64,000 nt of DNA. It comes from an uncultured Bacteroidota bacterium (GTDB taxonomy: Bacteria; Bacteroidota; Bacteroidia; Chitinophagales; Chitinophagaceae). Each line of letters begins with the position of its first letter. Position 1 is the stretch's first letter. The stretch is from assembly GCA_903851465.1 (NCBI GenBank), contig CAINOI010000033.1:62001-126000 (forward strand), read 5' to 3'. The position numbers and the translations under genes were made by a program. The notes beneath the pieces are model-generated. The model searched no databases. It was not told where the DNA came from and worked only from the letters and a program-made list of their open reading frames with translations. Of the stretch, positions 1 through 64,000 are shown piece by piece.

Positions 1-1
1 T

Positions 2-970
2 GTAGTGACAATTGAACCAGAAATCAATATCACTGAAGCTTCAGGATATATTGTTTCAAAAATAGCAGCAGGAGAAAATTTAAATCAGGCAGCAGCAAAA
101 ATGATTGGCTCGAATCAAAAAACGATTGTGTTAGTAGATGAGTCGCATGCCCAAAACTTTGGAAGACTGGTTCGTTTTAAAAATAATTTAGCTTCGAATC
201 AATCTACTGTGATTTTTATATTGACCAATACAGCACCCGTTAAGTATGCTATACAAGCGAGTCATCAAATTGAATCCATGAAATTAGCCAATGTGGTGGC
301 TATGATTCCTGGGAAAACTTTACCAAATGAATATGTGATCTTTTCAGGTCATTACGATCACCTAGGTGTGAATGCAAAAAACATGATCAATGGAGATTCA
401 ATTTACAATGGCGCTAATGATGATGCTGCAGGAACCACTGCAATGATTATGTTGTCAAAATATTATAAAGCACTTAACAATAATGCACGCACTATTTTAT
501 TCGCTGCATTTACTGCAGAAGAAGTGGGCGGATATGGTGCACAATATTTTTCAAAGCAATTGGATCCATCAAAAGTAGTGGCCATGTTTAATATCGAAAT
601 GATTGGCACAGAAAGTAAGTGGGGAAAGAATAGCGCCTATATCACTGGATTTGATAAGACCAGCATGGGCGCAATTTTGCAAAAAAACTTAGAGGGGTCT
701 AGCTTTAAATTTTATCCAGACCCTTATACAGAACAAAATTTATTTTACCGATCAGACAATGCAACCCTTGCTAGGCTGGGTGTAGCAGCGCATACCATCT
801 CCACTTCAAAAATGGATTCGGAACCAAATTACCATAAAGCATCTGATCAAATAGAAACTTTAGATCTAGACAATATGAATGAAATCATTAAAGCGATTGC
901 TTTAAGTGCAGGCTCTATTGTTGCAGGAAAAGACACCCCAACAAGAGTGGACACCACCCAATTAAAATAA
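2..970 (+). CDS. M28 family peptidase, 5'-truncated by the window edge
   Basis: Motifs SGHYDHLG, GANDDAAGT and FTAEEVGGYGAQYF typical of M28 Zn peptidases; the frame stays open upstream of position 5 to the window edge, so the track start GTG is probably internal. Confidence 0.9.
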   Translation, partial: VVTIEPEINITEASGYIVSKIAAGENLNQAAAKMIGSNQKTIVLVDESHAQNFGRLVRFKNNLASNQSTVIFILTNTAPVKYAIQASHQIESMKLANVVAMIPGKTLPNEYVIFSGHYDHLGVNAKNMINGDSIYNGANDDAAGTTAMIMLSKYYKALNNNARTILFAAFTAEEVGGYGAQYFSKQLDPSKVVAMFNIEMIGTESKWGKNSAYITGFDKTSMGAILQKNLEGSSFKFYPDPYTEQNLFYRSDNATLARLGVAAHTISTSKMDSEPNYHKASDQIETLDLDNMNEIIKAIALSAGSIVAGKDTPTRVDTTQLK

Positions 971-989
971 TTAAAAGACTTCTGATGAT

Positions 990-2198
990 ATGAAAAAGCA
1001 ATTTGTACTTTTTTTACTTTGTATTTGTGTCTCTGCGAGCGCACAAGTAAAAACTTATTTTCCACCTGCAGACCAATGGGAAAGAAAAACCCCAGCTAGT
1101 TTACGTATAGATAGTAATTTAATTCATGAAGCAATTCAATATGCCTTAACGCATGAGACAAAATTTCCAAAAAATTTATTGTTAACGCAAGCCATGCAAT
1201 TTGGAAAAGAACCCTTTTCGGATCCTATTGGACCAATGGCAAGCCGAGGTCCGGCTGCGGGTATGATTGTTTACAAAGGATATATTATTGCAGAATGGGG
1301 TGATCTAAACGCAGTGGAGATGGTGAACAGTGTTACAAAAAGTATGTTATCTACTGTAGTTGGCTTAGCTGTAGAAAAAGGGTTGATTCGTTCGACAGAA
1401 GATAAAGTAGCAAGTTATATGCCACCAATTGAATTGGTAAATGAAACATCAACAATTGAACAGAATCCAATTGCAAAATCTGCTTTCATTTATCCTTTTG
1501 AAACTGAACACAATAGAAAAATAAATTGGGAGCATTTATTAAGACAAACAAGTGATTGGGAAGGTGTCTTATGGGGCAAGCCAGATTGGGCAGATAGGCC
1601 TTCAGATAAACCAGAGGAGTGGACTACAAGAAAAAGATTTGAGCCAGGTACGGTATACAAATACAATGACACTAGAGTCAACGCTTTGGCATTGGCGGCC
1701 ACCACAGTTTGGAGAAAGCCTTTACCAGAAGTATTGAGAGAACAAGTCATGCAACCAATTGGTGCTAGCAATACATGGGCATGGACAGGCTATAAAAATG
1801 CATGGATCGTGTTAGACGGGAAGATGATTCAGTCAGTGAGTGGTGGCGGGCATTTTGGCGGCGGATTATTTATCAATGCCTATGATATGGCTAGATTCGG
1901 ATTGCTCACTTTAAGAAATGGTAATTGGAATGGTCAACAAATCATATCAGAGCGTTGGATCAAAAAATCACAGATACCAACAAGTGCAAATACTGGCTAT
2001 GGTTTTATGAATTATTTTTTAAACACGGACAAAAAAATGTATCCATCTGCGCCAGCATCTGCCTATGCTCATATCGGCAATGGTACCAATGCGATTTATG
2101 TTGATAGAGAAAATGATATTGTTGCAGTTATCAAATGGATGGATGATAAATCAATCGACGGTTTTTTAAAATTAATGCTGACTGCGCTGCCAAAATAA
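990..2198 (+). CDS. serine hydrolase, beta-lactamase/class C family
   Basis: Signal peptide, SVTKSMLSTVVG (SxxK), YKYND (YxN), and GGHFGGGLFINAYDMARFG C-terminal region. Confidence 0.85.
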   Translation: MKKQFVLFLLCICVSASAQVKTYFPPADQWERKTPASLRIDSNLIHEAIQYALTHETKFPKNLLLTQAMQFGKEPFSDPIGPMASRGPAAGMIVYKGYIIAEWGDLNAVEMVNSVTKSMLSTVVGLAVEKGLIRSTEDKVASYMPPIELVNETSTIEQNPIAKSAFIYPFETEHNRKINWEHLLRQTSDWEGVLWGKPDWADRPSDKPEEWTTRKRFEPGTVYKYNDTRVNALALAATTVWRKPLPEVLREQVMQPIGASNTWAWTGYKNAWIVLDGKMIQSVSGGGHFGGGLFINAYDMARFGLLTLRNGNWNGQQIISERWIKKSQIPTSANTGYGFMNYFLNTDKKMYPSAPASAYAHIGNGTNAIYVDRENDIVAVIKWMDDKSIDGFLKLMLTALPK

Positions 2199-2201
2199 AT
2201 T

Positions 2202-2573
2202 TTAATACCTGCTTTTTGCTTTTTGTAACTTATGAAAGCTAGTATATGAAGTCAATAGTAATCCAAAGAATACAACTGCCATAATGGTGTTGTTCAATGG
2301 GTCGCCCACTGCTATATGAGCTACTGCAGCAGAAATATACATTATCCCGAATCCTACATAAGCCCACTCTTTAACCTTTGCAGGTATCGCAGGTATAATT
2401 AGCAATACTAGTCCAATGAGTTGACCAATGCTAACTTCTAGTCCTAACCAACGAGGAATACCAAGATGCGTTGCGCCGTCAATGGCCATTTTAGAATTCA
2501 TAAAAATAGCGGTAGATGCAAATAAACAAATGATACTTGTTGTTACCCAGTAAATTATTTTAGTTGTTTTCAT
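2202..2573 (-). CDS. DoxX-like small membrane protein
   Basis: About 123 aa, four hydrophobic helices, HLGIPRWLG motif typical of DoxX-like proteins. Confidence 0.7.
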   Translation of the reverse strand: MKTTKIIYWVTTSIICLFASTAIFMNSKMAIDGATHLGIPRWLGLEVSIGQLIGLVLLIIPAIPAKVKEWAYVGFGIMYISAAVAHIAVGDPLNNTIMAVVFFGLLLTSYTSFHKLQKAKSRY

Positions 2574-2604
2574 GGGCTAGCATTAAAAATGGTTTTAAAT
2601 TACA

Positions 2605-3096
2605 ATGAATTTACAAAAAATTTTAAATATGCAAAAATCAATCCTTTATATTGTTTGTATTTTGTTTTCAATACAAACGAATCTAAATGCGCAATCCAAA
2701 AATATAGCCGAATCTGCCAATTCCGAAAAGGAAGTCAAGCAAGTGATTCAAAATATGTTTCATGCTATGCAACAAGCAGACACCAATTTATTAAAAACCT
2801 GTTTTTCAGATAAAGTTATTTTCCAAACGATTTTAAATAAGCCAGAGGGGGCAGTCATTAAAACAGAATCTATCAATGATTTTATTCAAAGCATTAGCAA
2901 GCAAATGCCTAATGTATTAGATGAAAGAATTGAATTTGGGGCAATTCAAATTGATCCTTTAATGGCCACAGTGTGGACGCCTTATTCATTTTATTACAAA
3001 GGGCAATATTCCCACAAAGGTGTCAACAGTTTCCAGCTGGTTAAATTAAAAGAAGGTTGGAAGATTCAATACCTGATTGATACGAGGTATAAATAA
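2605..3096 (+). CDS. secreted nuclear transport factor 2-like (DUF4440-type) protein
   Basis: Signal peptide and NTF2-fold pattern (MFHAMQQADTNLLKTCFSDKVIFQT ... VNSFQLVKLKEGWKIQYLIDTRY). Confidence 0.75.
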   Translation: MNLQKILNMQKSILYIVCILFSIQTNLNAQSKNIAESANSEKEVKQVIQNMFHAMQQADTNLLKTCFSDKVIFQTILNKPEGAVIKTESINDFIQSISKQMPNVLDERIEFGAIQIDPLMATVWTPYSFYYKGQYSHKGVNSFQLVKLKEGWKIQYLIDTRYK

Positions 3097-3117
3097 TCAA
3101 GGATTGTTTTCAATAAT

Positions 3118-3891
3118 TTATTGCTTGACTGCTTTTAATTGATTTTGAAATTGCTGAGGCTGATTGGTTGTTATCCATTCTACACCTTGCTGTTGTAAGA
3201 TGGCTAAATCAGATAATTCATTCACAGTCCAGCTGCCAATTTTTAATCCTGCTTTTTTAGCATTTTCACTTAGCTGACTATTCATTTTAAATGTGGTATA
3301 ATGTAAATTAATACCATCAAATTGATTTTGCACCACAGCATCAATGGTTAAGTCAGACTCAAGGTATAATACTGTTGCTTTTGGCTTTTTTTCTTTTATC
3401 CATAAAAGAATGTCTTTGCTAAAACTGATATATACAATTCGTTGCTCGATCTTTAATTTTTTTGCTAAAGCCAATGTTTCAATCGTTGCTAAATAGTCTT
3501 GTGCTTTATCTTTAATTGCTGCTTTAATTTCACAAATGAGTAAAGTCTTGTGCTTATCTCGCGTCCCGCTCAAAAAATATTGTTCAAGGGTTGGCAAAGA
3601 TTCTCCATTGGATAATTTGTTTCTGTTTAAAAAGTCGTAAGTATTTTTTTGAATGGTATCCCCAAAAAATACTGGGTCATGGTTCACAACAAGCACTCCA
3701 TCTATTGTTCTTCTAACATCAAATTCTGCTCCATCACATTTTAATGCAATTGCTTTTTCTAATGAGGCTATTGAATTTTCTGGTAAGTTAAACTCCTTCC
3801 ATGCACCACGATGTGCAATAATTTTTGTTTCTTGTGCGATTGATGTATTCATAAGTAGGATCAAAAAAGGGGCACATATAATTTTAAACAT
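3118..3891 (-). CDS. glycerophosphodiester phosphodiesterase family protein
   Basis: AHRGAWKEFNLPENSIASLEKAIALKCDGAEFDVRRTIDGVLVVNHDP is the GDPD signature. Confidence 0.92.
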   Translation of the reverse strand: MFKIICAPFLILLMNTSIAQETKIIAHRGAWKEFNLPENSIASLEKAIALKCDGAEFDVRRTIDGVLVVNHDPVFFGDTIQKNTYDFLNRNKLSNGESLPTLEQYFLSGTRDKHKTLLICEIKAAIKDKAQDYLATIETLALAKKLKIEQRIVYISFSKDILLWIKEKKPKATVLYLESDLTIDAVVQNQFDGINLHYTTFKMNSQLSENAKKAGLKIGSWTVNELSDLAILQQQGVEWITTNQPQQFQNQLKAVKQ

Positions 3892-4008
3892 ACAATTAAT
3901 TTAACTGGTTGTGCATTGAATGAAAGATGCTGTCAATTGAAGATAGCATGCCCGTTTTGTTATTAGTTTAAGTATTAAGGTACTAAAATAATATAAGTTA
4001 AACAGCAT

Positions 4009-4038
4009 TTGCTAAATTTTCATATTTACTTAACTTTG
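4009..4038 (+). promoter_or_regulatory. predicted Bacteroidota sigma-A promoter (TTG-N19-TAACTTTG)
   Basis: TTG 4009-4011 and TAACTTTG 4031-4038 with a 19-nt spacer match the -33/-7 (TTG, TAnnTTTG) consensus; 18 nt upstream of ATG 4057. Confidence 0.6.
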
Positions 4039-4056
4039 CGTTCTTCAAAACACTGT

Positions 4057-4815
4057 ATGAATAATCGTATCCAGCAATTAAAAATAGCAATAGAGCCTAG
4101 TAGAGCACAATTATTAGCACACCCTGTGTACCATCAAATTCAGACTTTAGCTGAATTGCAAAAATTTGCTGAAGTGCATGTGTTTGCAGTATGGGATTTT
4201 ATGAGTTTGCTTAAATCTTTACAACAAAAATTAACCTGTGTACAAACGCCATGGGTGCCAATTGGATCGGCAAATACAAGGTATTTAATCAATGAAATTG
4301 TGTTGGGCGAAGAATCTGATGTAGATGCATTTGACAATCGTATTAGTCATTTTGAATTGTATCAACAAGCCATGCGTCAAATGGGTGCATCTACCAATGC
4401 CATCCAAGGTTTAATGCAATCGCTTCAAGCAGGTTTAAGTATTGAAAATGCTATTCAACAATTAAATTGCGCAGATTCAGTAAAAGATTTTTTGAACTTT
4501 ACTTTTAAGATTGTGAACCATGCACCAGCACATGTTCAAGCGGCTGTTTTTACTTTTGGACGAGAGGATTTAATTCCAGATATGTTTACCCGTTTATTAG
4601 AAAAGCTAGTAGCAGAATCACCTGAAAAAGTGTCCATTTTTAAATATTACATCGAAAGACATATCGAAGTGGATGGTGGCCATCATAGTCATTTAGCTTT
4701 GGAGATGGTATCAGAGCTTTGTGGAGAGGATGCCGCAAAGTGGAAGGAAGCAGAACAAGCATCAATCGAAGCTTTACAAATCCGCGCTAAACTATGGAAT
4801 GCAGTGACTGCATAA
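4057..4815 (+). CDS. DUF3050-type heme-oxygenase-like protein
   Basis: ORF track begins at TTG 4009, but ATG 4057 (MNNRIQQLKIAIEPSRAQLLAHPVYHQI) is the natural start; LEKWxFxSLLKxLQ and DGGHHSHLALEMV patterns of DUF3050. Confidence 0.8.
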   Translation: MNNRIQQLKIAIEPSRAQLLAHPVYHQIQTLAELQKFAEVHVFAVWDFMSLLKSLQQKLTCVQTPWVPIGSANTRYLINEIVLGEESDVDAFDNRISHFELYQQAMRQMGASTNAIQGLMQSLQAGLSIENAIQQLNCADSVKDFLNFTFKIVNHAPAHVQAAVFTFGREDLIPDMFTRLLEKLVAESPEKVSIFKYYIERHIEVDGGHHSHLALEMVSELCGEDAAKWKEAEQASIEALQIRAKLWNAVTA

Positions 4816-4847
4816 ACAAATAGCATTCGGAGATTGGGAAAGTGGCT

Positions 4848-5339
4848 TTATATTGCCTCAAACTCTCCTATCTCGGTATTTTTTCTGACTTTATCTGCTT
4901 CAAAATATTTACCATTCATGGCAATATAAACGCCTGTTGGAAGCACTTGTGTAAATGCGAGCGCACTACCCAAATTAAATAAACCATCCGAACTACCAAA
5001 CTTATAAGGGATCATTGCACCTGTAAGCACAATCGTTTTGTTAGGGCAATGTTTTTGTAAATAAAGCGCAGTGATGGTCATGGTATCTGTGCCGTGTGTA
5101 ATCAAAATTTTTTCTGCATCAGTCGCATTACATGCAGAAGCAATGACTGCACGATCTTCATCTATAAAGTCTAAACTATCTTTCATCATCAAAGTTGCAA
5201 TCGATAAATCCAAATTGCTTCTGCCTAAGCTTAGCATTTCATGTAAATGTGTTTCTTTAAAAAAAAGATTACCGTTTAACTCATTGTAGGCTTTATCAAA
5301 AGTGCCACCAGTTACAAAAACTTGTATACTTAAATTCAT
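4848..5339 (-). CDS. single-domain asparaginase (N-terminal asparaginase domain only)
   Basis: VTGGTFD and ITHGTDTM active-site motifs; LTGAMIPYKFGSSDG; only 163 aa. Confidence 0.82.
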   Translation of the reverse strand: MNLSIQVFVTGGTFDKAYNELNGNLFFKETHLHEMLSLGRSNLDLSIATLMMKDSLDFIDEDRAVIASACNATDAEKILITHGTDTMTITALYLQKHCPNKTIVLTGAMIPYKFGSSDGLFNLGSALAFTQVLPTGVYIAMNGKYFEADKVRKNTEIGEFEAI

Positions 5340-5346
5340 AAATATT

Positions 5347-6741
5347 TTATTTTGGGTCCATCCACATGTCTTTTCTGTCTAACCATTTGTTATCGGAAAA
5401 GGATTCTTTACTTGCCAAAGTTCGGGTATATTTTTGAGTCCGCTCAGTAGAACTTGGTTGATATGCTACAGTACCAATAATACTTAAGGCTTTGCTAAAA
5501 TAAGTTTCGCCAGGGTTCCCCAAGGTTTTATAGGGTAACACATTGTCTGCTAGGATATAGTTTGGCGTAAATCCGTTGACTGTGCCATAATCGGATGCCC
5601 CAATCGCATTGGTGGTAAGAAAAGTAATTGGCTGTAGTCCATAGTCCCATCTCTTATTAGGGTCAGTGATGGTGAATGAGCCTACATTTTTCCCGTAAGT
5701 ATTTTCTCCAATTAAAATCACCTCCATAAAAGGCTTTAAATTATTAATGACCAATTCACTTGCAGAAGCCGTATTGCCTGCGGTTAAAACAAAGACACGA
5801 CTGAGTGTACCTAAATTATTGGGTTCGGATTTGAATAAAGTTTCAAAGGCACTAGCTCCAGCGTTTTTTTCTAAATAAGCGGTATAAGTACTGTTGTACA
5901 CTTTTTTATTCATCAATTTACCCACTTTAGCTGCAGCATCTTTTACGGTTAAGTTGGTAATCAAATCCGAAGAAACAACATAGCCACCTCCATTGTATCT
6001 AAAGTCCAAAACCAATTCATTCACCCCTGCAGACTTGAAGCGACCAAATATGGCCCTCAAGCTATCATCAAAGCTTGTCAAAAACTGGCTATAAGCAAGG
6101 TAACCCACTTTTTTACCAGACCATGCAATAATGGTATCTGCTAAAATTGGATTGGTTTGCAATTCAACTTTTGTAACGGTAACAGATCTGCCATTGGAAA
6201 CAAATGCGCCGCCAACAAAATCGCCAAGACCAAGCTTTAAGGTCTGATTGGCTAAAATGGTGGTATAGTTTGTGCTAGTGATGGTTTGATCATCTACCTT
6301 TAAAATAATATCGCCTCTTTTTAATCCAGCTTTCTGGGCAGGGCTTCCCTTCAATACATAAGCAAGCACAAAAGCAAGACTAGTCCTTGTATCATCTGTA
6401 TAAAAAGCATTGTTTTTAACGCCTAATACTGTACTTACGCCATTTAATTGATTTTGTAAATTGGTATAGCTTTCGTCGATCCATGAAAAACGATCTGTTT
6501 TACCGTAGTCATTTAAAAGTGTATAAAAATAATCGGTAGGCTTAGCATCTGTTTTGGTACTCGCTAAGCTTGGCATTTTATCATTCCATAAATAATAGTA
6601 GGACATGACTTCGTGAATCCATTTGTTAGGCGCCGTATTTGCACTTGTACTCGTTGTTGGTGTTTCCTTGGGTGCATCAGATTCTTTTTTACAAGCAAAG
6701 ATTAAAGTAGAAAGGGATAGAATAAATAGTAATTTTTTCAT
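5347..6741 (-). CDS. S41 family peptidase (lipoprotein, PDZ plus protease domain)
   Basis: Lipobox LIFACKK, PDZ segment GSPAQKAGLKRGDIILKVDDQ, GNTASASELV catalytic Ser region. Confidence 0.9.
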   Translation of the reverse strand: MKKLLFILSLSTLIFACKKESDAPKETPTTSTSANTAPNKWIHEVMSYYYLWNDKMPSLASTKTDAKPTDYFYTLLNDYGKTDRFSWIDESYTNLQNQLNGVSTVLGVKNNAFYTDDTRTSLAFVLAYVLKGSPAQKAGLKRGDIILKVDDQTITSTNYTTILANQTLKLGLGDFVGGAFVSNGRSVTVTKVELQTNPILADTIIAWSGKKVGYLAYSQFLTSFDDSLRAIFGRFKSAGVNELVLDFRYNGGGYVVSSDLITNLTVKDAAAKVGKLMNKKVYNSTYTAYLEKNAGASAFETLFKSEPNNLGTLSRVFVLTAGNTASASELVINNLKPFMEVILIGENTYGKNVGSFTITDPNKRWDYGLQPITFLTTNAIGASDYGTVNGFTPNYILADNVLPYKTLGNPGETYFSKALSIIGTVAYQPSSTERTQKYTRTLASKESFSDNKWLDRKDMWMDPK

Positions 6742-6812
6742 GCGATTAAAAGTTTCATCATAAATTTAATTAAACTATTGTTAACACAAAGAAAAATTTA
6801 ATCTCTACTAAT

Positions 6813-6842
6813 TTGATAGACAAATAAAATTGTCTAATTTTG
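6813..6842 (+). promoter_or_regulatory. predicted promoter TTG-N19-TAATTTTG containing an operator-like palindrome
   Basis: TTG 6813-6815, TAATTTTG 6835-6842; TAGACAA-ATAAAA-TTGTCTA palindrome 6817-6836 between and over the elements. Confidence 0.6.
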
Positions 6843-6912
6843 TGTCCTAGCATTAAATAAAAAAAGTCAACAAAATAATTCCACCATCAGCTCGTCAATC
6901 AATCTATATAAA

Positions 6913-7818
6913 ATGAGAAAATTTTTTATCGCAACTATTGTTACAATACTTTCTTTGGCCATTTTTGGATCAGCCAATGCACAAAAAAATTACTATTTTG
7001 AAGAATTGAAACAATGGGACGCCGCTAGAGTCGCCGCATTGAAGGATCCTAATGGTTGGCTGAATTTAGAAGGATTGTTTTGGTTTAAAAAAGGGGTAAA
7101 CAGTTTCGGTTCGGCCTCAACAAATGATTTGGTTTATGACAATGCTGCTTTCCCAAAACATTTAGGTGATTTTATTTATGAAGACGGGAAAGTGTATTGG
7201 AAGGATGGCATTTCAGAAAAAATTACAATGAATGACGGTGATCTAGTGCTTACAAATTCCGGGACATTCAATTTATTAACTGCAACAGAAGGTAAATATA
7301 TCAGTCGATGGAAAGATTTTGTTTGGATCGTGATTCAAAGAGAAGACAAAGTGGGGGTGAGATTTAGAAATTTAAAAGCAAAAACTTTATTGGAATTTAA
7401 AGGCATTGAAAGATTTCCCGTAGATGCAAAATGGCGTATCAAAGCTAAAGTGATTCCTCAAAATCAAAACCCTTTGATGATCATGAATGTGTTGGGACAA
7501 AATACAGCGCAAAAACATGGAGGTCAATTGGTTTTTGAAATCGAAGGTAAAACCTATCGATTGGATGCCATAGATGAAGGCGGAATCAGGTTATTCGTGA
7601 CTTTTGCAGATGCTACCTCTGGTAAAACAACTTACGGGTCGGGTAGATTTATAGAAATAGAAAAGCCGGATGCAGAAGGATTTACCTATATCGACTTTAA
7701 TAAGGCCTATAATCCGCCATGTGCCTTTACTGAATTTGCGACCTGTCCGCTTCCACCTCCACAAAATAGGTTAAGTATTGCCATTCCCGCAGGCGAAAAA
7801 AAATATGGACATCATTAA
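6913..7818 (+). CDS. DUF1684 domain-containing secreted protein
   Basis: Signal peptide; NGWLNLEGLFWFKKGVNSFGS and DFNKAYNPPCAFTEFATCPLPPPQNRLSIAIPAGEK are characteristic of DUF1684. Confidence 0.9.
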   Translation: MRKFFIATIVTILSLAIFGSANAQKNYYFEELKQWDAARVAALKDPNGWLNLEGLFWFKKGVNSFGSASTNDLVYDNAAFPKHLGDFIYEDGKVYWKDGISEKITMNDGDLVLTNSGTFNLLTATEGKYISRWKDFVWIVIQREDKVGVRFRNLKAKTLLEFKGIERFPVDAKWRIKAKVIPQNQNPLMIMNVLGQNTAQKHGGQLVFEIEGKTYRLDAIDEGGIRLFVTFADATSGKTTYGSGRFIEIEKPDAEGFTYIDFNKAYNPPCAFTEFATCPLPPPQNRLSIAIPAGEKKYGHH

Positions 7819-7842
7819 TCGCTCCATTAACTTTGGTGCCAA

Positions 7843-9117
7843 ATGCAACAGTTGACACCATCCAATCCCCCCAAGATTGCCGTTATCGGACTAGGCTACG
7901 TGGGCTTGCCCTTGGCTTTGGCATTTTCTAAGCAATATCAAGTGATTGGATATGACTTAGACAGTTCAAGGGTGGATGCGCTCAAAAAAGGCAAGGATAC
8001 CACTTTAGAAACTACTATAGAAGCGCTTCATGCCGCTAGCAATTTGGTCCTAACCGATGATCTTTCATTGATTGCTGATGCGACAATCTACATTGTTACC
8101 GTGCCAACGCCTGTGCATGCAGATAAAAGTCCAGATTTATCTTTCTTATTATATGCTACTTCTCAAATTGCAACTCTATTAAAACAGAGCGATATCGTGA
8201 TTTACGAAAGCACCGTATATCCAGGTTGTACTGAAGAGGATTGTGTTCCAGTGCTTGAAAAAATTTCAGGACTTAAATTTAATGTAGATTTTTATTGTGG
8301 TTATTCTCCAGAGAGAATTAATCCAGGGGACAAGGTGAATACTTTAACAAAGATTCAAAAAATTACTTCAGGTTCTACACCCGAAATTGCAAAGTATATA
8401 GATCAACTCTATGCAAGTATCATTACAGCAGGCACTTATGCTGCACCTTCTATTAAAGTAGCAGAAGCTGCTAAGTCCATTGAAAATGCACAGAGAGACA
8501 TTAATATTTCTTTTGTCAATGAATTGGCATTGATTTTTGATCGGATGGGTATAGATACCCACGAAGTATTAGCAGCAGCAGGCACTAAATGGAATTTTTT
8601 ACCATTTAAACCAGGATTAGTAGGAGGACATTGCATTGGTGTAGATCCTTATTATTTAGCACATAAAGCCAAAATAGTTGGCTATGATCCAAGAGTGATT
8701 TTATCGGGGCGCGATGTCAATGATCAGATGAGTGCTTTTGTAAGTAATAAGCTGATACAATTATTGGCACATTCAGGAAAAAAAATTCAGGCTGCAAAGG
8801 TCTTAGTGCTTGGTGTCACATTCAAAGAAAATTGCCCTGATTTTAGAAACTCAAAAGTATTTGAAATCATCCATCAGCTTAAAGCAGAAGGCGCTCATGT
8901 AGCGGCTTTTGATCCTTATGCCAATGCAATTGAAGTATTTCAAAAACATCAAGTACAATTGATCACCGCTTTCGAAAAATACGATGTTATTTTATTAGCA
9001 GTGGCACATGATTTTTTTAAAGCATTGGATTATACTTCGTTAAAAACAAGTCCAAACGCAATTGTTTATGATACCAAGGCGTTTTTAGATCGTTCTATTG
9101 TCACTGCAAGATTATAA
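7843..9117 (+). CDS. nucleotide sugar dehydrogenase (UDP-HexNAc/UDP-glucose 6-dehydrogenase family)
   Basis: GLGYVGLPLALAF, YESTVYPGCTEE, GYSPERINPGD, LVGGHCIGVDPYYL. Confidence 0.95.
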   Translation: MQQLTPSNPPKIAVIGLGYVGLPLALAFSKQYQVIGYDLDSSRVDALKKGKDTTLETTIEALHAASNLVLTDDLSLIADATIYIVTVPTPVHADKSPDLSFLLYATSQIATLLKQSDIVIYESTVYPGCTEEDCVPVLEKISGLKFNVDFYCGYSPERINPGDKVNTLTKIQKITSGSTPEIAKYIDQLYASIITAGTYAAPSIKVAEAAKSIENAQRDINISFVNELALIFDRMGIDTHEVLAAAGTKWNFLPFKPGLVGGHCIGVDPYYLAHKAKIVGYDPRVILSGRDVNDQMSAFVSNKLIQLLAHSGKKIQAAKVLVLGVTFKENCPDFRNSKVFEIIHQLKAEGAHVAAFDPYANAIEVFQKHQVQLITAFEKYDVILLAVAHDFFKALDYTSLKTSPNAIVYDTKAFLDRSIVTARL

Positions 9118-9134
9118 AAATAAAAAATTAAAAT

Positions 9135-9476
9135 ATGATAGAGTCAAAAAGATTCGGTTCCAAAAAAGCATTAATTGATATAGACGAAACCATTTGTTTT
9201 TATTCAGATAAAAGAGTGTATGAACTAGCGGAACCTAATTTTGATAATATTGCTAAAATTAACAAGCTCTATGATGAAGGCTGGCATATTACCTATTGGA
9301 CAGGAAGGGGCGAAAGTTCAAAAAGAGATTTGAGACCATTGACTTTAGAGCAGTTAACAAAATGGGGCTGTAAGTTCAACGATTTAATTACAGGATATTG
9401 TCCTAACGGTGGCGCTGTAAAACCAAATTTTGATTTGGTGATTGATGATAAAGCAAAAAGAATCGAAGAATTATAA
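9135..9476 (+). CDS. HAD-like capsule-biosynthesis-type phosphatase
   Basis: IDIDETI (DxDxT), YWTGRGE, FDLVIDDKA; 113 aa. Confidence 0.75.
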   Translation: MIESKRFGSKKALIDIDETICFYSDKRVYELAEPNFDNIAKINKLYDEGWHITYWTGRGESSKRDLRPLTLEQLTKWGCKFNDLITGYCPNGGAVKPNFDLVIDDKAKRIEEL

Positions 9477-9496
9477 ATACTGCGTAGCTATTTTTA

Positions 9497-10204
9497 TTAA
9501 AGGGCCATTTCGGCCCTTTTTCTTTTTCTTGCAAAGGGCAAATAGAATAACCAAAAATGTGCAATGGCTGCTATCTCAAAACAAATGAGGTAAAAAGGCC
9601 ATTCGCCAATAATGAATGGATTATTGGCAGAAGGCCGTTCCCTTAAAAACATATAATTGGTTCCAATGGCATAGTTAAGGATGCCCACAGAAAATACCAC
9701 TAATTGAGAGTAACCAAAAATAACCAACCAAGACTTTGGTCTAGGTACAAATCCATTGTGTATGATAATATATAGCACAACCAATAATAAACCAGCATGC
9801 TCAATAAAATAGCTATAAAAATTATAGCCCTTGATACCATTGTTAAATTCTGGTGTAAGTAGAGCATGAATCCCTCCTAATAAACCCCAGTAATAAACAA
9901 ACTCACCTAATAATTGATTTTTATTAAATAAGTAGATGATGCATAAGAAAGTACTAATACTACATAAATGTGCAGGAATATTTTGTTGAATATTCCATGA
10001 GCCGGTATAAAAATTATAAAATTGCTCAATACCCAAATTAGCAATCAATAAAATAGCAATAAAAAAATCATATTGTTTGATTTGAATATTTTTAAGGTAT
10101 TTAGGCACCTGAATCAATAAGAAGATACTTCCTCCAATCCATAAAATACTCTCCCACCATAGTGGAGAGAAAGTGGCAAGTGTAATTGATTTTTCAAACT
10201 GCAT
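9497..10204 (-). CDS. TIGR02206/YwaF-like integral membrane protein
   Basis: Seven hydrophobic segments, NIPAHLCSISTFLCIIYL, YYWGLLGGIHALLTPE pattern. Confidence 0.75.
   Translation of the reverse strand: MQFEKSITLATFSPLWWESILWIGGSIFLLIQVPKYLKNIQIKQYDFFIAILLIANLGIEQFYNFYTGSWNIQQNIPAHLCSISTFLCIIYLFNKNQLLGEFVYYWGLLGGIHALLTPEFNNGIKGYNFYSYFIEHAGLLLVVLYIIIHNGFVPRPKSWLVIFGYSQLVVFSVGILNYAIGTNYMFLRERPSANNPFIIGEWPFYLICFEIAAIAHFWLFYLPFARKRKRAEMAL
9499..9525 (+). terminator. intrinsic terminator AAAGGGCC-ATTTC-GGCCCTTT-TTCTTTTT
   Basis: 8-bp perfect stem 9499-9506/9512-9519 followed by a T-rich tract on + strand. Confidence 0.75.
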
Positions 10205-10364
10205 GCTGCAATTTACGCCAATCTGAGTAGATTCTATCGACTAGGGTATTAAACTATAAAGTTAGATTTTATCTGAAGGGGTTAAATACCTTAAAAAAAT
10301 GGACCATTCATGTAGAATTGAATTAATTAAGACAGCTTCTACTTTATCTATTGTTTTTTTATAG

Positions 10365-11099
10365 ATGCAAAAAAATAATCTTCACCAAGAGGACCAACGA
10401 CAAGTATTTATATGTGATCAACAAGCCATTTATGCTATGGGATGTAGCCAATTGGTTCAAGCACATCCTATGTGTAATGGGTATCGGATACTAACCTCTT
10501 TAGACGAAATCAACAATTTCAATATAGGACTCTCCCAAGGGTTATTGATTATTGATTGTGCCCTATTTGATTTTGATTCACTGACAGTGAAAAAGAAAAT
10601 CAATACCCTTAAGCAAATTTTTCCTTTAATTATTTTGCTGAATAAAGATACTCCCGATTATATACTCTACCAGTTAATTGAGCTCGAAGTAGATGTGCTT
10701 GTTTCTCGAAATATGTCAAGTCAAGAATGGAACAAAGCGGTAGAAATGGCTTGTCAGCACAAGGTTTATTTTTGTCAAGATACCGCCGAACGTGTTTTAC
10801 AACTCACTCAGGTAATGGATAAAATTAATTTAATAGAGCGCGTAAATTCGTTAAGTCTATATGATAAATATATTTTAATCCGCATCTGCGAAGAAGCTTC
10901 TAGTAAACAAATTGCTGCTGAGCTTGGGCATAGCAAACGAACGATAGAAGGTCATAGAACTAGACTCATGCAAACACTCAATGTAAAAAATGTAGCTGGG
11001 CTTGTTAAAATTGCTTTAATTACGAAACTCTATGAACATTATCTTTCTAATCCGGGATGGTATGCTAGTTTCTTGTTGGCCAAAACATCTTCTTTATAG
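10365..11099 (+). CDS. LuxR-family response-regulator-like protein (possibly degenerate receiver plus HTH)
   Basis: C-terminal SSKQIAAELGHSKRTIEGHRTRLMQTLNVKNVAGLVKIAL is a LuxR HTH; N-terminal receiver-like fold with LLIIDCALFDFD. Confidence 0.85.
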   Translation: MQKNNLHQEDQRQVFICDQQAIYAMGCSQLVQAHPMCNGYRILTSLDEINNFNIGLSQGLLIIDCALFDFDSLTVKKKINTLKQIFPLIILLNKDTPDYILYQLIELEVDVLVSRNMSSQEWNKAVEMACQHKVYFCQDTAERVLQLTQVMDKINLIERVNSLSLYDKYILIRICEEASSKQIAAELGHSKRTIEGHRTRLMQTLNVKNVAGLVKIALITKLYEHYLSNPGWYASFLLAKTSSL

Positions 11100-13270
11100 T
11101 AATGGATGGTTTTGAACTGTCCATGGATAAATCCATATGCTTGATCTGTAAAATTTTTGCTTTCAGCAAACCTGCTTTGACCACCTGTAATAATCGTTTT
11201 TGCTTTCAGTCTCTTTCCAAATTCTACAGCAGCAACAAAACTATTGCCTGTATAACCATATCGCTTAATAGTATTGGGGTAGCGTCTACTTTCAAAGGAG
11301 GGAAGTGCACCCCATTTAGAAGAGGCTTGTTGCACAGCTAAGCTAGGTAAGTTGTCGTCAAAATTGGCACCTGGCGCCACTCTTTGAAAACGATTCATAG
11401 CCCCCCATGTAATCTCCCAACCACCATACCACTTTTCAAATTGGTCTAAAGTGGCTTCTAATAATTTTATTTTAGTTTCAAACGCAACCTCTTGGTCCAT
11501 ACGATTGTATTTTAATACAATTTGAGTGGCAGCTTCCTCTGTGTTTGCAGGAGGAATAACAGCACTCCATTTAGTAGCCCATTCAATTGCAATGCTTGTT
11601 GCAACTGAATTCGTATCGGCAACATGATCCCAATTGGCTAAATAATCAATTGCACTTTTCGTTCTTGGGGCAAGATTTGCTTTTTTTGCGGATTGTATAA
11701 AACTAGGTAACAAAATATCGAATGCACTTAGTTTTTTATTATATCCTAAAGCAATCAATTCATCCAAATTGATTTTATCAATTTTTGATAGTAATGCAAC
11801 TGCAGTGATGCCTCTTCCATTTTCACCATCTGGTGCCATATAAGCAGGGTAGTTAGTTGCTTTTGGACTTTGATCACCTGCGACAGTAAATGGCGTGGCG
11901 TTACAATTTTGTAACCAACCATTTGTAGGATTAATGCTTTGTACTATTTCATTTAAAGGATGCACCCCTTGCCAGTCTGTTGCTTTTGTGCTCCCATCTA
12001 CATACTTGGTGTAATCAAAACTTGGATTGCGCTTTGGCATAAAATTACCATGCCAGTAGGCGATATTGCCAGCTGCATCTGCGTACACAGTGTTGTTGCT
12101 ATTATTGGCTAATAGTCCCATGGCTTTTGTATAGTCTGCTAGGCTTTTTGATTTTGTTCTTGTCCAGCATTCCATTAAGGCATCTAAAGAACGATTGTTT
12201 TCTTGCAAGCTTAACCATTTCCCCTTTTCCATACCCATGACTGGTCCGTGTTGTGTATAATAAGTATCAAAGCTTTTTGATTTTAAAATACCATTATCGA
12301 CATATTGAATGCTGATATTTCTTTGACCTACTTTCTTTTTTTCTTTTTCGTAGGTATAAAACAATTCATTGTTTATTTTTTCAGTTTGCTCTTCATATAC
12401 ATCTGCTACATCGGCATAGCTGCTTGTATGCATCCATCCACACTGTTCGTTAAAGCCCTGATAAATAAAGAACTGTCCCCAGGTAACAGCACCGTATGCA
12501 TTTAATCCTTCTTCGCTGACCATATGCATTTCTGATCTAAAATAAAATGGTACATGTGGATTGATATACAACATGGCATTGCCCGACTTACTATGTTTTG
12601 GAGCTATTGCAAAACCATTCGAACCCTTTAAGGTGTTATCCTCCATATCATAGTTAGGCTGTTCAAATATTGTTTGTATCGTTGGCGTATGTTGATTAAC
12701 ACCAACCGCATTTTGATTTGAATACAACTGTTGACCATAAAAAGCTTCAACATGTTTTTCGGTGATGCCTGCAGACCTTGTTGGAGAAACGCTACCGTCT
12801 GTCCACATCAAATGGTACCAAGGTTTAAATTTTTTGAGCACAACAGGTTTTACTGCTGGATGTTTTGATAAATAATAGTTGATGCCATCGGCATGCGCGA
12901 TTAATAATTGCTTAAACCAATTTGGGCTCCTTTCAAAATCTTTCACTGCTTCTGCACTATCTTGAATCAGTTGCATCATTAAATCTTCGTATATCAATTT
13001 AGACCCCTCCATTTCGGCGCGTCGTCCTAGCATTTCTAAAAAATTCTTTTCAATCTGCGGAAAATTTTCTTCGCATTGTGCATACATTAATCCAAATACC
13101 GCATCGGCATCGGTTTTTCCATAAATATGTGGGATATCCCACTCATCTCGAAGGATGGTGGTTTGTTTTGCATGTTGATTCCATCTAACTAGTTCTGCAC
13201 TTGTTGGTTTTTGTGCAAATAATACAATCACACCCATTACCAAGCAACTTAGTAAAGCAACTTTTTTCAT
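11039..13270 (-). CDS. penicillin acylase family protein
   Basis: IHxxDEWDIPHIYGKTDADAVFGLMYAQCEENFPQIE; KGSNGFAIAPKHSKSGNAMLYINPHVPF (catalytic SNG/GSN); AADxxGNIAYWHGNFMPKR. Confidence 0.93.
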   Translation of the reverse strand: MKKVALLSCLVMGVIVLFAQKPTSAELVRWNQHAKQTTILRDEWDIPHIYGKTDADAVFGLMYAQCEENFPQIEKNFLEMLGRRAEMEGSKLIYEDLMMQLIQDSAEAVKDFERSPNWFKQLLIAHADGINYYLSKHPAVKPVVLKKFKPWYHLMWTDGSVSPTRSAGITEKHVEAFYGQQLYSNQNAVGVNQHTPTIQTIFEQPNYDMEDNTLKGSNGFAIAPKHSKSGNAMLYINPHVPFYFRSEMHMVSEEGLNAYGAVTWGQFFIYQGFNEQCGWMHTSSYADVADVYEEQTEKINNELFYTYEKEKKKVGQRNISIQYVDNGILKSKSFDTYYTQHGPVMGMEKGKWLSLQENNRSLDALMECWTRTKSKSLADYTKAMGLLANNSNNTVYADAAGNIAYWHGNFMPKRNPSFDYTKYVDGSTKATDWQGVHPLNEIVQSINPTNGWLQNCNATPFTVAGDQSPKATNYPAYMAPDGENGRGITAVALLSKIDKINLDELIALGYNKKLSAFDILLPSFIQSAKKANLAPRTKSAIDYLANWDHVADTNSVATSIAIEWATKWSAVIPPANTEEAATQIVLKYNRMDQEVAFETKIKLLEATLDQFEKWYGGWEITWGAMNRFQRVAPGANFDDNLPSLAVQQASSKWGALPSFESRRYPNTIKRYGYTGNSFVAAVEFGKRLKAKTIITGGQSRFAESKNFTDQAYGFIHGQFKTIHYYKEDVLANKKLAYHPGLER

Positions 13271-13321
13271 ACAATGAATTTAATACCGGCCAGTTTATAA
13301 TCTTTTAATCTCTCACCCTTT

Positions 13322-14248
13322 TTATACTAATCCCCAAGTTTTAATTCTTTCTAAATTAATTCTTGCACATTCAAGTGGCGTAATACCTTGATAAGACTCT
13401 TGTTCTATGATAAAATGTTTTGTCCCACCTATTGCCTTAGCTAGTAAACAAACTGCTTTTGGATCTACAAGACCATTTCCAAGAATGGTACTATCATGCT
13501 GGTCATTCATTTCCCCAACAGGCACTTTGATTTCATCTTTTACATGCACTGACACAAAACGGCCTGGGTATTTTTTGATCCAATCCATGCCTCTTGCCCC
13601 AATTCCAAACATATTGCCAAAATCCAATTGGTGAATCACCAAATCGGGATCAGTTTCTTTTAAAATAATATCATAGATCAATTGTCCATTCACTTTTTCT
13701 ATAAATTCGAAGTTGTGGTTATGGTATCCAAAGCGCATGCCGGATTCTTGACATAGTTCCCCAGATAAATTAAATATTTCTAATTGATGCATTAATGCAT
13801 CATAAGAAGTGCGGACCTTTTCATCCATCCAGGCACTAATGACATAGTCTTGTCCAATTGTCACTGCATCATCGATGGTGTATTTCCAAGCATCTGTAAA
13901 TGCCTTTTTTTGATTATCCCAATGGCTTGCATTCAATGAAGTATGACCACTTGGCATTTGCATGCCAAGGTCATTTAATATTTTCTTAAACTCAATTGCA
14001 TTATAGCCATAAAACTTTCTGTTGGCGTAATTGGCGTGCTCCACATATTGATAACCCATTTTTGACAGTGCTTTTAAAGTACCTAATGGGTCTTTAAACA
14101 TGTTATCACGCACTGCATACAATTGAATGCCAATTAGGGTCTTTGCATCGGCACTGGTATTTTTCGCCCACAAGGTGGTTGGCGCAATACCAATCCCTAA
14201 TAAGGCGATACCCGTATTTTGGATAAATTTTCTTCTTGAATGTTGCAT
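13322..14248 (-). CDS. sugar phosphate isomerase/epimerase family (AP endonuclease 2-like TIM barrel), Tat-like signal
   Basis: SRRKFIQNTGIALLG leader; GIQLYAVRDNMFKDPLGTLKALSKMGYQYVEHA; FGYHNHNFEF. Confidence 0.88.
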   Translation of the reverse strand: MQHSRRKFIQNTGIALLGIGIAPTTLWAKNTSADAKTLIGIQLYAVRDNMFKDPLGTLKALSKMGYQYVEHANYANRKFYGYNAIEFKKILNDLGMQMPSGHTSLNASHWDNQKKAFTDAWKYTIDDAVTIGQDYVISAWMDEKVRTSYDALMHQLEIFNLSGELCQESGMRFGYHNHNFEFIEKVNGQLIYDIILKETDPDLVIHQLDFGNMFGIGARGMDWIKKYPGRFVSVHVKDEIKVPVGEMNDQHDSTILGNGLVDPKAVCLLAKAIGGTKHFIIEQESYQGITPLECARINLERIKTWGLV

Positions 14249-14253
14249 AGTGT

Positions 14254-17200
14254 TTAGTCCTCTACCTTCGTATTTTTAGTTGGTTTTTTATCTAAGTATT
14301 CTTTACGATCTACTTTTGAATTACCTGTCACCAGCTCATCTAAATTAGCACCATTGTATAGACGACCATTTTTCATCACATATTGGATGCTATTGGTATT
14401 TTTAATGTCTTCTAATGGATTCTTATTTAGAATAATTAAGTCTGCTAATTTACCTGCACTGATACTTCCTAGATCTTTATCTAATCCTAAACTCTCTGCA
14501 CCTAATATAGTGGCTGTTTTCAAGGCATCTAAATTACGCATACCACCAGATTGCATAGACCATAATTCCCAATGGTATCCCAATCCTTGTAATTGACCGT
14601 GGCTTCCTACACCCGCAAGACCACCTGCTTCTACAATCTGCTTCATGCTCTTAGCATGTTTTTGAAACACATGTTCTTCTGGCAAGAACCAAGTAGCGCG
14701 ACGTCTAGACTTGCTTGCTAATTCTTCGTAAGGGGTATAGTACTGCATTTTTGGATCACCATATACATTCTCTGTTTCATAATAAAAATTCTCTGCCCAT
14801 GGTCCACCATAAGAAACCAGTAAGGTAGGTGTCACTGCCATTTTTGAACTTGCAATTGTTTTTACCACATCATTGTACAAAGGATAAATTGGTAAAGAGT
14901 GCTCATGACCAGGGTAGCCATCTATTAAATTGGTCATGTTCAATTTAAAATCTAAGCCACCTTCTGTGGTAGGCATTAACTTTTGGTTTTTAGCTGCTTG
15001 AATCACCCATTGTCTATGCTTACGATTCCCTACTAAATACATTTTAATATACTTGGTATTGTAATATTTACTGTATTGCGCTAAAACAGATTCTGCTTGT
15101 GCAGAGTCTTTTAAATTGTAAGACCAATAACCCACACCAGGGCCAGTTGAATAGACTCTTGGCCCAACCATTTTACCTGCTTCTACTAAATCACTATAGG
15201 TTAATACATCTGTTGTTGCCGTTTGTGGATCACGTGTTGTTGTTACGCCATACGCTAAATTGGCTGCATAAATCCAAACTTGATTTTTATGAATACCCCA
15301 GCTAGGCCACATATGTGAGTGTGTATCTATAAAGCCTGGCACCACAGTTTTCCCTGCAAGGTTGACGCGCTTAGCGCCAGCAGGCACTTTCAATGAACCA
15401 GATTTTCCAACTGCTTGAATTCTATTCTTTACAATTAAGATATCACCGTTGTTAATCACTTGATCCCCATTCATTGTAATGATTCTTGCATTGGTCAATA
15501 ACACTGTTGTGCTAGGCATATCATTTTCATAATACACTTTCACCCAAGTTTCATTGGCCTTGTATTTAGGTGTTTCTTTTTTATCGTCTTTTTTAGCAAT
15601 ATTGGTACTGTCTTTTTTCGTGGTATCTTTTTTAATTGCAGCTTCTAATTTTTTTGCTGTAGCTAAACTATCATCAAAAGCATAAGCGGCATCAATGTCA
15701 TAAGTGAAATGCGCTGCACCTAAACTCCAATGAATTGTTTTTCCATCTGCTTGCCAGCTAGGAAATTCTCCTCCGATTTCAGTCAATAATTTACTAGGGA
15801 ATGCTGCATTCTTTGCATCCGCAACAGAAATCGAAACCGATTTACCAGATTTTGGAATCGTCACAAAATAAATATTGTTATTTACTTGCGCAATCGCTGC
15901 AGCTCCTTTCGGTGACAATAAAATATTGTTCGCATTTGAAGGAGGATTGTTTTCTTTTGCAGCATCGTCTTCATCCATCACTTCTGGAATAACACAAGGG
16001 TCAGCCAACGGCTTACCGCGATGCTCAGGAATACTTCCAAAAGTAGTAATACCAGAAATTTTTGCAATTTCTTTTTCATCCCCACCATCCCACTGAATTG
16101 AAATCAATCTACCACGATTGTTTAAATAAATACGACCATCGTTCATTGCAAAATGTGGATTGTATCTTCCATTTGCTTTATCAATAATAGTTTCATTGCC
16201 TGTAGTTAAATCAATCCATGCCAATTCGTCTTCTGCATCATCATAACTAGGCTCAATGGCATCTTTAAATTTCTGTGCGTTGGTTTTATTGTAAATTAAT
16301 TTATTGCCAGTTGGATCAATCGCAAGGCCTTGGTATAAAGCATTTTCTTTTGAGATGATTTTTTCTGTGTTATTACTTAAATCAATAAAACGAATAGCAC
16401 CACCATCAGGATTCCAAGTTGTAAAATAAATGCCATTACCAGCATTATTCCAAACTGGTTGCGCTTCTGTGAAATCATTTTTTGTTAAGCGCTTAGGAGT
16501 GCCATTTGGATAATCCATGACATACAATCTATTCAATACGGTAAATGCCAATTGTTTTCCGTTTGGTGAAGGCACCGCATCTCTTATCTGCGTTGCCATT
16601 GTTGCAACCGTATCCTTGATAGGGTATTTGAACAACACTTCTGGTCCCATTTCAATTTTAGCATCCACCGTATAGGGAATCGCAGTTTGTGCTGCAGACT
16701 CAATATCAATCTTATTTATTTTTCCACCGTAAGAGGCTAATAAGTATTTGCTATCAGGCGTAAAACTCATTGTAGGCAATACACCTAGCACCGCAATAGA
16801 TTCTTGGTCATCTCTTTGTACCGGATAAGCCAACCAAGCTTCTTCGCCGGTTGTTAAATTTCTTTTAACCAATCCAGTTTTATCTTCATAACGAGATCCA
16901 TATACCAACCATTTTCCATCTTTAGACAATACTGGTGTAAATGCAGAACCATATCTAGATGCAATGGTTCTTGTTGTTCCTTTTTCTCTATCATACACAC
17001 CAATGCTATATTGAGGTAACATGGCGTTGTAGTTCCAAGCGCCATTGCGTGCACTATAATAAATATAACGACCATCTGCACTTACAGCTGGGTCAATTGT
17101 TTTTAAAGTAGCAGGTGCGTCAATCAAACTAGTGCCCGCACCACCATTCTTATGCATCAAATACAATTTAGTATTACGACGACCTTTTGTATACACAATA

Positions 17201-17652
17201 TAATTTCCGTCTGGTGTGTAGACAGCACCTGGAAAATTATTATTTTGCTCATCTGTTAATGCAAGTGTATCTTTTTTCTCTAAATCTATGTACCATATAT
17301 TTTCTGCACCAGAGCGGTCAGATAAAAAAAGAATGCGTTTACCATCGGGGCTAAAACTTGGATGGTTATCGTAAGCCATACCTTTGGTAATAGCTGTTGC
17401 TTTTCCGCCTTCCATTGGGATACTATAGATATCGCCCATCAAATCAAATAATATGGTTTTTCCATCAGGGCTAACTGCAAGTGAAGTCCATGTACCTTCG
17501 TTGGTAGAAAAGTCAATCGACCTAGTTGCTTTTAATGGCAATCCTTTAAATTGACTAAAATTGGTACTGTCTTTTTTAGGACTTTTTTTGTCCTGTGCCT
17601 GTGCATTGATTAAACCAAGCCCCATGAATAGGGTCAAAGCAATTATTCTCAT
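14254..17652 (-). CDS. TolB/PD40-type beta-propeller fused to amidohydrolase domain
   Basis: Repeated SPDGKTILF/LSDRSGAENIWYID propeller motifs, then DTHSHMW, GVTTTRDP, GVGSHGQLQGLG and KLADLIILNKNPLEDI amidohydrolase motifs. Confidence 0.92.
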   Translation of the reverse strand: MRIIALTLFMGLGLINAQAQDKKSPKKDSTNFSQFKGLPLKATRSIDFSTNEGTWTSLAVSPDGKTILFDLMGDIYSIPMEGGKATAITKGMAYDNHPSFSPDGKRILFLSDRSGAENIWYIDLEKKDTLALTDEQNNNFPGAVYTPDGNYIVYTKGRRNTKLYLMHKNGGAGTSLIDAPATLKTIDPAVSADGRYIYYSARNGAWNYNAMLPQYSIGVYDREKGTTRTIASRYGSAFTPVLSKDGKWLVYGSRYEDKTGLVKRNLTTGEEAWLAYPVQRDDQESIAVLGVLPTMSFTPDSKYLLASYGGKINKIDIESAAQTAIPYTVDAKIEMGPEVLFKYPIKDTVATMATQIRDAVPSPNGKQLAFTVLNRLYVMDYPNGTPKRLTKNDFTEAQPVWNNAGNGIYFTTWNPDGGAIRFIDLSNNTEKIISKENALYQGLAIDPTGNKLIYNKTNAQKFKDAIEPSYDDAEDELAWIDLTTGNETIIDKANGRYNPHFAMNDGRIYLNNRGRLISIQWDGGDEKEIAKISGITTFGSIPEHRGKPLADPCVIPEVMDEDDAAKENNPPSNANNILLSPKGAAAIAQVNNNIYFVTIPKSGKSVSISVADAKNAAFPSKLLTEIGGEFPSWQADGKTIHWSLGAAHFTYDIDAAYAFDDSLATAKKLEAAIKKDTTKKDSTNIAKKDDKKETPKYKANETWVKVYYENDMPSTTVLLTNARIITMNGDQVINNGDILIVKNRIQAVGKSGSLKVPAGAKRVNLAGKTVVPGFIDTHSHMWPSWGIHKNQVWIYAANLAYGVTTTRDPQTATTDVLTYSDLVEAGKMVGPRVYSTGPGVGYWSYNLKDSAQAESVLAQYSKYYNTKYIKMYLVGNRKHRQWVIQAAKNQKLMPTTEGGLDFKLNMTNLIDGYPGHEHSLPIYPLYNDVVKTIASSKMAVTPTLLVSYGGPWAENFYYETENVYGDPKMQYYTPYEELASKSRRRATWFLPEEHVFQKHAKSMKQIVEAGGLAGVGSHGQLQGLGYHWELWSMQSGGMRNLDALKTATILGAESLGLDKDLGSISAGKLADLIILNKNPLEDIKNTNSIQYVMKNGRLYNGANLDELVTGNSKVDRKEYLDKKPTKNTKVED

Positions 17653-17815
17653 AATGATTATTTTTTGAAAGTTACATCAATCCAATAGTTCCCGAAAAAA
17701 AATGAAATAATTGGAGTTCGCCGTTCATCAAATATTTTAATAGTTTTAACTAAAAATTTAGGTAGAAATTGGCTTCTATGACTTAATTTCGGTAACTCAA
17801 TCGTATATTTACAAT

Positions 17816-20629
17816 ATGAACAAATACAAAATGATGCAATTTATTTTTATAAATTGCTTATTATTAACTAGTTATGTTGGATTTGCACAAAATTTAACCA
17901 TTCAGGGCACTTTAAAGGATAGTATTGCCAATAGGGCGCTTAATTCAGCGACCGTTTCATTGGTATACGCAAAGGACTCTTCCTTGGTTAGTTTTTCAAG
18001 AACGAATGAGGCTGGGGTCTTTAATTTTAAAAATGTCACACCTGGATCTTACTTGATTTCTGTTTCTTATGTGGGCTATGTTCCAAAATGGGTGCCTGTT
18101 CTAAATGGAACAGAAAAAACAGCGGACATGGGCGTGATTTTTATGAACGATGTAAATAGCATGTCTACAGTAACGGTGACTGCGCGCAGACCGCCGGTTG
18201 TTATTAATGGAGATTCAGTTGAATTTAATTCTGAGAATTTTAAGACAGCACCGAATGCAGTGGTAGAAGATTTATTAAAAAAGATGCCAGGGATGGAAGT
18301 GGATAAAGCGGGGGGCATTACAGTCAACGGGAAAACTGTGACTAAGGTTTTTGTGAATGGAAAAGAATTTTTCTCTGGGGATCCTAAAATGGCTACTAAA
18401 AATTTACCTGCAGATGCGGTAGATAAAATTCAGGTATACGATCGTAAATCTGACCAAGCCATGTTCACTGGCATTGATGATGGTTCAGAAGAAACAGCGA
18501 TTAATTTAAAATTAAAAAAAGACCGTAATAAATCCACATTTGGTAAATTGAATGGAGGCGCTGGAACGCCGAATGTTTTTGATGCACAAGGCAATATCAA
18601 TGTAATTAATAATGACGAACAGTTTTCTGCCATTGGTGGTGCGAATAATACCAACAGACAAAATTTTTCTAGTCGTAACATTGTTAATTTTTCGGGAGGT
18701 GGTGGTGGAAGACCAGGTGCTGGTGCGGGTGTAACGATTAATATTGGAGGTGGTGGTTCAGGAGAGACAGATGCCAATGCACAAGGAATTGCTGAAACTT
18801 ATTCTATTGGAGGCAACTACTCAAATTTATTCAATAGTAAAAAAATTGAGTTCAATGCCAATACAGCGATTAGTGATATAGAGCGCAATACTAATAGTTT
18901 ATCTTTTACACAAAACCTTACACCAGGCAATCAGTTCAACAGAAGTTCTATTTCAAATTCAATCAATAGGAACCAACAACAAAGTTTTGGGGGTACCATT
19001 GACCAAAAGGTGTCAGAAACTTTTTCATATAAATTCACACCTAGCATAAGCTGGCAACAAACAAATTCCTCTAGTGAAGATTCCACTTTAACAAGATCGG
19101 GCTTAGATGCGAATGGCGCCATCACCAACAGAAATACAACCGCTTCAACAAGCATTTCCGACGCGGTTAATCTTTCAAATACTTTATTATTAAGAAAAAA
19201 ATTCGCCAAAAAAGGCAGAACGATTTCTTCTACCATTACACAAAGTTACAATCAATCTAATTCAACAGGTAGTCAATACACGAGCCAATTTTTTTATAAT
19301 AAAGGGGTATTGACATCTGATTCAATTTTAGACCAACAAAATATCCGTAAAGGAAACACAGCAAGTTATTCTGCTAATGTTATATACACAGAACCAGTAA
19401 GTAAAAAATCATTGTTAGAATTCAATTCGTATTTGAGTAAAACCATTGGCGAATCAAGTAAAAAAGTATATGATCAAAATAATGTGACGGATAATTACGA
19501 TCTTTTGAACAATCGTTTAACCAATGAATTCAATAGTGAATATACTTATAGTGGTGGAGGGATGAGCTTTAGATCTAATCAAAAGAAATTTAATTTTTCA
19601 ACTGGAGTTTCATTACAAAATGCGGTATTAGATGGAGAGAATATTAGTGCAAAAAAGAACTTTAGTCAAAGTTTTCAAGACATCTTGCCAAATGCTACTT
19701 TTAGATACAACTTCTCTCAAACGAAAAATTTAAATATAGATTATCGTACATCCACCAATCAGCCTTCGATTACCCAATTACAACCTGTATTAGATCAAAG
19801 CAATATTAATAGACAATCAATAGGTAATCCAGATTTAAAAAGGAGCTATGTTCATAATGTGAATATTCGCTTTTTCAGTTCTAAAATTTTAGCAGGTAAA
19901 AATTTCTTTTCTACATTGAATGCATCTACTACCAATAATTCGATCGTCAATTATGATAGCGTATTACCAAATCGTACGATTCTTTCCAAGCCTGTCAACG
20001 TGAATGGTGCATATAGAATTAACGGAACAATGAATTATGGTTTTGGGATTAAAAAATTGAATTCAAGACTAAGTTTTGGCTTAAGTGCTGGTTTGAATAA
20101 TGGTATCTCTTATAACAATGGCTTGTTAAATACCATTGTTACTAAGTCTACTGGTCCTAATGTCAGTTATAGTTATATACTAGACGATGTGATTGATATC
20201 AATTTGACCGCACGTTATTCCTATAGTAAGACGACGAATGAAATCAATCCAACATTGAATACCAACTATTTGACAAAAGTTTTTGGGGCAGAAATGACCA
20301 ATTACCTGCCATTGAATATTGTATTGAATCAATCCTTTAACTATGCTATTAACTCTGGACGTGCTCCGGGTTTTAATACAGCAGTACCCATTTGGAATGC
20401 AAGCTTTTCTAAATTTTTCATGAAAAATAAGAGAGCCGAAATTAAGATGAGCGCCTTTGACTTATTGAATAAAAACATCGGTATTAGCAGAAACGTGTCT
20501 CAGAATCAGATTGTAGACAGATCTTATAATGTAATTAGTCAATATTTTTTATTGAGCTTTACCTATAGTTTACAAAAATCTGGTTTAGGTGGTGGGGCAA
20601 AAGCAGGTGGCATGATGATAAGAATGTAA
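17816..20629 (+). CDS. TonB-receptor-like outer membrane beta-barrel protein with N-terminal carboxypeptidase-regulatory-like domain
   Basis: Signal peptide, INxTLKDSIANRALNSATVSLVYAKDSSLV, VEDLLKKMPGMEVDKAGGITVNGKTVTKVFVNGKEFF, long beta-barrel. Confidence 0.88.
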   Translation: MNKYKMMQFIFINCLLLTSYVGFAQNLTIQGTLKDSIANRALNSATVSLVYAKDSSLVSFSRTNEAGVFNFKNVTPGSYLISVSYVGYVPKWVPVLNGTEKTADMGVIFMNDVNSMSTVTVTARRPPVVINGDSVEFNSENFKTAPNAVVEDLLKKMPGMEVDKAGGITVNGKTVTKVFVNGKEFFSGDPKMATKNLPADAVDKIQVYDRKSDQAMFTGIDDGSEETAINLKLKKDRNKSTFGKLNGGAGTPNVFDAQGNINVINNDEQFSAIGGANNTNRQNFSSRNIVNFSGGGGGRPGAGAGVTINIGGGGSGETDANAQGIAETYSIGGNYSNLFNSKKIEFNANTAISDIERNTNSLSFTQNLTPGNQFNRSSISNSINRNQQQSFGGTIDQKVSETFSYKFTPSISWQQTNSSSEDSTLTRSGLDANGAITNRNTTASTSISDAVNLSNTLLLRKKFAKKGRTISSTITQSYNQSNSTGSQYTSQFFYNKGVLTSDSILDQQNIRKGNTASYSANVIYTEPVSKKSLLEFNSYLSKTIGESSKKVYDQNNVTDNYDLLNNRLTNEFNSEYTYSGGGMSFRSNQKKFNFSTGVSLQNAVLDGENISAKKNFSQSFQDILPNATFRYNFSQTKNLNIDYRTSTNQPSITQLQPVLDQSNINRQSIGNPDLKRSYVHNVNIRFFSSKILAGKNFFSTLNASTTNNSIVNYDSVLPNRTILSKPVNVNGAYRINGTMNYGFGIKKLNSRLSFGLSAGLNNGISYNNGLLNTIVTKSTGPNVSYSYILDDVIDINLTARYSYSKTTNEINPTLNTNYLTKVFGAEMTNYLPLNIVLNQSFNYAINSGRAPGFNTAVPIWNASFSKFFMKNKRAEIKMSAFDLLNKNIGISRNVSQNQIVDRSYNVISQYFLLSFTYSLQKSGLGGGAKAGGMMIRM

Positions 20630-20691
20630 AATCGCGTAGTTTTAAAAAAGATAAATAATAAGATTAATTAAAATAAAGTAAAATTTCATTT

Positions 20692-21546
20692 ATGAAAAAA
20701 ATACAAATAGTAGTAGGATTATTGATTGCATTCACTGGTATCTCAACAACAGTTACGGCACAAATGAAGGAAGGTAAAATTAGTTATGAGCGTAAAATCA
20801 ACATGCATCGTAACTTACCGGATCCTCAAATGAAGTCGATGATTCCTGAATTCAGAACAGATAAATTTGAATTAATTTTTAATGAGTCAGTAAGTTTATT
20901 TAGATCAGTGGTGGATGATGAAGCACCCGATCCATTTGCCAATGCAGGTGGTGGAGGCGGTGGCGGTATGCGCATGAACTTTAGAATGCCAACTGCAAAT
21001 ACATATACTGATCTTGCAAAACAAATGCAATATGAAGAGCGTGCATTTTTTGAAAAAGAATTTTTAATTGTAGATTCTTTAAAGCAATACAAGTGGAAAT
21101 TATCAGAGGAAACTAAAACGATTGCTAAACAATTATGTAAAAAAGCCACAACAATGATTTCAGCTCCTCAGATGCGCATGCGTGTTAGTATAGGAAGAGG
21201 TGGTGAAAATAATACTGATACAGCAGCAGGGAATACTCCAAGAGCACCAAAAGAAACAGAATTAGTAGTATGGTATGCCGAGAATATTCCTGTGTCTTTT
21301 GGCCCTGATAATTATAGTGGTTTGCCTGGTGTGATTATGGAGATTGATCAAGACAATGGCGCAACAGTAACAACTGCTGTTGAAGTCAGTGCGAAGTATC
21401 CAAAAAAAGAATTGGTTGCACCTACGAAGGGTGATAAAATGAACAGAGCCCAGTTCCAAGAAAATATGCAGAAACTTATGCAAGATATGCAAAGAGGTAG
21501 AGGTGGTATGGGCGGAATAAATATTCGCGTAGGAGGAGGTAATTAA
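20692..21546 (+). CDS. GLPGLI family protein
   Basis: VVWYAENIPVSFGPDNYSGLPGVIMEID is the GLPGLI motif; directly downstream of a TonB-like barrel. Confidence 0.93.
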   Translation: MKKIQIVVGLLIAFTGISTTVTAQMKEGKISYERKINMHRNLPDPQMKSMIPEFRTDKFELIFNESVSLFRSVVDDEAPDPFANAGGGGGGGMRMNFRMPTANTYTDLAKQMQYEERAFFEKEFLIVDSLKQYKWKLSEETKTIAKQLCKKATTMISAPQMRMRVSIGRGGENNTDTAAGNTPRAPKETELVVWYAENIPVSFGPDNYSGLPGVIMEIDQDNGATVTTAVEVSAKYPKKELVAPTKGDKMNRAQFQENMQKLMQDMQRGRGGMGGINIRVGGGN

Positions 21547-21576
21547 TCTTAATAAAACTCAATTGAGTTTGTATAT

Positions 21577-21609
21577 AAAAAAAGGGACGCAAATTGCGTC
21601 CCTTTTTTT
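21577..21609. terminator. bidirectional intrinsic terminator AAAAAAAGGGACGC-AAATT-GCGTCCCTTTTTTT
   Basis: Near-perfect GC stem with A/T flanks between convergent CDS. Confidence 0.9.
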
Positions 21610-23683
21610 ATGGAATCAAGTGCCACTTCCAGCCAAGTGCAATCGTTCTATTGTCTCCTAAATAATACGCATAGGCATTGTTACCACGGACACTAAAATT
21701 TTTGGTTGCCATGGTGGCATAAAAATGATTTGTCAAGTTCATGCATTGCAACCAAAATGCATGTTTTTTCATGTTATAGTTCACCCTTAGATTCAATACA
21801 TCAAATCCATTGTAGCGAGTAGCATTGATCTCGTCCATGAAATAGCCAGACTGGTGTTGCCATTCTATGGAGGAGCTTAAGGCATTATTCCATTGACTTA
21901 ATAAAGTGAGGTTGCTAAAAAAGCGAGGCGCGGCTACCATTTCTTTATTGCTAATATCGGTTCCTTTTAAAATCGTATTCACGTAAAGATGCTTGGCATT
22001 GCTGCCATTAAAATTGACCTGAAATAATTTGCTAAAATTGTATTTCACTTGGTATTCTATACCATAGTGTTTTGTTTGTCCTGTATTTTGATTCAGGTTG
22101 ACGCCGTCTGCTTGTCGGACAGACACAATTTCATTGCGACCATTCAATTGGTATAAGGCCCATTCTATATAACCATTAGGGATGCTTATCCAAGATCCAA
22201 TTTCATAATTCGAAAAACTTTGAGGTAATAAATAAGGTACACGAACGGCATTGTAGATCTCGGTGATTTGAGGAGGCACAAAGCCTTTGCTATAATTTAA
22301 ATAGCCACCCCAGTTTGGTTGATTGTAAGTCATGCCAATTTTTGGCGCCCAGTTGGAGAACAAGTTATTTGCAGAAGGCGTTCCTGTAGCTAACTTATTT
22401 TTAAATTGGTAATCAAATTGATCGTACCTCAGTGCAGCATTGACGCGTAAATTTTTTGCAATAGGTTGAATCCAATTAGCATACACTGCTTTATTATAAA
22501 TTGTAGTGGTATACTTGGTAATTAAACTATCAATAGCTGGTCTAGTAAATCTTGTAAATTTATTGAGTGAGGTGTCTTTAAAAATATCAATATAGTTAGC
22601 GACTAATCCTTGTCTAGTTGCATCTATGTAGCCACCTAATACAATTTTTGATTTTAATTTTTTTACTATAATTTGGTGTTGTAAATCAAATACGAAGGCA
22701 TCAAAATGATTTGAATTAATCTGTCCCTTAAACTTGGTTGGATTTGTAGTTGCTGCAATTAGATAAGCGGGGTTTTGATCCATTGTATTGCTGCGGTATA
22801 AAAGGTTGACAGTTGTTTTCTGTGCTTCATTCCAAGTATAGGCTAAATTTTGTCTTAGACGAATTAAGTCTAGTTTCCGATAAGTAAAGCTTTGTTGTGT
22901 GGAATAGTTTCTTGCCTGAAATTTTAAGCTGTCCACGGTCCCACTTGTTTGTCCATCATAATGGATGTATTGCACTTGTTGATACCCTGTCCAATTTTTT
23001 TTAAATGTAAAATCTCTTTTTATGCTCAATGCAGTTTTAGTATAATAACTGTATTCAAGTAGGCCATTTTTTTGTCCTATCTGACTTAGATATACTGCCC
23101 AGCCAGATTTTTTTCCAGCCTTGTCCCATGCCAAGTCGGATTTTAAAAGTCCATTGTTATTAATATGATTGCTAATGGACAATTGATTTTTGATAGGTCT
23201 TGGTGCATGTATAAAATTAACTACCCCGCCAATCGCTTCTGCACCATACAATGCCGAGGCAGGCCCCTTAATGACTTCGATTTGTTGAATGGCTGTGGTA
23301 TTGATTTCGATGAGGGCATTGTTGCTAAATAAACCACTTGTTCTAATTGGCAAGCCATCTTCTAAGTAGAGATAAAGTCCTTTTAGAGAAACTGGTTGCC
23401 TAATGGACATCATATGTTGTTCGTTGCCAATGCTAGGCATAAAGACCCCACTCACTTTATTCAATAAAAAATCTATCCTTGTTGCTTTGGCTTCTTGAAT
23501 TTGCTGCTTACCCAATACACTAATCGCTATTGGGGATTCAATTCTTTTCTCCTTTGATTTACTACCGGTGACAATCACTGTTTGTAAACTACTATCAGGT
23601 GCCTGGAATGTTTTAACTTGGCTTGAGGCTAGAATAGGGATAGATAGTAATAAAAAATGAAATAATTTACAATGAATTTGCAT
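21608..23683 (-). CDS. TonB-dependent receptor
   Basis: TVIVTGSKSKEKRIESPIAISVLGKQQI, plug motif IEVIKGPASALYGAEAIGGVVNFI, beta-barrel C-terminus. Confidence 0.93.
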   Translation of the reverse strand: MQIHCKLFHFLLLSIPILASSQVKTFQAPDSSLQTVIVTGSKSKEKRIESPIAISVLGKQQIQEAKATRIDFLLNKVSGVFMPSIGNEQHMMSIRQPVSLKGLYLYLEDGLPIRTSGLFSNNALIEINTTAIQQIEVIKGPASALYGAEAIGGVVNFIHAPRPIKNQLSISNHINNNGLLKSDLAWDKAGKKSGWAVYLSQIGQKNGLLEYSYYTKTALSIKRDFTFKKNWTGYQQVQYIHYDGQTSGTVDSLKFQARNYSTQQSFTYRKLDLIRLRQNLAYTWNEAQKTTVNLLYRSNTMDQNPAYLIAATTNPTKFKGQINSNHFDAFVFDLQHQIIVKKLKSKIVLGGYIDATRQGLVANYIDIFKDTSLNKFTRFTRPAIDSLITKYTTTIYNKAVYANWIQPIAKNLRVNAALRYDQFDYQFKNKLATGTPSANNLFSNWAPKIGMTYNQPNWGGYLNYSKGFVPPQITEIYNAVRVPYLLPQSFSNYEIGSWISIPNGYIEWALYQLNGRNEIVSVRQADGVNLNQNTGQTKHYGIEYQVKYNFSKLFQVNFNGSNAKHLYVNTILKGTDISNKEMVAAPRFFSNLTLLSQWNNALSSSIEWQHQSGYFMDEINATRYNGFDVLNLRVNYNMKKHAFWLQCMNLTNHFYATMATKNFSVRGNNAYAYYLGDNRTIALGWKWHLIP

Positions 23684-23758
23684 AGATGCAAATTTAGTAG
23701 TTAATTTATTCTAGATTCATTATAGCATAAAGTTTTATGCATTTTAATTTGACCCACT

Positions 23759-25042
23759 ATGAAATATATTACATTTTTAATTTCGTTTTCCTTTTTAGCA
23801 CTTAGATCGCAAGCTCAAGTGTTGTCTGTGCAAGATCAAGCCAATACCATCAATGAGGTTTTGACAGATAGAATAGACAATTTATTGCCAAAGTTAATGG
23901 ATGAAGCCAAAATAGATTGTTGGTTAATTGTTTCAAAAGAATACAACGAAGACCCCATCTTAAAAACATTTTTACCTGCAGAATGGCTTTCGGCAAGAAG
24001 AACCACCATGTTGGTTTTTTTTAGAGATAAAAATAAGCAAAGCATTCAAAGCTATGCTATTGCTAGATACCAGGTTGGTAAAAGTATCCAAGCAGCTTGG
24101 AATCCCGAGAAAGAACCAAATCAATGGGTAGCACTCACAAAATTAATTGATAGTTTAAACCCTAATCAAATTGGATTGAATACCTCCAAAGATTATGGAC
24201 ATGCAGATGGATTACATGTTACAGAATTCAACGAACTTAAAAATGCAATGACACCCAGTCAAGTTAAAAAAATTGTATCCGCAGAAAAATTAGGTGTTGC
24301 TTGGCTAGAGACAAGAAGCGAAAAAGAAATGGCTTTGTATCCAACCCTGCTTTCCATCACGCATCAAATTATCAAGGAAGGTTTTAGTAATCAAGTCATT
24401 CAGCCAAACAAAACAAGTACCAATGACTTGGTATGGTGGTTTAGGCAAAAAGTAGTTGATCTAGGTTTGTCCACTTGGTTTCATCCTTCCGTAGAGATTC
24501 AAAGAAGGGTAAGCAATGAACAAGACGCTGTCATTCGTCCTGGGGATCTGTTGCATGTAGATTTTGGCATTAGTTATTTAAGACTTAATTCAGATGTGCA
24601 AGAACATGCTTATGTCTTATTACCAAACGAAACGACAGTCCCTGCTGAATTGGTGTCAGCCTTTAATAAGACCAATAGACTACAAGATATTTTAACAACC
24701 ACCTTTAAAACCGGCAGAACAGGTAATGAAATTTTAGCGGCTTCAATTATGCAAGCAAAAGCAGAAGGCATACAACCAAGTATTTATACGCATCCAATTG
24801 GATTGCATGGCCATGCAGCAGGCACAACCATTGGCATGTGGGATATGCAGCAAGGAGTGCCAGGTTCTGGAGATTATGCGATGCGTCCCCATACTTGCTA
24901 TTCAATTGAATTAAATGCAATGCATAAACTTAGTGGATGGAATAAGTCTGTAAGAATTGCATTAGAACAAAATGGCTATTTTAATGGATCAAGTTTTGAC
25001 TATATAGATGGTCGTCAAAAAACAATGCATATAATTCGATAA
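23759..25042 (+). CDS. M24 family metallopeptidase (Xaa-Pro aminopeptidase-like), secreted
   Basis: GDLLHVDFGISYLRLNSDVQ, THPIGLHGHAAGTTIGMWD, YSIELNAM metal-ligand motifs. Confidence 0.9.
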   Translation: MKYITFLISFSFLALRSQAQVLSVQDQANTINEVLTDRIDNLLPKLMDEAKIDCWLIVSKEYNEDPILKTFLPAEWLSARRTTMLVFFRDKNKQSIQSYAIARYQVGKSIQAAWNPEKEPNQWVALTKLIDSLNPNQIGLNTSKDYGHADGLHVTEFNELKNAMTPSQVKKIVSAEKLGVAWLETRSEKEMALYPTLLSITHQIIKEGFSNQVIQPNKTSTNDLVWWFRQKVVDLGLSTWFHPSVEIQRRVSNEQDAVIRPGDLLHVDFGISYLRLNSDVQEHAYVLLPNETTVPAELVSAFNKTNRLQDILTTTFKTGRTGNEILAASIMQAKAEGIQPSIYTHPIGLHGHAAGTTIGMWDMQQGVPGSGDYAMRPHTCYSIELNAMHKLSGWNKSVRIALEQNGYFNGSSFDYIDGRQKTMHIIR

Positions 25043-25074
25043 AAAAAGGCACTACTTAGTAGCGCCTTTTTTTA
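25041..25074. terminator. intrinsic terminator between convergent genes
   Basis: AAAAAAAGGCaCTACTTAGTAGcGCCTTTTTTT. Confidence 0.85.
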
Positions 25075-25106
25075 TCTTCCTGTGATCATTCTATCGGCTT
25101 TTTATA

Positions 25107-26819
25107 TTATCCTAGGAAATACTTTACAATAAAATAAGTCACAGCAGCAAGTACAGAACTCACTGGAATGGTTAATATCCATGCCCATAGTAAATTGGTT
25201 GTTACACCCCATCTTACTGCGCTTAATCTTTTTGTAGCACCAACACCAATAATGGATCCTGTGATGGTATGTGTTGTTGAAACTGGAATACCCATTTGTC
25301 CTGTGAAGAACAAAGTGAACGCTCCAGCTGTTTCAGCTGCAACACCTTCAAGCGGCGTTACTTTGGTGATTTTAGAACCCATTGTTTTAACAATTTTCCA
25401 TCCACCGCTCATGGTGCCCATACCGATAGATAAATAACATGCTACCGGCACCCAGCCTGGAAGCGATGCAAAATCTTGTATTGAACCACTTGCAATTAAC
25501 GCGGCGCCTATAATACCCATTACTTTTTGAGCATCATTGCCTCCATGACCAATACTAAATGCAGCAGAACTAAATAACTGTAATTTTTTGAACATATTGC
25601 CTACCGTTAGCGCAGTAGGTGTTTTGATTTTCTCAACATATAAGTAAATCAAGATAAAAATGATTGCAGCACCAAAAATACCATTTACAATCATCGTATT
25701 GTCTGCTTTATCAATCTCTTCAGAAAAAACCTTTTCGATATTAAATTTAGTAAGTTTTGCTTTTACTTTATCGATATTTTTTGGCTGAATGGGATAAATC
25801 TGATTGATAAGTGACACAGTAGAATCTATCGAAATGGTCCCTGCTAAAAATAATTTAACGGGGGCCTTGTATTCTTCGGTAATCACTTTCGCTTTATTAA
25901 ATTCTAATTTTGCAGCATCATTTTCCGGCGCTCTTGCTTCTAATACTAAAAAATCATTCGCATTTCTTACTTCATCTTTTAATTTGCTCACTGCAATTTG
26001 ATCCAGCCAGCCACTGTCTTTAGCAGTTTTTGCAATATAGTTTGCACTGGTGTTATCAAAATTTTCAATGAATGGATGCACTAAATTAAAACTAGCAGTA
26101 GCTTTTGTTAACTTCTCTTCTGTCAGAGCTAATTTTTTTAACAAAACTGTATCTGCTTTATTTTCATCCAAATCAGACTTGATAGAAGCAACTTCAGTTT
26201 TATATTTATCAATACCATAAAACTTTTGTGCATTTTCGTTCATTTTGCTATTCTCAAAATAGTCAAACAAGAAAGCAGTTAATAAGGTAGTGACTACAAT
26301 GATGGCTATACGATACCATATATTGCGCATAATAGTCACTACGGTGATGAACATAGAAGTAATAATACCAATCAATGGCGCTAAGAAAATAAATAGAATG
26401 GTTTTAATAATCGTATCTGCGTCCACTATTTTTGCCCATGAAAAATGAATCCCTTTAATCGAAAGCGCATGCGCTATGGCTGCTCCTGCAAATCCACCAA
26501 TTAAAGTATGTGACGAAGAAGATGGAATACCATACCACCAGGTTAGTAAGTTCCAAAAAATGGCAGCTAACAAACCAGAAAATATTACAGGTAAGGTAAT
26601 AAACTCTTTATACACTGTTTTGCTAATAGAGTTCGCAACTGCATGGTCTTTAAAAATCCAGAATGCCACTGTATTGAATAAGGCAGCCCATAGTACTGCC
26701 TGAAAAGGCGTTAATACCTTGGTTGACACGACTGTAGCGATAGAGTTCGCGGCATCATGAAAACCATTGATATAGTCAAATATTAGCGCTAACGCTATAA
26801 TTACGATTAATAAAGTCAT
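25107..26819 (-). CDS. inorganic phosphate transporter, PiT family
   Basis: IFDYINGFHDAANSIATVVSTKVLTPFQAVLWAALFN and GGNDAQKVMGII ... GIPVSTTHTITGSIIGVG PiT signatures; about 200-aa central insertion. Confidence 0.95.
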   Translation of the reverse strand: MTLLIVIIALALIFDYINGFHDAANSIATVVSTKVLTPFQAVLWAALFNTVAFWIFKDHAVANSISKTVYKEFITLPVIFSGLLAAIFWNLLTWWYGIPSSSSHTLIGGFAGAAIAHALSIKGIHFSWAKIVDADTIIKTILFIFLAPLIGIITSMFITVVTIMRNIWYRIAIIVVTTLLTAFLFDYFENSKMNENAQKFYGIDKYKTEVASIKSDLDENKADTVLLKKLALTEEKLTKATASFNLVHPFIENFDNTSANYIAKTAKDSGWLDQIAVSKLKDEVRNANDFLVLEARAPENDAAKLEFNKAKVITEEYKAPVKLFLAGTISIDSTVSLINQIYPIQPKNIDKVKAKLTKFNIEKVFSEEIDKADNTMIVNGIFGAAIIFILIYLYVEKIKTPTALTVGNMFKKLQLFSSAAFSIGHGGNDAQKVMGIIGAALIASGSIQDFASLPGWVPVACYLSIGMGTMSGGWKIVKTMGSKITKVTPLEGVAAETAGAFTLFFTGQMGIPVSTTHTITGSIIGVGATKRLSAVRWGVTTNLLWAWILTIPVSSVLAAVTYFIVKYFLG

Positions 26820-26830
26820 TGTAAATTAAA

Positions 26831-27478
26831 TTAAGCGTACTTGATGATAATAGACTCAACTACATTTGCCACATCTTCAATTTTGTCGGTTGCAATTTCA
26901 AGTACTTGGTAGATCTCTCTTTTTTTAATGACTTCTTTGAAATCATTTTCTTGTTCAAATAATTTTTCAATACTCATATCAAAAATATCATCTGCTTGAT
27001 TTTCGATACTATTAATTTTGATCATAGCATCTGTCATCTCCTTGATATTTTTCATATTGCGTAATCCTAGAACTACTTTTTTAGTTTCTTGTGTGCCTTG
27101 TAAAATCAATTCTGCTAATTTATGAATACCAGTATCGTTCGGGTTTACCTTATAGAAATTGATTTTTTTAGCAGAAGCATAAATATAATCGGCAATGTCA
27201 TCTAGTGAAGTAGCCAAGTAGTGAATGTCTTCTCTATCAAAAGGGGTGATGAAATTTCTACCTAATTCAGTAAAAATACTATGGGTTAAATCATCATTTT
27301 TATGCTCTAAATTTTCAATTTGGGCTAAAATATTGGCTCTAACATCTACATCTGGCTCGTTCACCATTTCTTTAAGCTTGGTGCCCATTTCGTATACATG
27401 TTCAGCTACTTCTTCAAAAAGTTGAAAGAAAACCCTGTCTTTAGGTAAGAAAATCTTCATGATTGAGTTAAAATCCAT
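26831..27478 (-). CDS. DUF47 (PhoU-like) family protein
   Basis: FLPKDRVFFQLFEEVAEHV, DREDIHYLATSLDDIADYI, EIYQVLEIATDKIEDVANVVESI; 12 bp upstream of the Pit gene, same strand. Confidence 0.93.
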   Translation of the reverse strand: MDFNSIMKIFLPKDRVFFQLFEEVAEHVYEMGTKLKEMVNEPDVDVRANILAQIENLEHKNDDLTHSIFTELGRNFITPFDREDIHYLATSLDDIADYIYASAKKINFYKVNPNDTGIHKLAELILQGTQETKKVVLGLRNMKNIKEMTDAMIKINSIENQADDIFDMSIEKLFEQENDFKEVIKKREIYQVLEIATDKIEDVANVVESIIIKYA

Positions 27479-27651
27479 AAAATAAAGTTTGATAATGTGT
27501 GTGTCTGTAAATTTCCTTCAAATTCCGCTAATCAGGGACATGCCTATATTACGAAATTGTTAACAAAGGGGGCATTGATGCGTCACCTACATTGTATTTA
27601 CAACGGCATCCTAAGTCTTGAAAATCAATCGAATCATGTCCTAACATGAAA

Positions 27652-27677
27652 AGGGGAGCTGGTTACCCGGCTCCCCT
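27652..27677. other. strong GC hairpin in the largest intergenic gap (AGGGGAGCTGGTTACCCGGCTCCCCT)
   Basis: 8-bp perfect stem extendable to 11 bp with a wobble; on the minus strand it is followed by TTTT. Confidence 0.6.
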
Positions 27678-27844
27678 ATAAAATCCATAGCTTTCCCCCA
27701 AAAGCTACTTCGAAAATGAGGCTTTCAAAATGAATTTTAAAGTAATAAGTAAATAATTGGGTGAGGTAATAGGTTATTTCTTATTTTTATATGAGAAAAA
27801 TCTATATACAATAAGTAAATTTCCTATTAATAAATTGATTCATA

Positions 27845-29248
27845 ATGCGTTATACAAATTTAAGAATATGTTTCTTTTTAGCCTTTTTACTAACATTTAG
27901 TCCAATTCTTGCTCAATTTGTCCCTTGCGAAAGGTCTTACACTGTATTTTATAACCCATTTTTACAAAAAATTGCTAGTTTAAAGGACTTCAATGGCAAT
28001 ATCATAATTGGCGAAAGCTCAAAAATTTTGCCCTTAAAGGGAACTTCGTTTGCCCCTAATTCACAGGAATTAATTAAGCATAACGGTAAAATCTTCATTT
28101 TTTTAGCTCAAACTGGGTTTATTTTTCAGATGTCCGAACCCCAAGGAGATAGCGTTGTATTTACAAAAATTGATAACACCATCAATATTAACTATAATAT
28201 TGACTGTACCAATTTCATTTATAAGGATCAAATCTATAATTATGGGGGATATGGTTTCTGGAATAAATCAGATCATATAAGAAAATTTAACCCAGTAGAC
28301 TTAGAATGGGATATTATCCCAACAAATATTGAAATTTTTAATGCCGACTATGAATGGTTTTCACCTACAGAAGGCAGGTTGTATGTGCCTTTTCAAAAAA
28401 TGGAAAAAAAGGGATTAAAAGACGCTAAATTAAGAACGGGTGTTTTTGATTATACAAGTTATTATTTTGACTTAAAAACAACTGATTGGATAAAAATTGG
28501 AAAACTATCAAGTGATTTAATCAAACTATTAAATCAAAAAAATAACTATAGAAATTTTCTACATGACAATGGTAGAATTTTTCTTATTAATGACGAATTG
28601 TATTTGTTTGATTATGTTCAAAATAAAATTTACAAATCAAAAGAATCCGATATCAATCAATTTTTTCAAAGAAACTCCCAAGAAGCGACCACATTTTATT
28701 ACAAAGGAAAGTATTATAAATATTTAGCAGGCCTTAAGAATTTTACTACTTGGGATATAAAACAAAGCCATTTCCAGCTATTGGACTTTCCAATATGGGG
28801 GAATGATTATACCTATTTGATGATTGGATTGGCTATCGGTTTTATTATCATCTTGTTAGTTTTTTTTATATGGTTATTTAACCAAAATGTAAAAAAGAAA
28901 ATTGCAAATGCGCAATTGAAAGTTTTGAAAACTAAAACGATGAACCAAGCATTTACTGAAACTGAGGTTAGTTTGATTCAATTATTATTAAATGCAAACA
29001 GTACTAATAAAAATGTAGAAATTTTTGAAATCAATCACGTACTTGGTATTAAAGATAAAAATATTGGCTTACAGAAAAAAGTCCGTAGTGATGTGATTAA
29101 TGCTATTAACGATAAATATCTTTTTATCACCCAGGGTGAAAACAATTTAATAGGTAGCGTTCGAAAAGAAGACGACAAAAGATTCTTTGAATATTTTGTC
29201 GTATCCTCTGAGGTAAAAACTGTACAAAAAATGATGGAAAAAAATTAG
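27845..29248 (+). CDS. membrane-tethered protein: N-terminal Kelch/propeller-like sensor region, one TM helix, C-terminal wHTH-like region
   Basis: Signal peptide, beta-rich propeller-like ectodomain (YKDQIYNYGGYGFWNKSDHIRKFNP), TM YLMIGLAIGFIIILLVFFIWLF, cytoplasmic ETEVSLIQLLLNAN...INHVLGIKDKNIGLQKKVRSDVINAIN. Confidence 0.6.
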   Translation: MRYTNLRICFFLAFLLTFSPILAQFVPCERSYTVFYNPFLQKIASLKDFNGNIIIGESSKILPLKGTSFAPNSQELIKHNGKIFIFLAQTGFIFQMSEPQGDSVVFTKIDNTININYNIDCTNFIYKDQIYNYGGYGFWNKSDHIRKFNPVDLEWDIIPTNIEIFNADYEWFSPTEGRLYVPFQKMEKKGLKDAKLRTGVFDYTSYYFDLKTTDWIKIGKLSSDLIKLLNQKNNYRNFLHDNGRIFLINDELYLFDYVQNKIYKSKESDINQFFQRNSQEATTFYYKGKYYKYLAGLKNFTTWDIKQSHFQLLDFPIWGNDYTYLMIGLAIGFIIILLVFFIWLFNQNVKKKIANAQLKVLKTKTMNQAFTETEVSLIQLLLNANSTNKNVEIFEINHVLGIKDKNIGLQKKVRSDVINAINDKYLFITQGENNLIGSVRKEDDKRFFEYFVVSSEVKTVQKMMEKN

Positions 29249-30840
29249 TTTCTAGGCCCTGCTTCTATAATAGTAGTAGTTACGCCAGCTTCAAATTTTT
29301 TAAAATTATTTTGAAAAAGGTTGGCTAAACTATTTCGCTCTGCTTTGTATTTAGACTTATCGGCCCAAGTATTTTCTGGTTGTAAGATTGCCGGATCTAC
29401 ACCAGGCACTTGCTTTGGCACTTTAAAATTAAATACAGGAAAGTCTTCGTAACCTCCATGCGCTATCGTATTGTTTAAAACGGCCTCAATCATTTTTCTG
29501 GTATTAGGCAAGGACATTCTTTTGCCTGTACCGTATGCACCACCAGACCAACCAGTATTGATAAGCCATACTTGACAATGATTTGATTCAATTTTTTCAC
29601 CTAATAATTTTGCATAATCCCCTGGATGTAGCGGCATAAATGGCGCCCCAAAACAACTACTAAATGTCGCTTTTGGGGACTTAATACCTTCTTCGGTACC
29701 TGCAATTTTTGCAGTGTAACCGCTTATAAACTGATACATTGCTTGAGCAGCATTGAGTTTACTAATAGGAGGTAATACACCATAGGCATCACAAGTTAGA
29801 AAGAAGATATTTTTAGGTGCTGCTGCCACCGAAGGAGTCACAATATTGTGAATATGTTCAATTGGGTAACTTACCCTTGTATTTTCGGTAATGCTTGCAT
29901 TGTCATAGTCGACTTTATTAGTACCCTCAAAAAATATGATATTTTCTAATAATGCACCAGGCTTGATTGCATTAAAAATATCAGGCTCGTTGACTGGGCT
30001 TAAATTGATTGTTTTTGCATAACATCCACCTTCGAAATTAAAAACAGAATCATTGGTCCAACCATGTTCGTCGTCGCCAATTAATTTTCTTTCTGGGTCG
30101 GCACTAAGTGTTGTTTTTCCAGTGCCACTTAAGCCAAAAAATAAAGCCACATCACCTGAAGCTCCAACATTGGCACTACAGTGCATGCTCAATATATTTT
30201 TAAAGTGTGGTAGCATGAAATTCAATACAGTAAAAATGCCTTTTTTAATTTCACCAGTATATGCGGAACCTCCAATCAGGATAGTTTTTTCTGTAAAGGA
30301 AATAATGGAAAAATTTTCTGCACGCGTACCATCAATAGTTGGATCTGCTTTAAAACTTGGCGCATGTATGATTTGCCATTCAGGACTAAAATCGACCAGT
30401 TGGGATGCTGTTGGTCTAATAAACATATTATTTGCAAATAAAGCACTCCAAGGTAGTTCTGTATAAAGCCTTAATGAAATTTGAGATGTCGTTTCTGCAC
30501 AGGCAAATGCATCTCTCACCCAAATTTCCTTTTGCGTTTCTAAGTACGCTAACATTTTATCGTAAAGTGGTTTGAAGTATTTTGATTCTATTGAATGATT
30601 GAATCCGCCCCAATCGATTAGGTCTTTTGTAACATCATCTTTAACAATGAATTTATTTTCTGGACTACGGCCAGTAAATTTTCCTGTATTGACAGAAAGT
30701 GCTCCGTTATCTGCAATTGTCCCTAAACCAAGGGCAGTAGTTTGTGTATACAAATCCTTTACAGAAGTTTGATAGTGAATTGTCGGTTTTGTAAGTAAGG
30801 TCTGTTTCATAACGTTTTTGTTTAAACTAGCGTATAACAA
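29245..30840 (-). CDS. pckA: phosphoenolpyruvate carboxykinase (ATP)
   Basis: GRSPENKFIV, FFGLSGTGKTTLSADP, LIGDDEHGW, INTGWSGGAYGTGKRM. Real start probably MKQTLLTK about 10 codons downstream of the track start. Confidence 0.97.
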   Translation of the reverse strand: MLYASLNKNVMKQTLLTKPTIHYQTSVKDLYTQTTALGLGTIADNGALSVNTGKFTGRSPENKFIVKDDVTKDLIDWGGFNHSIESKYFKPLYDKMLAYLETQKEIWVRDAFACAETTSQISLRLYTELPWSALFANNMFIRPTASQLVDFSPEWQIIHAPSFKADPTIDGTRAENFSIISFTEKTILIGGSAYTGEIKKGIFTVLNFMLPHFKNILSMHCSANVGASGDVALFFGLSGTGKTTLSADPERKLIGDDEHGWTNDSVFNFEGGCYAKTINLSPVNEPDIFNAIKPGALLENIIFFEGTNKVDYDNASITENTRVSYPIEHIHNIVTPSVAAAPKNIFFLTCDAYGVLPPISKLNAAQAMYQFISGYTAKIAGTEEGIKSPKATFSSCFGAPFMPLHPGDYAKLLGEKIESNHCQVWLINTGWSGGAYGTGKRMSLPNTRKMIEAVLNNTIAHGGYEDFPVFNFKVPKQVPGVDPAILQPENTWADKSKYKAERNSLANLFQNNFKKFEAGVTTTIIEAGPRN

Positions 30841-30984
30841 TTTCGGACAAAATCAACAAAAAAACTAATGTATGGTAGTTTTTTTGTTGAATGTCATGTG
30901 AATGTAAAAAATACCTACAAAAGCTGCAATTACATCGTGTCATCACCCTCTTTAAAACTAGTATGATTGACCTTTGCGTCCTGA

Positions 30985-33075
30985 ATGAAAAAAATACCCT
31001 CCGCCATCTTTTTTTTAGGGCTTTTACAAGCAACCAATTTAACTGCACAATCACGTGTTGTAAAAGATACCCTCCAATCAAATGGAGATAGTGTAGTAGT
31101 TACAGCTACAAGAACAGAACGAAAATTAAACAATCTAACAGTGCCTGTTACAATTATCAATGCAAAAACGATACAACAAAATGGCGCATTGCGTTTGACG
31201 GATATCTTAAAAGAACAAACTGGGTTGAACTTAACAAGTGGTTTTGGTGCTGGCATTCAATTACAAGGTTTAAATCCAGACTATACTATTATCCTTATTA
31301 ATGGAGAACCTTTGGTTGGACGAACCGCGGGCGTATTGGACTTAAATAGAATTGCTTTAGGGAATATTAAAAAAATTGAAATTGTAAAAGGACCTTCCTC
31401 TAGTCTTTATGGAAGTGAAGCAATGGCAGGCGTCATTAATATTATTACCGATGCAACGATGGGTGCGCCGCTGACAATTGGACTCAGGTATGGCACTTAC
31501 AATACCTTAGACGCCAATATTGAAACAAAGTTGCAATCCAAAAATTTTCAATACCAAGGATTTGTCAATTCGTATAATACGGATGGATATAGCATACGTC
31601 CCAATAGCAATAGTCGCGTCACAACGCCTGTTGGTCGTTATTCAACAACACAGCAAATTAAATGGGATCTATCTAACAAAACCAATTTTCTATTGAATGC
31701 ACGTTTTACAAATGAGAAAATTCAAAATGAAATTGCGGTAGCAAATAATGGGGTCACTATTTATTCTATTGGAAAAGAAAATATTAAAGATGTAAATGCA
31801 TCATCTAGTTTAAACCATCGTTTTAATTCCACATTAAAAACGAGTTTAAGACTGTATACAACCACTTATGATGCAGTGCAGAATTTACTTACTATCAATG
31901 GGCTGCCTTATAGAGATGTTTTAAATCATAATTTTAAGCGAATTGAAAATCAGACCGACTGGGATCTTAATAAAAAATTACAAGTAATTTTTGGCGCAGG
32001 TGCTGTTTGGGAAGGCGTCAAAAGTAGTCGATATGATAGTGAAAAAGTAAGAAAGCAAAACGATATTCAATACGCATTTACGCAATGGGAATGGAAGCCT
32101 TCGGAAAAATTGACTTTGATTGGCGGGGTTAGATTTGATCAAAATACACAATTTGCTTCTGCCTATAGTCCTAAGTTGTCTATGTTGTATAAGTGGCATC
32201 CGCAACATCAATTTAGATTGAGTATTGGTCAGGGGTTTAAAGCACCAGATTTTAGACAATTGTTTTTAGACTTTACCAATGCAGCTGCCGGAAGTTATAG
32301 TGTATTTGGTTCTGCACAAGCACAACAAGTGATTGCTAAGTTAGAGACACTTGGACAGATTGGAAATTTATTTCCCAATTACTATTTATTAAAAGCACTT
32401 AAACCTGAATATTCCAATGGCATGCACTTTACATGGGATTGGAAAATCAACCCAAGTTCAGCATTGTCCGTTCAATTATTTAGAAATGACATTAAGAATT
32501 TAATTGAATCACAACAAGTAGGTACTTATATCTCGGGCGCACAAATTTATAGTTATTTAAATATTGGCCGTGCTTTTACAACAGGGTTTGAAGTAGAAGG
32601 ACAACACAAATTCAGTTCAAATTTTACACTTAGTGGTGGGTATCAGTATTTAATCACTGGTGACAAAGACCAGGTTGCAGAAATAAAATCGGGTACAGTG
32701 TATACAAAAAATAGTCAAGGCTATAGCAGACTCATGAAGTTAAACGAATATGTAGGCTTACCTAATACAAGTAAGCATAAACTACAAGCAAAGATAAATT
32801 ATAATTCCCCCAAGGGTTATTACTTGAATGTAAGAGCTATATACAGAAGCAAGTGGGCTGTTAATAATAATAACGGTAATGAAGTTTTTGACAATGGTGA
32901 TGTATTTGCTAGTGGCTATGTTGCTATCAACAGTGCTGCTGGCAAATCATTCAAGAATGGATTAAGCATTCAATGTGGTGTAGATAATATTTCTAATTAT
33001 ATCGACGCTACCAATTTACCTAATTTACCAGGAAGAACATTTTACACTAGTATTAAATATGAGTTCCTACAATAA
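30985..33075 (+). CDS. TonB-dependent receptor (BtuB/HmuR-like)
   Basis: VVVTATRTERKLNNLTVPVTIINAKTI, IEIVKGPSSSLYGSEAMAGVINIIT; followed by an HmuY-like gene. Confidence 0.93.
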   Translation: MKKIPSAIFFLGLLQATNLTAQSRVVKDTLQSNGDSVVVTATRTERKLNNLTVPVTIINAKTIQQNGALRLTDILKEQTGLNLTSGFGAGIQLQGLNPDYTIILINGEPLVGRTAGVLDLNRIALGNIKKIEIVKGPSSSLYGSEAMAGVINIITDATMGAPLTIGLRYGTYNTLDANIETKLQSKNFQYQGFVNSYNTDGYSIRPNSNSRVTTPVGRYSTTQQIKWDLSNKTNFLLNARFTNEKIQNEIAVANNGVTIYSIGKENIKDVNASSSLNHRFNSTLKTSLRLYTTTYDAVQNLLTINGLPYRDVLNHNFKRIENQTDWDLNKKLQVIFGAGAVWEGVKSSRYDSEKVRKQNDIQYAFTQWEWKPSEKLTLIGGVRFDQNTQFASAYSPKLSMLYKWHPQHQFRLSIGQGFKAPDFRQLFLDFTNAAAGSYSVFGSAQAQQVIAKLETLGQIGNLFPNYYLLKALKPEYSNGMHFTWDWKINPSSALSVQLFRNDIKNLIESQQVGTYISGAQIYSYLNIGRAFTTGFEVEGQHKFSSNFTLSGGYQYLITGDKDQVAEIKSGTVYTKNSQGYSRLMKLNEYVGLPNTSKHKLQAKINYNSPKGYYLNVRAIYRSKWAVNNNNGNEVFDNGDVFASGYVAINSAAGKSFKNGLSIQCGVDNISNYIDATNLPNLPGRTFYTSIKYEFLQ

Positions 33076-33098
33076 ATAAAAAATAAACACAAATAAAC

Positions 33099-33746
33099 AT
33101 GAAAAAAAATCTAACAAAAATCGGACTCTTCTTAAGTTTAGGATTGGCATTGGTTGCATGTAGAAAAGACGAAGAAACAATTGCTGTTCCATTGAGTGCA
33201 ATAACAGTGAGCAATCTTGCTGCAGATACAGTTACTGGTTTAGGAGTGGATGGTCGACCGCAAAGCGCAGGAACTACAACTTATTATAGTTTAGTGGATA
33301 ATAAAGTGATAGCATCAACAGATGCTGCATCTACTAAATGGGATGTGGCTTTTTCATCGACTAAAATTTTAGTGAATAGTGGTACAAGCGGACCAGGATT
33401 AGGCGGTGCTTTTGTGTTCAAAGGCTTGTTTGACGATTTAAAAACGATTCCAACAGATTCAAGCTTTTCAACTGATAATGCCAATGCAGCATCTTATGCA
33501 ATTCCATTAGGAAGCGGAAAAGCATGGTATACTTATGATGGATTGACGACACTCGTAAGTCCAATTGCGGGTCGTGTTTTAGTCATTAGAACGGCAACTG
33601 GAAATTATGCAAAAATTGAAATCCTAAATTATTATAAAGGTGGCATAACCTTGCCGGCTACTGCATCAGTGAATGACAAATTATTCAAACAACGTTATTA
33701 CACATTTAGATATATTTATCAAGCAAATGGTTCTAAGACGTTTTAG
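33099..33746 (+). CDS. HmuY family heme-binding-type lipoprotein
   Basis: Lipobox ALVACRK; TTYYSLVDNKVIASTDAASTKWDVAFSSTKILVNSGTSGPG ... GNYAKIEILNYYKG typical of HmuY. Confidence 0.88.
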   Translation: MKKNLTKIGLFLSLGLALVACRKDEETIAVPLSAITVSNLAADTVTGLGVDGRPQSAGTTTYYSLVDNKVIASTDAASTKWDVAFSSTKILVNSGTSGPGLGGAFVFKGLFDDLKTIPTDSSFSTDNANAASYAIPLGSGKAWYTYDGLTTLVSPIAGRVLVIRTATGNYAKIEILNYYKGGITLPATASVNDKLFKQRYYTFRYIYQANGSKTF

Positions 33747-34221
33747 CTTTAAAGCTCCAAGTGATCAAAAACTCCGCAACGATTTCGTTCGCGGAGTTTT
33801 TTCCTTTAGAACAACATACAATCGTTTTACCTTCCCCAGTTGCTATTGATTCATTGATGGCCGCTTGAATCAATGCGCCGTCCTCACAAGTAAACAATAC
33901 GGTGCCGGTTGCTTTCTTAATAAAATGCACTTCCATCTTTACCACCAGCATACTGATCTTTGGATTGCGTTTATATACTTGACCAAATGCCAACATGCCC
34001 GAACACATTTCTGCAGCCATCGCTTCTACTGCGAAATAAATAGATTTAAAAGGATTTTTACTAAACCATGAATATTTGATTTTAACAGTACAAGTAGTAG
34101 CATCAAAATGTGCAATCCTGAGTCCAGCAAAAAAAGCAGCTGGTAATTTTTGGAATAAGAAAAACCTAAAGGAAATGGGGTTGCTAATTAAGGCACTAAA
34201 TTGTTTAAAATTTGGGTTCAT
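33733..34221 (-). CDS. DUF4442/thioesterase-like (hotdog) protein
   Basis: LRIAHFDATTCTVKIKYSWFSKNPFKSIYFAVEAMAAEMCSGMLA resembles DUF4442 proteins. Confidence 0.78.
   Translation of the reverse strand: MNPNFKQFSALISNPISFRFFLFQKLPAAFFAGLRIAHFDATTCTVKIKYSWFSKNPFKSIYFAVEAMAAEMCSGMLAFGQVYKRNPKISMLVVKMEVHFIKKATGTVLFTCEDGALIQAAINESIATGEGKTIVCCSKGKNSANEIVAEFLITWSFKAKTS
33767..33802 (+). terminator. intrinsic terminator for the TBDR/HmuY operon
   Basis: AACTCCGC-AACGATTTCGTTC-GCGGAGTT followed by TTTT on + strand. Confidence 0.75.
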
Positions 34222-34284
34222 ATCCGCTGAATTATCCTTAAATATAATAGATAAACCTTAATTTAGACCACTAAACCCTGCATT

Positions 34285-35991
34285 ATGAAACAAGGATTGC
34301 AAACCTATGACTACATTGTTTTTATATTGTATTTTATATTGATCTCCTCTTATGGGATTTGGATCTATCGAAAAAAGAATACCAACACGGCTAATACCAA
34401 AGACTTTTTTTTGGCCGAAGGACAATTAACATGGTGGGCCATTGGTGCAAGTTTAATTGCATCTAATATTTCTGCAGAGCAGTTTATTGGCATGAGTGGA
34501 AACGGATTTAGATTAGGACTTGCTATTTCGGTGTATGAATGGTTGGCCGCAGTTTCTTTAGTGGTGGTGGCGATTTTTTTTATGCCAGTCTATTTAAAGA
34601 ACAAAATTTACACTATGCCTCAGTTTTTAAAAACGAGGTACAATGAAACAGTCGCTATGATCATGGCGATCTTTTGGTTGTTCTTATACATTTTTGTCAA
34701 TCTTACTTCTATTTTATATTTGGGCGCGATTGCAATTAATAATTTAACAGGTGGCACACATTTTCATTTGATCATGATTGGCTTAGCTGTTTTTGCCTTG
34801 TTCATTACATTGGGTGGGATGAAAGTCATTGGGTATACGGATGTGTTTCAGGTATTGGTTTTAACAGTTGGAGGGTTAATTACATCCTATATTGCACTAA
34901 CTGTTGTCAGCGAACAATTTGGCATGGGCAAGAGTATGATTGCAGGCTTTCAACATTTAATGCAAGCGGCACCAGATCATTTTAAAATGATATTTGATAA
35001 ACCTGGTCCTGGTGCAACACAAAAAGAAATCGAAGACTATTCAAGTTTACCTGGTATGGCCATGATGGTGGCAGGTATTTGGGTGGCACATTTAAATTAT
35101 TGGGGATGTAATCAGTATATCACACAAAGAGCACTGGGCGCAGATTTAAAAACAGCAAGGACAGGTATTTTATTTGCTGCCTTTTTAAAATTGATGATGC
35201 CAATACTAGTGGTTGTTCCAGGTATCGCAGCTTATGTCTTATACCAAAACGGCGGATTGCAAACACAGATGATCACAAATGGCGTATTGAATCAAGACAA
35301 TGCTTATTCAGCAGTCGTAGGATTTTTACCAGTAGGCTTAAAAGGCTTGTCTATGGCGGCTTTGACAGCAGCTATTGTGGCATCATTGGCGGGTAAGGCA
35401 AACAGCATTTCTACCATTTATTCTTTAGACATTTATAAAAAGTATATTAACAAAGACGCAACGGATAAAAAGATTGTAACCACAGGTAGAGTGATCATCG
35501 TACTATCTTTATTGATTGCCATTGTCATTAACTGGAAAGACACTTTAGGTATTGGTGGCAAAGGTGGATTTGAATTTATACAAAAATATACAGGCTATAT
35601 TTCTCCAGCGATCTTCCCAGTTTTTCTCTTAGGTTTCTTTTGGAAAAGAGCAACTTCAAAAGCAGCAATCACAGGTATCTTTTTAGGGGTGATGCTCTCT
35701 ATTATTTTTGATAAATTCTTACCTGGATGGATGGGCAACGATACTTTATTGTATACTGCGTATCCAACTGCATCGGGCAGTTTCGAAATTCCATATTTAA
35801 TTCAAATGGGCTGGGTGTTTTGCTTTACCACATTAGCAATTATATTAGTGAGCTTATTGGATGTGAAAGGACAAAAACATGAAAATGAAATCACCGAAGA
35901 CCAGGGACAATTTAAATTATCCAACGCACATTTAGCGATGGTGATGCTTGTTTTAGGTGTGGTGATTGCGCTGTATATAAAGTTTTGGTAG
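34285..35991 (+). CDS. sodium/sugar symporter (SSS family)
   Basis: TKDFFLAEGQLTWWAIGASLIASNISAEQFIGMSGNGF, AALTAAIVASLAGKANSISTIYSLDIYKKY. Confidence 0.94.
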   Translation: MKQGLQTYDYIVFILYFILISSYGIWIYRKKNTNTANTKDFFLAEGQLTWWAIGASLIASNISAEQFIGMSGNGFRLGLAISVYEWLAAVSLVVVAIFFMPVYLKNKIYTMPQFLKTRYNETVAMIMAIFWLFLYIFVNLTSILYLGAIAINNLTGGTHFHLIMIGLAVFALFITLGGMKVIGYTDVFQVLVLTVGGLITSYIALTVVSEQFGMGKSMIAGFQHLMQAAPDHFKMIFDKPGPGATQKEIEDYSSLPGMAMMVAGIWVAHLNYWGCNQYITQRALGADLKTARTGILFAAFLKLMMPILVVVPGIAAYVLYQNGGLQTQMITNGVLNQDNAYSAVVGFLPVGLKGLSMAALTAAIVASLAGKANSISTIYSLDIYKKYINKDATDKKIVTTGRVIIVLSLLIAIVINWKDTLGIGGKGGFEFIQKYTGYISPAIFPVFLLGFFWKRATSKAAITGIFLGVMLSIIFDKFLPGWMGNDTLLYTAYPTASGSFEIPYLIQMGWVFCFTTLAIILVSLLDVKGQKHENEITEDQGQFKLSNAHLAMVMLVLGVVIALYIKFW

Positions 35992-36029
35992 GCAAGGACT
36001 GAACTTCATACATCTTTGCAATTGCAGCT

Positions 36030-36458
36030 TTAAAATAGTTGTAAACTATAATGTCCCAACGTAGTAAAGAGGGCACAACGAATGAGTACACCCAAGCTAC
36101 ACCAAAATACCATTTTATTGGTGGGCACATTAAAGCCAACGCCAATACCAATACTAATGGGAGCACCTACTGACATGGTACCCAATAAGCCAAGTCCAAT
36201 GACGCCATATTTTCCCCAAATTTTCAAGACAAATCCAGGCTCTTTTTTAATTTTTTCGACTTTGTTTTTTCTGAAAGAATTGATTACGGATTTTATTTTA
36301 TCACCTAAGTAAGCCGAAGCAAAAACGCCTAATAATCCTCCTCCAAGACTAGCTAAAAAAATAACAATTGGGGAGAGTCCAAAAGCAAATCCAGCAGGGA
36401 TAGCGGCATAAATTTCAAAAGTGGCAAGACCAGCTACAGTAAGGATTTTATAAAGCAT
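36030..36458 (-). CDS. small multi-drug export-type membrane protein
   Basis: FEIYAAIPAGFAFGLSP, GKYGVIGLGLLGTMSVGAPISIGIGVGF. Confidence 0.65.
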   Translation of the reverse strand: MLYKILTVAGLATFEIYAAIPAGFAFGLSPIVIFLASLGGGLLGVFASAYLGDKIKSVINSFRKNKVEKIKKEPGFVLKIWGKYGVIGLGLLGTMSVGAPISIGIGVGFNVPTNKMVFWCSLGVLIRCALFTTLGHYSLQLF

Positions 36459-36523
36459 TTTTGGTATTTAGAACTGCGAAGCTACAGTATAATTAATCCA
36501 TTTATCTTAATCTTATATTAAAT

Positions 36524-36553
36524 AAAAAGGAACTAATAAATTAGTTCCTTTTT
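36524..36553. terminator. intrinsic terminator AAAAAGGAACTAAT-AA-ATTAGTTCCTTTTT
   Basis: 14-bp perfect inverted repeat with A/T flanks, downstream of minus-strand CDGSH gene. Confidence 0.85.
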
Positions 36554-36582
36554 ATAGCGCAGTATTTTCAAATAGCTTTTAA

Positions 36583-36804
36583 TTATACTTTTTTTGGAGG
36601 CAAAGCAAATGCAGTAGCCTGATGCTCGAACTGTCCATTGTGTGCACCATCGCAAAAAGGTTTGTTTTTACTTAGTCCACATCTGCATAAACCTAATACA
36701 TTTCTACCAGCTAAATCGTAGGCATTACCTTCTCTATCTACAATGGTAAATTCGCCTTCGATTTTTAAAGATCCGTTGTTATTGACTGTAATTTTAGTTG
36801 ACAT
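36583..36804 (-). CDS. CDGSH iron-sulfur domain protein
   Basis: CRCGLSKNKPFCDGAHNG motif. Confidence 0.95.
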   Translation of the reverse strand: MSTKITVNNNGSLKIEGEFTIVDREGNAYDLAGRNVLGLCRCGLSKNKPFCDGAHNGQFEHQATAFALPPKKV

Positions 36805-36842
36805 AATCGTTTTTGTTTAAGAATTTTAAAGGTATTGAATTT

Positions 36843-37817
36843 TTACTTCAGTTCAATCAGGGTGGCCTGCAATGGATAGGATATCTTTAAACCAATTTGA
36901 TTGGCTGCTTGAATTTCTGATTTGATTTTTGTTTCGCACCCCTCACAAGGTTTTACATGCGTCACATACAATGCCGTATTTTTTAAGTTTCCATTAGACA
37001 GTGCATTTAATGTCGCCATTTCTTCCATTAATAATGTAGGCGTTAGGTGTCCAAACAACGCTTTTTCAGGAACGCTATTGTCAAAAGACACTTCTATGAA
37101 GATAGCTTTAAGCTGATTTTTCAGCACCAATGGTGCAACGGCCTTCCATAATGCAGCTAGTTGTGTACTTTGTTCAACCATATCTGCGCCCGTATCGCCA
37201 AGATACAATAGGTAGTTGTTTTGATTACGCACTAAGAAAGCAGTGCTCTCATATGGTTTAACATGACTTAATACAAACGGTGTGACAAATAAACCGGTAT
37301 TGTCAATTGGAATTTCAACTTTGGGTATTAAATTTTGATAGCTGTATTTTTTTAAGATGGGCGCTTCTCCTTCATTCCCAAAATTGGCCCAAGCAGACCA
37401 GGTAAAATAGTTTTTCTTGAATATCTCTAAGACAGAAGCTAGCCCGTATAAATTTTTCGCATTGTCATTGGGGGAATTCATGATCAATCCTGCGGTATGG
37501 TCTAAATGTGCATGCGAAATAAAATAGCTATTGATTTGTTGTTGTTGAATGCTACTTGGATTAACAGGTTTAAATAATTTACTGGCTACGGCCAATTCAA
37601 GTCCTTTATATATGGTCCCGGCGTCTAGACAAATAAATTGGTCGTTTCCACTTGCCGCAACCAGGTATGCGGAGAGGTTCGACTCGTCTAGGCCACCCTT
37701 CACACCAAGTGGGATGACTTTAAAGCCATAGCTTGCAATTGACGAATTGTTAGTTTGTCCTGAAACATGCAGTACGACCATCAACAAAAAGGACAGGATT
37801 GATATTATTTTTTTCAT
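36843..37817 (-). CDS. secreted MBL-fold hydrolase, class II 3',5'-cyclic-nucleotide phosphodiesterase-like
   Basis: Signal peptide, FISHAHLDHTAGL metal motif, LYLGDTGADMVE, HLTPTLLMEEMATL. Confidence 0.82.
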   Translation of the reverse strand: MKKIISILSFLLMVVLHVSGQTNNSSIASYGFKVIPLGVKGGLDESNLSAYLVAASGNDQFICLDAGTIYKGLELAVASKLFKPVNPSSIQQQQINSYFISHAHLDHTAGLIMNSPNDNAKNLYGLASVLEIFKKNYFTWSAWANFGNEGEAPILKKYSYQNLIPKVEIPIDNTGLFVTPFVLSHVKPYESTAFLVRNQNNYLLYLGDTGADMVEQSTQLAALWKAVAPLVLKNQLKAIFIEVSFDNSVPEKALFGHLTPTLLMEEMATLNALSNGNLKNTALYVTHVKPCEGCETKIKSEIQAANQIGLKISYPLQATLIELK

Positions 37818-37868
37818 GTATGTGTTTATTGATCTAATCTTTGGTTTTGATAAAAATATCCATTTTTT

Positions 37869-37893
37869 CGTTCCATTTGCGTAATTGGGAACA
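37869..37893. promoter_or_regulatory. operator-like palindrome site S1: cGTTCC-atttgcgtaattg-GGAACA
   Basis: GTTCC 37870-37874, N13, GGAAC 37888-37892; 72 nt upstream of ATG 37966; same motif and spacing at three other loci. Confidence 0.75.
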
Positions 37894-37965
37894 TATTCAA
37901 ATAGCCAATTGCGGTTTTAAAAAAATGAACATGATATTTTTGATACAAATCAAACCAATAGTTTT

Positions 37966-38448
37966 ATGAAAAAAATGTTTATATGCTTAATGGCATTAGG
38001 CACATTGACAGTTACTGCGGTATCTGCACAAAAAATGGATCAAGCTTCAAAAAACATCCAGTTTTACGGTCATGTTTGGGATGTAGTAGTCAATGAAGGA
38101 AGAGTGAATATTTTAGACACTGCTTTCGCTGATAATGTTATTTTACGCACTACCCCTGCTGTAACTGGTAAGGCGGGTGCTATAGCTTATTACTCAAATT
38201 ATGTTACTGGATTTAGTAACAGACAATTTACAGTAAGAGAATCTCTTGCTCAAGGCAATAAAGTAGTAAAATACTGGAATTTTAAAGGGAAGCATACAGG
38301 TACATTCTTTGGTATTCCAGCAACCAATAAGGATGTGGATGTGGTTGGTTGTACGATTGCAACAATCGTAAACGGTAAAATTACTGAAGAGCGTGATTTT
38401 ATGGATATGTTAGAATTCTTACAGCAATTAGGCATCATGCCTCGTTAA
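37966..38448 (+). CDS. secreted SnoaL/NTF2-like (ester-cyclase type) protein
   Basis: Signal peptide; FYGHVWDVVVNEGRVNILDTAFADNVILR ... KHTGTFFGIPATNKDVDVVGCTIATIVNGKITEERDFMDMLEFLQQLG. Confidence 0.88.
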   Translation: MKKMFICLMALGTLTVTAVSAQKMDQASKNIQFYGHVWDVVVNEGRVNILDTAFADNVILRTTPAVTGKAGAIAYYSNYVTGFSNRQFTVRESLAQGNKVVKYWNFKGKHTGTFFGIPATNKDVDVVGCTIATIVNGKITEERDFMDMLEFLQQLGIMPR

Positions 38449-39674
38449 GCTACTTTGGAGCTTAACAATTTTATAAAAGCGGAAGGGGTTACTCCCTTTC
38501 GCTCTTTAAAAGCATCAATGAATTTTGATCTAGATGCAAATCCCGAATTTGAAGCAATCGCTTCTATGGTAATATTTTTAGATCCCCCAGCCTCTATCAT
38601 CTTACATACGTAGTCTATTCTTAAGTTTTTTCTCCATTCACTGAAGGTTAAATTCAACTCTTTATTAAAGTAAACAGATAATATTCTTTCTGGAATTTTT
38701 AAGTCAAAGGACATTTGAGAAAGCGAAAATTCCTTTTGTATGTAGGGTGCCTTAATTAAATATTCATTTATAGTTTGCTCAAAATCTTGCGTACTAGCAG
38801 CCTCTTTTTGTTTCTTAGGCAAAATCGACTTAAACTCTTCTATAATATTGTCTTTCCCCTTCTCAATTGTATAAGATATGTTACCATAAAGGATCTTAGG
38901 AAATAAGAATAGGAAAATATTTTGTAAGAAAAAGCCACCACCACAAATTTCAAAATAATATTTCTGGCTAAAAATGGTAGTGGATGGAATTCCTAATACA
39001 CTAAATTGCACCCCATACAAGGTGCTCATATGTCCAATACTATTAATTGCAATGACAATCTGTATGAGGCAGAGTAAATACAACCATCTACTAATAATTG
39101 AATGATTGGACGAAAGCCTACTATATTTTTTTAGCAATTTTTTACTATGAAAATAGAAATAGCCGATAGAAAAAACCGCGTAGCATAAAAGATGAATCGA
39201 TCTAGAATAAAGGATAAATTCAAATGAGACAAAGTTGAAATCAAGTGTATAGTTCTCGGTTACATTAACAATTTCATGGGCGATTTGTGCTTTTTGGTCA
39301 AAAGGCAGGGTGGTAAATGGCAGGCAATTAATGACAATAAAAACTGCAGGAAGCAAATGCAACCAATCCCATTTTTCAAGCTTGTTATTGTCTGATAAGG
39401 TAGTTTTTACATAATAAAACAACAATGGTCCTAGTAAATAGGATAAAGGTAGCCAATGCACAAAACTGATACCTTCCCAAAAGAGGTCCTTGGTAAAATG
39501 TAAGCCATAATAGACCAATACCACAAGGTTGCAACACAAGAAAAAAAGTGCTAAGAATATATTCGATCTATTTAAGGAGCTTAAATAGTATAAAAGAATA
39601 AATGAAGTAAAAATCCCGAACAAGGGGAATAGAATAGCCATAAATGGATGATTACTAGTTGAATAGGGGTTCAA
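38445..39674 (-). CDS. membrane-anchored AraC-family transcriptional regulator (7-TM-like N-terminus plus C-terminal HTH_18)
   Basis: Multiple hydrophobic helices then FSLSQMSFDLKIPERILSVYFNKELNLTFSEWRKNLRIDYVCKMI...TIEAIASNSGFASRSKFIDAFKERKGVTPSAFIK. Track start is TTG 39674; likely true start ATG 39641 (MAILFPLFGIF). Confidence 0.92.
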   Translation of the reverse strand: MNPYSTSNHPFMAILFPLFGIFTSFILLYYLSSLNRSNIFLALFFLCCNLVVLVYYGLHFTKDLFWEGISFVHWLPLSYLLGPLLFYYVKTTLSDNNKLEKWDWLHLLPAVFIVINCLPFTTLPFDQKAQIAHEIVNVTENYTLDFNFVSFEFILYSRSIHLLCYAVFSIGYFYFHSKKLLKKYSRLSSNHSIISRWLYLLCLIQIVIAINSIGHMSTLYGVQFSVLGIPSTTIFSQKYYFEICGGGFFLQNIFLFLFPKILYGNISYTIEKGKDNIIEEFKSILPKKQKEAASTQDFEQTINEYLIKAPYIQKEFSLSQMSFDLKIPERILSVYFNKELNLTFSEWRKNLRIDYVCKMIEAGGSKNITIEAIASNSGFASRSKFIDAFKERKGVTPSAFIKLLSSKVA

Positions 39675-39754
39675 GATAAGTAAATTTGAATTGCTTTAAT
39701 TCGAATTAGGTCTAAATTTATTAATCCTTTCTATTTATTTAAATTATGCATATT

Positions 39755-39779
39755 TGTTCCAAAATGCCTAAATGGAACA
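39755..39779. promoter_or_regulatory. operator-like palindrome site S2: TGTTCC-aaaatgcctaaat-GGAACA
   Basis: Exact TGTTCC-N13-GGAACA upstream of the minus-strand AraC-type gene. Confidence 0.75.
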
Positions 39780-39802
39780 GGATCCTACCCCATTTAGGCT
39801 AT

Positions 39803-39839
39803 AAAAAAGGCCCAGGCAAAATTGCCCGGGCCTTTTTTA
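39803..39839. terminator. intrinsic terminator AAAAAAGGCCCAGGCAA-AA-TTGCCCGGGCCTTTTTT
   Basis: Long GC stem with A/T flanks, downstream of minus-strand gene 39865-40656. Confidence 0.9.
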
Positions 39840-39864
39840 TAGCACCAAACTTAAAACTGAATCC

Positions 39865-40656
39865 TTATTTGCTTACGCGCTTATATGTCTTGATACTTGT
39901 TACTTTATTCACAGTATCAGAGATTGTTTGTGTAAACTCATCTGGACCATTGAAAGTCACAGGAATATTGAATTTACCAATCCAAGTTCTATTGCTAGAG
40001 AAAGTTAAATCTTCGATTAATGTACCGTTGCTTAAAGTAAAGCTCCCCTTACCAATGTGGTTAGCCATAACATTAGTAGTCGTATCTGTCACTGCTCTAG
40101 CAGCCCACATAAAATGACCTGCATGGAATACTTTATATTCATTGTATGTATTTACAACTGAATCTTGCCCAGTCACATTGATACTTTTTGTTTGGTGCCA
40201 TAAGCCATCTAAATCAGTTGTGCCAGCGCCTTCTAATTTTATATAATCTTCAGAACTACTCCATTTTGCACCATTGATCACGATTGCATCAATCTTCTGA
40301 TTATAACCTTTTTCGTTCTTTGTGATCGCTAACTTAACAGTATTTGCAGAATCTAAAGTAGTTGTATTGAAAATATTCACCTCTTCAATGTTATTAGCAT
40401 CTTTCTGAGTGTAAGATCCAACACCAAAAGATACAGCACTATCCTTGTTTTCTCCAATATAAAAATAAGATTCAGCAGTGTATATTTTAAATTGGGTATA
40501 GCCATCTGCAGCCGATGACGCATTGTCTTTACCATCGTAATTCCAAACCACTTTGTCCATTGAGTAAACACCAGCATGAGATGTTGGGGCTTCTGGTTGA
40601 GCGCAACTAGCTAATAATGCAGCCATTGCAAATCCTACAATCGTTGTTTTTTTCAT
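39865..40656 (-). CDS. hypothetical lipoprotein (lipocalin-like beta-rich)
   Basis: Lipobox ALLASCAQ; beta-rich sequence, no confident family. Confidence 0.75.
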   Translation of the reverse strand: MKKTTIVGFAMAALLASCAQPEAPTSHAGVYSMDKVVWNYDGKDNASSAADGYTQFKIYTAESYFYIGENKDSAVSFGVGSYTQKDANNIEEVNIFNTTTLDSANTVKLAITKNEKGYNQKIDAIVINGAKWSSSEDYIKLEGAGTTDLDGLWHQTKSINVTGQDSVVNTYNEYKVFHAGHFMWAARAVTDTTTNVMANHIGKGSFTLSNGTLIEDLTFSSNRTWIGKFNIPVTFNGPDEFTQTISDTVNKVTSIKTYKRVSK

Positions 40657-40738
40657 TGTTAATGTTTTTTGTTTTTAAGCTTAAGGACTCCAATTTACCT
40701 ACTTAAATAAATAATAGGCGGGAAGAAAATGTTAAAAA

Positions 40739-40763
40739 TGTTCCAAATTAGGTTTAAGGAACA
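40739..40763. promoter_or_regulatory. operator-like palindrome site S3: TGTTCC-aaattaggtttaa-GGAACA
   Basis: Exact TGTTCC-N13-GGAACA in divergent intergenic region; 74 nt upstream of ATG 40838. Confidence 0.75.
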
Positions 40764-40837
40764 AATTATGGATCAAATCATCTATAAAATCTTACGCTGA
40801 GCATTAAATTGGGGCTTCAATCAAAAATTAAATTCAT

Positions 40838-41356
40838 ATGAAAAAGTTCATTTTAGCATGTCTTGTGGTAAGTACCATCATTGCATGTTCTCCAAAAACA
40901 GAAACAGCTAGCACATTTGCGGCTCCTGCAGATCTAAATAGTTACAATCTTGACAGTACAGCGAATACTGAATTGGTAAAAAAGATGGTAGTCGCTTTTG
41001 AAACAGGAGATTCTGTAACTTATAGATCATGCTACGCAGATTCAGTTAAATTCCATGACAATTTAAAGGAAATGACTTTAGATCAAAATCTGGGTTATTT
41101 CAATTTTTTCAAATCAAACAACTTAACTGTTAAAACTATATCTTTTGAGCCAATTTGGGAAATCGTGAATAAAGAAGCTTCGCCAAATGGTGTTACCAAT
41201 TATGTTATATCATTTCAGAACACAATTTATAAGAAAGGGGATAAGGAAGTAAAAGTAATGGTGAGTATGGTTGATGGCATTAAAGATGGTAAAATTGTGG
41301 AAGAATGGTCTATTTATGACTCAAAAGCAATGATGGAACTAATATCACAAAAATAG
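40838..41356 (+). CDS. NTF2-like lipoprotein
   Basis: Lipobox STIIACSP; ELVKKMVVAFETGDSVTYRSCYADSVKFHDN ... VMVSMVDGIKDGKIVEEWSIYDSKAMME. Confidence 0.8.
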   Translation: MKKFILACLVVSTIIACSPKTETASTFAAPADLNSYNLDSTANTELVKKMVVAFETGDSVTYRSCYADSVKFHDNLKEMTLDQNLGYFNFFKSNNLTVKTISFEPIWEIVNKEASPNGVTNYVISFQNTIYKKGDKEVKVMVSMVDGIKDGKIVEEWSIYDSKAMMELISQK

Positions 41357-41383
41357 AAGCATCAATAATTGAATATTTATTTT

Positions 41384-41409
41384 AAAGCCCGTCATTGACG
41401 GGCTTTTTT
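41384..41409 (+). terminator. intrinsic terminator AAAGCCCGTCA-TT-GACGGGCTTTTTT
   Basis: GC stem plus T tract 28 nt after stop of 40838-41356. Confidence 0.9.
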
Positions 41410-41547
41410 GTGCAGTGTGCTATACTTTATTATATATAATTAAACCTTTAGTCTTTAGTCATTAAACCTCCATTCTAATATATTGTCCAATATCTTATCA
41501 AAAAGTATCATTTTGGGGCATAAATTGATTATTTTCAAAAGTGCTTT

Positions 41548-44500
41548 TTGCACTATGAGTCTATCAATATGTCAATTATTCGTTATTTAATATTTTCCCT
41601 TCTTTATTGTGCTATTAGCTCAGTCAATGTGCATGCGCAAGATTTTTCAAATAAGGGTAAAGAATTCTGGGTAGTGTTTCCGCCTCATGCTCCTAGTAAT
41701 AATAATTTAGCTGAATTATCATTGTATATCAGTTCTGATAAAAATACGAGTGGTAATATAGTGATTAATGGAGATTCAATTCCATTTGACATTATAGCAT
41801 TTACCCCCAAGGAATTTGTTTTGCCTAGGAGTACCACCTATGTAAGTGGTGCTGAATCTGCTATAGATGATGCAGTATCAAATAAAAAGATTGTTGTAAA
41901 CAAGGGTATTAAAGTGATTGTAAATCAAGGCAAGCCTGGCATTGTAGTATACGCGCACATGTATGCCAGTGCTCGATCCGCGGCCTCTATCATTTTACCA
42001 ACCTCTGTTTTAGAAAAAAAGTACCAAGTCATTACTTATACTCAATCCACATCTGGAACTGCAGAAGCCAATGAATTTAGAAGGTCTCAATTTAGTGTTG
42101 TTGCGGTAGAGGATAATACCGTCATTCGGATTCAGTTAAGAAAAAATGGTCAAGTTTCAGGAGCAAGTTATGATGTGGAGATGCCTAAAGCAGGAACCAT
42201 TTACTCCTTTCAAGATCCAATTGATTTAACAGGCACATCCATTGAGTCTGTATCTATAGACGGAAGTGCTTGTAAAAAAATAGCAGTTTTTAGTGGAAGT
42301 AGTAGTCTTTCCATTGGGAATAATGGCTCGGTTGATCCACTGTATCAGCAATGTTATCCTGTTAATTCTTGGGGCTTAAATTATTTTATAACACCATATA
42401 GAGGGAAAAATAAATTCATCATAAGGGTGTTGGCTAAAGAGGATGGAACAAATGTAATAATCAATGGACAAGCTGTCCCGTTAACTGCCAATCAATTTAA
42501 AGAAGTTAGTTATACCAATCAAGCTGCGTTTGCTATCAATTCTAATAAACCTGTTGCAGTTGCGCAGTTTTCACTCACACAAGCTGCCGATATTGGTGTG
42601 GGTGATCCAGATATGGTTATTTTAAATCCGGTCGAACAAAATATCAATGATGTCACCGTTTTTTTAACTCCAAAGAATGCGATTACAGATCAGAACATCA
42701 ATGTGGTGATAAGAGATGAAGGCATATCGACATTTAAAATAAATGGGCAAAAACCAACCAGTGCATTTGTTAAAATAATCAACTCAAACTACTCCTATTT
42801 ACAAGAGAAATTTACGGTTCCCAATGGCACATTTTTAAGTGTCAGATTGACTTCTGATAGTGGATTTAATGCCTTTTGTTATGGATTCGGAAGTCCTGAG
42901 TCCTATAGCTATAGCGCAGGTACCAATGTGAAAGATTTATTTCAAAAACTACTCATCACCAATAAGTTTACTTCAGTTGATGCCAATGCTGTCACTTGCA
43001 AAGGCGCTCCATTTATTGCATCCATTACACTTCCGTATAAGCCCAATATATTAAAATGGAAAATTCCTTCCTATGCGCAAGTAGATGATCTGTCACCCAA
43101 AGCAATTGATTCCTCAATGGTGAGTGGTAAAATGATTTACACCTATAAATTAAATACAGAATTAACCTATCAAATAGCTGGCACTTATACAATAGAGGTG
43201 ATTGTCAATAATCCATTAGGGGATGGATGTAGTGGAGAACAAGAAATAAGTTTTGATTTAGAAGTGCTAGAACCACCTAAAGCTTTCAATAAAATTATTA
43301 CAAGTAATTGTGTTTCAGATTCTGTTAGTTTTTTAAATGCAACTATTTTGAATGCAAATGATAAAAAAATAACCAATTATAAGTGGGATCTAGGTAACAA
43401 TATATTTAAAGATTATGCTGCTAGTTTTAAATTTAAATATGATACAGCAGGGAAGTATGATATCAAATATTTTTTAATTACAGAAATTGGTTGCATAAGT
43501 GATACCCTATCTGCTTCTATTCAGCTGGATGATTTACCAACTGTGAAATTTAATTTTTCACCCATCACATGTCAAAATAAAGAAATCTCTTTTACTGATG
43601 CATCTCAAAGTAAAGGAACGACAATCATTGAAAAATGGATTTGGAATTTTGGTGACAGCACCAATGTCGACACACTTTATACAAATGCAGTGGTTAAACA
43701 TAGTTACGTAGATGCAAAAAAGTTCTCAGTTAAATTAGCGGCCATCACCAAAAATGGATGTCAGAATACGCTAGAAAAAGAAATCATAAGCCATCCTAAT
43801 CCTTTGGTGGGATTCATCATGCCAGAAATTTGTTTAGAGGATCCATTTGCGCTGTTTGTTGATACGACTAAAATTGCTGATAATACTAGAGGCTTCAAGT
43901 ATCAATGGAATTTTGGAGATCCTACTAATACTATATATCCCAATACGGATATAGTAGCCAATCCAAAACATCGTTATTTAACTCCAGGTAATTACAATGT
44001 ATCGCTTCAAGTTGAAAGCGCAGCTGGATGTATAAGTGCCGATACAAGTGTATTTACTGTGAATGGATCGATTCCTAAATCAACCTTTATAGTTCAAAAT
44101 GATACCGCATTATGTAGCAATAAAGAGGTAACTATTGTTAATAATTCTGTGGCGGATATTGGGTCCGTTGGAAAATTAATTATCTATTGGGACTACGATA
44201 GAGATCTTTTAGATTCTACAGTAGATGAAAATCCTACGATTGGCAAAAGCTATAAACATAATTATTCAAAATATAGTTTCCCTGATAAAACCAATTTTAA
44301 AATAAAATTAGTGGCATTTACTGGTGGAGCTTGTTTAGACGATACCAGTCAAAGTATTTCAATTGTACCTCCGCCAAGCAAGGTTACTCCATTGCTTACA
44401 AAAAATTATGTATGTAAAATGGACACGCTCCATATGAATATTGATATCACTGGCGGGCTATCTCCATTTAACCAAGTTTGGTCCGTTGACAAAACTAGTG

Positions 44501-45639
44501 CAGCAAATTTTTCGGGAAATATTTTAAACGGTCTCTTGCCAGACAATATCAACATTTCCTTAAAACTCATAGACCCCAAAAAATGCGAATATATTTTTAA
44601 TAATCTAAGTAATTTGATTGTTCGTGATATCCCAACTGCAATATTAAAAGCCAAGGATACTGTTATTTGTAACGGAGATCCAATCACATTATTAGGCGCT
44701 GGTGCACTTAACTATACTTGGTTATTAAATGATGCAACTAGATATTCAACCGGTCCCATTGATACATTCTCTACTGCACAAAATGGCTATTATACACTAG
44801 TTGTGAATGATGGTTATTGCAATTCTGTGAAATCGGATGCCATTTTCATTAAGGCATTAACCATACCAAGGTATACTTTAACTTATAATCCATTTAGCTG
44901 CATTCAAGGTAATCTAGTGATTAATACCAATGCAAAGGATCAAAAAAATGTCCAATTCGCTTGGGACTTTGGAGATGGCAAAACATTTAATCAAGCACAA
45001 CCCATTGCGCATAGTTATGACAAGATTGGTAGTTATCAAATAAAATTAGATGTTAAGAATGACTATTGCCCAAAATATGAATATCAAATAAAAGGTGATT
45101 CGGTCAAAATAGTAGCCCCGTTGCCACCATCTAAGTTTACACTATTTGTACTTGCAGATCAGGATACTTTACTCAGTCCTAAAAAAATAGATGCTGGCTA
45201 TATCAATTATAAATGGGAGCCTAGTTTTAATCTCTCCAATCCATATACTCCAACTCCAATTTTTAGGGCCAATCGTTCAATAGAATATATTTTAAAAAGA
45301 ACAGATCCGGTCACTGAATGTTTTATCAATGATGTGTATTATATAGATGTTTCAAATACAATTGTCGTTGCTATCCCTAAGGCATTTACACCTAATAGAG
45401 ACAATCTGAACGATGTCTTAAAAATAGAATACGGGGCTGGGCTTAAAACTTTTAATTATTTTAGAATATTCAATCGATATGGGAAAATAATTTTTCAAAC
45501 GAATAGGCTAACAGATAGCTGGGATGGCAGGTTCAATGGCATTGATCAGGAAATGGATGCCTATACTTATTTGATTGATTATATTACTTTTAAAGACGAA
45601 CACATTACAAAAACTGGCTCTTTTCTTTTATTAAGATAA
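41548..45639 (+). CDS. large secreted protein: IgGFc-binding-like N-terminal domain, PKD repeats, T9SS type-B (gliding-motility-associated) C-terminal sorting domain
   Basis: GKEFWVVFPPHA start of IgGFc-binding-like domain; PKD motifs (WNFGDSTNVDTLYTNAVVKHSYVDA, WDFGDGKTF); C-term IPKAFTPNRDNLNDVLKIEYG...NRYGKIIFQTNRLTDSWDGRFNG. Confidence 0.92.
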   Translation: MHYESINMSIIRYLIFSLLYCAISSVNVHAQDFSNKGKEFWVVFPPHAPSNNNLAELSLYISSDKNTSGNIVINGDSIPFDIIAFTPKEFVLPRSTTYVSGAESAIDDAVSNKKIVVNKGIKVIVNQGKPGIVVYAHMYASARSAASIILPTSVLEKKYQVITYTQSTSGTAEANEFRRSQFSVVAVEDNTVIRIQLRKNGQVSGASYDVEMPKAGTIYSFQDPIDLTGTSIESVSIDGSACKKIAVFSGSSSLSIGNNGSVDPLYQQCYPVNSWGLNYFITPYRGKNKFIIRVLAKEDGTNVIINGQAVPLTANQFKEVSYTNQAAFAINSNKPVAVAQFSLTQAADIGVGDPDMVILNPVEQNINDVTVFLTPKNAITDQNINVVIRDEGISTFKINGQKPTSAFVKIINSNYSYLQEKFTVPNGTFLSVRLTSDSGFNAFCYGFGSPESYSYSAGTNVKDLFQKLLITNKFTSVDANAVTCKGAPFIASITLPYKPNILKWKIPSYAQVDDLSPKAIDSSMVSGKMIYTYKLNTELTYQIAGTYTIEVIVNNPLGDGCSGEQEISFDLEVLEPPKAFNKIITSNCVSDSVSFLNATILNANDKKITNYKWDLGNNIFKDYAASFKFKYDTAGKYDIKYFLITEIGCISDTLSASIQLDDLPTVKFNFSPITCQNKEISFTDASQSKGTTIIEKWIWNFGDSTNVDTLYTNAVVKHSYVDAKKFSVKLAAITKNGCQNTLEKEIISHPNPLVGFIMPEICLEDPFALFVDTTKIADNTRGFKYQWNFGDPTNTIYPNTDIVANPKHRYLTPGNYNVSLQVESAAGCISADTSVFTVNGSIPKSTFIVQNDTALCSNKEVTIVNNSVADIGSVGKLIIYWDYDRDLLDSTVDENPTIGKSYKHNYSKYSFPDKTNFKIKLVAFTGGACLDDTSQSISIVPPPSKVTPLLTKNYVCKMDTLHMNIDITGGLSPFNQVWSVDKTSAANFSGNILNGLLPDNINISLKLIDPKKCEYIFNNLSNLIVRDIPTAILKAKDTVICNGDPITLLGAGALNYTWLLNDATRYSTGPIDTFSTAQNGYYTLVVNDGYCNSVKSDAIFIKALTIPRYTLTYNPFSCIQGNLVINTNAKDQKNVQFAWDFGDGKTFNQAQPIAHSYDKIGSYQIKLDVKNDYCPKYEYQIKGDSVKIVAPLPPSKFTLFVLADQDTLLSPKKIDAGYINYKWEPSFNLSNPYTPTPIFRANRSIEYILKRTDPVTECFINDVYYIDVSNTIVVAIPKAFTPNRDNLNDVLKIEYGAGLKTFNYFRIFNRYGKIIFQTNRLTDSWDGRFNGIDQEMDAYTYLIDYITFKDEHITKTGSFLLLR

Positions 45640-46644
45640 ATGAATAAAATTGTACACTTTATACTGGGGGTTTTACTTTTGACTTTTGCACAAGATACTT
45701 TTGCGCAAACTCCCTATTCATCTCAAAACTTTAATTTAAGTAATTTCTTTAATCCTGCTACTTCTGGTTTTGGCATCAACAATAAAGTACAAACAATATT
45801 TAGAACACAGTATGAAGGTGTGGGCAATGCATATAGAACGATTGGATTAGCTGCTGATGTAGCGCTGTTGCGTAAAAATAATTATGATAAAAACAATCAT
45901 TTTGGACTGGGTGTTCAAGCTGTTTCGGAACAAGTATTAGATGGTATTTTGCAAACCAATGCAATTACACTTAGTTTAGCTAATCGGCTCTTTTTAGATG
46001 AGACAAAAACAAGTAGTTTAGCATTGGGTATTAGCTCAACGCTCATTACAAGAACAATTGATGCATCAAAGCTTACTTTTGGGGACCAGTTTAATTCTGG
46101 AAGATTGTTTAATGCAACAAGTTTAGAAGTTATTAATGCTGCTCCAAGTAAATTTTCTTCGAATGTTGGGATCTTATACACCTTATCTAATGAACAAACA
46201 TTTTTTCAATTAGGGGGTAGTTTATTTTATATCAATAGAAGTTCAACAGAACAAGCACTCGAAAAATTTGAACAATCTTACCAAACTTTGGCACAAATTA
46301 ATTTTGAAAAAAGAATTTGGGAAAATAATACGATTGCATTTCATGCAGATTATCAAAATAGGTTTGAAAATGAATTTATCTATACCGGAGCTGTTATCAG
46401 TATTCCTATGAATACTAAAGAAGCAAATTTTGATCGTTTTTATATTGGTTGTTTTTATAGAACAAAAGATGCTATTATCCCATATCTTGGGATGATGTAT
46501 AAAAAATACAAATTTGGAATGAGTTATGATGTGTATCAATCCAAAATGGCCTTATCAAGCTTAAGACCTCAAACAATTGAGTTTACCATTTCTACTAATA
46601 TCAGTCATAGAGTTTCGGATAAACTAGTGAGCTTGTTTAACTAA
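45640..46644 (+). CDS. PorP/SprF family type IX secretion system membrane protein
   Basis: FNLSNFFNPATSGF, barrel pattern; start codon abuts the upstream T9SS-B protein stop codon (TAAATG). Confidence 0.9.
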   Translation: MNKIVHFILGVLLLTFAQDTFAQTPYSSQNFNLSNFFNPATSGFGINNKVQTIFRTQYEGVGNAYRTIGLAADVALLRKNNYDKNNHFGLGVQAVSEQVLDGILQTNAITLSLANRLFLDETKTSSLALGISSTLITRTIDASKLTFGDQFNSGRLFNATSLEVINAAPSKFSSNVGILYTLSNEQTFFQLGGSLFYINRSSTEQALEKFEQSYQTLAQINFEKRIWENNTIAFHADYQNRFENEFIYTGAVISIPMNTKEANFDRFYIGCFYRTKDAIIPYLGMMYKKYKFGMSYDVYQSKMALSSLRPQTIEFTISTNISHRVSDKLVSLFN

Positions 46645-46736
46645 TCAAAGGTGAGCTGTATTTTAAAGTTTTAAGCATATTAAAATTTGAGGTTTTAGGG
46701 GAATCAACTAATTTTACAGACACAAACATTAGTTCA

Positions 46737-47699
46737 ATGAGTAAGATTTTAGTGATAGGTGCAGGAGGACAATTGGGCACGGAACTCACAAAAGCATTAT
46801 CAGATAAGTACGGAAAGGATAGCGTTCTTGCAACCGATTTTCAGGAAGCTGCAAAAGCTAAGTTTGACTATTGTGCTTTTCAAACATTGAATGTGATGGA
46901 TAAAGCCAGTTTAGCTTCCATTGTGTCTAAAGAAGGCGTGACGCAGATCTATCACTTGGCTGCCATCCTATCTGCATTGGGTGAAAAAAATCCAGTGCAA
47001 GCATGGGATTTAAACATGGGAGGCTTATTAAATGTGTTAGAAGTGGCAAGAGATCATCAAATTGAAAAAGTTTTTTGGCCTAGTTCCATTGCTGTTTTTG
47101 GTCCAAATTCAGACAAAGATCAAACACCTCAAAGGGCATTTAAAGATCCTAATACCGTATATGGTATTTCAAAATTAGCAGGAGAACATTGGTGCGAATA
47201 TTATTTCAATAAGTATGGTGTAGATGTTAGGAGTTTAAGGTATCCTGGTTTAATTGGCTATAAGTCATTAGCAGGTGGTGGCACAACAGACTATGCTGTT
47301 GATATTTATCATAAAGCTGTGAATGGAGAAAACTTCACTTGTTTTTTAAGTGAGCATACTTATTTGCCAATGATGTATATGGACGATGCCATCAAAGCAA
47401 CCCTAGATTTAATGGATGCGCCAAAAGAAAATATTTCAATTCGTACAAGTTATAATCTTTCTGGTATGAGCTTTTCTCCAAAGGAAATACATCAAAGTTT
47501 ATTGCCATTTTATCCGAATTTTGAAATAGACTATCAGCCAGATTTTAGACAACAAATTGCAGACAGTTGGCCTAATAGCATCAATGATGAAGCTGCAAAA
47601 AAGGACTGGAACTGGCAACCAGCGTTTGACTTAAATGCAATGACAGCAACTATCGTCAACAACCTACCCCAATATTTTAATTACAACGAGTCTAAATAA
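46737..47699 (+). CDS. NAD-dependent epimerase/dehydratase family, likely SDR-type L-threonine 3-dehydrogenase
   Basis: GAGGQLGTELTKAL, YGISKLAGEHWCEYYFNKYGVDVRSLRYPGLI; 5 nt upstream of kbl. Confidence 0.88.
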   Translation: MSKILVIGAGGQLGTELTKALSDKYGKDSVLATDFQEAAKAKFDYCAFQTLNVMDKASLASIVSKEGVTQIYHLAAILSALGEKNPVQAWDLNMGGLLNVLEVARDHQIEKVFWPSSIAVFGPNSDKDQTPQRAFKDPNTVYGISKLAGEHWCEYYFNKYGVDVRSLRYPGLIGYKSLAGGGTTDYAVDIYHKAVNGENFTCFLSEHTYLPMMYMDDAIKATLDLMDAPKENISIRTSYNLSGMSFSPKEIHQSLLPFYPNFEIDYQPDFRQQIADSWPNSINDEAAKKDWNWQPAFDLNAMTATIVNNLPQYFNYNESK

Positions 47700-47704
47700 A
47701 AAAT

Positions 47705-48901
47705 ATGTACAATCAATTCCAACCAACATTAGCAAAGGAAATAGAAGGGATAAAAGAAGCTGGCTTATATAAAAAAGAAAGAATCATTACTTCTGCTCAA
47801 GCAGCAGAAATCACCATTCAAGGAGGTCAACAAGTGTTGAATTTTTGTGCCAATAATTATTTAGGTTTATCCTCGCATCCAAAAGTAATTGAAGCAGCAA
47901 AGGCAGCGATTGATACACATGGATTTGGTTTGTCCTCTGTTCGTTTTATTTGTGGTACACAGGATATACATAAAACATTAGAAGAAAAGATTTCTGCTTT
48001 CCTAGGCACAGAAGATACTATTTTATATGCCGCAGCATTCGATGCAAATGGTGGTGTATTTGAACCTTTATTTGGCGAAAAGGATGCAATTATTTCGGAC
48101 TCCTTAAACCATGCATCCATCATAGATGGTGTAAGGCTTACAAAGTCTATGAGGTATCGTTACGAACACAATTCGATGGAGGACTTGGAAGCAAAATTAA
48201 AAGAAGCGATTGCTGCAGGTGCGGTACAAAAAATCATTGTAACAGATGGCGCATTTTCTATGGATGGCACCATTGCACAATTAGATAAAATTGTGGCATT
48301 AGCAGAAAAATACGAAGCCCTTGTTATGACAGATGAATGTCATTCCACAGGATTTTTAGGCAAAACAGGTAGAGGGGTGCATGAATTAAAAGGGGTGATG
48401 GGTAAGGTAGATATCATCACAGGCACATTAGGAAAAGCATTGGGTGGCGCGTCTGGTGGATTTACATCTGGCAAAAAAGAAATCATTGATTTGTTAAGAC
48501 AACGTTCAAGACCTTATTTATTTTCAAATACATTGGCGCCTTCTATTACTGGAGCATCTATTGCAGTCTTTGATTTATTATCACAAACCACAGCACTTAG
48601 AGATACGCTAGAAGAAAACACGAACTATTTTAGAGAAAAAATTACTGCTGCTGGTTTTGATATCAAGCCAGGAACACATCCAATTATACCTATCATGTTG
48701 TATGATGCAGTCGTGTCTCAAAAAATGGCTGAAAAATTATTAGAGAAAGGTATTTACGTAATAGGATTTTACTATCCAGTGGTAGCTAAAGGTCAAGCAA
48801 GAATTCGTGTACAAATTTCTGCTGCACATACAAGAGCGCATTTAGATCAAGCCATTCAAGCATTTATAGAAGTGGGCAAGGAATTAGGTGTGATTAAATA
48901 A
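47705..48901 (+). CDS. kbl: glycine C-acetyltransferase (2-amino-3-ketobutyrate CoA ligase)
   Basis: NFCANNYLGLSSHPKVIEAAK, DECHSTGFLGKTGRGVHE, GTLGKALGGASGG. Confidence 0.95.
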   Translation: MYNQFQPTLAKEIEGIKEAGLYKKERIITSAQAAEITIQGGQQVLNFCANNYLGLSSHPKVIEAAKAAIDTHGFGLSSVRFICGTQDIHKTLEEKISAFLGTEDTILYAAAFDANGGVFEPLFGEKDAIISDSLNHASIIDGVRLTKSMRYRYEHNSMEDLEAKLKEAIAAGAVQKIIVTDGAFSMDGTIAQLDKIVALAEKYEALVMTDECHSTGFLGKTGRGVHELKGVMGKVDIITGTLGKALGGASGGFTSGKKEIIDLLRQRSRPYLFSNTLAPSITGASIAVFDLLSQTTALRDTLEENTNYFREKITAAGFDIKPGTHPIIPIMLYDAVVSQKMAEKLLEKGIYVIGFYYPVVAKGQARIRVQISAAHTRAHLDQAIQAFIEVGKELGVIK

Positions 48902-49024
48902 TTGAAATCATAGATTAAGCAGTTTTATCTTCGTATATTTAGCTAAGTAGACCATTCAAGCATACATAATCGGGTGTATTTTGAAATGAATTGCTTAAGT
49001 ATTTAATACTGTTAATAAACTTCT

Positions 49025-49906
49025 ATGAAAAGGTTTTTACAAATAGCAAGTAATAACTTCGACTCCTATTTTAATGCTAAAGTGATTAGAAAAATCGAGT
49101 TGATTCTTTTAAGAGCAGCGGTCTTTTCTTTTATACTCCATTTAATTATTATTTACTTAGGTAATCATTTTAATTATTTTCATAACGTACAACACAGTTA
49201 TTTAAAGGCCATCTATACGCCATTTAGTTTTATACTGTTTTATGAAGTTTTTTTGTTGATCATTATCATTCCAAATTCTATATCAGAGTTTATTGGCAAG
49301 CAATTCGAGGTCATTACGCTAATCACATTAAGAAGTTTCTTCCATGATATCGCAGACTTTAATACGACCGAAGCCATTCATTTTCAAAACCCTGCATTTT
49401 TAAGCCTAGTATATGATCTAGCTGCTTCTATCGTCATGCTAGGACTGACTATTGTTTATTATAAAATTTATAACAGTAGTCATAATAAGGAGATCATTAG
49501 AGAGTTAAACCAATTCATTAATATCAAGAAATTGGTTTCACTAAGTATGATTGTAGTATTGTTGATTTTGAGTATTACGAGTTTAACGACTTGGTCAATG
49601 GATATGATTGAAGCCTTAAGGATCAATGATCATTACCCGAATCCTAATACTGTTTTTTATGAAGACTTTTTTTCTATCATGATATTTGTGGATGTATTAT
49701 TACTTATCATTTCATTTACTTTCCATTCCTCTTTTTTCATCATTTTTAGAAACGCTAGTTTTATCATTACAACTATTTTGCTAAGAATGTCTTTAACTAT
49801 TGAAAAGCCAATGAATTATATCATAGTCATCATTGGGTTTTTGTTTGCTATCATCTCGTTTTTCTTATACAGATTCAGGTATATCCACCACAAACGAGAG
49901 GTCTAA
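49025..49906 (+). CDS. uncharacterised multi-pass membrane protein
   Basis: About seven to eight hydrophobic segments, no recognised motif. Confidence 0.7.
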   Translation: MKRFLQIASNNFDSYFNAKVIRKIELILLRAAVFSFILHLIIIYLGNHFNYFHNVQHSYLKAIYTPFSFILFYEVFLLIIIIPNSISEFIGKQFEVITLITLRSFFHDIADFNTTEAIHFQNPAFLSLVYDLAASIVMLGLTIVYYKIYNSSHNKEIIRELNQFINIKKLVSLSMIVVLLILSITSLTTWSMDMIEALRINDHYPNPNTVFYEDFFSIMIFVDVLLLIISFTFHSSFFIIFRNASFIITTILLRMSLTIEKPMNYIIVIIGFLFAIISFFLYRFRYIHHKREV

Positions 49907-49984
49907 AAAAGACTTTACCATCCTTTTGCGTTCATTCAACAATAAGTAGTAATTTTTGTTATATATATTATTAAAAGCAACAAC

Positions 49985-51610
49985 ATGACATTTCAAGAAC
50001 AACTAGACCATTTAATTATAGAAAAGCAGGCCATTCCTGAGGCTTTTGCATTACCAGAATTAATCAATCAAAAAACCTATCTGTCTGACGGTGAGTTAGT
50101 TACTTGGGATGGACCCACCCACGAAGTGTTTTCTCCAATATGTATGCACACCCCTGAAGGAGTACAACGTATTAAGATAGGATCCTATCCAGTTTGTACC
50201 GAGAAAGAAGCGATGATTGCCTTGGACGCTGCCTGCAAAGCCTATAACGATGGTAGAGGCGAGTGGCCAACCATGTCTGTTGCCCAAAGAATCAATTGTG
50301 TGGAACAGTTCGTAGTCAAAATGTTAGCGCAAAAAGAGATTGTGGTAAAATTGATTATGTGGGAGATAGGTAAAACCTATGCTGACTCCGAAAAAGAGTT
50401 TGATAGAACAGTGGAATATATTTATGCTACCATAGAAGCGCTAAAGGATATCGATAGAGACTCTTCTAGATTCACGATAGAACAAGGTATTGTTGCTCAA
50501 ATAAGAAGATCTCCATTGGGAGTTGTCTTGTGTATGGGGCCATTCAACTATCCATTAAATGAGACTTTCACTACTTTGATTCCTGCAATCATTATGGGTA
50601 ATACTTTATTGTTCAAGGCACCAAAGCATGGTACTTTATTGCATTACCCAATGTTAGAGGCATTTAAGTCTTGTTTCCCTAAAGGAGTGGTGAATACGAT
50701 TTACGGAAGAGGTAATGTTATTATACCGCCATTGATGGAGTCTGGTAAGATCAATGTATTGACATTGATTGGATCAAGTAAGGTAGCCAACCAATTAAAA
50801 AAGTTACATCCAAAAGTAAATCGTCTAAGAGCCATATTAGGATTAGATGCTAAGAACGCAGCTATTGTTACAAAAGATGCGGATATTAAATTAGCAGTTC
50901 AAGAAACTGTCTTGGGAGCACTATCATTCAATGGACAAAGATGTACAGCACTAAAAACAATCTTTGTGCATCAATCTATCGCTAAAGAATTCATTGAATT
51001 ATTAAAAGAACAGGTGGCAAAATTACAGTTTGGATTACCATGGGAAAAAGGAGTGACTTTGACGCCATTGCCAGAGCCAGGTAAGCCAGCTTATTTAAAT
51101 GATTTGATAGAGGATGCGAAATTACATGGCGCAGCTGTGATGAATGAAAACGGGGGAACAATGAAAGAAACCTTTTTCTATCCAGCTATCTTGTTTCCAG
51201 TGAATCATAAAATGAAGATCTATACCGAAGAACAGTTTGGTCCAATTATTCCAGTCATTCCTTTTGAAGACATTGAAGAGCCAATCCAATACATCATCGA
51301 TTCAACGCATGGTCAACAGGTTAGTTTGTTCTCAAAAAATCAATCTGAATTAGCGAGTTTAATTGACCCATTGGTGAATCAAGTGAGCAGGGTGAATATC
51401 AATTGTCAATGTCAAAGAGGTCCAGATAGTTTTCCGTTTACTGGACGTAAGGATAGTGCAGAAGGTACTTTGTCTGTCGTGGATGCATTAAGGTCTTTTT
51501 CAATTAGGTCTTTAGTGGCAGCAAAACTAACCGAAGAGAACAAGCATATCATCAACGATATCGTATCGTCTCATCATTCTAATTTCTTAAGTACTAAGTT
51601 TATATTTTAA
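49985..51610 (+). CDS. aldehyde dehydrogenase family, NADP-dependent glyceraldehyde-3-phosphate dehydrogenase (GAPN)-like
   Basis: RRSPLGVVLCMGPFNYPLNETFTTLIPAIIMGNT, ALSFNGQRCTALKTIFVH, INCQCQRGPDSFPFTGRKDSAEGTLSV. Confidence 0.92.
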   Translation: MTFQEQLDHLIIEKQAIPEAFALPELINQKTYLSDGELVTWDGPTHEVFSPICMHTPEGVQRIKIGSYPVCTEKEAMIALDAACKAYNDGRGEWPTMSVAQRINCVEQFVVKMLAQKEIVVKLIMWEIGKTYADSEKEFDRTVEYIYATIEALKDIDRDSSRFTIEQGIVAQIRRSPLGVVLCMGPFNYPLNETFTTLIPAIIMGNTLLFKAPKHGTLLHYPMLEAFKSCFPKGVVNTIYGRGNVIIPPLMESGKINVLTLIGSSKVANQLKKLHPKVNRLRAILGLDAKNAAIVTKDADIKLAVQETVLGALSFNGQRCTALKTIFVHQSIAKEFIELLKEQVAKLQFGLPWEKGVTLTPLPEPGKPAYLNDLIEDAKLHGAAVMNENGGTMKETFFYPAILFPVNHKMKIYTEEQFGPIIPVIPFEDIEEPIQYIIDSTHGQQVSLFSKNQSELASLIDPLVNQVSRVNINCQCQRGPDSFPFTGRKDSAEGTLSVVDALRSFSIRSLVAAKLTEENKHIINDIVSSHHSNFLSTKFIF

Positions 51611-51626
51611 GCAATAGGATTGAATT

Positions 51627-51664
51627 AAAAAAGGATGCTATTGTTTCAATAGCATCCTTTTTTT
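51627..51664. terminator. intrinsic terminator AAAAAAGGATGCTATTG-TTT-CAATAGCATCCTTTTTTT
   Basis: Perfect stem with A/T flanks between convergent genes. Confidence 0.92.
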
Positions 51665-51682
51665 GTAAGTAGTATCTAAGGA

Positions 51683-52129
51683 TTATGCGTAAACCCTAAG
51701 GTTGTTTCCTGACAGTGCAGTTTTATATTGCTTCAATGCTACATTAGCAGGCCCTGTCAGCACAGCGCCTGTTGTAAAGAAGGCAGATCCGTGTGCAGAA
51801 CAATAAAAACGATTATTATTCGCTTGAAAGTCTACTGTTACTTGTTGATGGGTGCAAAGAGAACTTACTGCGATGTATTCATTGGTAAGTGTTCTGGCAA
51901 TGATGATATTATTTGTTTTATCTACATAGAATCCTCCAGCAGTGTTTAAGCTGGTATATGGATTTGTTGTTATATTGATTGTAAAATCAATTGCTTTATT
52001 TGTATTATTATTGGATCCAGTTGGTTGCGAAGGAGCACTGTCAGACTTTGAACAGGATTGCATGCAACCAAAAATCAATACAGAAGCCGCGCTCAGACCA
52101 ACTTTTTCAATGAAATCTTTTCTTTCCAT
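51683..52129 (-). CDS. Rieske [2Fe-2S] domain lipoprotein
   Basis: SSLCTHQQVTVDFQANNNRFYCSAHGSAF (CxH...CxxH). Confidence 0.92.
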   Translation of the reverse strand: MERKDFIEKVGLSAASVLIFGCMQSCSKSDSAPSQPTGSNNNTNKAIDFTINITTNPYTSLNTAGGFYVDKTNNIIIARTLTNEYIAVSSLCTHQQVTVDFQANNNRFYCSAHGSAFFTTGAVLTGPANVALKQYKTALSGNNLRVYA

Positions 52130-52244
52130 AATAATAAATTTTATGAATTAACAATTGTTAGGAATAATAAATATACAAATCAACAATCGATTCGGTACTT
52201 TTGTTGTAGCACTTATATGAATCTAAATTAAAAAACATTTTCTT

Positions 52245-52895
52245 ATGAATAACTATTTGAGTTACAAATCTTTGTTAAAGGTAATTTTTTTATTCTTATT
52301 GATGGGTAGTCTTAATAAAGTTCAAGCACAAACAGATTCACTTTTACAAACCCTTTTGGTCAATGAAAAAATTGACAGTCAATTAATCACTCCATCTAAA
52401 ATGTTATTTACACAAAAATTAGTTTGGGGAACAAATGGCATTTTTAAGAACAGGTATGGTAATATTGAAGATCCTATAGAAAGAAGAAAAATTGATTTAA
52501 GAATAAGAAGAAAAATGTTGCAAATACATCAAATTGGTGGTTTTGTAACATTGGGCGGCATGTTAGCACAAGGTATTGTTGGAAGTCAGTTATATAATGG
52601 TTCCTATAAATTAAAGCAAACACACGAAGCGCTGGGAGCAGCGGTCAATCTTACTTATGGGCTCACTGCGATCAATGCTTTATTTACACCGCCTTCTACT
52701 TTCAAAAGAGATAAAAAAATAACTTCTATACGATTGCATAAGTGGCTGGCAATAGCACATATGTCTGGTATGTTGGCAACCAATATTCTAGCTTCTCAAA
52801 TCGAAAATAATCCCTCACTTAAACCTTATCACCGTGCAGCAGCCTATACAAGCTTTGTTAGTTTAGCAGCAGCCATGGTGGTGATTAAATTTTAA
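52245..52895 (+). CDS. cytochrome b561-like multi-helix membrane protein
   Basis: Signal-like N-terminus and four hydrophobic helices each carrying a His (QIHQIGG, QTHEALG, RLHKWLAIAH, YHRAAAY). Confidence 0.65.
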   Translation: MNNYLSYKSLLKVIFLFLLMGSLNKVQAQTDSLLQTLLVNEKIDSQLITPSKMLFTQKLVWGTNGIFKNRYGNIEDPIERRKIDLRIRRKMLQIHQIGGFVTLGGMLAQGIVGSQLYNGSYKLKQTHEALGAAVNLTYGLTAINALFTPPSTFKRDKKITSIRLHKWLAIAHMSGMLATNILASQIENNPSLKPYHRAAAYTSFVSLAAAMVVIKF

Positions 52896-52898
52896 ATT

Positions 52899-53423
52899 AT
52901 GTATTTACATGTAATACTTTCGTTCGTTGTATCCTTATTTTTTCAAAGTCCAACATTTGAAACAAGTGCTTCTTCGGTAAAATATTCAATGGTACACAAA
53001 TTGCATAGTTGGGAGGGCGTAAGCAAGGATTTAAAAGTGGCTACCAAGTGGAACGAACAAAAAAATGAAATAGAACAAATTTCAATTGTAGTGAATGTGG
53101 CTACCTTTAATAGCGGCTTATCTAGCAGAGACAGTCATATGATGGAAGTATTAGATGGATTAACTTATCCTAGAATTTTATTTAGCAGCTCAAGTGTGCA
53201 GTATACACCAGATGGTATATTCGTAAAAGGTAAATTACAGTTTCATGGTGTAGAGCGTATGATTGAAACTAAAGTAAAACTTGAAAAGCAAAATCGTAGA
53301 TGGGTGTTTTCTGGAAGCCTTCCTGTTTTATTAGAAGACTATAAAGTAGAAAGACCAAGTTTGTTATTTGTAAAAGTGGATAACAAAATACAGATTGATT
53401 TTCAAGTGGCTTATAATAACTAG
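52899..53423 (+). CDS. YceI family protein
   Basis: SSVKYSMVHKLHSWEGVSKDLK ... SSRDSHMMEVLDGLTYPRILFSSSSV ... GKLQFHGVERMIETKVKLE. Confidence 0.85.
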   Translation: MYLHVILSFVVSLFFQSPTFETSASSVKYSMVHKLHSWEGVSKDLKVATKWNEQKNEIEQISIVVNVATFNSGLSSRDSHMMEVLDGLTYPRILFSSSSVQYTPDGIFVKGKLQFHGVERMIETKVKLEKQNRRWVFSGSLPVLLEDYKVERPSLLFVKVDNKIQIDFQVAYNN

Positions 53424-53492
53424 AAAAATTTAGAAGCTATTTTTATTATAGCTAAGCATTGTAGTTATTAATGGTCTATTACAAAAACTCAC

Positions 53493-54278
53493 TTACTTAA
53501 TCTTATATACCAAGGCGATATTCCAAAGGAAGTCTTTGCCACCTGTAATTTCTGTTTCCAAAGTTTTATTGATGGTAGATTGTAAGCTAAATGGAAATTT
53601 CTTATGACTGATTGAACCATTTGCCGTAAAATAGGTGCCAGCTTTTTTATCGATATTCAAATAATACACTGCTGGCGTCAAACTAAGATTCAATTGATCA
53701 TTAAAAGCAATATTAGATACACCTAAATACAAGTTCACAAAATGTGAGGTTTGAAGTCCATCTTTTTGTAAACCATTACTTTGTAAATAATAGACCCCAA
53801 GATTTAAATTTTTATTAATCTTGAAATTAGGCACTAATTCCCATGCCAAGAATCTTCTAAGTTGATAGAGCTTTACATCCTTACCATTTTCAACTATATT
53901 TTTTGGAAACCAGTTCGCAGCAGGGTGCATCCCTGTTCTTAAAGAAAATTTGCCTTCCTGTATGGGCATGTAACGAAACCACAATAACATACTGCCTTTT
54001 GTAAGATCTGGTGCTAGTCGAATATCTGGCTCAACACTTAAGTTGTGTTTTTTCCAACTCATTTGAGAAGTGATTGCTGGACTATTAAAGGAGAATGTTG
54101 GAACAATTGAGAATCCATTATTAGTAATACCTAAATTGCCTGTGTAAGTTTGTGCGTATATAATAGTATTTAAACCACAAACAAGAAAGATTACCAAAGT
54201 GATTTGTATAAATTGTTTAATTGATTTGTGGTTGCGCATGAATAGGAATCCTTTTGATTTTGAATGCGCAAATATCAA
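53493..54278 (-). CDS. hypothetical outer-membrane beta-barrel protein
   Basis: Signal peptide and alternating beta-strand pattern ending in aromatic/basic residues. Confidence 0.65.
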   Translation of the reverse strand: MIFAHSKSKGFLFMRNHKSIKQFIQITLVIFLVCGLNTIIYAQTYTGNLGITNNGFSIVPTFSFNSPAITSQMSWKKHNLSVEPDIRLAPDLTKGSMLLWFRYMPIQEGKFSLRTGMHPAANWFPKNIVENGKDVKLYQLRRFLAWELVPNFKINKNLNLGVYYLQSNGLQKDGLQTSHFVNLYLGVSNIAFNDQLNLSLTPAVYYLNIDKKAGTYFTANGSISHKKFPFSLQSTINKTLETEITGGKDFLWNIALVYKIK

Positions 54279-54317
54279 TATTAAATAGTAGAATAACTAA
54301 CTTATTGTATCATATTA

Positions 54318-54791
54318 TTAATTCAACGCCTTGTCTGCGCAACAGCTACTTGCAAAGGAGTCTGGTTTTGCTTTGAATGCGAAGCCCATCCCCATAATAT
54401 AGCCCATGGCGTCTTTCAAAGCTTCATTGCTCTTAAATTGGCTATTGGTATTAATGTCGGCGTGTACTTCCATTTCGATATCATGTTCAATGAATAAATC
54501 ACAAAGAGAATAAGCAATTTCGACACTCTTTGACACCTCGAGTAACATCCTTTCCTTTATGTGTAATGGTTGATTTGTTTTTTCATTATGAATAAACATG
54601 AATCCTCCATTTTTTTCCCTTAAAAAAACAATTACCGTAGCAAATTCAGTTACAGAAAGTTTTACCTGACTATCAGTGCCGATATACACTTTAAGTTTAT
54701 TGTTTTTTGCAGTTTCTTCTTCGATACACTTCTTCACATGCTCGGCAATAGGTATCGAAATCGTTTCTCCACTAAATTTACGCCAAATCAT
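54318..54791 (-). CDS. DUF458/YkuK family RNase H-like protein
   Basis: VYIGTDSQVKLSVTEFATVIVFLREKNGGFMFIH ... DIEMEVHADINTNSQFKSNEALKDAMGYIMGMGF. Confidence 0.85.
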   Translation of the reverse strand: MIWRKFSGETISIPIAEHVKKCIEEETAKNNKLKVYIGTDSQVKLSVTEFATVIVFLREKNGGFMFIHNEKTNQPLHIKERMLLEVSKSVEIAYSLCDLFIEHDIEMEVHADINTNSQFKSNEALKDAMGYIMGMGFAFKAKPDSFASSCCADKALN

Positions 54792-54885
54792 AAGTATTGA
54801 TTTATTACTTACAATTTAAGCTATATATAATTACAGTCATATTAATTAAATAACAAGTTTTACCTAATTTTGTCACTCAAATTAA

Positions 54886-55953
54886 TTGATGCGTTATTCC
54901 TTCTTCTTATTAGTCCTATTTATTTCTATACATAGCTTTGCGCAAGACGATTCTACAAAGACACTTAAGCTAAGCACCTATGCCGATATGTATTATAGTT
55001 ATGACTTTTCAAATCCCAAAAATTTTGAAAAACCTGACTATAACTATAATTATAAAAAGCATAATCAATTGAATGTCAATCTTGCTTTTGTAAAATTGGG
55101 TTATCAATCCAGTCGTATGAGATCTAATTTGGCACTTATGACGGGTAATTATGCCATGTACAATCTAAGCGCAGAACCCAATTGGGCAAAGCCTTTGTTA
55201 GAGGCCAATATTGGGTATAAAATCTCTAAGCAACAAAATATTTGGGTAGATGCAGGGGTGATGCCTTCGCATATTGGTTTTGAAAGCGCAGTGGGTGCAG
55301 ATTGCTGGAACTTGACAAGGAGTATTTTAGCAGAGAACTCTCCCTATTATGAAACAGGTATCAAATTGAGTTACGCCAATAAAAAGGAAGATTTTTACCT
55401 AGCATTTCATGTACTGAATGGATGGCAGAAAATAGCAGTACCTAATTGGGATGGCAAGCCAAGTGTAGGTGTACAGATTACTTATAAACCAAGCAGTACC
55501 CTGACTTTAAATTATAGCAATTTTATTGGCCGCATACAATTAGATTCTATAAATCCTATAAGGGTGTTTCATAATCTCTATGCTATCTATGAGGCTTCAC
55601 CAAAAACAGCTTTCATTTTCGGTTTTGATATCGGCACACAAAATAATGCGCAAGGCAAGGGGGCAATTTGGTATACACCAGTAATGATTGCTAAACTAAA
55701 CTTAAATCCTAAAAGTAAAATTGCAGGCAGGCTTGAATATTATAATGACAAGCAACAACTCATTATCCTTACAACTACCCCCAATGGTTATCAAACATTT
55801 GGTGCATCGATGAATTATGATCGTCAAATTAGCTCTAATGTATTATGGCGCGTGGAATTAAAACAATACAAGTCCAAGGATCGTATATATAGATACGAAC
55901 AAACTAGCGCCTCGCAAACTTCGGCTACGCTGGCTTTGATTGTAAAGTTTTAA
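54886..55953 (+). CDS. porin-like outer membrane beta-barrel protein (BBP2-type)
   Basis: STYADMYYSYDFSNPKNFEKPDYNYNYKKHNQLNVNLAFVKLGY; IWVDAGVMPSHIGFESAVGADCWNLTRSILAENSPYYETGIKLSY. Confidence 0.85.
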   Translation: MMRYSFFLLVLFISIHSFAQDDSTKTLKLSTYADMYYSYDFSNPKNFEKPDYNYNYKKHNQLNVNLAFVKLGYQSSRMRSNLALMTGNYAMYNLSAEPNWAKPLLEANIGYKISKQQNIWVDAGVMPSHIGFESAVGADCWNLTRSILAENSPYYETGIKLSYANKKEDFYLAFHVLNGWQKIAVPNWDGKPSVGVQITYKPSSTLTLNYSNFIGRIQLDSINPIRVFHNLYAIYEASPKTAFIFGFDIGTQNNAQGKGAIWYTPVMIAKLNLNPKSKIAGRLEYYNDKQQLIILTTTPNGYQTFGASMNYDRQISSNVLWRVELKQYKSKDRIYRYEQTSASQTSATLALIVKF

Positions 55954-56009
55954 ATTTCCTAAATTAAACTTTACAATATAAATTTGGTCTAAGAATAAAC
56001 CCCTGACAA

Positions 56010-56789
56010 ATGAAATTATTTTATTTTACCCTTTGTTCTGTCCTAGTTTTATTACAATCATGTAGTAAAGAGGTTGCTACCACGACCACTCCCAGTAGTC
56101 CAAATAACACGACTAACCCAGTTGTAAGTACAACAGTACCAGATATTTATAAAAAAATATATGGTGCGTCAAGTATTACTTCTGATGGTACTTATATTAC
56201 CATTAAAACCAATGGACTTCCTGATCATAAGAGTAGCTATTATGGCTCAACGAACGCATTGTATGATAATTTCTCTGGCACTACATTTGCAGGCTATCAG
56301 TTTCAAAAAAATCCTAATTCGATTGCCGAAAAAGCATATGTTTTCAAAATACCCATAGATCCTAAATTGGCCACTACACATGCTGCAACACCATTAGGCG
56401 CCATTGGGGTTTCCTTAAATGGAGTTCCTTTCTATAATCAATATGCAGGTCCCAATCAACCTTTAGCAAACGAAATAGTTTCTTTTGATCGTTATTGGGG
56501 ACACCCAACGCCTACAAGCGCATACCATTATCATGTGGAGCCACTTTATTTAACAACAGTAAAAGCAACCAAATCGGGATTAATGGGCTTTTTATTAGAT
56601 GGATTCCCAGTGTATGGTCCCGAAGAAAATGGCGTAATAGTTGACAATACTAAACTTGACATCTATCACGGACATACATTGGCCACTGCTGATTACCCGA
56701 GTGGGATATACCATTATCATATCACAAGCACTGACCCATATATTAATGGCTCAGGTTATTATGGAACACCAGGAACTGTTTCACAATAA
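56010..56789 (+). CDS. YHYH domain lipoprotein
   Basis: Lipobox LLQSCSK; SAYHYHVEPL and GIYHYHITS motifs, GFLLDGFPVYGPEENG. Confidence 0.93.
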   Translation: MKLFYFTLCSVLVLLQSCSKEVATTTTPSSPNNTTNPVVSTTVPDIYKKIYGASSITSDGTYITIKTNGLPDHKSSYYGSTNALYDNFSGTTFAGYQFQKNPNSIAEKAYVFKIPIDPKLATTHAATPLGAIGVSLNGVPFYNQYAGPNQPLANEIVSFDRYWGHPTPTSAYHYHVEPLYLTTVKATKSGLMGFLLDGFPVYGPEENGVIVDNTKLDIYHGHTLATADYPSGIYHYHITSTDPYINGSGYYGTPGTVSQ

Positions 56790-57416
56790 ATGAAACAATA
56801 TTTTATTTTGGGGTGCTTTATACCGGTCCTGTTTTTATCCGCTTGTGATTCAAATAATAAGGACAGTCAAAACAATCAGCTAGAACTTAAACCGCAGAAC
56901 ATAGTAGTAGCTAGCATTCCAACTATTTTTAAACCTAGCGCAGACAAAGGTTTTACTTTACACCAAGACACCCTATTTCATAATGACAAAAAATATAGTG
57001 GATTGGTGTATACGCTCTATAATACAAAGGATACCATGCAGATAGCCGGCTATTTGAACGGAGTTGAGGAAGGGCTCCAAAAAAAATGGTATCCAAATAA
57101 ACAGATCAAATCGACTAGGTATTATCATGTCGGTAAAAAAATAGGAAAACATCTTGGCTATTGGGAAAATGGACAAACACAGTTTGAATTTTATTTTGAA
57201 GATGGAGAACATCATGGTGTTGCAAAAGAATGGTATCAAAACGGCCAAGCATTTAGAATATTTCATTATGAACAAGGCTATGAGCAAGGCAGTCAAAAAA
57301 TGTGGTGGGAGAATGGTATTATAAGAGCAAACTATGTGGTAAAAAATGGCAGAAGGTATGGATTGGTTGGTTTGAAACTTTGCATGAATCAAAATGACTC
57401 TATTTTAAAAAAATAA
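56790..57416 (+). CDS. MORN-repeat (YwqK-type) lipoprotein
   Basis: Lipobox LSACDS; repeats GLQKKWYPNKQIKSTRYY / KHLGYWENGQTQFEFYFEDG / GVAKEWYQNGQAFRIFHYEQG / GSQKMWWENGIIRANYV. Confidence 0.88.
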   Translation: MKQYFILGCFIPVLFLSACDSNNKDSQNNQLELKPQNIVVASIPTIFKPSADKGFTLHQDTLFHNDKKYSGLVYTLYNTKDTMQIAGYLNGVEEGLQKKWYPNKQIKSTRYYHVGKKIGKHLGYWENGQTQFEFYFEDGEHHGVAKEWYQNGQAFRIFHYEQGYEQGSQKMWWENGIIRANYVVKNGRRYGLVGLKLCMNQNDSILKK

Positions 57417-57419
57417 TGA

Positions 57420-58136
57420 ATGACTCATATCAAGTTGTATATATATAGACTTATATCAATTAGTAACACTAGGTTCATGTTCAGTTCCATGCTCCTTTTA
57501 AGCTTTCTTATGTTGTCTTGTACAACAAACAATCAACCATTGGAAGCAATTACCACCGCCAACGAAACACTGCCTTTTTTTAACACACCCGATTGGACGC
57601 CAGAGTGGATTGAAAAAAAGGACAGTCAATACCAACAAATACATCAAATCCCAGCATTTATTTTTAAAGACCAGGAAGGGGAAATGATTTCAAATAAAAC
57701 GGTGAATGGGAAAATATATATTGCTAATTTTTTCTTTACAACCTGTCGTGGTATATGTCCCAAAATGACGAGTAATATGTACTTATTGCAGGAAGCGTTT
57801 AACTTAGATTCTACTATTTTATTTTTATCACATAGCGTAACGCCAGATTCCGATTCCGTTGCTATTTTAAAAAAATATGCGATCGAAAATAAGGTAAACA
57901 GTAAACAATGGCATTTATTGACTGGGTCTAAAAATGATATATATGACTTAGCTAAGAAGCAATATTTTGCTGGAGATACTATTGGGTACTATCAAACGGG
58001 GAATGAATTTTTACACACCGAAAACTTCATTTTAATAGATAAAAAGCAGCGCATTCGAGGTGTGTACAATGGTACATTATTAGTTGAAATAGAAAGAATA
58101 AAGGAAGATATCGCCATCTTAAAAAAAGAACAGTAA
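57420..58136 (+). CDS. SCO1/SenC family copper-chaperone-type lipoprotein
   Basis: IANFFFTTCRGICPKMTSNMYLLQ (CxxxC) and FLHTENFILIDKKQRIRGVY (conserved His). Confidence 0.93.
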   Translation: MTHIKLYIYRLISISNTRFMFSSMLLLSFLMLSCTTNNQPLEAITTANETLPFFNTPDWTPEWIEKKDSQYQQIHQIPAFIFKDQEGEMISNKTVNGKIYIANFFFTTCRGICPKMTSNMYLLQEAFNLDSTILFLSHSVTPDSDSVAILKKYAIENKVNSKQWHLLTGSKNDIYDLAKKQYFAGDTIGYYQTGNEFLHTENFILIDKKQRIRGVYNGTLLVEIERIKEDIAILKKEQ

Positions 58137-58150
58137 GTAATCTAATAAAA

Positions 58151-58182
58151 AAGGGTCTATACATTTGACTGCATAAACCCTT
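58151..58182 (-). terminator. terminator hairpin with GUCAAA hexaloop, copy 3 (downstream of slipin gene)
   Basis: Minus RNA AAGGGUUUAUGCA-GUCAAA-UGUAUAGACCCUU followed by TTTT; fully paired with G-U wobbles. Confidence 0.8.
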
Positions 58183-58209
58183 GATGATATTACCTTCTAG
58201 TTGTAAATT

Positions 58210-59133
58210 TTATTTACTGTTCTCTTTCTTTGTAATCAATCCCATCATTTGTTTCATAGTCTTATCCATCCCATCAGGGCTACCGTCTAAAAATATGACA
58301 TTGCCTTTTCCATATTCTGCAAAATTCTTGATGGCTTCGGTCCACATGCTGAATAAAATTACATTGGTATCTAAATTCGCTTGCTTCATCTCTTCAGCCG
58401 CTTCTGTCATACCCTTAGCTACCTCTTGTCTGAATAGTGCAACACCTTGACCTCTTAATTGAGCCGCTTCTTTCTCGGCTTGTGCAGATATTTTAATTGA
58501 ATTACCTTCTGCTTCTGCAGCTTTCGTTTTTGTAATTAATAAAGCTTGTCCTTCGTTTTCGGCAGCCGCTTTTAAGTTATTACTAGCAACCACCTTACTC
58601 ATACTTTCCATTACCACTTGGTCAAAAGTGATGTCATTAATTTGAAGGTCTTGTAAATGGTATCCCCATTCTTCTAAACTATTATCAATTTGTTCTTTTA
58701 CAAAGTCAACAATCTCCCTGCGAGCAGTTAAGACCTCTGCTTGACGCTTTGTTGCCACATAGGCTCTAATGCTTCCTTCTACGGTTCTAACAAGGGCCTG
58801 CATCAAATCCTTATTACTAATAAATTTAAAAGCAACTTTTTTGATTGTTTCTTCCTCGGCATTTTGAACAGAGTACAATAGCATACTTTTAAAGTATACA
58901 TTCGCTTGGTCAATCGTTACCGCCTGAAACTCAAGCTCAATACTTTGGTTTTGAATGCTCACTCTTCTAAATATAGTCTCCACTAAAGGGATTTTAAATC
59001 TTAAACCTGGGAGCATAATTCTTTGGTACTTGCCAAACATGGTGATGATGGCGATGGTCCCTTGATTCACCACCACAAAGCTAAAAAATAGCACCGATAA
59101 GACACAAATAGAGATAACTAAAAATTCGAGCAT
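58210..59133 (-). CDS. SPFH domain/band 7 (slipin/stomatin-like) protein
   Basis: GTIAIITMFGKYQRIMLPGLRFKIPLVETIFRRVSIQNQSIELEFQAVTIDQANVYFKSMLLY; long AEKEAAQLRGQG helix. Confidence 0.93.
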   Translation of the reverse strand: MLEFLVISICVLSVLFFSFVVVNQGTIAIITMFGKYQRIMLPGLRFKIPLVETIFRRVSIQNQSIELEFQAVTIDQANVYFKSMLLYSVQNAEEETIKKVAFKFISNKDLMQALVRTVEGSIRAYVATKRQAEVLTARREIVDFVKEQIDNSLEEWGYHLQDLQINDITFDQVVMESMSKVVASNNLKAAAENEGQALLITKTKAAEAEGNSIKISAQAEKEAAQLRGQGVALFRQEVAKGMTEAAEEMKQANLDTNVILFSMWTEAIKNFAEYGKGNVIFLDGSPDGMDKTMKQMMGLITKKENSK

Positions 59134-59259
59134 AAAATATAGTTTAACGATTTAAATTATAATAGCATTTGCAAATACATATTAGCTATAAATATTGAAT
59201 AAACCAAAGCTACCGGTAATTTATTAAAAATTTAATTGAATATATCCAAAAGATAAAGC

Positions 59260-59285
59260 GGCCTATGAATTTGACTTCATAGACC
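59260..59285 (-). terminator. hairpin with GUCAAA hexaloop, copy 1 (downstream of 59336-60844)
   Basis: Minus RNA AAGUGGUCUAUGAA-GUCAAA-UUCAUAGGCCGCUU (extended stem); 26-bp core identical to copy 2. Confidence 0.7.
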
Positions 59286-59335
59286 ACTTCTAAAAATTTG
59301 TACTGTTAGTTATAATAAACCCCTCAAACCCTTTA

Positions 59336-60844
59336 TTATAATTTTGTAGTCTTATAGATTTTTACCAAACCATCATTTTCGCTACTAATTACAATTAAGC
59401 TTTGATTGATTGGACTTTTTGATGCAGGAATAAATAGAACACCTTCTGGCGCATCTCCAGTTTTATACATTTTTACAAATACAGGAGCTGTTGGAATAGT
59501 AATATCATAAATGGCAAACGCATCTGCTCTTTCCATTCCAACAACAGCGATTGTTTTATTGCCTACTCTTCCAATAGTAACAGACTCGGGTTCTACTCCT
59601 TTATCATCACTTCTTGCATCGTCATAAATAGTTAAATCAGTTGCTTTTTTATCTAATTCATTTTTACTATCAAAAATTTGCGTTCCAGTATTCGCATCCC
59701 ATACACTAAATGATCTTGCGCCTAATGAATATAATGCATCAAAATCACCATCACCATCGGTATCACCTAAAGTAGTGGTGACATTTAATCTACCTATTGC
59801 TGCATCTGTTTTTAGGGTTGTCGCAGTTGGAAAATTTACCGCATCTAATGATACAGCACTTACTCTTTTCATTTCTGTAAATGCAGTGTATTCTCTTGAA
59901 TCCCCTTCGTTTGCTGTAAATAAATAGGGGTTACCATTGTAATTATAATAGGCAATGGCATCTGGCATATATATGCCAAATACTTTATTATAAGTTGAAA
60001 AAGCAATTTTGCTATCCTTATCGCTAGCATCAATGGCATTTATTTCTAAAGAGTAGTCTTTAAAGCCTAATGGATTTATTTTTTTAACCGTTCCAGTAAT
60101 AATATCAATTTCGGCTATGGCATTATTTTCCTGTAAAGTTACATAGGCTGTTTTACTGTCATCTGATACTGTAATGTATTCAGGTTCGATATCTTTGTTG
60201 AAGTTTTTACCAGGACCAAATATTCTAAATCCTTTAGCACTTAAAGCAGCTAGTTGACCTTCAAATGCAGAGAAGTTGATTGTTTTTACTGAATAATCAG
60301 ACACTTTAATGATAGACACTGATCCTTCAGGATCGTTTAAATAATCATTACTTGGTTCACCTTCATTTGCAGACAGAATGTATTTACCATCATTGCTAAA
60401 TGTAACCATATCAGGTAAAGCGCCTACATCAACAGATTTAATTTCGGCGTAGGTGGATGTATTAAAAATGACAACCTTACCTAAGGCTTGTTTATTGGTA
60501 GACTCAATTGCCGCAGCTAATTTACCATCATATACAGCAACGCTGTTTACATATCCACCATAAGGCAACATGCTAATTGACTTAATTACTTTGATATTTG
60601 CTGGGTCACTAATATCAATCACATCAATTTTATTTTCAGCGCTATTATTCACTGCGAATAACCTGTCTGTAGTAGGATCAAATGCCGTAATTTCTGCAGC
60701 ACCAAGGCCACCTAGGTTAATAGATGCAATTTCTTGATAGGCACTAAGGTCCTCATTTTGAGTATTTTCGAGAGGGACAATCGTTTCTTCTTTTCTGCAA
60801 GAAAATAATGTGAACGTAATAAGTACTAAATATAGGTGTTTCAT
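59336..60844 (-). CDS. choice-of-anchor I family / LVIVD-type beta-propeller lipoprotein
   Basis: Lipobox TLFSCRK; repeated beta-propeller motifs, SNDGKYILSANEGEPSNDYLNDPEGSVSII, LFTANEGDSREYTAFTEMKR, GDTDGDGDFDALYSLGARSFSVWDANTG. Confidence 0.93.
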   Translation of the reverse strand: MKHLYLVLITFTLFSCRKEETIVPLENTQNEDLSAYQEIASINLGGLGAAEITAFDPTTDRLFAVNNSAENKIDVIDISDPANIKVIKSISMLPYGGYVNSVAVYDGKLAAAIESTNKQALGKVVIFNTSTYAEIKSVDVGALPDMVTFSNDGKYILSANEGEPSNDYLNDPEGSVSIIKVSDYSVKTINFSAFEGQLAALSAKGFRIFGPGKNFNKDIEPEYITVSDDSKTAYVTLQENNAIAEIDIITGTVKKINPLGFKDYSLEINAIDASDKDSKIAFSTYNKVFGIYMPDAIAYYNYNGNPYLFTANEGDSREYTAFTEMKRVSAVSLDAVNFPTATTLKTDAAIGRLNVTTTLGDTDGDGDFDALYSLGARSFSVWDANTGTQIFDSKNELDKKATDLTIYDDARSDDKGVEPESVTIGRVGNKTIAVVGMERADAFAIYDITIPTAPVFVKMYKTGDAPEGVLFIPASKSPINQSLIVISSENDGLVKIYKTTKL

Positions 60845-60989
60845 AAAATGATTTAAATAGAAAATTATAATCCTTATGTTATCTAAATATTACCTTATCA
60901 TTAAATTAAGTTTAACAATTTTAGTTATATTTTTTTAAAAAGTACAAATAGTTGTTTATCAATAATATAAGATTTCTTTAAATTAAAAA

Positions 60990-61015
60990 GGCCTATGAAT
61001 TTGACTTCATAGACC
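60990..61015 (-). terminator. terminator hairpin with GUCAAA hexaloop, copy 2 (downstream of 61042-61572)
   Basis: Minus RNA GGUCUAUGAA-GUCAAA-UUCAUAGGCC-UUUUU. Confidence 0.85.
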
Positions 61016-61041
61016 AGTTAGTTGTTGAACCGCATGATGTA

Positions 61042-61572
61042 TTAAAATTTCCAGCCTTCTCTTTTTTTAAGATTTTCGATATGAGCAATATGATGCTTAC
61101 CATGCCATGTGTACACTGCAAAAAAGTCCCATAAGCTTATTTCAATGTTGTGTGTAGGGTGAAAGAATTTTCTTTGCCATTGTGCAGCGGTTAAACTAGC
61201 TAAAAGCGCAGTCCATCTTTGGTGTAGCGTATCTAAGAGGTTAATAGATACATGAATTGGAGTCTCTACTACATCTGCAGTAAAAGACCAATCATGTTCA
61301 CTGTAATCTTTAATGGTAGGCAAATCCTCTGTCAATGCTAATTTAAATACTACAAATGCATTCATATGGCTATCCGCTAGATGATGGACTACCTGAAGCA
61401 CAGACCAGCCGCCTTCTCTGTATGGGGTGTCTAATTGTGCGCTATTCAAATCTTTTGTAACCAATGCTAAATCATTAGATAAACTTTTCATCTCATTCAG
61501 CCATTCATTTTTAATGCTATCGCTAAAAGGTTTGAACTCAAAATTACCGATGGGATAACGTAAGTCTTCCAT
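61042..61572 (-). CDS. YfiT-type putative bacillithiol transferase (DinB fold)
   Basis: LRYPIGNFEFKP, YREGGWSVLQVVHHLADSHMNAFVVFKLALTED, YTWHGKHHIAHIENLKKREGW. Confidence 0.92.
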   Translation of the reverse strand: MEDLRYPIGNFEFKPFSDSIKNEWLNEMKSLSNDLALVTKDLNSAQLDTPYREGGWSVLQVVHHLADSHMNAFVVFKLALTEDLPTIKDYSEHDWSFTADVVETPIHVSINLLDTLHQRWTALLASLTAAQWQRKFFHPTHNIEISLWDFFAVYTWHGKHHIAHIENLKKREGWKF

Positions 61573-61618
61573 AATTTTTTATTTTGATTATAATTTTGAA
61601 AAGATAAGATGTAAAAAA

Positions 61619-62083
61619 TTATTTTGTGGCCAATGGAAGATCTGTAGTTCCTATATCTCTGTGTAGTTTCCATTTGCCGTCCTCTTTTTTCCAAAGTACG
61701 AGATACTTGCCTTTATCCAATTGAACGCCTTCTTTTGATTTTATTTCAAAAATACCTTCTTCTGTAATTACCTCATTGTTACCCCATACTTCTAAAGTTG
61801 TTAAAGTAATAACGCCTCCAACGGCATTAATAAATCCGCCCCAAAATGAAGTTAGATTGCTCGTACCGTCAACAGAAGGCATATTAGCAGGCATGAATTT
61901 ACCATCCTTAGTATAAGCATTAGCGGCTCCTACAGAATCACCTTTGGTAATTAAATCGGTTAAATTGACATTAGCGGCCTCAATTTCCATTTTTGCATTT
62001 GCTAAATCGAATGCTGGTTTTGTTTCTGATTTACATGCGAATAAACTAGATGCAATCATTGCTGAGAAAAGTAATTTTTTCAT
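61619..62083 (-). CDS. NTF2-like (DUF4440-type) lipoprotein
   Basis: Lipobox SLFACKS; DSVGAANAYTKDGKFMPANMPSVDGTSNLTSFWGGF ... KGKYLVLWKKEDGKWKLHRDIGTT. Confidence 0.85.
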   Translation of the reverse strand: MKKLLFSAMIASSLFACKSETKPAFDLANAKMEIEAANVNLTDLITKGDSVGAANAYTKDGKFMPANMPSVDGTSNLTSFWGGFINAVGGVITLTTLEVWGNNEVITEEGIFEIKSKEGVQLDKGKYLVLWKKEDGKWKLHRDIGTTDLPLATK

Positions 62084-62152
62084 AGGTATATTATTTTGAG
62101 TATGTAAGAAACTCTTTTTAATAGCCTAAACTATATATTTGTTTAATTTATT

Positions 62153-62177
62153 TGTTCCTTTTTGCGTTTTTGGAACA
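62153..62177. promoter_or_regulatory. operator-like palindrome site S4: TGTTCC-tttttgcgttttt-GGAACA
   Basis: Exact TGTTCC-N13-GGAACA in divergent intergenic region; 72 nt upstream of ATG 62250. Confidence 0.75.
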
Positions 62178-62249
62178 ATATTCCCTGTTTTTAGTGCCTA
62201 TTTTTAATGGCTCCGCAATAAATTCACAGTTCAAATTAAAACCCAAACT

Positions 62250-62768
62250 ATGAAAAAAGTATTTTTAGGATTACTTGTTGCAGGATCTTTTGCTGCATGT
62301 ACAAGTACTGACACAAAGACAACTGAAACTGTTGAAGTTGCAGCAACAAATGTTGAACATCTTTACAAGCCAACTTATACCGACAACTTTAAGATGGGCG
62401 ATCAAAAGAATGTACTATTAGCTGAACAATTTCATAAAGTATTGTTTGAGAAAGATTTTAAAGCTGCAGGAGATATGATGTCAGATACTGCAACTATGAA
62501 TGCAGAAGATGGATCAGTATTAAAAGGCAAGGATTCAATCATGGCATATATGGAGAAAAATTTTGCTGGTATCACCTTCAAAGACTTCCAAATTGTTGCA
62601 ATTTACCCTGTAGTTGGAGAAAACGGACATCAGTGGGTAGATATCTGGGACGAAGCTGAGCTAGTATTTCCTGACGGTAAATCACAAAAATTCCAATGGA
62701 TGGACGCGTTTAGATTCGAAAACGGCAAAATCGTACACTTTGTAGGATTTGGTAAGGCTGTTAAATAA
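62250..62768 (+). CDS. NTF2-like lipoprotein
   Basis: Lipobox SFAACTS; FHKVLFEKDFKAAGDMMSDTATMNAEDGSVLKGKDSIMAYM ... FQWMDAFRFENGKIVHFVGFGK. Confidence 0.85.
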   Translation: MKKVFLGLLVAGSFAACTSTDTKTTETVEVAATNVEHLYKPTYTDNFKMGDQKNVLLAEQFHKVLFEKDFKAAGDMMSDTATMNAEDGSVLKGKDSIMAYMEKNFAGITFKDFQIVAIYPVVGENGHQWVDIWDEAELVFPDGKSQKFQWMDAFRFENGKIVHFVGFGKAVK

Positions 62769-62806
62769 TACTGTCTTTAAGTAGCGTTTAAGTTTAGAAA
62801 AATACG

Positions 62807-62836
62807 AAAAAGGCCCCTAGCGATAGGGGCCTTTTT
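62807..62836. terminator. intrinsic terminator AAAAAGGCCCCTA-GCGA-TAGGGGCCTTTTT
   Basis: 13-bp perfect stem with A/T flanks. Confidence 0.93.
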
Positions 62837-62892
62837 ATGTCAAATATTAAATCATTGCTTAATTGCAAGCTGTTGGCTAATATCAAGAATAG

Positions 62893-63231
62893 CTATTGCT
62901 TTATTAACTCAAAATAAGTCACAAGAAACCTATCCTTCACAACAGACCCTTGCACTTTTGCTTTTTTAATGGCATTGCAAAAACCTTCTTTATCATGTGC
63001 GTCTCCATGATTGTCTATACCAGTTCCATCCACAAAGTAGTTCTTGCCTTTAAACTTAATCGCTAAATGGCAACCCTTTCCTTCCATGTTAAACATACAA
63101 GTACCACAGGTAGCATCTACCTCATACACTGGACTTTTAGGATTAAAGACTAATTTTTTATTGGTCTTTTCTTGTGCATTTGCTGCAGTAAATAAGAACA
63201 ATGACATTAAACAGCATAACACGCTTTTCAT
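62893..63231 (-). CDS. small secreted DUF6370-like Cys-containing protein
   Basis: Signal peptide; VDATCGTCMFNMEGKGCHLAIKFKGKNYFVDGTGIDNHGDAHDKEGFCNAIKKAKVQG. Confidence 0.75.
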   Translation of the reverse strand: MKSVLCCLMSLFLFTAANAQEKTNKKLVFNPKSPVYEVDATCGTCMFNMEGKGCHLAIKFKGKNYFVDGTGIDNHGDAHDKEGFCNAIKKAKVQGSVVKDRFLVTYFELIKQ

Positions 63232-63286
63232 AAGTGCTTATTTTAAAATACAATCTAAGTTACAATTTATGCAATACAAAAAGGAC

Positions 63287-63325
63287 TAAATTTGTCTTTT
63301 AAAAGTTACGCTTTTAAAAGTAACC
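63287..63325 (+). promoter_or_regulatory. TAAATTTG (-7-like) followed by a tandem 15-bp repeat CTTTTAAAAGTTACG/CTTTTAAAAGTAACC
   Basis: Read directly: -7-like element 63287-63294; repeats 63296-63310 and 63311-63325 (13/15 identical), 3 nt before ATG 63329. Confidence 0.55.
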
Positions 63326-63328
63326 TCT

Positions 63329-64000
63329 ATGAAACCAATAGTATTTATCGCATTCCTGCTTATTCATTTGAATTCATTTTCTCAGGAACTATTTGTGTTT
63401 ACAGAACCTGCAAGTAATATGCCAGCAAAGTCACTGGGCTTCAGAGATATGAATGCGTTTATGTTTGAGAAGGATGGCAAGCTGAATTACCATAATATGC
63501 CTGAACTAATGTGGGGGATTAATAAAAAGTGGATGGTACATGCGCAGGGGTTTATTAGTAACCGACAAGATGGGGGCTTTGAAACCGAAGGGGGTAGCGT
63601 TTATGCCAAGTATCGTTTTTTTAGTAAGGACGCTCTGAAAAAGCATTTTAGAATGGCCTTGTACGGAAGGTATAGTTTCAATAAGGCAGATATACACCAG
63701 CAGGAAATTGAAACAATGGGACATAATACAGGGTACGAGGCTGGATTCATTGCCACCCAATTATTACACAAGGTGGCTATCAGTAGTTCGATTAGTTATG
63801 AAAGGGCCTTAGACAACAAACCAAATTATACATTCCCTATTACAGAAAGCAATAGTGCAATGAATTATACTTTGTCTGCTGGTAAATTAATGTTACCTAA
63901 AGTGTATACTAGCTATAAGCAAGTGAATGTGAATTTGATGCTTGAATTACTTGGACAACGACTGAACGATAATCAAAAATCATATTTAGATATTGCCCCT
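63329..64000 (+). CDS. secreted/outer-membrane hypothetical protein, 3'-truncated by window edge (not in supplied ORF track)
   Basis: Open frame from ATG 63329 (MKPIVFIAFLLIHLNSFSQELFVFTEPASNMPAKSLGFRDMNAFMFEKDGKLNYHNMPELMWGINKKWMVHAQGF...) with signal peptide, no stop before 64000. Confidence 0.8.
   Translation, partial: MKPIVFIAFLLIHLNSFSQELFVFTEPASNMPAKSLGFRDMNAFMFEKDGKLNYHNMPELMWGINKKWMVHAQGFISNRQDGGFETEGGSVYAKYRFFSKDALKKHFRMALYGRYSFNKADIHQQEIETMGHNTGYEAGFIATQLLHKVAISSSISYERALDNKPNYTFPITESNSAMNYTLSAGKLMLPKVYTSYKQVNVNLMLELLGQRLNDNQKSYLDIAP

Follow-up and report, generated by a model that had tools for sequence, protein, structure and literature searches.

A gene for a membrane-embedded protein with a C-terminal AraC-type helix-turn-helix (HTH), accompanied by copies of one palindrome, raises the question of which protein reads the palindrome and which genes are controlled from it. 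The locus lies in a 64,000-nucleotide stretch of an uncultured Chitinophagaceae genome, the whole of which was analysed and is called here the window. An earlier note had assigned the palindrome to this protein as a guess from proximity. The assignment has gained strong comparative support, which makes the protein the predicted reader. It is probably a one-component regulator with seven transmembrane helices (7TM-AraC) that activates scattered genes for secreted NTF2-like lipoproteins via one common palindrome.

The regulator gene spans positions 38445 to 39641 on the minus strand and encodes 398 amino acids, according to the ORF table, Pfam, an orthologue alignment and an AlphaFold model. In the ORF table the frame extends from 38445 to 39674 (minus strand) with a TTG start at 39674. 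Judging by the alignment, the true start is the ATG at 39641 and not this TTG, because conservation in 11 aligned orthologues begins at M12. The TTG sits within the probable -7 box of the regulator's promoter (TTATCTTG, 39672 to 39679, minus strand, read from the window sequence), and a similar TATCTTG box is present upstream of many regulator orthologues. Automatic annotation from the TTG would add 11 residues to the protein. At its 3' end, the gene overlaps by 4 bp with a convergent gene at 37966 to 38448 (plus strand), the neighbour that the earlier note had named as putative target.

The protein combines a seven-helix membrane sensor half (residues 1-250; 38892 to 39641, minus strand), defined from AlphaFold, with an AraC-type DNA-binding domain (residues 284-397; 38451 to 38792, minus strand), defined by Pfam and fold comparison. 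Its last ~100 residues match HTH_18 (1.7e-13; 51.1 bits, gathering cut-off 33.6) and HTH_AraC (8.6e-11; 42.1 bits, gathering cut-off 26.6), and the domain contains the two HTH motifs of the AraC family. Its fold matches the domains of YesN, ToxT, AraC and MarA with a probability of 1.00, TM-scores to the target of up to ~0.8 and E-values of 1.8e-3 and above. SRSKFIDAFK, the second recognition helix, hardly varies across orders in the site-bearing lineages. In the AlphaFold (AF2) model, built from a 26-member alignment (mean pLDDT 80.8), seven long transmembrane helices are followed by a linker, of low confidence at residues 261-283, and by the two-HTH domain; the membrane half modelled alone reached a pLDDT of 86.0 and a pTM of 0.85. 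Positive loop charges in the sequence favour an N-out/C-in topology, and with the N-terminus outside, the HTH would be on the cytoplasmic side. The fit of hydropathy and loop charge thus predicts a location in the membrane, and the multi-pass N-terminal half with a C-terminal AraC HTH, as first proposed, holds on both counts, including the topology prediction that had been suggested as a check.

The membrane half matches no Pfam model in any of 26 homologues, and the two HTH models are the only Pfam matches common to all of them. Its top 50 Foldseek matches are all GPCRs (probability 0.72-0.99, E-values of at least 0.04, TM-scores 0.36-0.55), and no PDB chain matched the 7TM profile by sequence. 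Membership of the GPCR superfamily was rejected for lack of significant structural or sequence similarity, and the likeness is taken as a resemblance and not as a relationship, because the matches are non-significant and the PDB holds very many GPCRs. A hybrid two-component system was likewise rejected, as Pfam found no HisKA/HATPase, receiver or Reg_prop domain in the regulator or the 26 homologues. With transmembrane helices and a DNA-binding domain in one chain, and neither kinase nor receiver, the protein is by its tested features an AraC-family transmembrane one-component regulator.

Several known systems share parts of this architecture. Members of the AraC/XylS family, such as ToxT, MarA and the C-terminal domain of YesN, have the same complete C-terminal two-HTH domain, whereas here a seven-helix membrane domain serves as the sensor in place of a soluble ligand-binding domain. 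The site here is one palindrome of ~33 bp, unlike the direct repeats found at many characterised AraC sites. ToxR, TcpP and CadC also place sensing, membrane and DNA-binding parts on a single chain; in these classical transmembrane regulators the DNA-binding part is a winged helix at the N-terminus, whereas here it is an AraC domain at the C-terminus, behind the seven passes. The hybrid two-component systems (HTCS) of Bacteroidetes resemble the regulator in fusing a membrane sensor to a C-terminal AraC HTH and in controlling genes for secreted proteins, and differ from it in their Reg_prop, histidine kinase and receiver domains. A wide-ranging survey of transmembrane transcription regulators found Bacteroidota to be rich in them, most of those surveyed being single-pass (PMC10269533). 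In the literature, of which the coverage was incomplete, no description was found of the regulator, the palindrome, a 7TM-AraC family or an NTF2 regulon.

The palindrome has the form GTTCC-N13-GGAAC, extended to TGTTCC-N13-GGAACA, within a fuller site of ~33 bp (AAWWTGTTCC-N13-GGAACAWWTT) whose A+T-rich spacer has a G/C centre. The window holds four exact copies, against about 0.02 expected from base composition, and the whole 1.91-Mb genome five, against 0.6 expected and none of a reversed control pattern. Motif search located S1 (GTTCCATTTGCGTAATTGGGAAC, 37870 to 37892), of which a near-identical site is kept in two other genomes (G261 and G303), S2 (GTTCCAAAATGCCTAAATGGAAC, 39756 to 39778), also seen by locus comparison and lying upstream of the regulator as previously stated, the bidirectional S3 (GTTCCAAATTAGGTTTAAGGAAC, 40740 to 40762) and S4 (GTTCCTTTTTGCGTTTTTGGAAC, 62154 to 62176), none of them assigned a strand. 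The fifth copy lies on another contig (C67), 5' of a further NTF2-like lipoprotein gene. All five stand 5' of the regulator or of a gene for an NTF2/SnoaL-like secreted protein. The palindrome set as given in the earlier note is incomplete, since S4 and the copy on the other contig are also part of it. Sites with one or two mismatches in the same genome are as numerous as in the control (37 vs 37), and therefore exact or near-exact sites alone are claimed. As the arms are fixed by the search itself, independent evidence comes solely from the flanking bases, the spacer, the distances involved and the -7 box.

The distance between site and -7 box is fixed at the targets. When 97 target promoters are aligned on the site, a TAnnTTTG-like -7 box starts exactly at column 66, with at least four of its six letters matched in 72% of the promoters; other columns mostly reach 1-20% (about 10%), and the adjoining column 65 reaches 35%. 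Beyond the arms, the same alignment displays flanking T/A, A+T-rich spacers and the G/C centre. No -33 element is conserved among the 97 promoters, in which ~42 bp separate the end of the site from the -7 box downstream and the -33 region is left free. The sigma-A -7 box of F. psychrophilum spans -12 to -5 (PMC9723704), which places the centre of the site near -66. This layout is the one expected of an activator, for which it is typical, and would be compatible with repression too. The column-66 rule is obeyed rightward of S1, on both sides of S3, rightward of S4 and at three Flavobacterium targets. At the regulator itself the -7 box lies at about column 100 in the window and about column 45 in Aquirufa, so that feedback, if present, works differently from target control.

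The main targets match families of the NTF2-like superfamily (SnoaL, SnoaL_2 and DUF4440; PMC3924330), here in signal-peptide or lipoprotein forms that group as one regulon. Rightward of S1, behind a -7 box at column 66 (TATTTTTG, 37935 to 37942, plus strand), the convergent gene at 37966 encodes a secreted SnoaL/NTF2-like protein of 160 aa (SnoaL 1.4e-27, 96.4 bits), in keeping with its proposed role as a target. In the reverse direction no -7 box occurs at column 66, and the divergent gene for a secreted metallo-beta-lactamase/PDEase_II-like protein (36843 to 37817, minus strand; Pfam) is a doubtful target. From S3, one -7 box (TAAATTGG, 40805 to 40812, plus strand) precedes the gene for a 172-aa NTF2/SnoaL-like lipoprotein (40838 to 41356, plus strand; SnoaL 22.8 bits, below the 28.4 threshold, supported by a joint profile), and another (TAAATTGG, 40690 to 40697, minus strand) precedes the gene for a 263-aa lipoprotein of no known family (39865 to 40656, minus strand), relatives of which stand behind five further sites. 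Between this gene and S2, a strong GC hairpin with a T-run (39800 to 39845) is probably the terminator of the lipoprotein gene, parting the lipoprotein and regulator units. S4 faces the gene for a 172-aa SnoaL_2/NTF2-like lipoprotein on its right (62250 to 62768, plus strand; SnoaL_2 1.5e-10, 42.0 bits; -7 box TAAATTCA, 62219 to 62226, plus strand) and that for a 154-aa DUF4440/NTF2-like one on its left (61619 to 62083, minus strand; DUF4440 24.0 bits, just below 25.2, and joint profile), with a weaker -7 box (TTTCTTAC).

The gene behind the C67 site has no single Pfam match and joins the group by blast cluster and joint profile. A profile from five NTF2-like products recovers seven credible members in the window's genome. 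Five follow a site immediately, a sixth lies two genes beyond on C67, in the same run, and the seventh opens contig C20, so that its upstream region falls beyond the contig edge. An eighth match is weak and confined to the N-terminal 66 positions. On C67 (10540-12560), the palindrome is followed by an NTF2 lipoprotein gene, a gene for a 253-aa secreted protein and a second NTF2 lipoprotein gene; the third NTF2 gene, at C20:35-532 on the other contig's edge, may continue this run.

A survey of all exact sites in 26 other orthologue genomes extends this picture. Among the oriented site readings, 190 of 256 are intergenic, and in 73 of the 134 with a gene downstream 70-84 nt separate site and start. 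Of the 121 downstream proteins, 63 fall into a single blast-linked cluster of NTF2/SnoaL/DUF4440-like secreted proteins. The others include the regulator itself (9), the 263-aa lipoprotein (6), a 240-aa MEVHH protein (6), lipocalin-like (5), TPR-like (5, by eye) and PDEase_II-like (3) proteins, and singletons.

Whether the palindrome follows the regulator was examined in 101 sampled Sediminibacterium genomes, 27 with an orthologue (60-100% identity) and 74 without. Applied to 249 genomes of the family, the plain pattern GTTCC-N13-GGAAC proved too loose, giving coding matches in large genomes (for example GTTCCTGCTCCAGATTATGGAAC, inside a 473-aa ORF), and the extended 12-base form was therefore used for the decisive count. 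Extended sites number 100 in 54.9 Mb where an orthologue is present (1.82/Mb; control 0) and 28 in 202.2 Mb where it is absent (0.14/Mb; control 5). At least two occur in 24 of the 27 genomes with an orthologue vs 4 of the 74 without (Fisher p=5e-16, which ignores shared ancestry), so that the palindrome-rich genomes lacking the regulator that would have spoken against the assignment are not the pattern seen. The co-occurrence may partly reflect phylogenetic clustering, the two perhaps being inherited together. The looser pattern points the same way, with 2.35/Mb in orthologue genomes (control 0.51) and 0.76/Mb (control 0.79) in genomes of similar size without one. Some orthologue genomes carry a single extended site or none (G273, G287 and G343). 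Among the genomes sampled from the family's other genera, none had an orthologue exceeding about 31% identity.

A search of named genomes located relatives in two other orders: in Cytophagales, Aquirufa antheringensis (66% identity) and several Cytophagaceae MAGs, and in Flavobacteriales, Flavobacterium (47%). The 68 regulator loci compared (1.09 Mb) contain 57 exact palindromes vs 0 reversed controls, and the proposed co-occurrence holds both within the genus and in these two orders. In 26 of these loci, among them those of Aquirufa, UBA7467 and UBA6715 and three of Flavobacterium, the regulator has an exact site close by on its upstream side, at varying distance; many Sediminibacterium orthologue loci have none there. 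Autoregulation, as first suggested, agrees with the presence of S2 but would not be uniform, as the site is patchy and stands at other distances. Regulation of the targets appears better supported than autoregulation, because the targets keep the fixed -66 geometry. At six loci (L286, L287, L292, L295, L298 and L300) one site is common to the regulator and a divergent NTF2/DUF4440 lipoprotein gene, and Aquirufa-type genomes have extra sites before other NTF2-like genes (L289, L290 and L297). The comparison suggests that freshwater bacteria of three orders share the pairing of switch and palindrome.

In the mechanism proposed, a signal from outside or from the membrane would change the state of the seven-helix receptor (N-out/C-in), which a short disordered linker would connect to the cytoplasmic AraC domain. 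The AraC domains would bind the ~33-bp palindrome as a dimer, as suggested by the symmetry of the site, and from near -66 would recruit RNA polymerase to Bacteroidota sigma-A promoters that keep a TAnnTTTG -7 box and have no conserved -33 element. This would switch on genes encoding secreted NTF2/SnoaL/DUF4440-like lipoproteins and a small number of further secreted proteins, and in some lineages the regulator would feed back on its own gene from a site at other distances. The palindrome, the make-up of the regulon, the co-occurrence and the fixed geometry are results of the analysis, and the architecture is predicted; we infer dimeric binding, activation rather than repression, the signal and the role of the lipoproteins.

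Other readings of the palindrome have to be weighed against this one. A different, soluble regulator might read it, the 7TM-AraC gene being merely a member of the regulon, and the regulator's own site is indeed absent upstream of many orthologues, with a -7 box distance unlike that of the targets. Site density, however, tracks the presence of a 7TM-AraC orthologue, the conserved core in Flavobacterium and Aquirufa consists of regulator, palindrome and NTF2/DUF4440 gene, and palindromes persist elsewhere in three genomes (G281, G295 and G262) whose regulator has no site of its own, all of which makes a soluble reader unlikely. That the protein acts from the palindrome as a repressor, which a membrane signal would relieve, seems less likely still: this agrees with the Aquirufa-type regulator promoters, where the site lies near the -7 box (column ~45) and would cover the -33 region, but at the 97 targets that region is free, the usual layout of an activator. 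A nature as plain repeats, hairpins or terminators, with no regulator bound, is highly improbable for the palindromes. They are inverted repeats, and some exact matches elsewhere are coding, but the arms measure just 5-6 bp around a variable 13-bp spacer, and in three orders the sites precede gene starts and keep a set distance to a promoter element.

With activation by the 7TM-AraC protein as the preferred reading, one multi-pass regulator now has a defined palindrome, a fixed promoter geometry and a compact target set. Transmembrane one-component regulators are common in Bacteroidota, yet a site or regulon is known for few of the multi-pass kind. The secreted NTF2-like lipoproteins, which are poorly understood, gain a common regulatory context; they might carry a ligand in the envelope, or act there by hydrolysis or isomerisation. 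As Aquirufa antheringensis is a cultured host, the signal sensed and the reach of a membrane-held AraC protein to scattered promoters become directly testable. A more speculative and rather doubtful idea is that the GPCR-shaped sensor wired to an AraC domain represents a receptor family for small outside molecules, that the regulon's lipoproteins might act on that molecule too, by binding or modifying it, and that regulator, palindrome and target moved as a unit between orders of freshwater Bacteroidota. The homologue tree has no settled rooting, and no direction of transfer is read from it; its group counts are set aside, because the group with nearby sites took in three outgroup rows.

Among the more distant relatives, a paralogue clade of Cytophagaceae (57-63% identity, mostly with a GFVSRSKFIDAFK helix) has no exact site upstream and no convincing degenerate one, and nothing common was found in a search for distinct palindromes upstream of 11 distant homologues. 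A long inverted repeat, TTTGGCAAACC..GGATTGCCAAAG, lies upstream of this clade (L166, L169, L173, L174, L179, L181 and L185) and could be a genomic repeat, a terminator or another operator. MAGs titled Chitinophaga pinensis, Spirosoma fluviale and Comamonas hold Sediminibacterium- or Aquirufa-like loci (L125, L129-L131, L170, L172, L186 and L193), and their titles look like poor taxonomic labels. Finally, palindromes at L198:1501 and L211:1501 stand before large genes that resemble sensors (Reg_prop-like by eye), and the one in L211 is divergent from the 7TM-AraC gene, which hints at a link between two signalling systems.
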